A stretch of 30,706 nucleotides of DNA from a virus. Shown here piece by piece: positions 1 through 30,706 of this stretch. Below the pieces are notes generated by a model, which was given only the letters and a program-made list of their open reading frames with translations, did no database searches and was not told the DNA's origin. Position 1 is the stretch's first letter. Each line of letters starts with the position of its first letter. Location of the stretch: IMG/VR virus record IMGVR_UViG_3300030329_000806, positions 208-30,913 of that record; one strand, 5' to 3'. The translations under genes were made by a program, and so were the position numbers.

Positions 1-332
1 CGCTGCCGTGGCTGCCTGGTGGGTTTGCTGTGCCGCTGTTGCAACAGCACGTTCGGCATCCCGCTGGGCCTGGGCCGCGACTTTGGTGGCTTCAGCTTGC
101 CGCTCCTGGCTGGCAATCACTTCATCATTCGCCGTCTTTAAGTCTCCAAGCTTGGCAATAAACCCATCCACACTCTTGCCGGATTCTTCACCCCAGGCGC
201 GGATTTTTTCCTCTAACAGGTCAAACCCTTCAGCGGCTTGCTTGATGCCGATGTCCGCTAATTCCTGGTACGCCTTCTCCAGAACCTCCGCTTCCAGCCC
301 AATGGATTCCAGCGCCGATTGCACATCCCCTG
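1..332. repeat. Left copy of the terminal repeat (matches 30375-30706)
   Basis: Bases 1-332 align without gaps to 30375-30706. I count seven mismatches, at positions 61, 141, 145, 148, 283, 301 and 331. All fall at third codon positions of the tape-measure frame and none changes the protein. This is the signature of a circular or circularly permuted molecule sequenced from a population with strain variation, not of random sequencing error. Confidence 0.92.
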
Positions 333-2346
333 TGACTGCGTTCAGGCGTCGGGTGGCTTTCTCGGCTTCGGATAACCCGCCCGCGTACCGCCTCACGGAT
401 CGGTCGGTCTTTTCAACCGTGCGTTTAACCTGGTGGATCTCACCATCAAGCGCTTCGACCACGTATGAATACTGGTCAGTTCCAATGGTGGAGTAATGGA
501 TGGAATCTGCAAGGCCGTCATGTTCGGCTCGTAGCTGCGCCACAAGATCTGCCGCTTCTTTGGCCGCCATGCCCTGGGCCACCAGGCCGTCATAAACGAT
601 GTTGAACTGTTCGTTCAGCGTCGGCAATGTGGCCTTCGCGAGCGAGTTCGTCAGGCGCTCACTCAGGTCAGTTTCAATATTCAGTTGTTCCAGGGCAGAC
701 TGCGCCGCGCCGATGGCGTCAGTGCGGGCGGCTTCTGCTGCGGCCAGTTCTTGCTCGGCAACTGCCGCCGCTTGCGCTGCTTCTTCCTGGGCCACCTGTG
801 CCTGCACTAGCTCACGGGTTGCATCCGTTTCACCCATCGCCGTTTCTGTGACCGTCGCCGACACATTGGCAAGATCGATCATTTCTTGCCCAAGGTTGCC
901 GTAAGCGTGGCTGGCTGAATCCGTGATGCCGATCATGTCGGTGAAGTTTTGCGTGATGCCCTGCTTCATGTCCTGCACGGTGCTGCCCAGCATGTCGAAG
1001 GCATCGCCCAGCTTCTTGGTTTGGTCATCCCATAACCCCATGGCTTCCCCTGCCTTAGCCACGATGAAGGCTAACGCCCCGACTGCGGCCACCACCGCCA
1101 TCACCTTCAGGGCAATGAGCGCCAGCGGTACGGACATGGCAGAAAACATGGCGATGATCTGGGGTAGCGCCTTGGCTTTCAGTAGCAGCATGGTCTTCAG
1201 CAACAGTTGAAAGGATGTGACGATAGGCGGCAACACAACCGAGGCGATGCCCAGCACGCCCACCAGTGCGCCAAACTTAATGATGTTGTCCTGCAACTTC
1301 GGATTCATGTTGTTGATGGCATCCAGCAGGTTGTTGACATGGGGCAGCAGCTTGGTGCCGAGTTCAATGCCGGTGGCCTTCATCTTGTTGGTCATCTTCT
1401 CGAATTGGCGGCTGGTGCTTTTTTCCATTTCCTCAAAGGCTTTTTGCGCCGCACCCCCAGCCTCGCCCATGTTCTTCACGTTCTGTGCGAAGGCTTCGGC
1501 GTTATCACCCGTAATGCCGAGGATCGCCTGGACGCCTTCGATACTGCCCAACAGCGCCGTCATCTCCGCGATGGAACCACCCGTGGCATCGGTGACAATC
1601 TGGGCGGCCCCTGCCAATCCCAGTTGACTGACCGCCAGTTCCCCAGACTCAAACCCCTGCCGCCTGAAGATCGCGGTGAGATCATCGCTGTCCTTGGTTA
1701 GCCCCTGGATGGCGGCCCGTAGCTGCGTGGTGGCAACCGTGGTGGGCGTTCCCTGGGCCGTGATGGTCGCCATTGCTGCCGATATCTCTTCAAAGGCCAC
1801 GCCCGCCGCGTTCGCAAGCGGAGCCACGTTGAACATAGCCCCCGACAATTGGGCGAAGTCGGTCTTCCCAGCCTTTACGGTCGCGAACATGACATCTGCC
1901 GCCTGTTGTGCGTCGATGTTCTGCCCTGCAAACGCATTCATAACGGTCGTGAGGCCGTCAACCGCCGTCTCGGTATCTGTGACACCACCGATAGCGGCCT
2001 TGCTTGCAATCTCCAGAAATTCAAGGGCGCTTTGACCGGCAGGAACTCCGGCGCTGATCGCCTGGTACATCGCACCCGTAGCTTCCACCGCATCAATGCC
2101 CAGCGACTTGGACAGATCCAACACATCCTGCTTGACGGCATCCAGGTTCTCGGACACCTCGGGCGTCAGGGTGGCAACCTCCCGCATCCCCTTATCAAAG
2201 TCCGCAGCCATCTTGACCGATGCCCCAGCCACGCCAATGGCGGCCACGCCCACCAGGTTCAGCGCCTTGGTTGCTTTGCCCAGGGCATTGCTGGCGTTGT
2301 CCTTGGCATTGATCAGGATTTGCAGTTCAGATTTGCCTACCGCCAT
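1..2346 (-). CDS. Tail tape measure protein, N-terminal part (runs off the left edge)
   Basis: This is the N-terminal 782 codons of the tape measure protein, which sets tail length and fills the tail tube. The frame is open from the ATG at 2346 to base 1 and resumes in the same frame at 30374 once the end repeat is overlapped, giving about 944 aa in total. Residues 1-330 resemble the TP901-type tape-measure core, rich in Ala and Gly (for example GVPAGQSALEF near 101). Residues about 356-435 form a long hydrophobic stretch of several potential membrane segments, and Ala/Gln/Glu-rich coiled coil follows. The ATG overlaps the stop of the upstream tail-chaperone extension (TGATG), with AAGGAG about 12 bases upstream. 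Position directly after the chaperones is standard for this gene. The identity is secure; the exact total length depends on circular closure. Confidence 0.93.
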   Translation of the reverse strand, partial: MAVGKSELQILINAKDNASNALGKATKALNLVGVAAIGVAGASVKMAADFDKGMREVATLTPEVSENLDAVKQDVLDLSKSLGIDAVEATGAMYQAISAGVPAGQSALEFLEIASKAAIGGVTDTETAVDGLTTVMNAFAGQNIDAQQAADVMFATVKAGKTDFAQLSGAMFNVAPLANAAGVAFEEISAAMATITAQGTPTTVATTQLRAAIQGLTKDSDDLTAIFRRQGFESGELAVSQLGLAGAAQIVTDATGGSIAEMTALLGSIEGVQAILGITGDNAEAFAQNVKNMGEAGGAAQKAFEEMEKSTSRQFEKMTNKMKATGIELGTKLLPHVNNLLDAINNMNPKLQDNIIKFGALVGVLGIASVVLPPIVTSFQLLLKTMLLLKAKALPQIIAMFSAMSVPLALIALKVMAVVAAVGALAFIVAKAGEAMGLWDDQTKKLGDAFDMLGSTVQDMKQGITQNFTDMIGITDSASHAYGNLGQEMIDLANVSATVTETAMGETDATRELVQAQVAQEEAAQAAAVAEQELAAAEAARTDAIGAAQSALEQLNIETDLSERLTNSLAKATLPTLNEQFNIVYDGLVAQGMAAKEAADLVAQLRAEHDGLADSIHYSTIGTDQYSYVVEALDGEIHQVKRTVEKTDRSVRRYAGGLSEAEKATRRLNAVTGDVQSALESIGLEAEVLEKAYQELADIGIKQAAEGFDLLEEKIRAWGEESGKSVDGFIAKLGDLKTANDEVIASQERQAEATKVAAQAQRDAERAVATAAQQTHQAATAA

Positions 2347-2567
2347 CAGGGGTTATTGCTCCTTGCGTCACGCTTGGCCCAGCGTTCCTCGGTCTTCTGG
2401 TGTTCCGTTTCTGCCTTCATCACCATGAGCCAGCCATCAATGACCGCCGCAGGCGTTCGGCAGAACTCCCGCCATGACACGTTCATACGCTGGCACAGCA
2501 GCAACGGCATCAGTTCTTGCGGCCATCCGGCACTCCCGAGGTAGTGGCCTCGTAGCGCCCGTTCAAC
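2346..2567 (-). CDS. Tail assembly chaperone frameshift extension (gpGT-like)
   Basis: This frame is the minus-one continuation of the upstream chaperone. After slippage on GGGAAAG at 2573-2567, reading resumes at base 2567. It adds 73 residues (starting VERALRG and ending SNNP) before the TGA that overlaps the tape-measure ATG. The fused product would be about 203 aa, 130 from the first gene plus 73. An internal ATG at 2510 overlaps the first gene's stop (TGATG) and could alternatively start a separate 54-aa protein. Fusion proteins of this kind (lambda gpG-GT and many analogues) bind the tape measure and recruit tail-tube subunits. The same heptamer in the same frame phase as lambda makes the fusion the better reading. 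Confidence 0.8.
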   Translation of the reverse strand, partial: VERALRGHYLGSAGWPQELMPLLLCQRMNVSWREFCRTPAAVIDGWLMVMKAETEHQKTEERWAKRDARSNNP

Positions 2568-2956
2568 TTTCCCGCTTCTTCTTCAGACCAGCAATTGAGC
2601 CGAATGATTTCTCGGCCCAGCCACTTGGCGGTTCGATCATCCAGCATGGCCTTGTTCTGCTCGGTCAGATCCTGTTCATACGACCAGGTAGCCAGCCCGT
2701 ACTTGAGCAGCGTTCCAAGATCGTATTCATCCAGCGGGTCATCGGATGTCGGGGTGGCCGTCGCATCCTCAGCCCGTTGCGGCAGCGCGGCCATGATGTC
2801 TGGGTCAATCCCTTCCATCACCGCGAATGACCGCCGTGTGCGGGCCAATTGGGCTTCGTCACGTTCCGGCCACGCCAGGAGCCGAAGGCCAAAGGTGGCC
2901 CCAGGCTCCCAGGGTGGTGAGACTTCTACCGGATGCTCATGGTTAATCAGTGCCAT
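2510..2956 (-). CDS. Tail assembly chaperone, first frame (gpG-like)
   Basis: This 148-aa acidic protein starts MALINHEHPVEV and lies between the tail tube gene and the tape measure. That is the fixed position of the gpG-type tail assembly chaperone, which is not part of the mature virion but escorts the tape measure during tail assembly. A strong Shine-Dalgarno (AAGGAGG) sits just upstream of the ATG. A slippery GGGAAAG near codon 130 lets a fraction of ribosomes shift to the -1 frame and make the longer fusion. Assignment rests on position, size and the frameshift signal more than on sequence recognition. Confidence 0.8.
   Translation of the reverse strand: MALINHEHPVEVSPPWEPGATFGLRLLAWPERDEAQLARTRRSFAVMEGIDPDIMAALPQRAEDATATPTSDDPLDEYDLGTLLKYGLATWSYEQDLTEQNKAMLDDRTAKWLGREIIRLNCWSEEEAGKLNGRYEATTSGVPDGRKN
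2567..2573 (-). promoter_or_regulatory. Programmed -1 ribosomal frameshift site GGGAAAG
   Basis: On the minus strand the heptamer reads G GGA AAG in the chaperone frame, the phase used for tandem slippage. Lambda uses this same heptamer between genes G and T. The minus-one frame stays open from here to the tape-measure start. Confidence 0.8.
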
Positions 2957-2977
2957 TTTGTTCCCTCCTTAAAATGG

Positions 2978-4024
2978 CTAAGCCGGAAAGCTGGTGAGCT
3001 TGTTTTGCACGACATATTCGACATCCTGACCGGAGGTCGAATCGTACTGGCTGACAAGGTGCAGGCTGACCACGCTGTTGCCATCGCGATCTGCCCCGAT
3101 GTCCTGCATGGAGTCATCCGCGTGAACGAACGAACCCTTGAGGTCAATGTTGTGGTATCGCCCGCTGTCAGGCGATGCGAACGCCGCACCCTGTAACCGA
3201 AGCTGAATGAACCGCTTGCTGCCCAGAGCCTTGGCCGCCAGTTCTGTCTCGTACAGGTTCGAGCCGCCCGTGTCCAGCGTGGCCTGTATCACCAGGTCCG
3301 TGGTTCGTGTTTGCGGTTCAACGCCCGCAAAATCAAGCGCATCCCTGTTCTGGAGATAATACTGCGGCATCACCAAGGCCGACTGGCCCCAGGTGAATCC
3401 GTAGACCTGACCGTTGATATTCGTGTTGCCCAGGTTGGCCCATGTGGTGTCAAGGGTCATCATCCAGCGCAGGTTCGATGCGAACTCCACGGCTGGAAGC
3501 GCGATGCCACTGGTGTACGTGGACTGGACACTTTTCCTGGCATCCATTGACCACGTGATCTGCGGTAGGGCGTCTACACCACCCGTAATCTCGAACGATG
3601 TGGTTACGCCGAACGGTGCCTCGATCTCCTGCTTGGTCGATCCATCATCCACCACCATCTCAATGGTGTACGGGTCAACACTGGGCGCAGTCTGGCTGGG
3701 CGCGAACGTCCACAGCCTGGCTTCGCCTGTGCCTGGTGTGGATGGCGTTACCCCACCCTTGACGCCGGACAACAGCGGCAACAGCACCTGGTTAAAGTCG
3801 AGGTCTGTCGAGATCTCAAGCTGCGAGGCTTCTCGGGTTAGCACGGGCGATGTTGCGGACCTTGCCAGGGTGCCGCTCAGTTGCCCCTCGAACATCTCCT
3901 GAGTCTGCATGTGGCGATAGGTGCCACTCTTGGTCAATATGCGCCGTGTGGCGGCCACAGCCGTCCCATCGGTGCTTTCCTTGCCCACCTGGATGAGCGT
4001 CAGGGGTTGTAGTCCTGCGGCCAT
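2978..4024 (-). CDS. Major tail (tube) protein
   Basis: This 348-aa protein is predicted to polymerise into the tail tube. It opens MAAGLQPLTLIQVGKES and is rich in Thr, Ser, Asp and alternating beta-type sequence, with repeated STDLDF / QITWSMDAR / LVIQATLDTGG strand patterns. These are common in larger siphovirus tube proteins that carry an extra surface domain. It sits between the tail-completion genes and the tail chaperones, the expected slot. AGGAG lies about 10 bases before the ATG. The call is from length, composition and position; no catalytic motif is expected. Confidence 0.8.
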   Translation of the reverse strand: MAAGLQPLTLIQVGKESTDGTAVAATRRILTKSGTYRHMQTQEMFEGQLSGTLARSATSPVLTREASQLEISTDLDFNQVLLPLLSGVKGGVTPSTPGTGEARLWTFAPSQTAPSVDPYTIEMVVDDGSTKQEIEAPFGVTTSFEITGGVDALPQITWSMDARKSVQSTYTSGIALPAVEFASNLRWMMTLDTTWANLGNTNINGQVYGFTWGQSALVMPQYYLQNRDALDFAGVEPQTRTTDLVIQATLDTGGSNLYETELAAKALGSKRFIQLRLQGAAFASPDSGRYHNIDLKGSFVHADDSMQDIGADRDGNSVVSLHLVSQYDSTSGQDVEYVVQNKLTSFPA

Positions 4025-4026
4025 AG

Positions 4027-4188
4027 TTATTTATCTCCTGCGGCTTGTTTCTTAGCCGATTCTTTCTTGTACAGGTCGGACGCTTCGACGGCCTCCTGAA
4101 TACCTAACTCTTTAACCTCTTTATCGCTGAGGTCACGCGCTGGAACACCAGGGATGAAGTCCCCATTGCCCATGTATTTCCAAGCCAT
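4027..4188 (-). CDS. Small conserved-looking virion-module protein, 53 aa
   Basis: This short frame starts MAWKYMGNGDFIPGVPARDL and ends in a Lys-rich tail (KKQAAGDK). Two adjacent ATG codons are available; the second, at 4188, is five bases from a perfect AGGAGG and is preferred over the first, which would be only two bases away. The stop is three bases from the tail-tube ATG, so the two are coupled. Small proteins with an FIPGVPARDL-like segment occur next to head-tail genes in other phages, as far as I recall, but no function is known to me. Confidence 0.75.
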   Translation of the reverse strand: MAWKYMGNGDFIPGVPARDLSDKEVKELGIQEAVEASDLYKKESAKKQAAGDK

Positions 4189-4199
4189 CATTACCTCCT

Positions 4200-4649
4200 T
4201 TAGGTGATGGATACCGCCGCTTTGAGTTCAACATCTAGCAGCAAATCGAGGCCAATATAATCAACGCCAGCCCACGACAACACGCCCAGCGTGGGGTCAC
4301 TGCCCCTCAGGATGCTCTGGTTCACAGCCCCATCCAGCGTCACGTCAGCGTTCTGGGCCGTGATGATGGCGTTCATGTAACTGGAAGCAATGTCAGCCGC
4401 TCGGTCCTGGTCGGAATCGTGAACAATCAACTGCATCCGTATGGTGTAAAACAAGATCCGCAGTGAGATGTCCAGTTCCTGGCTGGTCAGCGTCCATGTA
4501 TTGAGGAAGCAAGGCGTGTCAGGCAGCGCCGAACTCATCGGCGGGGTGTATTTGTACGCCCGCTTGATGCTGCTGCTCACAGGGGCCGTGATGCTCAAGC
4601 CTTCTTGTAGGGTCACCAGGTTGGTCAGGGCCGTTCGGATATCAGCCAT
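4200..4649 (-). CDS. Tail terminator / tail-completion-like protein
   Basis: This 149-aa protein starts at the ATG at 4649, which overlaps the stop of the gp10-like gene (TGATG). A further upstream in-frame start would lie inside that gene and lacks a ribosome site. The sequence begins MADIRTALTNLVTLQEGL and has the alternating pattern LDISLRILFYTIRMQLIVHD, consistent with the alpha/beta fold of siphovirus tail terminators that cap the tube and join it to the head. Position between the gp10-like protein and the tail tube gene matches. The family match is inferred from position and length. Confidence 0.68.
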   Translation of the reverse strand: MADIRTALTNLVTLQEGLSITAPVSSSIKRAYKYTPPMSSALPDTPCFLNTWTLTSQELDISLRILFYTIRMQLIVHDSDQDRAADIASSYMNAIITAQNADVTLDGAVNQSILRGSDPTLGVLSWAGVDYIGLDLLLDVELKAAVSIT

Positions 4650-5122
4650 CAGCCGACCCACCCGCCGCCAAACCGCTCGGCCACTTTCTTTTCCAGCAGT
4701 TTCATCTGGAACGGCATCTTAATGACAATGGCTTGATGGGCCGCCTTCATAAAGAACCGGCCCTTGATGCCGCGCCGTGCGATGGCTCGGGCCACCACGA
4801 AGGCCAGGTTGGGATTGCCCAGCTTGCGCCGCGCCCAGCCACGTAAGGCGTTTGGTGGTGGCATCCGCGCCCCTTTACGCCGTCCATACTCCACCGGCAT
4901 GGCGTACGCCTTCATGCTGTAAATGCGGGCGCTCATGGGCTTGGCCTCGCTGTGGATGCTGCGCCGCAATGCCCCCGTGTCGCGGGGCGCTCGTTGCTTG
5001 GCGGTGCGTTCTCCAATGACTGCGATGGCCTGAAACATTTCAGCCATCGGCTCACGGTAGATTTGCGGCACCAGTTTGCGCTTCAGGGAATCCAGCCCTG
5101 TCATGTCGATGTCGTACTTCAT
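4649..5122 (-). CDS. HK97 gp10-like head-tail joining protein
   Basis: This 157-aa basic protein has the recognisable gp10-type layout. It has an N-terminal helix (MTGLDSLKRKL), the motif RAPRDTGALRRSIHSE near residues 45-58, which is the family hallmark (P-x-D-T-G-x-L-R-x-S), and a C-terminal basic helical region. The protein acts at the head-tail interface. Its ATG overlaps the stop of the connector gene (TAATG) and its own stop overlaps the next ATG, so it is translated within a coupled string. Confidence 0.85.
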   Translation of the reverse strand: MKYDIDMTGLDSLKRKLVPQIYREPMAEMFQAIAVIGERTAKQRAPRDTGALRRSIHSEAKPMSARIYSMKAYAMPVEYGRRKGARMPPPNALRGWARRKLGNPNLAFVVARAIARRGIKGRFFMKAAHQAIVIKMPFQMKLLEKKVAERFGGGWVG

Positions 5123-5739
5123 TAGAACAGGGACCGTTTCGCGTACACGTTCATCAGGGCGCTGACAATCTCCTGGGCCTGTCGGCTCGTTTCCAGCGTT
5201 GTCTCGGTGCCGATGTTGACGCTACGGGTGGCCCGTGGTGTCTCAAGGCGCAGGATGCCGGTCAGTTGCACGCAGGCCCGCTCAATCGCTGACGGCACAC
5301 TGGGCCAGCCGAACTTTCCCTTCACCTCTACGCGATGATTCCCCCATGAATCCTTGGTGGACCAGGATGGAATGAACAGTTCCATGTAGGGGCCAGGTTC
5401 CGGCCCATCGGCGGCGTTACGTGGCAGCAGTTCATAGTCTGTGGACGCCCAGGCATCCTCATCAGAGAAGCTGCCGTCATCATCGGTGTCCACCTTGATG
5501 TGGTTGACCGACACCAGGTCATCAATGAACAGGGACTTGGGTTGATTGGAATATTGGGTGGCCTGGTAGACCCGCTCAACATTGGCCGCATCGGTGGTAA
5601 AGAACCGCCCGAGTTTGCGTTCCATGTACCGGCTGACGGCGGTGAGGTCACTGAGAATCTCGGCATCCTCAGCCGTGTCGGACTTGTCGAGCATGGCGCG
5701 GTACGTAGCCGCGCTTGCATATGCGTCTGTAACTGCCAC
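5122..5739 (-). CDS. Head-tail connector protein (gp6-like adaptor)
   Basis: This 205-aa protein begins at a GTG (5739) seven bases after GGGAG. The N-terminal helical part (ATYRAMLDKSDTAEDAEILSDL and a helix ending in MERKLGRFF) and the following strands resemble connector proteins that form a ring under the portal. The later segment FGWPSVPSAIERACVQLTG is common in this family. It follows the capsid region and precedes the gp10-like gene, the usual gene order. Confidence 0.78.
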   Translation of the reverse strand: MAVTDAYASAATYRAMLDKSDTAEDAEILSDLTAVSRYMERKLGRFFTTDAANVERVYQATQYSNQPKSLFIDDLVSVNHIKVDTDDDGSFSDEDAWASTDYELLPRNAADGPEPGPYMELFIPSWSTKDSWGNHRVEVKGKFGWPSVPSAIERACVQLTGILRLETPRATRSVNIGTETTLETSRQAQEIVSALMNVYAKRSLF

Positions 5740-5833
5740 TTGCTAGCTCCCGCGTAGGCGTTAAAGCCAGCAACCGACGTGCAGGGGAGGGATCTACACG
5801 CCGGTTACTGGAAAAGTTCTGATAGCAACCATC
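5740..5833 (-). other. Short intergenic gap with a hairpin
   Basis: This 94-base gap holds an imperfect 8-bp stem (CCGGCGTG with CACGTCGG, one G-T pair) around a 15-base loop on the minus strand, with no T tract. A 12-codon frame in it ends in the same VTGV-stop as the major capsid gene. I see no supportable gene here. Confidence 0.4.
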
Positions 5834-6136
5834 TCAGGCCGCTGACGTTTCTGCGATGTAGGTGAGGTCGTCGCCTGCGTTGTCGCAGATGCGATACAAC
5901 AGATTCAGGTTTGAGATGTGCAGCGTGATTTCATCACCCGCATCCAACTCGATACCTGTGGTGGCGTCAGTGGACGCATCAACCTTCGTGACCCCCGCCC
6001 CGCCCAAATAGACGTTTCCCGCGTTGCCGTAAACGGCTTTGAGCGTGACGCGGTTGCACGGAATGTCCGGCAACTGGGCAGCCGAGGCCGACCCAGCAAG
6101 CTCACCCGAGACAATCTTGGTGTTGAGTATCGCCAT
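5834..6136 (-). CDS. Small beta-rich virion-module protein, 100 aa
   Basis: The start chosen is the ATG at 6136, which overlaps the previous stop (TAATG); a longer frame exists but would run into that gene. The protein has short alternating strands and Gly/Asp turns (NVYLGGAGVTKV, TTGIELDAGDEITLHI, DDLTYIA). This suggests a compact beta-sandwich, as in capsid decoration or minor head proteins. It lies in the head gene block. I do not recognise a named family, so decoration protein is only an inference from fold-like pattern and position. Confidence 0.72.
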   Translation of the reverse strand: MAILNTKIVSGELAGSASAAQLPDIPCNRVTLKAVYGNAGNVYLGGAGVTKVDASTDATTGIELDAGDEITLHISNLNLLYRICDNAGDDLTYIAETSAA

Positions 6137-6546
6137 TATGCGAACGTTATCGCGTCGGACACGATGACCAAACCCGTCGGCGCAAGGATGCACAGGTATA
6201 CGGTCCTGGCACCGGAATGCGTCATCGTGATCTGGCAGCTTCCGCTGTCATTGGTCTGCCATCGTGCAGACTTGGACGTACTGAACTGGAAATGCAAATT
6301 GCCATCGCCACCGTCTGCCCAGCCGCCACTTAGCGCGGTTGAAGTCTGTCCTTCACCATCACTGGCTTCGGATAGATAGGCGTCGAATACGACTGGCAAT
6401 GCCAGCGCCTCGGAGTACCCGAGGATCTCCACCTTGACGGTGATGGCGTTGGCACTTTCGGTTCCTATGGTGAAGGTCACGTCGTTCCAGGGCGGGATCG
6501 ACGCACCGGCGGCCTGCGCCGCTGTGATCATTGGTATGACGGCCAT
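6136..6546 (-). CDS. Hypothetical head-module protein, 136 aa, beta-rich
   Basis: It starts MAVIPMITAAQAAG. The body is alternating hydrophobic strands (VTFTIGTESANAITVKVEIL) and ends in ARTVYLCILAPTGLVIVSDAITFA. The pattern resembles an immunoglobulin-like or fibronectin-like domain, a fold often displayed on capsids or tails. Its ATG directly follows the stop of the AT-hook-like gene and its own stop overlaps the next ATG. Function unknown; virion surface or accessory role inferred from position. Confidence 0.72.
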   Translation of the reverse strand: MAVIPMITAAQAAGASIPPWNDVTFTIGTESANAITVKVEILGYSEALALPVVFDAYLSEASDGEGQTSTALSGGWADGGDGNLHFQFSTSKSARWQTNDSGSCQITMTHSGARTVYLCILAPTGLVIVSDAITFA

Positions 6547-6837
6547 TTATTTCTTCTTTCTCGGTCGGCCCCGCTTGCGGGGTTTAGGTTCTGCTTTGGC
6601 CTTCGCCTCGGCTTGCTTTGGTTTCGGTTTCGATTCCTTGACGCTGGCATCCAGTTGGGCAGCCACGCCAAGAGCCTGTACGTCAGCAGCGTTCAGCGTT
6701 CGCCCAGCTTCCGCTAGCAATCGCCCGTCCTGCTGGCCGGACTCCCCGATCAGGGAACCATCGTCGGCCACTACCACCCGCTCATCGAATGTGTAGGTGC
6801 GCTTGGCTCCGGTCCCCTTGATGTTGACTCTTAGCAT
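6547..6837 (-). CDS. Small head-module protein with a basic AT-hook-like tail
   Basis: This 96-aa protein has an ordinary N-terminal half (MLRVNIKGTGAKRTYTFDE). After residue 68 it becomes a Lys/Pro/Ala-rich tail ending KPRKRGRPRKKK. The core R-G-R-P (89-92) flanked by basic residues is the consensus of the AT-hook, which binds the minor groove of DNA. AGGAGG stands in the short gap after the capsid gene. A DNA-facing capsid-interior role is an inference. Low-complexity basic tails can also arise without DNA-specific function. Confidence 0.7.
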   Translation of the reverse strand: MLRVNIKGTGAKRTYTFDERVVVADDGSLIGESGQQDGRLLAEAGRTLNAADVQALGVAAQLDASVKESKPKPKQAEAKAKAEPKPRKRGRPRKKK

Positions 6838-6856
6838 GACTGCCCTCCTAAATTCC

Positions 6857-8119
6857 TTAGACGCCGGTTACGGTTGCAAGGGCGCTGGCTCGGAACCAGG
6901 CAATGGCAACACGCATGGTGGCCCTAATTGTGACTTCGCCTTCGGTGAACTGTGTGCCAGTCCAGCCAGTTTCGATGTCAACGCCGCGCCGGACAAACAA
7001 CCCTGCATAACCCTGAAGGTCACCCAGGCTGATCGTGTTCTCGGTGGCAGCGGTTGTTTCAGTGACCGGAATCCCGAACACTGACACAGGGGCTGCAACG
7101 GCTGGCGAGCCGTAGATGTACTGGCCGTTGGAATCCCGAAGCAATCGGATGGCTTCCCAGTCCGATGGATGCACGAACACGGCTGTGGGGTTCGCAAACC
7201 CAACAGCGCGGCACTTGCGGATGCTCTTGTAAATGGCATCCGGTGTCGGGTCACTGCCTTTGGCCGTGGTGTTGATGCCGGAGACGTTGTTGAGGCCTTC
7301 GAGGTTCGGCGCTGAGCCATTCCCCGACAGCAACTGGGAATCAAGCCTTGCCCGCAGCATATAGCTGAGGCGCTGGTTGATGTAGTCCCGAACACCGGAC
7401 ACATCGGCAAGCTGCTCATCGGTCACTGGCAACGCAACCGCGATTTTGCGAACCGTGCTGGTTGTCTCGGTGAGGGCAAGGGCTGCTTCTCCAAAGCTGG
7501 CTCCCTCTGCGGCCTCCGCTGCGTTGTTGGTGAACGTACTCTCCAACATGTAGACAATGGCGGCTTGATCTGTGTTGAAGAATGGAATCTGGTCAGCAAC
7601 TGCGATGGGCCGCTGGGCCGACAGGACGGCATCCGGCAATCGAAGATTCTGAGGCGCCCATCCAGCGGATGTCGTCATCAAGGTCTTCAACTCGTGGGCG
7701 TCCAGGTCCATTGTGGATGTCTGGCTACCACCGTTGCGGTAGGACTTGTAAGCCTCAGACTCAACGTAGAAGTCACCGAACCCCTTGAGGCGTTGTGGGC
7801 CTTCGGGCTGTGGTGGCGTCCAGACTGGCTCAGTGCGCTCGGCCTGGAGCTTCTTCATGTTCTCGTGCTGCTTGGTGGCTTTGCGCTGTTCGTGGACCCA
7901 TTCGCCGAGGTCATGGACTTCAGCGTTGAGGTTCTGGACATGCTCGGCCACTTCGTGCGGCTCACAGGGCTTCCCACCCAGGGACTTGATCTGGCTGTAG
8001 TCGTACTGGTCGCCGTTCTTAGCTTCCGCAAACAGGGCGGCTAGCTCGTCAGTCTTGGCGCTGTACTTCTCGCTACCTTCGCGAAGGCTAGGCGGCGGGG
8101 TGAAATTGTCAGAAGGCAT
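6857..8119 (-). CDS. Major capsid protein, HK97 fold
   Basis: This 420-aa protein has the typical two-part build. Residues 1 to about 115 are charged and helical (a delta or scaffold domain, normally removed by the prohead protease). From about 145 onward the HK97 core follows, including the segments PLP-like ALPVTDEQLADVSG, INQRLSYMLRARLDSQLLSGNGS and NPTAVFVHPSDWEAIRLLRD, the last being very characteristic. It is the next gene after the protease, with GGCAGGAG inside the end of the protease gene as its ribosome site. The shell forms from many copies of the cleaved core. Confidence 0.95.
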   Translation of the reverse strand: MPSDNFTPPPSLREGSEKYSAKTDELAALFAEAKNGDQYDYSQIKSLGGKPCEPHEVAEHVQNLNAEVHDLGEWVHEQRKATKQHENMKKLQAERTEPVWTPPQPEGPQRLKGFGDFYVESEAYKSYRNGGSQTSTMDLDAHELKTLMTTSAGWAPQNLRLPDAVLSAQRPIAVADQIPFFNTDQAAIVYMLESTFTNNAAEAAEGASFGEAALALTETTSTVRKIAVALPVTDEQLADVSGVRDYINQRLSYMLRARLDSQLLSGNGSAPNLEGLNNVSGINTTAKGSDPTPDAIYKSIRKCRAVGFANPTAVFVHPSDWEAIRLLRDSNGQYIYGSPAVAAPVSVFGIPVTETTAATENTISLGDLQGYAGLFVRRGVDIETGWTGTQFTEGEVTIRATMRVAIAWFRASALATVTGV

Positions 8120-8121
8120 AG

Positions 8122-9282
8122 TTACTCCTGCCCGTACTGGGCAATGGTGTTCTGGAACGCCGCGACATCGGTCAGGGCATCCCAGGTGTTGTTTCTCGGC
8201 TTTGGCTCGGTGCTGGTCAGTAAATCGTTCAGGTCGGATATCACCGCCCCCATGGATTCCACCAGTTGTCCCAGCCGCTTCCGATTGGCCGCTGATAAGG
8301 CGCGGCCTTCCTTGAGGCGTAGTTCAGCAAGCAGAGCCACGCGCTCCCTGTAGGCATCAATGGCGGTAAGCGCCAGATCACCTTCGTGTTTCATGGATAA
8401 CCCCTCGGCACTCTTGGCCCAGGGAACAATGATCGATTCATCGTCAAACGATTCCCGCATCTTCTGGTAGTACCGGTCAATGACGTCTTTCACGTGGTCT
8501 TCCGATTCCTGGTCAATGTCAACGCCCCCACGTGCGCCCTGGATGGCGGCAGCGGCGGCAAAGATGCCACGCGGTACAGCCCACAGCTTTCCATCCGTAA
8601 TGTCTGCGAATGGCAGCTTGAAGCCACCGAAGGATTCATCATCATCAGGGTCGTACCAGAAGAACGCCTTGGAGTACTTCGGCCAGTCCATCGTGTCTTT
8701 GTCGCCTGACCCGTCACTGCTGGCCCACTTGCGAACGCGGCCCAGGGCTGCGCTGCTGTTCCAGGCGTAGTCTCTGTCGTATAGGGGCAGGTCACCGAAG
8801 TCTGTGGCGGTCTTAACGGCCAGGGTTGCGGTGTCCATGCCAGCGCCACGCATCACGGGGCTGATCTCGAACGCCTTGAGGCGGCGCAGGAAGCGCACCT
8901 TCTGATCGTCTTGTTCGCCGTCTTCTGATTCCTCAACCGTGAACCCGTAGCTCCACTCGGATGCCACGTTGTTCTTGGCTTCAAATTTCAAGGTGTCGTA
9001 CAGGTCACGCCCGCCCACCGTGTCCAGGTTCAGTTGCCCTTCGGCTATTACCTGGTCGCCCACTTCCTGGATCGTGGCAACACCCACAGGCAGGTCATCA
9101 CGTACAGCACTGGAATGGTTGAAGCGGGATACGCGAACGGGGTCTGATCCCTCGAACGCGCCCTTGATCGTTACATCGTTATCTTTGTCAATGACGTTCA
9201 GGGTGGCAATGCGGGCGCTGAACGCTCCGGCATCATCACCATCAGCCTTGATCTCAACTGGGGCTGCCCAGGTTTTTCGCAT
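8122..9282 (-). CDS. HK97-family prohead protease with a C-terminal extension
   Basis: This is the serine protease that trims the capsid delta domain during maturation. The likely start is the ATG at 9282 (386 aa); a TTG at 9315 is possible but has no spaced ribosome site. Catalytic candidates are His56 in RFNHSS and Ser111 in ASEWSYGF, both in the expected family contexts. After about residue 160 comes a second domain of about 220 residues (KAFFWYDPDDDESFGGFKLPF, WAVPRGIFAAAAAIQGARGG). It recurs in phages fused to or beside this protease and is of unknown function. Transcription probably starts from the promoter at 9330-9358, just upstream. Confidence 0.92.
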   Translation of the reverse strand: MRKTWAAPVEIKADGDDAGAFSARIATLNVIDKDNDVTIKGAFEGSDPVRVSRFNHSSAVRDDLPVGVATIQEVGDQVIAEGQLNLDTVGGRDLYDTLKFEAKNNVASEWSYGFTVEESEDGEQDDQKVRFLRRLKAFEISPVMRGAGMDTATLAVKTATDFGDLPLYDRDYAWNSSAALGRVRKWASSDGSGDKDTMDWPKYSKAFFWYDPDDDESFGGFKLPFADITDGKLWAVPRGIFAAAAAIQGARGGVDIDQESEDHVKDVIDRYYQKMRESFDDESIIVPWAKSAEGLSMKHEGDLALTAIDAYRERVALLAELRLKEGRALSAANRKRLGQLVESMGAVISDLNDLLTSTEPKPRNNTWDALTDVAAFQNTIAQYGQE

Positions 9283-9329
9283 ACGCACAATGCCTTTGAT
9301 AACACCATGCGCCAACCTATCTGCTGGCT

Positions 9330-9358
9330 AGCATAATCGCTGTTCGAGATCCACACAA
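9330..9358 (-). promoter_or_regulatory. Candidate promoter for the capsid/tail (late) unit
   Basis: On the minus strand TTGTGT (9358-9353) and TATGCT (9335-9330) are separated by 17 bases. The site lies after a terminator and before the protease start. Two palindromic operators lie just upstream. The -35 match is moderate, which suits a promoter that needs an activator. Confidence 0.5.
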
Positions 9359-9367
9359 TAAGAAAGG

Positions 9368-9382
9368 GTGACACCATGTCAC
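9368..9382. promoter_or_regulatory. Palindromic operator, copy 1
   Basis: GTGACACCATGTCAC has perfect 6-bp arms (GTGACA/TGTCAC) around three bases. It lies about 10 bp upstream of the candidate late -35 box and is identical to copy 2. Confidence 0.7.
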
Positions 9383-9399
9383 CGTTTCTCGGCTAAACA

Positions 9400-9422
9400 G
9401 TGACACCATGTCACCCGTGACA
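9400..9422. promoter_or_regulatory. Palindromic operator, copy 2, with an extra half site
   Basis: Bases 9400-9414 repeat GTGACACCATGTCAC exactly, 32 bp centre to centre from copy 1, about three helical turns. A further GTGACA half site (9417-9422) makes a second overlapping inverted repeat, TGTCAC-CC-GTGACA. Confidence 0.7.
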
Positions 9423-9450
9423 TAAGAAAACCGCCCCCCGAAGGGAGCGG
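9423..9450 (-). terminator. Rho-independent terminator before the late unit
   Basis: Minus-strand CCGCTCCC, TTCG loop, GGGGGCGG (one G-T pair) is followed by TTTTCTT. It insulates the control region from the late promoter. Confidence 0.88.
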
Positions 9451-9457
9451 CTTGTGC

Positions 9458-9556
9458 TGGCGGGCATTGCTGGAATCGAACCAGCAGGCCACCAGACCCT
9501 GGTGGTGCCTCTCCTCTCGAAGTCGCACCCACAAGATCGGCCTGACCACTATGCCC
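9458..9556 (-). ncRNA. tRNA-like element without a recognisable anticodon arm
   Basis: The 3' half has strong tRNA features. It has a T-arm with a 5-bp stem GCTGG/CCAGC and the loop TTCGATT, then AATGCCC, a G and an encoded CCA. The matching acceptor GGGCAT lies at the 5' end (six pairs, then an A-A mismatch). A 7-bp hairpin CCACCAG-GGT-CTGGTGG sits where the long variable arm of a class II tRNA would be. The segment in between contains no 5-bp stem with a 7-base loop in the right place, and the D-arm is poor. It could be a decayed class II tRNA, a captured tRNA 3' end or a structured RNA. It precedes a terminator. Confidence 0.5.
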
Positions 9557-9574
9557 CTGTCACCCAGTTGCGGG

Positions 9575-9841
9575 TCAGATTCGGCTGCGGCCAAGCAATC
9601 GAAGGGCGCGGCTGGGACGACTACTTACCCTGAACGACTCGGGCCACCCGTTCCAGTCACGTCGGCGCATTCTAATCACGCCCTCGCTGATGCCAGCCAC
9701 GCGGCCAGCAATCTCCACGATGTCGGTCAAGCGGATGTGCTTGGCGTCCATGTGATCGAAGGCGGTGCCGTAGGTTTCCCACTTCACAAAGTTCTCGAAC
9801 GCTGCCTCGACTTCTTGCCGTGCGATCTGCTGCTTGGTCAT
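9575..9841 (-). CDS. Small putative DNA-binding protein, 88 aa
   Basis: It starts MTKQQIARQEVEAAFENF with GATAGGAGATCAC upstream and a near-consensus promoter (9871-9900). The middle segment IRLTDIVEIAGRVAGISEGVIRMRRRDWNGWPESFRV reads like a short helix-turn-helix of the type that ends in W-x-x-(R/W)-R and D-F-P-like residues. A basic tail follows. As a single-gene unit in the control region it may be a regulator. The HTH reading is moderate; no close family is recognised. Confidence 0.65.
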   Translation of the reverse strand: MTKQQIARQEVEAAFENFVKWETYGTAFDHMDAKHIRLTDIVEIAGRVAGISEGVIRMRRRDWNGWPESFRVSSRPSRALRLLGRSRI

Positions 9842-9849
9842 GTGTGATC

Positions 9850-9859
9850 TCCTATCAAC
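9850..9859 (-). promoter_or_regulatory. Shared leader motif GTTGATAGGA
   Basis: The minus-strand decamer GTTGATAGGA lies just before the start of the 88-aa gene. It is repeated exactly at 18463-18472, 20940-20949 and 22425-22434 (before the 100-aa gene, the initiator-like gene and recT), with near-copies at 18079-18088 and before 24378. It includes the Shine-Dalgarno core and looks like a reused translation-initiation leader. Confidence 0.6.
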
Positions 9860-9870
9860 TAACTGAGAAG

Positions 9871-9900
9871 ATCATATAGAGTTGGTTACCAGTCTGTCAA
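9871..9900 (-). promoter_or_regulatory. Promoter for the 88-aa gene
   Basis: TTGACA (9900-9895), an 18-base spacer and TATGAT (9876-9871) on the minus strand; TATATG with a 16-base spacer is an alternative. The spacer begins GACTGGTAACC, nearly identical to the promoter at 10481-10509, and contains the palindrome TGGTAACCA, a possible shared operator. Confidence 0.75.
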
Positions 9901-9905
9901 CCCAG

Positions 9906-10097
9906 CTAGGGGCCGCTTAACTGCTCCGACACCTGACGAGCAACCCAGGCGTCCAGTTGGGCAATGGGAATGCGCCGTGACTTCCCGATCTTGATGGAAG
10001 GAATTTCCCCCGACATCACACGCGGATAAATCGCCCCCCGAGACATCCCCAGCCGCCGCGCCGCCCCTTCAACTGTGAGCAATAGAACGTCAGTCAT
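9906..10097 (-). CDS. Excisionase/MerR-type helix-turn-helix protein, 63 aa
   Basis: The start is the ATG at 10097, six bases after GAAGGGG; earlier in-frame starts lack a site. The sequence (LTVEGAARRLGMSRGAIYPRVMSGEIPSIKIGKSRRIPIAQLDAWV) is a clear HTH_17 domain. An N-terminal HTH is followed by the wing I-P-S-I-K-I-G-K-S-R-R-I and a short C-terminal helix. Such proteins act as small regulators or excisionases. No integrase is visible, so a regulatory role is more likely. A 7-bp inverted repeat lies upstream (10165-10192). Confidence 0.85.
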   Translation of the reverse strand: MTDVLLLTVEGAARRLGMSRGAIYPRVMSGEIPSIKIGKSRRIPIAQLDAWVARQVSEQLSGP

Positions 10098-10164
10098 TAC
10101 AAACCCCTTCACGTGCATGGTTGTGCAGGTCTTATCCTGTACGCCCAGCATACGCTTGCCTATA

Positions 10165-10192
10165 CTTTGCGCCCGCCAACTCAACCGCAAAG
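10165..10192. promoter_or_regulatory. Inverted repeat upstream of the HTH gene, possible operator
   Basis: CTTTGCG and CGCAAAG are perfect 7-bp arms separated by 14 bases. A TATAGG box abuts the downstream arm (10164-10159, minus strand). This could be an autoregulatory site for the 63-aa HTH protein; no convincing -35 box is seen. Confidence 0.45.
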
Positions 10193-10197
10193 CAGGG

Positions 10198-10225
10198 CAT
10201 AAAAAAACCGCCCCCGAAGGGGCGG
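10198..10225 (-). terminator. Rho-independent terminator
   Basis: Minus-strand CCGCCCC, TTCG loop and GGGGCGG are followed by seven T. It ends the single-gene unit of the 65-aa protein. Confidence 0.93.
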
Positions 10226-10251
10226 CTGTTGCGTTTCCGGTTTGCTGGTTC

Positions 10252-10449
10252 TTATTCGCCTAAAACACCCATCACCAATCCATCGAAGTCGGCAACGGTG
10301 ATGGTGCCGTTGGCGTTCGCCCAGTAGTGGAATACTTCATCTTCAGACTCGTCACCATTCAGGACGGCTTCAGCGGCCTCCTTGTTGAGAATGTCGGCAA
10401 TCTTCTGCGCGTGGGCTGGAGCTTGCTGGGTGTTCATGTGGTTTGCCAT
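10252..10449 (-). CDS. Small acidic hypothetical protein, 65 aa
   Basis: It starts MANHMNTQQAPAHAQKIADIL and is strongly acidic in the middle (NGDESEDEVFHYWANANGTITVADFDG). A consensus promoter precedes it and a perfect terminator follows, so it is expressed as a single-gene transcript. No family is recognised. Small acidic phage proteins under their own promoter are often anti-host factors, but nothing here proves that. Confidence 0.75.
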   Translation of the reverse strand: MANHMNTQQAPAHAQKIADILNKEAAEAVLNGDESEDEVFHYWANANGTITVADFDGLVMGVLGE

Positions 10450-10480
10450 GTGCTTGGTCTCTGTATCAACTGATGAACTA

Positions 10481-10509
10481 ATGATACAAACGGGTTACCA
10501 GACTGTCAA
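10481..10509 (-). promoter_or_regulatory. Promoter for the 65-aa gene
   Basis: TTGACA (10509-10504), 17 bases, TATCAT (10486-10481) on the minus strand. The spacer starts GTCTGGTAACC, as in the promoter at 9871-9900. The -35 box overlaps the last codons of the VRR-NUC gene. Confidence 0.8.
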
Positions 10510-10790
10510 CCATTCCGGCGGCTTAGATCAGCCACAATGTCATCCATGTCCGTCTCGCGCCATTCGGCCCAGTCGCCCCCAGCGTCCATGATCGAATCGC
10601 GCCAGAGTTCCTGCGACTGGCTCAGCTTGTTTTTGCCCACCTTGAGTTCTCGGAACAGCACCCGTTCACGCACCAGCACCAGGTCAGGGAAGCCGCTGGC
10701 TGATCGACGTGAATCAAACGTGTGATAACACAGCCACCCCAGCATCTTGGCAACCCGCATGACCTCAGCCTGCAACGCCTTCTCGGTCAT
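10506..10790 (-). CDS. VRR-NUC family nuclease, 94 aa
   Basis: This stand-alone VRR-NUC domain is a PD-(D/E)xK metal-dependent nuclease. Visible active-site residues are Glu9, Asp36 in SGFPDLVLV, Glu48 and Lys50 in FRELKVGK, and the family QSQ (58-60). Stand-alone phage forms are thought to cut branched DNA such as Holliday junctions before packaging, or to help degrade host DNA. It is the last gene of the packaging unit, three bases after the preceding small gene, consistent with resolving replication intermediates. Confidence 0.9.
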   Translation of the reverse strand: MTEKALQAEVMRVAKMLGWLCYHTFDSRRSASGFPDLVLVRERVLFRELKVGKNKLSQSQELWRDSIMDAGGDWAEWRETDMDDIVADLSRRNG

Positions 10791-10793
10791 GGG

Positions 10794-11027
10794 TTACTCC
10801 GCGCCTGGTTCGGCTTCCTCATCTAAACGCCCAGCGGTAGCCGTCAGTGCTGCGATCTCGGCAGCGCCCTCGCTGGCCGGTTGCCAGCGCACCCCGTCAT
10901 CCCCAGGGTATGGGCGGCGGTGGTCAAATTCCCCTCGGTATATTTCCTCCGGTATGCCCTCGCGAAACGCGGCACACCGTTCGCCCCCGAGGAAATGGGC
11001 GCAATAGGCGCATTGCATAACTTCCAT
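10794..11027 (-). CDS. Small Cys-containing protein, 77 aa
   Basis: The ATG at 11027 is eight bases after AGGAGG. The N-terminal part has C6-x2-C9 and C18 followed by AAFREGIPEEIYRGEFDHRRPYPGDDGVRW. I recall such a C..C..F...C.AF..GIP..I..G..DH....PGD.G pattern from small phage and bacterial proteins, probably a metal-binding mini-domain. The rest is acidic. It lies between the MuF gene and the nuclease. Function unknown. Confidence 0.8.
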   Translation of the reverse strand: MEVMQCAYCAHFLGGERCAAFREGIPEEIYRGEFDHRRPYPGDDGVRWQPASEGAAEIAALTATAGRLDEEAEPGAE

Positions 11028-11057
11028 CAACGTATCCTCCTATGTTCCATCATGCCA

Positions 11058-13013
11058 TTAGATAACTTCGCCAGTGGCTCGGTCAACTCTAATCGGGGTC
11101 CACGTGCTGGCCCGCTTCGCCAATTCCTTCACCAAATCCACAATGTCTGGGGCCAGATATTCCACATCAGTGTCAGTAAAGACCGCCGTAAACGCTTCTG
11201 CAAATCGCTCCTTGGTGTCCGTCCCGCCATACTCTGACAACCGCCAAGCCTCTTGCTTAGCTGACTTCTTGATTTTACCCTCTCGCACCGATGTGGCGTT
11301 ATTAGGACTCGTGCCACCCAGCCGCCGATATATCTCCTTGTCTCTCATACCGCCAAGCGTCGGAGCATAATATTCCTGCCCACGTAGTCCAGGCTTTGTC
11401 AGCTTTTGCAGGCGTACTGCACGCCCGTGGACAATGTGGCCCATCTCATGGACCACCGAACTGTAGATGCCGTCAGGCGCACCGGCAGCATCGCCAATAA
11501 TGTATTGGCGTAGCCGCCCATCACGTTCCTTTAAGATTTCAATTTCTACATCATTTTTTTTGATGATGCTGGCCGCTGTTGGCGTCCTTGAGCCACGTCG
11601 TCTCCTGTTCTGTTCTTCCAGTTCTTCAATGCGCTGAAGCGCCCTTGCCCGTCGTTCCGTATATCCGGCCCTGCTCCTCTTCAAAGCATTGGCCGAAAAC
11701 TTTGGCTCAAGTTCACTAGAACTCAACCGAACTATTCCCCCTTTATGCGTCCACAGTGCATCAGCCCGCGCACTTTGCGCTGATCGCCCTAAGTGCTTCT
11801 CCACTTTTAGCTGTTCCAGCGGCACCGTCTTATATCGCCGCGTCACATCAAATAGCGCACGGTTGGCTTGGTTGGCCCCGTATACCGTAAAGCCCGTGTA
11901 GTCAGCCTCCAGCGCCAGTCCTGCATTCACCGCGAATTCCTCAGCTTCCCGAAGCGTCTTAGCTTCCACAAACGTGGTGGTGCGCGGGGTCACCGTGTCG
12001 ATAGGTGGCGGCGGCGGTGGTGCCACCACTTGCTCGATCACTTGCGGCGGTGCTGGTGGCTTGGATGGTTTACGCACTCTGGTGCGAGCCATGTCTACTG
12101 CTATCTGCCCACGCTGCCGCCGAGTCAGCGGACGGGTGATAAAGGCTTCGGCTTCCATTGGCGGGGTTGTGGGCTTGCGAACCTGGCGCAACGGTAAGAA
12201 CACGCGGCGGCAATTCGGATGCGCCACCTGCCAGTTGTTGGCTTCCTTCACTGCGATCTTTTGCCCGTTGATATCGTCGGATGAACTTTCACCTGGTCGA
12301 AGTCCCTGCACGTGATGGGTCAGGGCGCAGCCAGGGCCATCCGAGACTTCCACCATATCCTGCCCCCACTGGCTATAGCGATGCAGGGCGGCCCCGTTGT
12401 TGCTGTAGGCCAACTCGGTGCGGGCGATGCACTCAGGACGCCCGTGATACAGGCGTTCTACCATCCCCTTTAATGGCCGGAAGCCATCCTTGCGGGTTCG
12501 GGTGGACCCATAGGCAATCTCATAATCCGAGTACCCAGCCGCCGCCCCTTTCACAATCGTGCGCTGGACCCCACGCCTGGTGGCATCGTTGACCTGCACG
12601 ACACGCTGGGCGCTCTGGTCGGTCAGGAACAGCACCGTGGGATCAGTGCCAAGGATGTCGGGTTCCTTCAGGGCTTTGGCGGCTGCCACCCTGGGCGCTC
12701 CCACCAGGTCACTGGCGGCATTGATCGCGGCCACCGTCATCTCCAGCACATAGGGGCGGGATGCGGCCACTATCGCCTGGTCTTCATTGACGCCGAGAAG
12801 CTGGCTGGCGGGGTCTTTATATTCCCCATCGGCATGGGCTGATAGATACCCACCGGCATCCATGTAGCCCTTGGTCACCCGCTTGGCTTGGCCCACAAAG
12901 AACTTTCGCATGGCGTTGCGGAACTTGCGGCCAATGACCTGTTCGGTGCGCCGTGTCTGGGCCACGATCTGCTGGCGTTGTCGGGCTGTAAGTTCCCTAG
13001 CCTCGGTCGCCAA
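11058..13013 (-). CDS. MuF minor head protein fused to an HExxH zincin-like domain
   Basis: This 651-aa protein has two parts. Residues 1-280 are the phage head morphogenesis (MuF) domain, with RTELAYSNNGA (198-208), GPGCALTHHVQG and the closing HPNCRR (265-270). Residues about 310-345 are a Pro-rich linker. The C-terminal 300 residues carry VVHEMGHIVHG, giving H522-E-M-G-H526, the zinc-binding and catalytic motif of zincin metallopeptidases. A later KERFAEAF (601-608) may supply the third ligand. MuF proteins are packaged in the head in few copies and are a known carrier of polymorphic toxin or effector domains. The 3' part looks less GC-rich than its surroundings. The frame overlaps the portal gene end by 17 bases. 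Confidence 0.9.
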   Translation of the reverse strand: MATEARELTARQRQQIVAQTRRTEQVIGRKFRNAMRKFFVGQAKRVTKGYMDAGGYLSAHADGEYKDPASQLLGVNEDQAIVAASRPYVLEMTVAAINAASDLVGAPRVAAAKALKEPDILGTDPTVLFLTDQSAQRVVQVNDATRRGVQRTIVKGAAAGYSDYEIAYGSTRTRKDGFRPLKGMVERLYHGRPECIARTELAYSNNGAALHRYSQWGQDMVEVSDGPGCALTHHVQGLRPGESSSDDINGQKIAVKEANNWQVAHPNCRRVFLPLRQVRKPTTPPMEAEAFITRPLTRRQRGQIAVDMARTRVRKPSKPPAPPQVIEQVVAPPPPPPIDTVTPRTTTFVEAKTLREAEEFAVNAGLALEADYTGFTVYGANQANRALFDVTRRYKTVPLEQLKVEKHLGRSAQSARADALWTHKGGIVRLSSSELEPKFSANALKRSRAGYTERRARALQRIEELEEQNRRRRGSRTPTAASIIKKNDVEIEILKERDGRLRQYIIGDAAGAPDGIYSSVVHEMGHIVHGRAVRLQKLTKPGLRGQEYYAPTLGGMRDKEIYRRLGGTSPNNATSVREGKIKKSAKQEAWRLSEYGGTDTKERFAEAFTAVFTDTDVEYLAPDIVDLVKELAKRASTWTPIRVDRATGEVI

Positions 13014-14433
13014 GAGCGGCTGCTACTTCTGCTGGGTCATCCAGTGCGCCATTGCTGGTGTGGCCGTGGGCATGATGATCGTGATCTACCACCACGTCAT
13101 ACTTCTCATCGTCTTCTGGAGCCGGTGGCGGCGCATCCCCACCGATCTCAATCAGGTTCATGGGCATCAGGTAGACATCATCTCCTGGTTCCACTGGCAG
13201 GTTCAGGGCGGCCCGTGCTTCAGAACGCTTGGCTATCGAACCCTCGACCAGTTCACGCCAGCGGCGGGCCATGTCGGTGGCATCGGCCTGCAACACCCTG
13301 ACGCTTGAGTAGTCGAAGTACACCTCAGCGGTTTGGTCATCATCGAAGTCTGGCAGCAGTTGGCTCGATAGGTCATCCGCAATCAGTGACTGGATCGGGA
13401 TCAGTCCAGACTCCCAGGCCATCTCACGGGCTTCGGCCATGTTTGCAAACGTGCTGCGATCCAGCCCAGCACCCAGCCCAGCCACAATCGCCGGAACACC
13501 CAGCGCCCCACTCACCCGTTCTTCTGGGATGCGGCGCAGTTCCCGCAGGTTCATCTCTTGTGGGCTGAAGCTGACCGTGGTCACCTTGGTGGCCCCACGC
13601 ATCACCATCAGCCGCCCACGGTTATCGCTGCCGAACTGGTCACTCCATCGGTCCCGTATCTGGTTCAGGTCTTCTTCATTGACTGCGCCCACGCCCTCAC
13701 CTGGGGCCAGCACGACACCAGGGATGGCCGAGTTCCTGAGCAGCGCCGCCGTAAAGTTGGCGGCCTCATCGTCGGTAAACAGTTCTCGGAATACCGAAGC
13801 CAATGGGCTGCGGCCCAGCTTTGTGTCATCAGGGCTAATGCCGAAGCGGAAGTGAATGACATCCTCAACGGGTATCTGTGTCGATGCGCCCGACGATCCC
13901 ACGCTGTAGTCATAGTGACTGATGAAGGCGTTGTCCTCATCGGACCCGTAGCCGCGCTGGTGTTGTCGGGATGTGGTGGCTGGGGTCAACGTGCTACTGG
14001 GCGCCCACCACAGTTGCACTACCGTACCGTCGGCCGAACGCACCTTGATGGCGTAGGCGTTGCCGGTCACGATGAAGTCTGTGCATATCGCCATCCGTAA
14101 CAACCGGCCCGAAAAGTGCGGATTGGGGCGGTTCAGTAACACCCGCAGCGGATGGTCAGGAACGGCCACGACCTGCTGGGTTGTCTCGTCATATCGGCGC
14201 ACGCTCAGGTCAGCTTCTGGGAATGTTCGCGCCATCCAGTTGACGCACCCACCCACGATGGAGTTCCTGAGTAGTGCGGATTCGTCGCTATAGCTGGACT
14301 GGTAATTGACGCGGGTCTGGGGCAGGAGCGTTCCAGCCCCCTCGGTGTCGATATTCGTAAAGAACTTTTTAAGCCCGACGGCTTCCCAGAATCCGATCAG
14401 ACTGCTCCCCATCTCTGTGGTGGATGTCGCCAC
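12997..14433 (-). CDS. Portal protein
   Basis: This 478-aa protein is a typical HK97-like portal (ring at the capsid vertex through which DNA enters). Family segments include NSIVGGCVNWMARTFPEA, VPDHPLRVLLNRPNP, DFIVTGNAYAIKVR, EDVIHFRFG and the core SPQEMNLRELRRIPEERVSGALGVPAIVAG. It overlaps the terminase gene by 37 bases. The start is either GTG at 14433 or ATG at 14412 (MGSSLIGF); neither has a clear ribosome site. The C-terminus has an unusual His/Asp cluster, DHDHHAHGH. Confidence 0.95.
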   Translation of the reverse strand: MATSTTEMGSSLIGFWEAVGLKKFFTNIDTEGAGTLLPQTRVNYQSSYSDESALLRNSIVGGCVNWMARTFPEADLSVRRYDETTQQVVAVPDHPLRVLLNRPNPHFSGRLLRMAICTDFIVTGNAYAIKVRSADGTVVQLWWAPSSTLTPATTSRQHQRGYGSDEDNAFISHYDYSVGSSGASTQIPVEDVIHFRFGISPDDTKLGRSPLASVFRELFTDDEAANFTAALLRNSAIPGVVLAPGEGVGAVNEEDLNQIRDRWSDQFGSDNRGRLMVMRGATKVTTVSFSPQEMNLRELRRIPEERVSGALGVPAIVAGLGAGLDRSTFANMAEAREMAWESGLIPIQSLIADDLSSQLLPDFDDDQTAEVYFDYSSVRVLQADATDMARRWRELVEGSIAKRSEARAALNLPVEPGDDVYLMPMNLIEIGGDAPPPAPEDDEKYDVVVDHDHHAHGHTSNGALDDPAEVAAALGDRG

Positions 14434-15686
14434 CGTGATACGGCCAGGGCCAGCGAATCCACGCAGTCATCGTGCGCCCCGTCAGGGGCAGCATATCGTG
14501 TGCCGGTTCTGGTGTATAGAAACTCGAACTGCTCAAGCTCACTCGTGATGGCCCCTGGTGGGAACTGGATGGCCTGTTGCTGGATCGCGACAGCCAGACC
14601 CTCGAACATCTGCTGCTTGGAACTGCTGGTGAACTTGACGCCTTCAAAGTTACGCCCCAAATACGTTACGTCACCATCACGCCACGGCTGCTGTAACGCC
14701 TCAAGCACTGGATCACCCACACCCGTGCTATCCACCAGCGCTGATACGTTGGCAGTTTCACGGCGTACCACGTCAATGGTTTGCATCCAGGGATGCTGGA
14801 ACCGGCGCAACCGGCAGACCGTCCCGTGTTCATCGAGGCCGATGCCTACCGTCCAGTCCACACTCTTGGCTAAGTCCCAGCCCCAGGCTATCGGTTCCCC
14901 GTCCCCATCCCAACTCGACCACGCCTGCTCGGTGTCCAGCGTACACGCCTGGATATGTTCATCACCGAACGGGTTGCCGGTGTCTACGGTTGGCATGGCC
15001 TCATAGAGTTCCTGGAACACATGGGCTGGCAGATCGGCCCTGGCCTGGTTCACGTCATCCGGCTGCAACACGCCCGCCGCCACTGCGTCATACGCGGTGA
15101 GTCGGCTGTAGCTGTAGCCCTTCTCCCCAGCCTCAGCCCGTCGGCTCAGTTTGTAGAACCAGTTCCTGCGCCCCTTGACGTTGCCTATGATCCTGATAGG
15201 GCCGTGCGTAGCCGTCAGGGTGGTGCGTACCGCGTGCCAGCTTGCCTCACGTACTCGGCTGGCCTCATCAATCACGGCGGCCCGTACATCCTCGCCGTAC
15301 AGGGCATCGGGTTTCTCGGCTGACTTGAACCAGATCGACGCCCCATTCCCCAGGGTCACTCGCATCTCGGAATCATTGGCATCCCATAAGCGCCGGTCAA
15401 TGTAGCGCTTGAACCGTTCAAAGGCGATGCGGGCCTGCGAATAGATCGGGGCGATCCACCAGAACGCAAAGCCGGTGCGCCCCGTGTTCATGGCCTGCTC
15501 GGTCAGCCATGCCAGGCAGCCCACGGTCTTGCCTGACTTGGTGCTGGCCTCGATGCACACAATCCGCTCATCACTGAAGATGGCGGCTTCCTGCGCCGCA
15601 TACAAGCCCTCGGGCCTCACCCACGGTTCTTGGGGCGTGGTTACCTGGTCCACCTGGGTGGCCCGAACCAGCGCCGTGCGGTTCAT
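14397..15686 (-). CDS. terL: Terminase large subunit
   Basis: This 429-aa protein is the ATPase and nuclease that drives DNA packaging. The Walker A-like ASTKSGKT occupies residues 47-54 and Walker B VIDEAS 138-143. The RNase H-like nuclease domain shows WGWDLAKSVDW (Asp271), ALVDSTGVGD (Asp319, Asp325) and GAHDDCVDSLALA (Asp406/407, Asp410), the expected acidic cluster. Its ATG overlaps the stop of the small subunit (ATGA), so the two are coupled. Confidence 0.96.
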   Translation of the reverse strand: MNRTALVRATQVDQVTTPQEPWVRPEGLYAAQEAAIFSDERIVCIEASTKSGKTVGCLAWLTEQAMNTGRTGFAFWWIAPIYSQARIAFERFKRYIDRRLWDANDSEMRVTLGNGASIWFKSAEKPDALYGEDVRAAVIDEASRVREASWHAVRTTLTATHGPIRIIGNVKGRRNWFYKLSRRAEAGEKGYSYSRLTAYDAVAAGVLQPDDVNQARADLPAHVFQELYEAMPTVDTGNPFGDEHIQACTLDTEQAWSSWDGDGEPIAWGWDLAKSVDWTVGIGLDEHGTVCRLRRFQHPWMQTIDVVRRETANVSALVDSTGVGDPVLEALQQPWRDGDVTYLGRNFEGVKFTSSSKQQMFEGLAVAIQQQAIQFPPGAITSELEQFEFLYTRTGTRYAAPDGAHDDCVDSLALAVSRWRHPPQRWGAV

Positions 15687-16060
15687 TCGTTATCACTCAG
15701 CTTCATGGTGGCCACCAGTTCCACTGGCCCCGAACGCGGCCCCGTGATCTGGAACCGTTCATTGTAGGTTTCGGGGTCCAGGCACTTGAGCAGGAATATC
15801 AGCGCCGTGGTGTTTCCGCTCAGGGCTTGCGCCCGCAGCGTGGCTTCCAGTAACTCAATGGCTTCTTCTTTCGCCCTATCAAAGTCAGCCCTGAACACCT
15901 CATCCTTCTGAAGCGTGAGATAGACGTGGCTTCGGCTGACCTGGGCGGCCAGCGAAGACGCCCGCATGTTGCCGCTGTTGGCATACGCGGCCAGGAACGG
16001 TCGCTTCCACTTGCCCGCTGATCGGTCATTGGCAGACCTGCCGCCCCTACGTTCAGCCAT
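15683..16060 (-). CDS. terS: Terminase small subunit
   Basis: This 125-aa protein precedes and overlaps the large terminase. The N-terminal half forms a helix-turn-helix-like unit (WKRPFLAAYANSGNMRASSLAAQVSRSHVYLTLQKD), which would recognise the packaging site. It is followed by an oligomerisation helix (EEAIELLEATLRAQALSG) and the PETYNERFQITGP tail seen in related small subunits. The ATG overlaps the end of the methyltransferase gene by 8 bases. Confidence 0.88.
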   Translation of the reverse strand: MAERRGGRSANDRSAGKWKRPFLAAYANSGNMRASSLAAQVSRSHVYLTLQKDEVFRADFDRAKEEAIELLEATLRAQALSGNTTALIFLLKCLDPETYNERFQITGPRSGPVELVATMKLSDNE

Positions 16061-17039
16061 CTTGCAATAGCTTTAATACGTGAGTGCCTACTGCCTGGGC
16101 CATTGGAGGGCAGACGCTATTCCCGATGAGCCGATAATCCTGCGCGTCAAGTTGAAACGTCGCAGGGAATCCTTGAAGTATCTTGGCTTCGTCAATGGTG
16201 ATAGGTCTCGTTTCGACTCCATCATTGATGGATGGGGGGCGAATGGCTGCCAATACTTGAACGGGCGCATTAAGGGAACGGCCAAGTTGCCGAGCGTTTT
16301 GTGGAAACGCAAATGATCCGGCAATGACCTGAACACGGGGCTTACGCGTAGCACGTAGGGAAGTGCCAGATTGATGGCCGCTTTTTCTTTTCTCAGGATG
16401 CCGCCCATCATCATGGGCAATGACCTGTGTTTGTATTGCGTTGCCAAAGGCTCGATTCACCGACACAGGAATTCGGGTTGTCGGCTCTGGGTGGCTGGGC
16501 GTGATCATGATGTCCCGACGAATTCCCACCCAGATCAACCTGCGTCGATCCTGTGGGACGCCATACCACGCAGCGTTTAATTCTCGACATGCCACCTGGT
16601 AGCCACAGGCTTTCAATGCTTGCGTGATTTCCGCGAATATCAATTTCATTTTGCCTTTGCGTAAGCCCGTGACGTTTTCCATGATGAACGCTTTTGGTGC
16701 CAATGCTTCCAATAACCGCACATATTCTTCGAATAGCCGGTTCCGACTATCCATGACTTCACGATGCCCAGCCGTTGAAAAGCCCTGGCATGGTGGCGAT
16801 CCATCCAGCACATCCAAATCGCCAGTAGCGACATTCGCCAGCTTCAATGCCTCGGCGCCTGAAAGCTTTGCAATATCCCCGTCAAATATTGTGGTGTCGG
16901 GAAAGTTCCGACGATATGCTGCTGCGGCCTGCGGGTCGTTCTCAATGGCCAGGCGCACATCAAATCCAGCCTCCTGGTAGCCCAATGATGAACCACCGCA
17001 CCCTGCGAACGAACTAACCAGGGTTGGCTTACTGGGCAT
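16053..17039 (-). CDS. DNA cytosine-5 methyltransferase (packaging-unit copy)
   Basis: This 328-aa enzyme transfers methyl from S-adenosylmethionine to carbon 5 of cytosine in DNA. All main motifs are visible: motif I SSFAGCGGSSLG, catalytic Cys84 in SPPCQGFS, ENV (121-123), QDRRR (163-167) and motif X GNSVCPP near the end. The ATG at 17039 lies inside the end of the ParB-like gene, which it overlaps by 11 bases; a longer upstream extension is not needed. By eye the gene is less GC-rich than its neighbours, which suggests later acquisition. No matching restriction enzyme is seen, so it is probably protective. Confidence 0.95.
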   Translation of the reverse strand: MPSKPTLVSSFAGCGGSSLGYQEAGFDVRLAIENDPQAAAAYRRNFPDTTIFDGDIAKLSGAEALKLANVATGDLDVLDGSPPCQGFSTAGHREVMDSRNRLFEEYVRLLEALAPKAFIMENVTGLRKGKMKLIFAEITQALKACGYQVACRELNAAWYGVPQDRRRLIWVGIRRDIMITPSHPEPTTRIPVSVNRAFGNAIQTQVIAHDDGRHPEKRKSGHQSGTSLRATRKPRVQVIAGSFAFPQNARQLGRSLNAPVQVLAAIRPPSINDGVETRPITIDEAKILQGFPATFQLDAQDYRLIGNSVCPPMAQAVGTHVLKLLQDG

Positions 17040-17550
17040 GGTGATGTTCGTGCTTGCAAATAGGACATACACACAGTTCAATGCCAGCGGCGATATCTTC
17101 GGTGATCTCGGCACCCAGGGTCGCTGGTTCGCCGATAGTTAAAGGGTCGTAGCCATTAGCTACTGAATTCAGTAAGTCCTGAATCTCTGTACTGTCCGTG
17201 GTGACACGCGCCAACAAACGCCCTAGGGCTTCGGCATCCTGTTCAGCCATCGCCCCGATGGGGTCATAGGTTGCCAGCACCACGTCAGCCTCGGCTTCGG
17301 TCAGGTCAGTAACCAGCACCGGCACCGTGGCTTCTCCTACCATCTCAGCCCTGGCATGGCCGTCAATGATGACCAGCCCGCCATCCTCATCTTCACGAGC
17401 TATGACCGCGCCAGCAAAGCCCACCTCATCCAGCACAGCAGCCAGCGCCCGTTGCTGGGCCTGCGGATGCCTGCGCCAGTTGGCCGGATTTGCTATCAGT
17501 TGATCAGCCGGAACCAGCCGCATTTCGGTCACCCGATCCTGTACGTTCAT
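17029..17550 (-). CDS. ParB-like nuclease-domain protein with a Cys/His tail
   Basis: This 173-aa protein has an N-terminal ParB/sulfiredoxin fold. MRLVPADQLIANPANWRRHP, VIAREDEDGGLVIIDGHARAEM (IDGHAR near 62-67) and TDLTEAEADVVLATYD are the standard blocks. In phages such proteins often sit beside DNA methyltransferases and terminases and may be DNA-binding or nucleotide-dependent switches. The C-terminus ends C160-V-C-P-I-C-K-H-E-H-H-H, a possible metal site that is unusual for this family. GAGGG lies close to the ATG. It opens the packaging unit. Confidence 0.88.
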   Translation of the reverse strand: MNVQDRVTEMRLVPADQLIANPANWRRHPQAQQRALAAVLDEVGFAGAVIAREDEDGGLVIIDGHARAEMVGEATVPVLVTDLTEAEADVVLATYDPIGAMAEQDAEALGRLLARVTTDSTEIQDLLNSVANGYDPLTIGEPATLGAEITEDIAAGIELCVCPICKHEHHHAQ

Positions 17551-17593
17551 CGGCCCTCTTTTTTATCTGTCGTATTTTGTCCGCTTTACGGCC

Positions 17594-17622
17594 ATTCTAC
17601 CGATGAAGGGGCAATGTGTCCC
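17594..17622 (-). promoter_or_regulatory. Candidate promoter of the packaging unit
   Basis: GGGACA (17622-17617), 17 bases, TAGAAT (17599-17594) on the minus strand. It lies between a terminator and the ParB-like gene, where a new promoter is needed. Confidence 0.5.
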
Positions 17623-17676
17623 CCATGTTGCGATATCGCCTGTACGGGCATCCTGGTGGCCCCTACGTGGCTGGAA

Positions 17677-17708
17677 TAAGAAAAGCCCCCCCAGTTTCCC
17701 AGGGGGGC
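17677..17708 (-). terminator. Rho-independent terminator
   Basis: Minus-strand GCCCCCC and GGGGGGC arms around a 9-10 base loop are followed by TTTTCTTATT. It separates the two-gene unit (18454-17742) from the packaging unit. Confidence 0.85.
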
Positions 17709-17741
17709 AATGGATCGCGGCGTTCGGCTATCCTTCCGGTG

Positions 17742-18065
17742 TCATCTCCACAGGTTCCATTCCCCGTTAGGGTTCCATTCCCCGTTGGGGTTGGATAAGT
17801 CAAGCACCGCTTCCCCATCCTCAGCCACGATCCCACCGACATCGATAATCTTGCGAGCAGCTTGCTTGAGTAAGGCCGCTACTTCGTCTACGCCTTCTGG
17901 GGTGATGTCCGTTCTTCGTGCCGCCATTACCAACTCGAACACCTCGGTCAAGCACGATTGATAATCGTCATTGCGATCACTGAGAATGCGGTTCTCCATG
18001 ATCCAATCTACTTTGCCGCGTTTCAGCAGCGCTGCGTAGTCTGTGTTCGATTCTCGGTTTGCCAT
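17742..18065 (-). CDS. Hypothetical protein with a duplicated NPNGEW tail, 107 aa
   Basis: It starts MANRESNTDYAALLKRGKVDWIMEN six bases after CAGGAG. The body is helical and acidic (FELVMAARRTDITPEGVDEVAALLKQAARKII). The C-terminus carries NPNGEW twice and then NLWR, from an 18-base tandem duplication in the gene. No family is recognised. It shares a transcript with the 100-aa gene upstream. Confidence 0.78.
   Translation of the reverse strand: MANRESNTDYAALLKRGKVDWIMENRILSDRNDDYQSCLTEVFELVMAARRTDITPEGVDEVAALLKQAARKIIDVGGIVAEDGEAVLDLSNPNGEWNPNGEWNLWR
17753..17788. repeat. Two tandem 18-bp units inside the 107-aa gene
   Basis: GGTTCCATTCCCCGTTAG is followed directly by the same unit with one difference (ending TTGG). 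It is in frame and duplicates six residues. Confidence 0.9.
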
Positions 18066-18126
18066 TCGTAACTCCTGTTCCTACCAACTAGCCCTGCCTC
18101 ATCAGTGCGGGTTGGGCAGTTCCCGC

Positions 18127-18144
18127 AAAGCCCCGAAGGGCTTT
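18127..18144. other. Perfect 7-bp hairpin between two small genes
   Basis: AAAGCCC and GGGCTTT pair around CGAA (plus strand) or TTCG (minus strand). No T tract follows on the minus strand, so it may be a weak attenuator or an mRNA-stabilising element between the 100-aa and 107-aa genes. Confidence 0.5.
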
Positions 18145-18151
18145 CGGCTCT

Positions 18152-18454
18152 TTACTTATGGCCGAAAGACTCGCTGGCAAACTCGAACCCGCGCCCTTCA
18201 AGTTTCTCCAGGCACTCAAACGTGGCCGCGTCATACGTGGCCCATGTGTTCTCGGGCTGCACGATCACTACGTCAGGGTATTGGCTGTACCCATCAACGG
18301 TTGCGCCGATCATGATGGACTGGCTCACGGTCACGCGCTTGCCGTACTCATCCAGACCCTCAGGGGCGATGGTGTCCTCAGTGATGGTCACTGAATGGTA
18401 CGTACCATCAGCATCTTCTTTGGTCCATCGGGTTGCGGTGAAATCGTTTGCCAT
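18152..18454 (-). CDS. Hypothetical protein, 100 aa
   Basis: It starts MANDFTATRWTKEDADGTYHSVTITEDTIAPEGLDEYGKR. The pattern is beta-rich and acidic, with VSQSIMIGATVDGY and PDVVIVQPENTWATYDAATFECLEKL. A clear promoter and the shared GTTGATAGGA leader precede it. I do not recognise the family. Being first in its own short transcript suggests an early accessory role. Confidence 0.77.
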   Translation of the reverse strand: MANDFTATRWTKEDADGTYHSVTITEDTIAPEGLDEYGKRVTVSQSIMIGATVDGYSQYPDVVIVQPENTWATYDAATFECLEKLEGRGFEFASESFGHK

Positions 18455-18486
18455 GTCTGATGTCCTATCAACTAACTGATGAGGTA

Positions 18487-18515
18487 ATAGTACAGGGCTG
18501 GTTCACAATATGCAA
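18487..18515 (-). promoter_or_regulatory. Promoter for the 100-aa / 107-aa unit
   Basis: TTGCAT (18515-18510), 17 bases, TACTAT (18492-18487) on the minus strand. An inverted pair GGTT/AACC spans the -35 region, and the leader downstream matches that of the gene at 9841. Confidence 0.65.
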
Positions 18516-18562
18516 ACCATCTAGCGTGAAGTTTTCGACTTTTTTACGGTCGGTCATTCAGG

Positions 18563-19231
18563 TCACCCACGCGGCGGCTCATCGTGATATCCCCAATTCG
18601 GGCAGAAGCGCCCTAGGTCAGGACGGTATCTTACGGCTATGTCCCGACGTCCATACAATTTGAGACTGTCGTCCCATGCGTACCGACTTTGCGATACCCC
18701 GTCCCATCCGGCTCGCAGAATGACTGGTTCCATAATGTCCCAGTTCCAGCCAGGGCTGTTGTCAACGCTCGGCGTTCCTACGCCGTACGGCCCTGCATCA
18801 ATGACTGGCAGGATTTGCCATTGTCGGTAGGTGCCATCAGGCTGCGCGATTCGTATTTCAATCCATGTCCCGAGCAAGTACGGATCACGGGAAGCCACGC
18901 CATAACTGCGCTCGGTCATCACGGCCCATCGGTAATAGGGTGAGTCTGGCTGCCGCATCTCAGGCGTGGCACAGTTCCAGCCCCAGCTCGTCATGTGGCC
19001 GTAATAGCCCGCATACCGCTGCTGCTCGGCGTTCCAGTGGCCGCCGTCATGGATGGACTCCGACCCATACGCACTGGCATGGGACCACCACCACCAGGGT
19101 TCTCGGCCTTCATCGGCCAGGGCCACGCTGACACAGGCGACAAAATACAGGGCCACCACCAGCACATAGGCCGCGCCCACGACAAACAACGAACGGCCAC
19201 GGCCACCGCGCCAGCGTCTCAAAAAGCCCAT
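18563..19231 (-). CDS. Secreted protein resembling a double-psi beta-barrel (RlpA/expansin-like)
   Basis: This 222-aa protein starts at the ATG at 19231, inside the end of the upstream membrane gene and after GGGGGATATTGAT. It has an Arg-rich start (MGFLRRWRGGRGR), a hydrophobic segment (residues 14-39) ending ALA-D, typical of a cleavable signal peptide, then a 180-residue exported domain. The part SHASAYGSESI and the block GTWIEIRI (121-128)...WQILPVIDAGPYG (138-150)...VDNS resemble double-psi beta-barrel proteins. RlpA and expansins, which act on cell-wall glycans, share this fold. A wall-directed or lysis-linked role is inferred. Catalytic residues are not certain. Confidence 0.72.
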   Translation of the reverse strand: MGFLRRWRGGRGRSLFVVGAAYVLVVALYFVACVSVALADEGREPWWWWSHASAYGSESIHDGGHWNAEQQRYAGYYGHMTSWGWNCATPEMRQPDSPYYRWAVMTERSYGVASRDPYLLGTWIEIRIAQPDGTYRQWQILPVIDAGPYGVGTPSVDNSPGWNWDIMEPVILRAGWDGVSQSRYAWDDSLKLYGRRDIAVRYRPDLGRFCPNWGYHDEPPRG

Positions 19232-19431
19232 ATCAATATCCCCCAACTCAACAGCCCGAGCAGGGCCAATCCAAGGCATCCGGCCACAATGTCCCAGGCG
19301 CTGTGCGTCGGTTCGGCCCGATAGCCCCAAATCCATCGCGGCGGTGGATGATTCCATCGACGTAACACGGGGTCATAGTCGCGATTCACCACGGGCATCC
19401 CCCTGGGGTGTTCATGGTCATACAGGTTCAT
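19219..19431 (-). CDS. Small membrane protein, 70 aa, C-terminal membrane segment
   Basis: The start is the ATG at 19431, overlapping the stop of the 36-aa gene (ATGA). A much longer frame runs through the upstream winged-helix gene and is rejected. It begins MNLYDHEHPRGMPVVNRDY, has a Trp/Pro/Arg-rich middle (RWNHPPPRWIWGYR) and ends in a strongly hydrophobic helix (WDIVAGCLGLALLGLLSWGILIW). It overlaps the beta-barrel gene by 13 bases, so the two are probably made together at the membrane. Function unknown. Confidence 0.68.
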   Translation of the reverse strand: MNLYDHEHPRGMPVVNRDYDPVLRRWNHPPPRWIWGYRAEPTHSAWDIVAGCLGLALLGLLSWGILIWAF

Positions 19432-19538
19432 GGCATCCCAGCCCCAAGGGATGCGGCCCAGGCCGCGTAGTACAGCATCGACAGCCATACCGCCACGGCC
19501 ACCACGCACCCCACAATATTGATCACACGTTGTCGCAT
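19428..19538 (-). CDS. Tiny membrane protein, 36 aa
   Basis: The ATG at 19538 overlaps the stop of the winged-helix gene (TGATG) and its stop overlaps the next ATG (ATGA). It reads MRQRVINIVGCVVAVAVWLSM and continues with YYAAWAASLGAGMP: a basic start and one long hydrophobic helix. Both ends fit a translationally coupled gene exactly. Its size fits a small membrane regulator or holin-like peptide. No homologue is recognised. Confidence 0.6.
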   Translation of the reverse strand: MRQRVINIVGCVVAVAVWLSMLYYAAWAASLGAGMP

Positions 19539-20014
19539 CACCATAACTCCGGCTGTACGGCATGTTCGGGCGCGTCATGTTCGGCCACGCCATGCCGAAT
19601 ATACCCACGGCCCCGACAGGTTGGGCAAAGTTGGCCTCGTTCCAGGGTGACCTGCTGCCGATACTCCACGGCGGCAATCGCAACGGCGGCACCGTCACTG
19701 ACGGCATCGTAAATGTAGGCCATCCGACCTGATGGGTTCCGGCGTTGCTCCCCCATGCCCAGCGGTGGCCGGAATCGTCGGCGGCGTAGTCGGCCATCGG
19801 CCCGCAGTTCCTCGAACCGCGCTGACAGCGCCCCGTAGGAAATCTGGTGGCCTTTCCACTGGATGGCATCAGCAGCTTCCCGCAACGTGGCCCCTTCATC
19901 CTGTTCACTCCACCAGGCCAACACGCCATGCTTCTGGCTGCGTCGATTGGTCTGCTGGTGTGCCGCCTGTGATGTTTCGGTGGTCCCCTGGCTGTAGTGG
20001 TCTGGGAGTGTCAT
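19538..20014 (-). CDS. Winged-helix protein with a CxxC motif, 158 aa
   Basis: After a polar N-terminus, residues 28-102 form a winged-helix pattern (VLAWWSEQDEGATLREAADAI, ISYGALSARFEELRADGRL, GRMAYIYDAV) like those in phage replication and regulatory proteins. A coiled segment follows, then C130-P-T-C-R-G-R-G-Y, a half zinc-finger of the DnaJ type. Its ATG overlaps the stop of the initiator-like gene (ATGA). A role in replication control or as a helicase-loader partner is inferred from position. Confidence 0.8.
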   Translation of the reverse strand: MTLPDHYSQGTTETSQAAHQQTNRRSQKHGVLAWWSEQDEGATLREAADAIQWKGHQISYGALSARFEELRADGRLRRRRFRPPLGMGEQRRNPSGRMAYIYDAVSDGAAVAIAAVEYRQQVTLERGQLCPTCRGRGYIRHGVAEHDAPEHAVQPELW

Positions 20015-20934
20015 TCGGATGCCGCCTTTCGCTTCTTCTTACGTAACGTCCGCTTATTGAACACCGTGTGCATGTCCCGCTTCGCCTGGTCCAGCACGTG
20101 CTTGCTCACACCCCCTGGCGAATTCTGGATCTTCTCCAGCCACGCCATATCCTCAGCCCGCCGCCGCTCCAGCTTCTTAGTTTCCTTATCGCTGATCTTG
20201 TGTTCCTTCTCCGCATCCTTACTGGCCCGTTGCAACCAGTTCATGGCAAACCTCGGCAAACTTGCCTTGGGCTTTTTGCTTTTCGGTGATGCTTCCAGGT
20301 ACAGGTACATCTTCTCAAGCTCCACATCCAGATCCACCGATGGGAACAACTCGCGCCACTTCTTGCAGTCGCCTTCGGTGATCGGGGTTAGCCCCTCATG
20401 TTCTAAGACCACATAGTCATCATGCCGGTCGGCTGGCCGCTTCGTGCGTACGTTATCTACGTTATCGTTCGTTCGTTCGTACGTAGCCCCGTGACTAGGC
20501 GTTACTGGTGCGTTATCAGTGATGTTGCTAGGTGTTACGGCGTCACCTGTGTCACCCTTTTTCTTCTGTCGGTAGCGCCGCTGGCGTTCGCGGTTCGCTT
20601 CCCGCTGGGCCACTAACTGCCCCTGGTGTTCATCCCAGTCATGCAACGTCAGGCGTTCGCCCTGCCGGTCCAGCAGTCCGGCGGTCAAAAGGGCTTCGAT
20701 CAAGTCCACCTGGATCAATGCCGCCTGTTGGCCCACGCCCAGCGCCGTCAAAATCTCATCGCTGGAATACTTGCTCAGGTCGCCATCGCCGTCACAGTAG
20801 TCCACCGCCCACGTCCACAAATCCACCAGGATCCCAATCGCCTCATGTCGCCCGATGTTCATCGCCTTGGCGAATCGGGCCACCTTGGGGTGACGGGTCA
20901 GTGAACAATCCAATCGTATCCATGTCATTGCCAT
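20011..20934 (-). CDS. Replication initiator-like protein
   Basis: This 307-aa protein begins MAMTWIRLDCSLTRHPKVARF. It continues HEAIGILVDLWTWAVDYCDGDGDLSKYSSDEIL...LIEALLTAGLLD, the layout of N-terminal domains of phage replisome organisers (W-x-R-L-D...HPKV...LW.W...DGDL). A charged linker with KKKGDTGD follows, then a C-terminal helical part with LPRFAMNWLQ and a very basic end (RTLRKKKRKAASE). It probably binds the origin and recruits host helicase, since no phage polymerase or helicase is seen. The leader has GTTGATAGGAAGGA. A second ATG two codons in is equally possible. Confidence 0.8.
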   Translation of the reverse strand: MAMTWIRLDCSLTRHPKVARFAKAMNIGRHEAIGILVDLWTWAVDYCDGDGDLSKYSSDEILTALGVGQQAALIQVDLIEALLTAGLLDRQGERLTLHDWDEHQGQLVAQREANRERQRRYRQKKKGDTGDAVTPSNITDNAPVTPSHGATYERTNDNVDNVRTKRPADRHDDYVVLEHEGLTPITEGDCKKWRELFPSVDLDVELEKMYLYLEASPKSKKPKASLPRFAMNWLQRASKDAEKEHKISDKETKKLERRRAEDMAWLEKIQNSPGGVSKHVLDQAKRDMHTVFNKRTLRKKKRKAASE

Positions 20935-20956
20935 GTCCTTCCTATCAACAATTTAT

Positions 20957-21535
20957 TTAATCATATCCATAACCACGCTTGGCCCCAGCCGGAACCTGCA
21001 CCCGCGTGCGGTCACCGTCCAGGTCATCCAAACGCTGGAACACCTCAGCGATGATCTCCGAGAACTGCTCATGCTCGGCCATGATCATGCTGCTTTGCTC
21101 ATCCCAGCGGACCACGAAATCATCAAGCTGGTCCACCCGCGAATCAATATCCCGAAGCTCATCTTCCGCACCCTGCACGCTGTTGAGTTGTGATTCCACA
21201 AACACAATGCGTTCCTTCAGTGCGTCCAGATCGCCCTTCATACGGTCAAGGTCCATGGTGCTGGTAGACGCCGCCACCTGTTCCTCAAGCCGCGTGATGC
21301 GTTCCAGTTGGAACGGCCCATCGCGGGTGGCCTCATCCAGTTGCATCCGAAGGTCATCAAGCTGGTCATGCCTGACCGCCTGATCCATCTGCTCATGCAG
21401 GGCCATAACATCGGCCTGGGTCTGTTCGTAAGTACTCAGAAATTGCACGGCCCCGACCAGCACCGACACGGCCACCCCGATGTTCGCAAACACCAGGGAA
21501 GCCGCGCCCTTGTGCTGGCGCACTAGATTCATCAT
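20957..21535 (-). CDS. Membrane-anchored coiled-coil protein, 192 aa
   Basis: An N-terminal segment (AASLVFANIGVAVSVLVGAVQFL) is one membrane helix. It is followed by a long heptad-rich region (MDQAVRHDQLDDLRMQLDEAT, LERITRLEEQVAAS, MKGDLDALKERIVFVESQL, DIDSRVDQLDDFV). The rest points into the cytoplasm or periplasm. It sits between recT and the initiator gene, so it may tether replication or recombination complexes to the membrane. A spanin-like role is less likely at this position. No family is recognised. Confidence 0.78.
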   Translation of the reverse strand: MMNLVRQHKGAASLVFANIGVAVSVLVGAVQFLSTYEQTQADVMALHEQMDQAVRHDQLDDLRMQLDEATRDGPFQLERITRLEEQVAASTSTMDLDRMKGDLDALKERIVFVESQLNSVQGAEDELRDIDSRVDQLDDFVVRWDEQSSMIMAEHEQFSEIIAEVFQRLDDLDGDRTRVQVPAGAKRGYGYD

Positions 21536-21580
21536 CGCGACATCCTGACGGGTAGTGATCCACCCCTAGCATAATCGCAA

Positions 21581-22417
21581 TCAGCCTTCGGGCTGTGATT
21601 CTGCTTGCTCGGGGTCATCAAAGCCTGGCAGGTCATTGATGGTGCCACCGGCTTCCAGGTGCGACTCAATCGCCACGGCCCGCTCTGCCGCCTGGTTGCC
21701 CGCAATGGGCAGTTCCTTGGCATGACGGGTGAGAACCGTCTTCCTGACCATCCTGGGCCATGCCAGCGGGTCACGCCACGGGCTATCAGCGGCGTTCTTC
21801 CCTGGTGACATCGCTTCAGCGGTATCAAGCTCGGCCCTGCTCATCACCTCGAACGTGGTCAGGCCATTGGGCGTGGTCGCGATGCTGTACGCATGGCGCA
21901 CCAGTCCATTCATCACCTGTTCAACGGCGGCAGGTGTGGCCTGGTCACCCAGTTCCTGGATCACACTCAGCCGCACATTGTCATCAGGGCGGTGGCGTAA
22001 GGTCTGCTCGGACCCTTCAGCCCATTCCCACGGCTCACCTTCGTAGTGCAACCTGGTCTTGATCGTCAGGCCGGATCTCCCCAGCAGGGACACCCACCCC
22101 TTGTATCCAATGACCGGCACAGCGTCCACCTGGTCGGTTCCCGATTGTCGGCTCAGCTTTGAGTTCTTGAACGGCAGAATCCATAACTGACCGGCGGCCC
22201 CAATCGGCAGGCCCAGTTCAAGGCTGACCTGAACGCAGCGCCACAGCGTCAGGCGTCGGCACTCCAGCACCCTGGGGTTCACGGCCCCCGCTTCAATCAG
22301 TAACTGAACCGCCCGTTCCGGCGGCAAACTATCCTGGGCGACTCGGGCCAGTCGGCCTTCACGCTCATGGAACCACTGCTGTAACTCATCAACTCGTTCG
22401 GCTAGTTGCGTTGCCAT
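21581..22417 (-). CDS. recT: RecT-family single-strand annealing protein
   Basis: This 278-aa protein anneals complementary single strands during phage recombination. It has the RecT blocks LTLWRCVQVSLELGLPIGAAGQLWILPFKNS...VDAVPVIGYKGWVSLLGRSG (the P-x-x-G-Y-K-G motif is diagnostic), then MSRAELDTAEAMSPG and WRDPLAWPRMVRKTVLTRHAKELP. GATAGGAG precedes the ATG. It pairs with the YqaJ-type exonuclease two genes upstream. Confidence 0.95.
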   Translation of the reverse strand: MATQLAERVDELQQWFHEREGRLARVAQDSLPPERAVQLLIEAGAVNPRVLECRRLTLWRCVQVSLELGLPIGAAGQLWILPFKNSKLSRQSGTDQVDAVPVIGYKGWVSLLGRSGLTIKTRLHYEGEPWEWAEGSEQTLRHRPDDNVRLSVIQELGDQATPAAVEQVMNGLVRHAYSIATTPNGLTTFEVMSRAELDTAEAMSPGKNAADSPWRDPLAWPRMVRKTVLTRHAKELPIAGNQAAERAVAIESHLEAGGTINDLPGFDDPEQAESQPEG

Positions 22418-22456
22418 ATCTAACTCCTATCAACGCGATATATACCCATGCCTATT

Positions 22457-23497
22457 TTACAGGATGTCGCCTATTGCCTCCTTTCTAAGTTGTCGCCATG
22501 CTGTTGCTGCCACCGCTGGAACGACAGAGTTTCCAGTGGCTGCAAGTCGGTCCACCCGATTGGGAATCCCATCAGCCATTCGACGAATCGCGGGTTCAAG
22601 GCTCGCTTCGAGGCGTAGAACTTCTGCCCAGGCATCGTATGCTGTGGGGCTTGGCGGCCAAGTAAGCCATCCTGGGTCCCATCGCGTCCGAGTTTTGGGT
22701 TGTACCCTTCGTTCGCATCGCGGCCCGTCGGTGTTCCCCAGTTTTGCGTCTGCCTGCCCAGTGTCATCACCGGCTTCTCTTTGAGATCGGCCCCATCCTT
22801 CCAACCCCGTGCCATCGGCGTTCTCCACTTCGACGCTGTGCCGATCAAACCCGACTGAAGGCTGTTGACTGTCACCTTGCCCCCATCGTCGCTCTTTGTC
22901 GGTGTGGGCCAATGACTCGCCTGATCCCCAAGGTGGACCGTCTGGCCTTTGCGTTTTATGTCGATTGGGTTCGATGTCCCGCCATGCTTGCTCTCGTCGG
23001 TTGGTGTGCGCCAGGATAAAGAGCCGCTGCCGCTTATGTGGGGCGCCAACTTCTGCCGCCGTAAAGAGTCCTGCTTCAACCGTGTAGCCCATATCGCGAA
23101 GGTCTCGCCATACTGATTCAAAACCAAGCGAAAGGTGTCCAGCCACGTTTTCAAAGAAGCAGAATCGTGGTTGGATTTCAGAAATGATTCGCCGGATATC
23201 GGGCCAGAGGTGTCGGGGATCGTCCTCCCCTTTTCGACGGCCCGCGTAGGAGAATGGCTGGCACGGGTAGCCGCCAGTGATGCAATCCACAACGCCACGC
23301 CACGGCTTGCCGTCGAAGGTTTTGAGGTCAGTCCAGATTGGTGCATCGTCAAGAACACCGTCGCGAACACGGGCGAGTGTGACAGCGAGCGGATAGGCTT
23401 CCCTCTCCACATAACAGACTGTGCGAGCGCTGGGTTCGGCAAGTTTGAGTCCGAGTTCAATGCCTCCGATGCCGGAACATATAGCCAGGACATTCAC
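22457..23497 (-). CDS. DNA cytosine-5 methyltransferase (recombination-module copy)
   Basis: This 346-aa enzyme shows motif I ICSGIGGIELGL (6-17), catalytic Cys79 in GGYPCQPFS, FENV (115-118), KRQRLFILA (155-163) and motif X TGNSVVPAVA (321-330). The GTG start at 23497 overlaps the exonuclease stop (GTGA). Residues about 165-280 (LAHTD, VENADGTGLEGWG, LGNTDGPR) are unusual, Gly/Asp-rich and low in hydrophobic residues. In this stretch the same DNA also encodes a plausible second protein in another frame. The gene interrupts the exonuclease-RecT pair. The likely role is protection from host restriction. Confidence 0.93.
   Translation of the reverse strand: MNVLAICSGIGGIELGLKLAEPSARTVCYVEREAYPLAVTLARVRDGVLDDAPIWTDLKTFDGKPWRGVVDCITGGYPCQPFSYAGRRKGEDDPRHLWPDIRRIISEIQPRFCFFENVAGHLSLGFESVWRDLRDMGYTVEAGLFTAAEVGAPHKRQRLFILAHTNRREQAWRDIEPNRHKTQRPDGPPWGSGESLAHTDKERRWGQGDSQQPSVGFDRHSVEVENADGTGLEGWGRSQREAGDDTGQADAKLGNTDGPRCERRVQPKTRTRWDPGWLTWPPSPTAYDAWAEVLRLEASLEPAIRRMADGIPNRVDRLAATGNSVVPAVAATAWRQLRKEAIGDIL
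22471..23493 (-). CDS. Overlapping second frame within the methyltransferase gene, 340 aa
   Basis: This frame is open for 340 codons on the same strand, with an ATG at 23493. Its sequence is not random. It has four W-x-T-P units (WRTPT 161, WPTPT 195, WRTPM 223, WGTPT 252), the segment SASLKTWLDTF and the end LNPRFVEWLMGFPIGWT (299-315). As far as I recall, SLKT, W-P-T-P and LNP-x-(F/W)-V-E-W-L-M-G-x-P-x-G-W-T strings recur together in phage genomes at methyltransferase loci. The first 95 residues look like an ordinary shadow, so the real product may start internally. Dual coding is a hypothesis. Confidence 0.5.
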   Translation of the reverse strand: MSWLYVPASEALNSDSNLPNPALAQSVMWRGKPIRSLSHSPVFATVFLTMHQSGLTSKPSTASRGVALWIASLAATRASHSPTRAVEKGRTIPDTSGPISGESFLKSNHDSASLKTWLDTFRLVLNQYGETFAIWATRLKQDSLRRQKLAPHISGSGSLSWRTPTDESKHGGTSNPIDIKRKGQTVHLGDQASHWPTPTKSDDGGKVTVNSLQSGLIGTASKWRTPMARGWKDGADLKEKPVMTLGRQTQNWGTPTGRDANEGYNPKLGRDGTQDGLLGRQAPQHTMPGQKFYASKRALNPRFVEWLMGFPIGWTDLQPLETLSFQRWQQQHGDNLERRQ

Positions 23498-24378
23498 GGT
23501 GCCACCTTTACCACCAGGCGGCGCTTGCCGGTCTTGCCCACACGGTGTGTCGCTGCCACGGTGCCATCACGCCGGTTGATCTGCTCATAGGTGTCGCCCA
23601 TTGCCTGCACGATCTGGGCATCCAGCCGCTTGACCATGTGGCTGGCCTCTTGCTCCTGGCTCTTCCATGCCCCCCGCTCATCCAGCACCATCTCCAGGTG
23701 ATCGTCAGCGGTCAGGATTAACCCCTGCTCGGGTGGCAGCCCCAGAACAATGTCTGACCGTTGATCGGGCAGCGGGACATCATCCCCGTGAACATATTGC
23801 ATGAACCAGGCATCGGCATACGCCGCCCATTCCTCGAACCAGTCGGGGTTCGGACTGACCTGGTACTGCCGCCAATCATTGCCCCCGATCAGGGCGCAGA
23901 TCACGGCTTCCGGCGCACCGACGCAGCCGAGTTGCCACCAGACCTGTTGCAGGTAGTGTTCTGGAATGTTGCCTTCGGCCTCACTGCCGGACGGCCCCCA
24001 TTCATCGGACATCCACGCCGAGACGTTCTTGCACTCGATCAGCGCCACATCCTTCACGGCGGTCATATCACCGACCAGGTAATCCGGTGTCGCGGCCACG
24101 TGGTGAATCTCAGGATGCGGCCACGGGGTCACATAATCTTCAGCGAAGGCGGCCACCTTGCACTCATGGAGTTCGCCGTACCTGGCCGCAATCAGCGGTT
24201 CCAGCCGGTTCCCCCAGTAGAACAGATCATTGACCTCATCTTCAGTCACCGGCTGCATCTTGTCGGCCCAGACACTAAACGGGCCACCCCACGAGGCTGG
24301 GGCTGCGCCGGTCAGCTTCGCGATATCCGAAGCCCCGATATATAGCTTGCGGGCTTCAAGCCATGCCATGCGTTCCAT
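23494..24378 (-). CDS. YqaJ-type viral recombinase exonuclease
   Basis: This 294-aa protein is a lambda-exonuclease-like PD-(D/E)xK nuclease that resects DNA ends for RecT. Visible motifs are IGASDIAKLTG (14-24), WGNRLEP (Glu60), ATPDYLV (Asp99), ALIECKN (Glu115, Lys117) and YLQQVWWQLG (142-151). The ATG at 24378 is preceded by GATAGGAG and is preferred over an upstream TTG. The C-terminal 70 residues are charged and helical. Confidence 0.94.
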   Translation of the reverse strand: MERMAWLEARKLYIGASDIAKLTGAAPASWGGPFSVWADKMQPVTEDEVNDLFYWGNRLEPLIAARYGELHECKVAAFAEDYVTPWPHPEIHHVAATPDYLVGDMTAVKDVALIECKNVSAWMSDEWGPSGSEAEGNIPEHYLQQVWWQLGCVGAPEAVICALIGGNDWRQYQVSPNPDWFEEWAAYADAWFMQYVHGDDVPLPDQRSDIVLGLPPEQGLILTADDHLEMVLDERGAWKSQEQEASHMVKRLDAQIVQAMGDTYEQINRRDGTVAATHRVGKTGKRRLVVKVAP

Positions 24379-24387
24379 AATCAACTC

Positions 24388-24576
24388 CTATCTAACGTGT
24401 TTTGATTTTACACCCAGCGGCGGCAGGTCAGACTCCAGCCAATACCTGGCCCCATCAACAGGATGGATGCGGGGCTTGCGGAGCTTGCCTAACCTGATCC
24501 ACTTGTAGACGGCCTGACGGGTGAGGCTATACCGATCTGCAATCTGGGTGATCTTAAAGTACGGCGTGTTCTTCAC
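24388..24576 (-). CDS. Helix-turn-helix protein, 62 aa
   Basis: The GTG start at 24576 overlaps the previous stop (GTGA). The protein reads KITQIADRYSLTRQAVYKWIRLGKLRKPRIHPVDGARYWLESDL, a compact HTH of the MerR/excisionase-like kind, with a wing carrying R-K-P-R-I. It is a candidate early regulator. Longer frames upstream overlap the membrane gene and are not supported. Confidence 0.82.
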   Translation of the reverse strand: MKNTPYFKITQIADRYSLTRQAVYKWIRLGKLRKPRIHPVDGARYWLESDLPPLGVKSKHVR

Positions 24577-24761
24577 GATGCCGCCACCCAGTACAACATG
24601 CCCATGCCCAACAATACGAGCAGGGCCAGAGTTGCCAGGAAGTCTTCGGCCCACTCGACCCAGGTGCCTTCACCCACAATTCCGAACAATGCCACCCGAT
24701 AGGTGCGCGGGCGCTTTCGCACCGGCACCGTCATCAAGTGTTCAAATATCGAATCCTTCAT
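24573..24761 (-). CDS. Small C-terminally membrane-anchored protein, 62 aa
   Basis: It starts at the ATG at 24761 (MKDSIFEHLMTV), which overlaps the previous stop (ATGA); an ATG two codons upstream with AGAGGA is also possible. A basic part (VRKRPRTYRVALFG) precedes a hydrophobic end (FLATLALLVLLGMGMLYWVAAS) suggesting a tail anchor. It lies in the early operon; function unknown. Confidence 0.7.
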   Translation of the reverse strand: MKDSIFEHLMTVPVRKRPRTYRVALFGIVGEGTWVEWAEDFLATLALLVLLGMGMLYWVAAS

Positions 24762-25027
24762 CGCCATCCAAATCCTCTCTGGCCCTTGCATACCCATTCG
24801 ATTCGGCCAATCGGTGACCGCACACGATCAAATGCCTGCAACGCTTCGGGCGTCTTCATTACATTGCGAACGTCTCCAGGTTCCACACCATCAATCCCCG
24901 CCAAGTGACACTGGGCCGCGATGGTCTGGGCATCACACGCATACCGTTGCAGCAGCTTTTTGCAATGGGCAAGGATGCGGGCTTCTTTACGGTCACGCGC
25001 TTGCCGCTGCTTGCTCAGGCTACTCAT
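24758..25027 (-). CDS. Small basic hypothetical protein, 89 aa
   Basis: The start is the ATG at 25027, overlapping the zinc-ribbon gene end by 8 bases; a longer frame through that gene is rejected. The N-terminus is a charged helix (MSSLSKQRQARDRKEARILAHCKKLLQRY). The remainder (CHLAGIDGVEPGDVRNVMKTPEALQAFDRVRSPIGRIEWV) resembles a small DNA- or protein-binding domain, but I recognise no family. Early expression is implied by the operon. Confidence 0.72.
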   Translation of the reverse strand: MSSLSKQRQARDRKEARILAHCKKLLQRYACDAQTIAAQCHLAGIDGVEPGDVRNVMKTPEALQAFDRVRSPIGRIEWVCKGQRGFGWR

Positions 25028-25391
25028 GGGTGTCCTCTTGTCTCGCCCGCTGGCCGCGCTTTCGGAGGAGACGTTCAGCCGTCCCGTCCTCTCGGCATGT
25101 GTCGCAATACTGCAGGCGGTCAGGGTTGGGCTTGCGGCTCGGTTCATAGAGATCGCCACACCCATCGCAGACATATTGGGGCTGCTCGCCCAGGTAACTG
25201 TTGATGGCATCGCGGCAGGCCCGAAGATCCTTTGCGGTCACCGACATCACCGACACATCCGTAAAGCCGGTGGTGATGCGTAGCACGGCGAAGGTGTCGT
25301 GCTGCGAGATATCGAAGACGTAGGGAGCGAGGTCAAATTCCCTCTCGTCATCATTCCAGATTCTGTCGTGGTGAAGCATGACGCTCGACAT
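25020..25391 (-). CDS. Zinc-ribbon protein, 123 aa, first early gene
   Basis: The N-terminal 70 residues are mixed strands (IWNDDEREFDLAPYVFDISQHDTFAVLRITTGFTDVSVMSVTAKDLRACRDAI). The C-terminal part contains C-D-G-C, eighteen residues later Y-C-D-T-C-R, a four-Cys zinc ribbon, then a basic tail (RLLRKRGQRAR). AAAGGA precedes the ATG, 35 bases after the best promoter in the genome. A transcription- or host-directed role is plausible for a first early gene but unproven. Confidence 0.78.
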   Translation of the reverse strand: MSSVMLHHDRIWNDDEREFDLAPYVFDISQHDTFAVLRITTGFTDVSVMSVTAKDLRACRDAINSYLGEQPQYVCDGCGDLYEPSRKPNPDRLQYCDTCREDGTAERLLRKRGQRARQEDTHE

Positions 25392-25425
25392 CGCGTGGTC
25401 CTTTCCAAACTAACAACGTATGCCC

Positions 25426-25455
25426 ATCATACCGATGGGGTTTGCATGGTGTCAA
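25426..25455 (-). promoter_or_regulatory. Strong early promoter
   Basis: A consensus TTGACA (25455-25450), 18 bases, and TATGAT (25431-25426) on the minus strand. It follows a terminator and precedes the early operon. Confidence 0.82.
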
Positions 25456-25470
25456 CTGCTCTGGGGCCAG

Positions 25471-25500
25471 AAAAGCCGAACCCCCTGCCGAAGCAGAGGG
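25471..25500 (-). terminator. Terminator at the end of the late/lysis region
   Basis: Minus-strand CCCTCTGC, TTCG, GCAGGGGG (one G-T pair), then TTCGGCTTTT. The T tract is short and offset, but the stem and UUCG loop match the other terminators here. Confidence 0.7.
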
Positions 25501-25551
25501 CCAGCCCGTTGATAGTGTGGGACGCATGGCAATGCAGACCACGGCCCCATT

Positions 25552-25668
25552 CTAACGTGAAACGGCTGGCGGTGGGCCAGCAAACACCAGCAGCAGGAAT
25601 AGCACGAGAAGGAACACGGCCAGCCCCACTCGTTCATCATCGGTCAGGCTGGTACGCCTCACCATCAT
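25552..25668 (-). CDS. Candidate tiny membrane protein, 38 aa
   Basis: It reads MMVRRTSLTDDERVGLAVFL and continues LVLFLLLVFAGPPPAVSR. A short charged start is followed by one very hydrophobic helix and a Pro-rich end. It overlaps the preceding small frame. It lies in the lysis region after the holin-like gene, where small membrane proteins are common. The ribosome site is weak, and other frames here are also open. Confidence 0.45.
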   Translation of the reverse strand: MMVRRTSLTDDERVGLAVFLLVLFLLLVFAGPPPAVSR

Positions 25669-25777
25669 ATGGCCCACCCAATCGGCCTTCCAATACCAGG
25701 CATTGCAAGTGCAACAAGATGCGGAATTGCCGCACCGTACCGACAAAGCGAATCTCGCTAGGCGATAAGCGCCTCAT
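25637..25777 (-). CDS. Candidate small protein, 46 aa
   Basis: It starts MRRLSPSEIRFVGTVRQFRI, has a moderately hydrophobic centre (LLHLQCLVLEG) and ends GEAYQPDR. Its ATG overlaps the end of the 43-aa frame and its stop lies inside the start of the 38-aa frame, as in a coupled string. An upstream ATG would add an Asp/Asn/His-rich leader (DDDNNHNHSDAHH). No family is recognised. Confidence 0.35.
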   Translation of the reverse strand: MRRLSPSEIRFVGTVRQFRILLHLQCLVLEGRLGGPYDGEAYQPDR

Positions 25778-25889
25778 ATGGTGGGCGTCTGAATGGTTGT
25801 GGTTGTTGTCGTCGTCGGTAGTAGGTGGCATAAGTCACCGCCAGTACTGCGAGCAGAACGATGGCGCTACTTTTTCTTGCCGTGACCAC
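25758..25889 (-). CDS. Candidate small membrane protein, 43 aa, GTG start
   Basis: From a GTG at 25889, inside the end of the holin-like gene, the frame reads MVTARKSSAIVLLAVLAVTY. It then has an Arg/Gln/Pro tail (YYRRRQQPQPFRRPPYEALIA). A basic start, one membrane helix and a basic tail are typical of short inner-membrane lysis proteins. Start codon and expression are uncertain. Confidence 0.4.
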   Translation of the reverse strand: MVTARKSSAIVLLAVLAVTYATYYRRRQQPQPFRRPPYEALIA

Positions 25890-26055
25890 TATCGGCAACG
25901 CCCTGTCCTACCAAATACGCCGACACGATGACCATCAAATTCTGCCCGATTTGCTGCGCTTGCTCTGGTGAGATCCAGACAGCCAGCACCTGGACAACCA
26001 GCCCAACGGCGGCCACCCACAGCTTTCGGCTCTGTAGACGTGGTGGGATATTCAT
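25867..26055 (-). CDS. Holin-like protein, 62 aa
   Basis: It starts MNIPPRLQSRKLWVAAVGLV seven bases after GTAGGAGG. Two membrane segments (LWVAAVGLVVQVLAVWI and LMVIVSAYLVGQGVA) are joined by a polar turn (SPEQAQQIGQN), with a Lys-rich C-terminus (SGHGKKK). That layout, plus position right after the M23 endopeptidase, marks a holin, which forms the membrane lesion that times lysis. Confidence 0.83.
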   Translation of the reverse strand: MNIPPRLQSRKLWVAAVGLVVQVLAVWISPEQAQQIGQNLMVIVSAYLVGQGVADSGHGKKK

Positions 26056-26110
26056 TGTTTAGCCTCCTACGGCCTCTGTACGCCCCATAGAGGCGATTTT
26101 ATACGCTGTT

Positions 26111-26126
26111 GGGGTATTCGTACCCC
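26111..26126. other. Perfect 6-bp hairpin between endopeptidase and holin genes
   Basis: GGGGTA-TTCG-TACCCC overlaps the last codons of the endopeptidase gene. No T tract follows on the transcribed strand. It may affect mRNA stability. Confidence 0.45.
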
Positions 26127-26815
26127 TAAATCTTTCCAGCCCACTTCTCGTTCAATTCTGCGAGCTTCGGGCGGTCATCGCTCGGAATGCCTTCGCCAGC
26201 ACGATTCATGGCCCTGACCGTGAAGCCAAGATCGCCCATCGCATCAATCATTTTGGTGTAGTTCAACTCGGCTCGGGCGCGTTCACTGCGTAGCTCGGCT
26301 TCCAGCTTGCTCACTCGTTCGTCCACGTTGTCATCTCCTATGTCTCGGCCTGCGCCATGCGGCGCTGGCATAAATGGCCCTGGGTCAATACAAAAGCTGC
26401 CCCAGCGTGTTGCCTGATATGACACGCCATAGCGTTCCGGCTGGTCACTGACTCGAATTTCAAAGTGCAGATGCGGGCCGGTGGAGAAGCCACTGGTGCC
26501 GCCCTGCATAATCTGGGTGCCAGCCGTGATGTCATCCCCGACGGCCACGCTTGCGGTCCCTGGGACGCCGTGAGCGTAGCGACTGCGGCCAAAGTCATGG
26601 GCGACTTCCACCCACAAGCCATAGCCATGCTCATCCCAGCCCACCACGGTCACCTTCCCATCAGCCACCGTGAACACGGGCGTGCCGGATGGATACGCAA
26701 AGTCCCACCCGTTATGCCCGTCCACATAGCCCCATCTTGCATAGACGTTTGGGTTCTCACCCCAGCGTTGCGATATCCAAAACGAATCCGCTGGGCATGG
26801 CAATACAAGTTTCAT
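26126..26815 (-). CDS. M23-family endopeptidase (endolysin)
   Basis: This 229-aa protein cuts peptide cross-links in peptidoglycan at lysis. The M23 (lysostaphin-type) zinc site is visible: His34 and Asp38 in GHNGWDFA, His82 in YAHG, and His115-x-His117 in GPHLHFEI. From about residue 160 a helical part follows (VDERVSKLEAELRSERARAELNYTKM), perhaps for wall binding or oligomerisation. There is no signal peptide, so release through the holin lesion is expected. Its ATG overlaps the previous stop. Confidence 0.93.
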   Translation of the reverse strand: MKLVLPCPADSFWISQRWGENPNVYARWGYVDGHNGWDFAYPSGTPVFTVADGKVTVVGWDEHGYGLWVEVAHDFGRSRYAHGVPGTASVAVGDDITAGTQIMQGGTSGFSTGPHLHFEIRVSDQPERYGVSYQATRWGSFCIDPGPFMPAPHGAGRDIGDDNVDERVSKLEAELRSERARAELNYTKMIDAMGDLGFTVRAMNRAGEGIPSDDRPKLAELNEKWAGKI

Positions 26816-27012
26816 GTGTTGGTTCCTAGATAAACATTAAACCGCTTGTCGGGATCACGCACCAGCGCCCGCCTGGTCTGTTCTTGCTGGCACTTCGGAC
26901 ACGACCATTGCACGGTGCGCCGCTGCTCGAACGTATGCCGACACCACCCCTGCCGTCGGGCTTCGGTGACGGTCTGGCGCGTCACGCCGCATTCGCGGCA
27001 TTTGAGACTCAC
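26812..27012 (-). CDS. Small zinc-binding protein, 66 aa
   Basis: The GTG at 27012 overlaps the stop of the membrane gene (GTGA), giving a protein that begins MSLKCRECGVTRQTVTEARRQGW. It has C-R-E-C, a Cys-Arg-His in the middle and C-P-K-C-Q, an apparent Cys4-type ribbon. An upstream ATG would place 22 more codons over the previous gene's membrane segment and is less likely. Position before the endolysin is unusual for such a protein; function unknown. Confidence 0.68.
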   Translation of the reverse strand: MSLKCRECGVTRQTVTEARRQGWCRHTFEQRRTVQWSCPKCQQEQTRRALVRDPDKRFNVYLGTNT

Positions 27013-27236
27013 TGCGCCATCATCCAGATCAATGAGGCCCAGCCCCCCAGGTTCAGAACCCCCAGGCTTATCGCCCATCGCATGGCCTTGTTTTCAGCCG
27101 CATAAATCCTGTTGCGCAATGATTCCTCCATCGCGTCTATCTCCGTTCTCGGCACAATCTGTCGAGTGACCTCGACTTGAAAATCGGCAAGCTGACGGGT
27201 TAACGCTCGGAGTTCTTCACGCTCGGCACCGTTCAT
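27009..27236 (-). CDS. Coiled-coil protein with a C-terminal membrane helix, 75 aa
   Basis: A charged helical part (MNGAEREELRALTRQLADFQVEVTRQ...EESLRNRIYAAENKAMRW) leads to AISLGVLNLGGWASLIWMMA, one membrane segment. The ATG overlaps the previous stop (ATGA). Such proteins are frequent in lysis cassettes and may be an antiholin, a second holin or a spanin-like component. Confidence 0.76.
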   Translation of the reverse strand: MNGAEREELRALTRQLADFQVEVTRQIVPRTEIDAMEESLRNRIYAAENKAMRWAISLGVLNLGGWASLIWMMAQ

Positions 27237-27478
27237 GCAAGGATCGCATTCACTCGGGACACTTCAGCGGCCACCCGATCATCGGCGGTCATCACAAGTT
27301 CCTTATTTTTCTGGTCAATCTTTTGGTTCACCAGTCGATCCAGTTCGCTATCGTTCAAGCCTTCCGTCTCCTGAATTTCCAGCAGGATGATGGTTTCGTA
27401 TGGCGGCGAAGCTTCAGTGTCTGCCAACGTAATCTTCAACATTTGCCCGTCGCTGCTTACCGTGGTTGTTTGTGCCAA
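27233..27478 (-). CDS. Small tail-region protein, 81 aa, TTG start
   Basis: The TTG at 27478 is six bases after AAGGAGC, directly downstream of the fibre gene stop, and is preferred over starts inside that gene. It reads MAQTTTVSSDGQMLKITLADTEASPPYETIILLEIQETEG and ends in a charged helix. It may be a fibre chaperone or accessory factor, judged only from position. Confidence 0.72.
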   Translation of the reverse strand: MAQTTTVSSDGQMLKITLADTEASPPYETIILLEIQETEGLNDSELDRLVNQKIDQKNKELVMTADDRVAAEVSRVNAILA

Positions 27479-27489
27479 TGTTCTGCTCC

Positions 27490-28674
27490 TTATGAAAGTG
27501 TCATCGCTGGTGGGCCAACGGCTGACGACAACGACGTCGGCCACGCCCCGACCGTAAAGCTAGACGGTAGTGGGAAATCCGATGTTTCTCGTTGCATCAT
27601 GCGGGTTGCCATCGTGTCGGCGCCGGTGGTTTGGCCCCATTTGAACGTCGTATTATCAACAGCGAGCGCCAGATAATGCTGCCCTGCGGATATGTCCGTT
27701 GACGCCACGGTAAACGTTCGGACGCCAGTCCCCGGACTCGAGGTCGAGCCAGACGACACGAGCTTGGTGCCGGACGAGTTATATAACCCGACGTCGAGAT
27801 TTCCGCTGCTGGTTTGAATGTAGAAGCTAATCTTGGTGATGGTCATATCGCCCATGACGTCAATCGGCATGTAGAACGCATCGTTATTGGCGATAGCTCC
27901 ACCACTGGAGCCATTTCCTGTCATGCCGAAATACGATACGTTCACAATCTTCTGGGTAAACCCACCACCAGTTGCGGCTTGAAACGTTGGTGCGGCTCCG
28001 GCTCCGTTGCTGGTCAAAACGTGAGTTGCTGTTCCCGTGGCGACCGCAGCAGCCGTGCCTGCGGCAGACCACGTAATTAGCTCACCGTCTGTGCCATCAG
28101 CCAATGCGGATAACCCGATGGATTTGGCCTGGATGTGACCGCTGCCAATCTTAAGCATTTCGCCAGGGAGCAGCAGCATGACGGTGCCGGTACTGGCATG
28201 ACTGGTGACTACCACGCCCACCTTCTGCTGTAGCTGGGCCGCCCCCGTTGGAGCGGTTGCCGTCCAGCCGCCAGCCGTGGCTGACAGATATACAGGATCG
28301 CCAACACTTGAGCCGGACGTGTCCTGCGAACCCAGCGTGTACCCGCGAAAGGCATACCCCGCCGCACCATCGGCGATTGCGGCCTGCAACACATATTCAG
28401 CCATGCGGCTGTCAGCGTCGGCCTTCGTGACCTGCGGGGCGCCCGTTGATGCGTCATACCCTGAGATATAGACCAGCGTTCCCGCCGCCAGGCTGCCGCC
28501 CGTGCTGTTGTCCACCGGTATGCCCAGCCGTACGTCCTGGATATGCCCCGTACTGGTTTGTCCAGACTGCCACGCCTGGTTACTGATAAGTTGATCCCAG
28601 ATCGTCTCGGTCAGCACGTCACCCGTGCTGCGGTCCAGGCTGTCGGGGTCGGTCCATGTTTCAGATACTGCCAT
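27490..28674 (-). CDS. Probable tail fibre / receptor-binding protein
   Basis: This 394-aa protein begins MAVSETWTDPDSLDRSTGDVLTETIWDQLISN, an attachment-like start common in fibre proteins. It continues with Gly/Ala/Thr/Ser-rich, strand-forming sequence. The C-terminal 150 residues (ITKISFYIQTSSGNLDVGLYNSSGTKLVSSG, FTVASTDISAGQHYLALAVDN) look like a beta-sandwich carbohydrate- or receptor-binding domain. It is downstream of the minor tail gene and four bases from it, as expected for the host-recognition protein. Confidence 0.72.
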   Translation of the reverse strand: MAVSETWTDPDSLDRSTGDVLTETIWDQLISNQAWQSGQTSTGHIQDVRLGIPVDNSTGGSLAAGTLVYISGYDASTGAPQVTKADADSRMAEYVLQAAIADGAAGYAFRGYTLGSQDTSGSSVGDPVYLSATAGGWTATAPTGAAQLQQKVGVVVTSHASTGTVMLLLPGEMLKIGSGHIQAKSIGLSALADGTDGELITWSAAGTAAAVATGTATHVLTSNGAGAAPTFQAATGGGFTQKIVNVSYFGMTGNGSSGGAIANNDAFYMPIDVMGDMTITKISFYIQTSSGNLDVGLYNSSGTKLVSSGSTSSPGTGVRTFTVASTDISAGQHYLALAVDNTTFKWGQTTGADTMATRMMQRETSDFPLPSSFTVGAWPTSLSSAVGPPAMTLS

Positions 28675-28677
28675 TGT

Positions 28678-29886
28678 TTATGCTCCTATATATCCTTCGC
28701 CGATGCCTGTAACACCGATAATAAATGGCCCTGTGCTTGGCACCTCACTCAAGAGCCAATCTGTTCGCAAGCGTGAGCCGCCCCCCACGTCGGTGGCATG
28801 GTTGACCTGCTCAATAAAATACTGTTTGGCCGATGTTCCACCAAACGTTTCAGTAATGGTTACGCGGTCATTGAGGTCACGGGCCAGCAGGTCAGCCGTG
28901 GTGCTGGCCGCCGAGATAAAGCTGGCACTGGCTGGGGTCTTCGGGTCTTTGAACCGCGCCACCCGTAGTTTTGCCCTGGCAAGGGCGTCGGCATCGCTGG
29001 CGAGATACGCGGTGGTAATGTCACCCATGTCCCGCTGCCCAAACGCATTGATGCTGTCGGTATCACTGGCACTCTGGGCGCTGCCGCCGTCACGGGTCAC
29101 CGAGGCCGCATTAAATACCGTGGCGATATCATTGCTGCTATCCCAGCGCATCAGCGTGTTCGCCGATCCGGTGATGGTGCTGCTGCTGGTGCTGGAGGCG
29201 AAGCGTGCGTTGCGATGCTCAAAGGTGGCAACGCCTGAGCCATTGATGTAAAACACCCCCATCTCGGCTTCCAGCAAGCCATTGATAAGCTCAAGACTGG
29301 TGCTGCTGCCATCGGCGCTGAAGTCTGGGATGGTGTCACCATCATCCAGGGATCGTAGGCTACCAGGCCATCCAATCTCATCCAGTACCGCCTTGATGGC
29401 GGCCCCTGTCGTGGTGCTGCCCAGGGCGCTGATGGTCGGCTTCCGCTGCGATAGCCATGCAAACAAGTCGGCGCAGTCCAGCGTCGTACGTGGAAAGCTC
29501 GGATGCGACTGTGAATGAATGGATTGCAGGAACCCATAAAACAGCCCGTACGTGGTGCCGTCATACGTGGCCTTAATGCGGATGGCCCGCATGGGCTTCA
29601 CGTTCGGGTACAGGCTGCTGGACGCATTGACGGGGTTATATTTCCCACTCTGGTCCCGAAGCTCCACCATAGCGATTCCGGCCATCAACTGGCCCAGGTC
29701 ATCACTGCGGCCACGGGTTAGGGTGAACGCCTGGCAATCCTCGGTCACGTCCTCAAAGCCCGCATCCGCAGGCCAGCCACTAATGACATCAGTGCCGCCA
29801 ATCGTACTGACCCCAATGCGAAACAGGCCTTCAACCGAGCCGCCCCACGCGACCTCTACGGTGTACTCGATCCCCATCGTTGCCAT
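28678..29886 (-). CDS. Minor tail / tail-tip (baseplate hub-like) protein
   Basis: This 402-aa protein follows the tape measure, whose stop its ATG overlaps. It opens MATMGIEYTVEVAWGGSVEGLFRIG and contains CQAFTLTRGRSDDLGQLMAGIAMVELRDQSGKYNP and MRAIRIKATYDGTTYGLFYGFLQSI. This block recurs in tail-tip proteins of marine and environmental siphoviruses that fuse distal-tail and hub functions. The function is structural: it closes the tube tip and anchors the fibre. Confidence 0.82.
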   Translation of the reverse strand: MATMGIEYTVEVAWGGSVEGLFRIGVSTIGGTDVISGWPADAGFEDVTEDCQAFTLTRGRSDDLGQLMAGIAMVELRDQSGKYNPVNASSSLYPNVKPMRAIRIKATYDGTTYGLFYGFLQSIHSQSHPSFPRTTLDCADLFAWLSQRKPTISALGSTTTGAAIKAVLDEIGWPGSLRSLDDGDTIPDFSADGSSTSLELINGLLEAEMGVFYINGSGVATFEHRNARFASSTSSSTITGSANTLMRWDSSNDIATVFNAASVTRDGGSAQSASDTDSINAFGQRDMGDITTAYLASDADALARAKLRVARFKDPKTPASASFISAASTTADLLARDLNDRVTITETFGGTSAKQYFIEQVNHATDVGGGSRLRTDWLLSEVPSTGPFIIGVTGIGEGYIGA

Positions 29887-30706
29887 TACGCCACCACCGA
29901 GTTGACGTTCAGCACGCCGTCATTTAAGCGTGTGGCGTTACGCATGGCATTGACCGCTAGCGTTTGTAATTGCCGTTCGCTGATGACGCTGCCCTGCACG
30001 ATAATGGTCTGCTGTACACCGCTGCCCGCTTGCCCAGGCCGTGTGACGCTCACCCGTTCCCCTGGGGTTGCTGCAAACGACACCAACTGCGAATCAGGGC
30101 CACCAGATCCAGGCACGGTAAATGCGCCGCCACGCTGGAACCCGAAGTCAAAGCCCTGCCCGAAGCTCACGCCGCCCAACGTGCCTTCAGCAAATTGCAT
30201 CCGCTGGGCTGCGCTCATGGAACGAATCTGGGTCATGGCCTTGGCGAGTTCGGCTTCAGCCGTACTCTGCGCCAGCCCGAATGTCTGCTGCCTGGCTGAC
30301 CGCTGGGCGGCAATCGTTTGTGCATCCGACACGCTGACGGGCGGTCGCGGTAATGGCTGATCGGCAGCCTGGGCCGCTGCCGTGGCTGCCTGGTGGGTTT
30401 GCTGTGCCGCTGTTGCAACAGCACGTTCGGCATCTCGCTGGGCCTGGGCCGCGACTTTGGTGGCTTCAGCTTGCCGCTCCTGGCTGGCAATCACTTCATC
30501 ATTCGCCGTCTTTAGGTCACCCAGCTTGGCAATAAACCCATCCACACTCTTGCCGGATTCTTCACCCCAGGCGCGGATTTTTTCCTCTAACAGGTCAAAC
30601 CCTTCAGCGGCTTGCTTGATGCCGATGTCCGCTAATTCCTGGTACGCCTTCTCCAGGACCTCCGCTTCCAGCCCGATGGATTCCAGCGCCGATTGCACAT
30701 CCCCCG
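29886..30706 (-). CDS. Tail tape measure protein, C-terminal part (enters from the right edge)
   Basis: This is the last part of the same tape-measure gene, ending in TAA at 29886-29888. The first 332 bases of this segment (30375-30706) duplicate window bases 1-332. Only the 162 codons below 30375 are new sequence. The segment begins with an acidic/Ala-rich coiled region (AAQAQRDAERAVATAA) and a Pro-containing linker, and ends in a Gly-rich tail domain with FGFQRGGAF and TPGERVSVTRPGQ. That last motif is typical of the C-terminus of phage tape-measure proteins. The stop overlaps the ATG of the next tail gene (TAATG). Confidence 0.93.
   Translation of the reverse strand, partial: GDVQSALESIGLEAEVLEKAYQELADIGIKQAAEGFDLLEEKIRAWGEESGKSVDGFIAKLGDLKTANDEVIASQERQAEATKVAAQAQRDAERAVATAAQQTHQAATAAAQAADQPLPRPPVSVSDAQTIAAQRSARQQTFGLAQSTAEAELAKAMTQIRSMSAAQRMQFAEGTLGGVSFGQGFDFGFQRGGAFTVPGSGGPDSQLVSFAATPGERVSVTRPGQAGSGVQQTIIVQGSVISERQLQTLAVNAMRNATRLNDGVLNVNSVVA
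30375..30706. repeat. Right copy of the terminal repeat (matches 1-332)
   Basis: This is the second copy of the 332-bp end repeat. Joining the copies closes the map at about 30,374 bp and restores one uninterrupted tape-measure frame. Confidence 0.92.

Follow-up and report, generated by a model that had tools for sequence, protein, structure and literature searches.

The window, a stretch of 30,706 nucleotides of viral DNA, carries a C5-cytosine DNA methyltransferase gene whose neighbours on this phage contig are the recombination genes YqaJ and RecT; no restriction enzyme partner was identified for it among these neighbours. The first-pass annotation had described the gene as open in two frames of the same strand, and both frames were confirmed. 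The methyltransferase frame, called alpha here, matches PF00145 with E=5e-34, and the second frame, called beta, stays open for 340 codons and contains all the strings named in that annotation, i.e., four W-x-T-P units, SASLKTW, and LNPRFVEWLMGFPIGWT. The features of the locus are as follows:

22457..23497, minus strand: alpha, putative large subunit of a C5-cytosine methyltransferase, 346 aa, GTG start
22471..23493, minus strand: beta, protein in the +1 frame, 340 aa, ATG start
23491..23497, minus strand: double start GTGAATG, at which both frames begin
23494..24384, minus strand: upstream YqaJ-like recombinase gene, whose stop overlaps the alpha start
22982..23497, minus strand: catalytic domain of alpha, motifs I–VIII, residues 1–172, AlphaFold pLDDT about 95
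22673..22930, minus strand: alpha residues 190–275, at the position of the target-recognition domain of monomeric enzymes, predicted disordered (pLDDT <50)
22472..22534, minus strand: alpha motif X (GNSVVP...), G322 and N323 invariant, pLDDT 88–96
23041..23214, minus strand: beta residues 94–151, SASLKTW region, counterpart of the '...SETWPxxGMxRNG' block of relatives
22609..23040, minus strand: beta variable region with four W-x-T-P units (WRTP, WPTP, WRTP, WGTP)
22543..22599, minus strand: beta motif-IX-like block LNPRFVEWLMGFPIGWTDL, superposed on alpha EPAIRRMADGIPNRVDRL, immediately before motif X

The start region reads CCGTGAATG. The alpha GTG shares bases with the TGA stop of the preceding YqaJ gene, and the beta ATG, 4 nt 3′ of that GTG, directly follows the same TGA; AAAGGTGG, just 5′ of the double start, is a possible ribosome-binding site. 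The dual stretch had been taken to coincide with the target-recognition part of the methyltransferase. It spans the whole gene and not that part alone, although the strongest beta-specific features, the WxTP region and the motif-IX block, do overlie the target-recognition region and C-terminus of alpha.

Alpha has the conserved PCQ, ENV, and GAPH blocks and matches PHROG 363 (7e-65), with its Pfam match limited to profile positions 1–181 of 324. Foldseek likewise matched M.HaeIII and M.HhaI over the catalytic domain only (about 171 columns). Judged by Pfam extent and pLDDT, alpha is not a single complete chain with a folded target-recognition domain and motif IX. The same phage has a second C5-methyltransferase gene (16053–17114, minus strand), which encodes a canonical single chain spanned by Pfam from end to end (PF00145 positions 4–322 of 324), as against the catalytic half only of alpha, and the +1 frame of this second gene is closed by 11 stops.

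Beta matches PHROG 1008 (E=2.2e-23, residues 45–318, profile positions 17–282 of 329), a phage family that was known before, without an explanation. Catalytic motifs are absent from beta, no match to it was found in Pfam or NCBIfam, and a sequence search of the PDB gave none. AlphaFold predicted no confident fold for beta alone (pLDDT 54.9, too low for a fold search), a result compatible both with an obligate partner and with nothing more than a poor alignment. Its N-terminus has a conserved M-x-W start, the SASLKTW region overlies the motif VI–VIII region of alpha, and the number of W-x-T-P units varies from 0 to 6 across the relatives. The terminal block follows the pattern LNPxFVEWLMGFPxGWT across relatives, in which L, N, P, V, E, L, M, and P are each at least 90% conserved. 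From its place before motif X and this pattern, as in 'ITIDEAKILQGFPATF' of the second C5 enzyme (16053–17114), we identify the block as a putative motif IX; the assignment is based on the location and residue pattern of a short block, with no profile match to any solved enzyme, and a profile made from in-frame actinophage enzymes aligned with M.HhaI in the catalytic half only. The block lies in the +1 frame with motif X in the alpha frame in 133 of the 147 catalytic-domain hits of the viral set and in 78 of the 80 hits of the bacterial set.

Relatives of beta were found at no fewer than 546 places in IMG/VR and at least 484 in GTDB. Searches with beta and alpha (tblastn) gave co-located matches in phages of Synechococcus, Acinetobacter, Acidovorax, Klebsiella, and Paenibacillus, and the two matches coincide in phages spanning 41–66% GC. 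Of the loci retrieved first (36–66% GC), all except one have a long beta-matching ORF exactly in the +1 frame, and the +2 frame is closed.

When the codons of the window alpha were shuffled synonymously, the +1 frame was fully open in 0 of 200 and 1 of 500 permutations (~0.2%); taken alone, the gene is thus no more than moderately unusual, and it is the comparison between loci that decides. In 113 distinct loci, 20 stops were observed in the +1 frame against about 501 expected, namely 19 against 293.9 over motifs I–VIII (ratio 0.065) and 1 against 207.2 in the part 3′ of them (ratio 0.005), counts that overstate independence to the extent that the loci share kinship. The +2 control in the same 113 loci showed no depletion (1518 stops against 1506.5 expected), and 67 further loci from bacterial genomes had 0 stops in +1 against about 127 expected. 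Seventeen of the 20 observed +1 stops fall in three low-GC loci, 5′ of codon 56, and are consistent with a later start of beta there. The codon-permutation null is slightly biased, since the other genes of the window have 227 +1 stops against 280 expected (ratio 0.81); a bias of this size comes nowhere near accounting for the alpha/beta ratios. It should also be mentioned that the genes at 8122–9315 and 27490–28674 (minus strand) are significantly depleted in +1 stops relative to codon permutation (13 against 20.5 and 9 against 17.4, respectively), probably as a result of codon-context bias.

Of 182 loci, 172 have the start codons of alpha and beta spaced at −5, −2, or +4 nt; sets of other spacings occur in 4–17 of the 182. 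Among relatives, the third-base differences that are synonymous in alpha lead to beta replacements more conservative than expected. After fitting of the transition bias, this test gave z = 5.3 for the catalytic (N) half, with z = −1.0 in the +2 control; in the C half, the +2 frame was positive too, so the replacement test is clean for the N half only. A permutation test of the window beta against its HMM gave z = 12, but a control returned high conservation scores for other frames too. We therefore do not lean on this test, and column conservation in +1 was dropped as sole evidence.

At close range, the constraint is less visible. When the window is set against locus L001, its closest relative, the divergence at fourfold sites is 0.21–0.23 in alpha and 0.24–0.28 in the flanking genes; alpha is slightly below the flanking genes, and a clearly lower synonymous divergence was not found in this pair. 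The constraint on beta is therefore weak to moderate at this distance. In the same comparison, the DNA of about 22662–23003 is unalignable and its flanks are 81–85% identical, which suggests that the specificity region was exchanged by recombination with both frames staying open. L001 also has, at about 3778–6142, ~2.4 kb between the methyltransferase and RecT genes that is absent from the window.

Overall, dual coding at this gene is real, conserved, and above chance. The overprinting with both products under selection that was suggested from the window alone is supported by the homologues elsewhere, the stop avoidance in +1 only, the paired starts, and the conservative beta replacements. A lack of second-frame homologues outside this locus and codon variation running free in that frame had been named as findings that would speak against it; homologues elsewhere are many, and variation is not free, with stops avoided in that frame only and replacements conservative.

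Actinophages present the same parts in other arrangements, as separate genes or fused (Sassafras gp71/gp72, Neeharika16 gp88/gp87, Lunsford gp79/gp78, Shida gp6/gp5, KBurrousTX gp79/gp80, and IrishSherpFalk gp71), and the C-terminal half of beta is annotated in actinophages as a gene of its own. In IrishSherpFalk gp71, residues 194–390, in frame with the catalytic domain, match PHROG 1008 with 1.3e-57. In L036, L045, L063, and several mycobacteriophages, the +1 ORF holds the WxTP region together with motifs IX and X; tandem duplication as the source of separate IX and X (L036/L045) was rejected, the second-frame echo not being seen. In Raleigh (L143, gp38) and 1191A (L148) the parts of the enzyme are arranged in yet a third way, with IX and X in the catalytic frame and the LPTP repeats in an open +1 frame, and a +1 ORF with SETWP/LPTP blocks is still present in IrishSherpFalk, Raleigh, 1191A, and Lton. 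Fusions and frame switches have thus occurred in more than one way.

The suggestion that an ancestral reading frame was reused is plausible for the WxTP/motif-IX part. There, the frame of beta could predate that of alpha, because the part is also found in frame with the catalytic domain in actinophages (IrishSherpFalk gp71). The direction is unproven because the one-chain actinophage enzymes also carry the +1 ORF and may be secondary fusions.

Among the systems described earlier, M.EcoHK31I, which recognises YGGCCR, is a laboratory precedent dating from the 1990s, and its beta is a shorter, internal chain read from another frame within the alpha gene. The first-pass annotation had named neither this precedent nor the likely function of the window gene. 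The window beta is also encoded inside the alpha gene in another frame, but unlike that of M.EcoHK31I it spans nearly all of the alpha gene and shares the start site. As M.EcoHK31I is summarised in PMC3404938, citing Lee et al. 1995, methylation needs two proteins, motifs I–VIII and X are in the larger subunit and only IX is in the smaller, and the predicted target-recognition domain is assigned to the larger subunit. Compared by description only, the window and the 133 of 147 hits with motif X in the alpha frame are alike in placing a short IX-like block in the other chain. They may differ in target recognition: alpha residues 190–275 are disordered in the model of the window protein, and the variable WxTP region of beta covers the same DNA.

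M.AquI (CYCGRG) is a split C5 methyltransferase of two chains, a layout shared by L036, L045, L063, and the actinophage gene pairs; its small subunit holds IX and X, whereas alpha holds motif X in the window. The 'g55 internal gene' of Paenibacillus phage Shelly, annotated as internal to a methyltransferase gene, is of the same beta family (PHROG 1008) and begins later than the window beta; family and gene are described only as 'DNA methyltransferase', with no mention of a second frame or a subunit role. Some phage DNA methylases contain an out-of-frame HNH endonuclease of the ShiLan type, a mobile insertion, in the third frame (PMC11855218). The window gene is similar in hiding a second protein out of frame within a phage methylase, but here the second frame runs through the coding region of the enzyme itself and lacks any HNH match. 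In a literature search of incomplete coverage, we found no account of the present overlap in phages.

Considering these data, we regard it as probable that alpha and beta are the two subunits of one heterodimeric C5-cytosine DNA methyltransferase, encoded by this gene in overlapping frames. Ribosomes would reach the YqaJ stop, or reinitiate after it, and begin at the GTG of alpha or at the ATG 4 nt further on for beta, so that both chains would come from one initiation region. Alpha would supply the SAM-binding and catalytic fold (motifs I–VIII) and motif X, without a folded target-recognition domain, and beta the variable WxTP region and the motif-IX block. Beta would then bind alpha, complete the small domain, and select the DNA target. 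That both chains are translated and associated and methylate a target, with beta acting in recognition, is inferred.

This two-subunit reading has to be weighed against three others. If the open +1 frame were a compositional shadow of the methyltransferase frame, beta would never be made. The window gene alone, with only about 4 stops expected in +1, would allow this, as would the mild depletion in the other window genes described above, and codon-permuted sequences still score ~150 bits against the beta model, so alpha dictates much of the resemblance to beta. The depletion over the 113 loci and its completeness in the 67 bacterial loci are of another order, specific to +1, and extend to low-GC phages; the start pairing, the conservative beta replacements, and the existence of the C-terminal half of beta elsewhere as a separate gene or an in-frame domain stand against such a shadow as well, and we consider it extremely unlikely. 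Programmed frameshifting past motif VIII, which would carry ribosomes from alpha into the beta frame and give a single polypeptide, would account for L036, L045, L063, and the several mycobacteriophages with WxTP, IX, and X in +1, where one shift would yield a complete enzyme. It is nevertheless very unlikely: genes of the window type, with motif X in the alpha frame, would require two shifts, and neither the paired starts nor the stop avoidance over motifs I–VIII, 5′ of any shift site, would be explained.

Beta could also be real and selected and yet no methyltransferase subunit, e.g., an overlapping anti-restriction or regulatory protein, a reading that we consider unlikely but less so than the previous two. 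It would suit a protein without a confident fold alone and without Pfam or NCBIfam matches, and the three loci in which alpha has one in-frame stop and beta is open across it (L006, TAG at 3292–3294; L197, TGA at 4478–4480; L163, TGA at 4040–4042), stops that may represent alpha decay, recoding, or sequencing error. In the loci examined, however, beta adjoins or overlies the catalytic domain of alpha, its C-terminal half is homologous to the region after the catalytic domain of in-frame actinophage methyltransferases, and the motifs are divided as in M.EcoHK31I. In another four loci (L027, L047, L048, and L114), alpha is apparently frameshifted in its catalytic part, with the start and the remainder in different frames, by assembly error or in reality.

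Returning to the two-subunit enzyme, the dual-coding gene is most likely a new, widespread form of the EcoHK31I-like methyltransferase, being of that known kind because its motif division matches that of M.EcoHK31I. More tentatively, and at somewhat less than even chances, we propose a large and old family of near-fully dual-coded phage enzymes, in which the two subunits of one methyltransferase come from the same DNA over their full length. With starts no more than 5 nt apart, the supply of the two subunits would be coupled; the specificity region would be exchanged while open in both frames; and the relatives in actinophages, in which the enzyme is fused, split, or divided with the specificity region in one frame and motif IX in another, could allow transitions between one-chain and overprinted two-chain enzymes to be traced.

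Annotation at alpha/beta loci is unreliable. When the annotated CDS frame was compared with the alpha and beta ORFs in 13 records, seven had alpha alone, five beta alone, and one, Shelly, both. In the five beta-only records (L049, L051, L057, L059, and L060), beta appears as a hypothetical protein or, twice, as a 'methyltransferase', and the record lacks the catalytic frame. Cloned from the annotated frame alone, many solitary phage 'methyltransferases' may be inactive.

Long gene overlaps on the same strand have seldom been demonstrated, and the hundreds of copies here make selection on both frames measurable. In this family one could study how a one-chain enzyme becomes two overlapping subunits and how a specificity region can vary under constraint from two frames.
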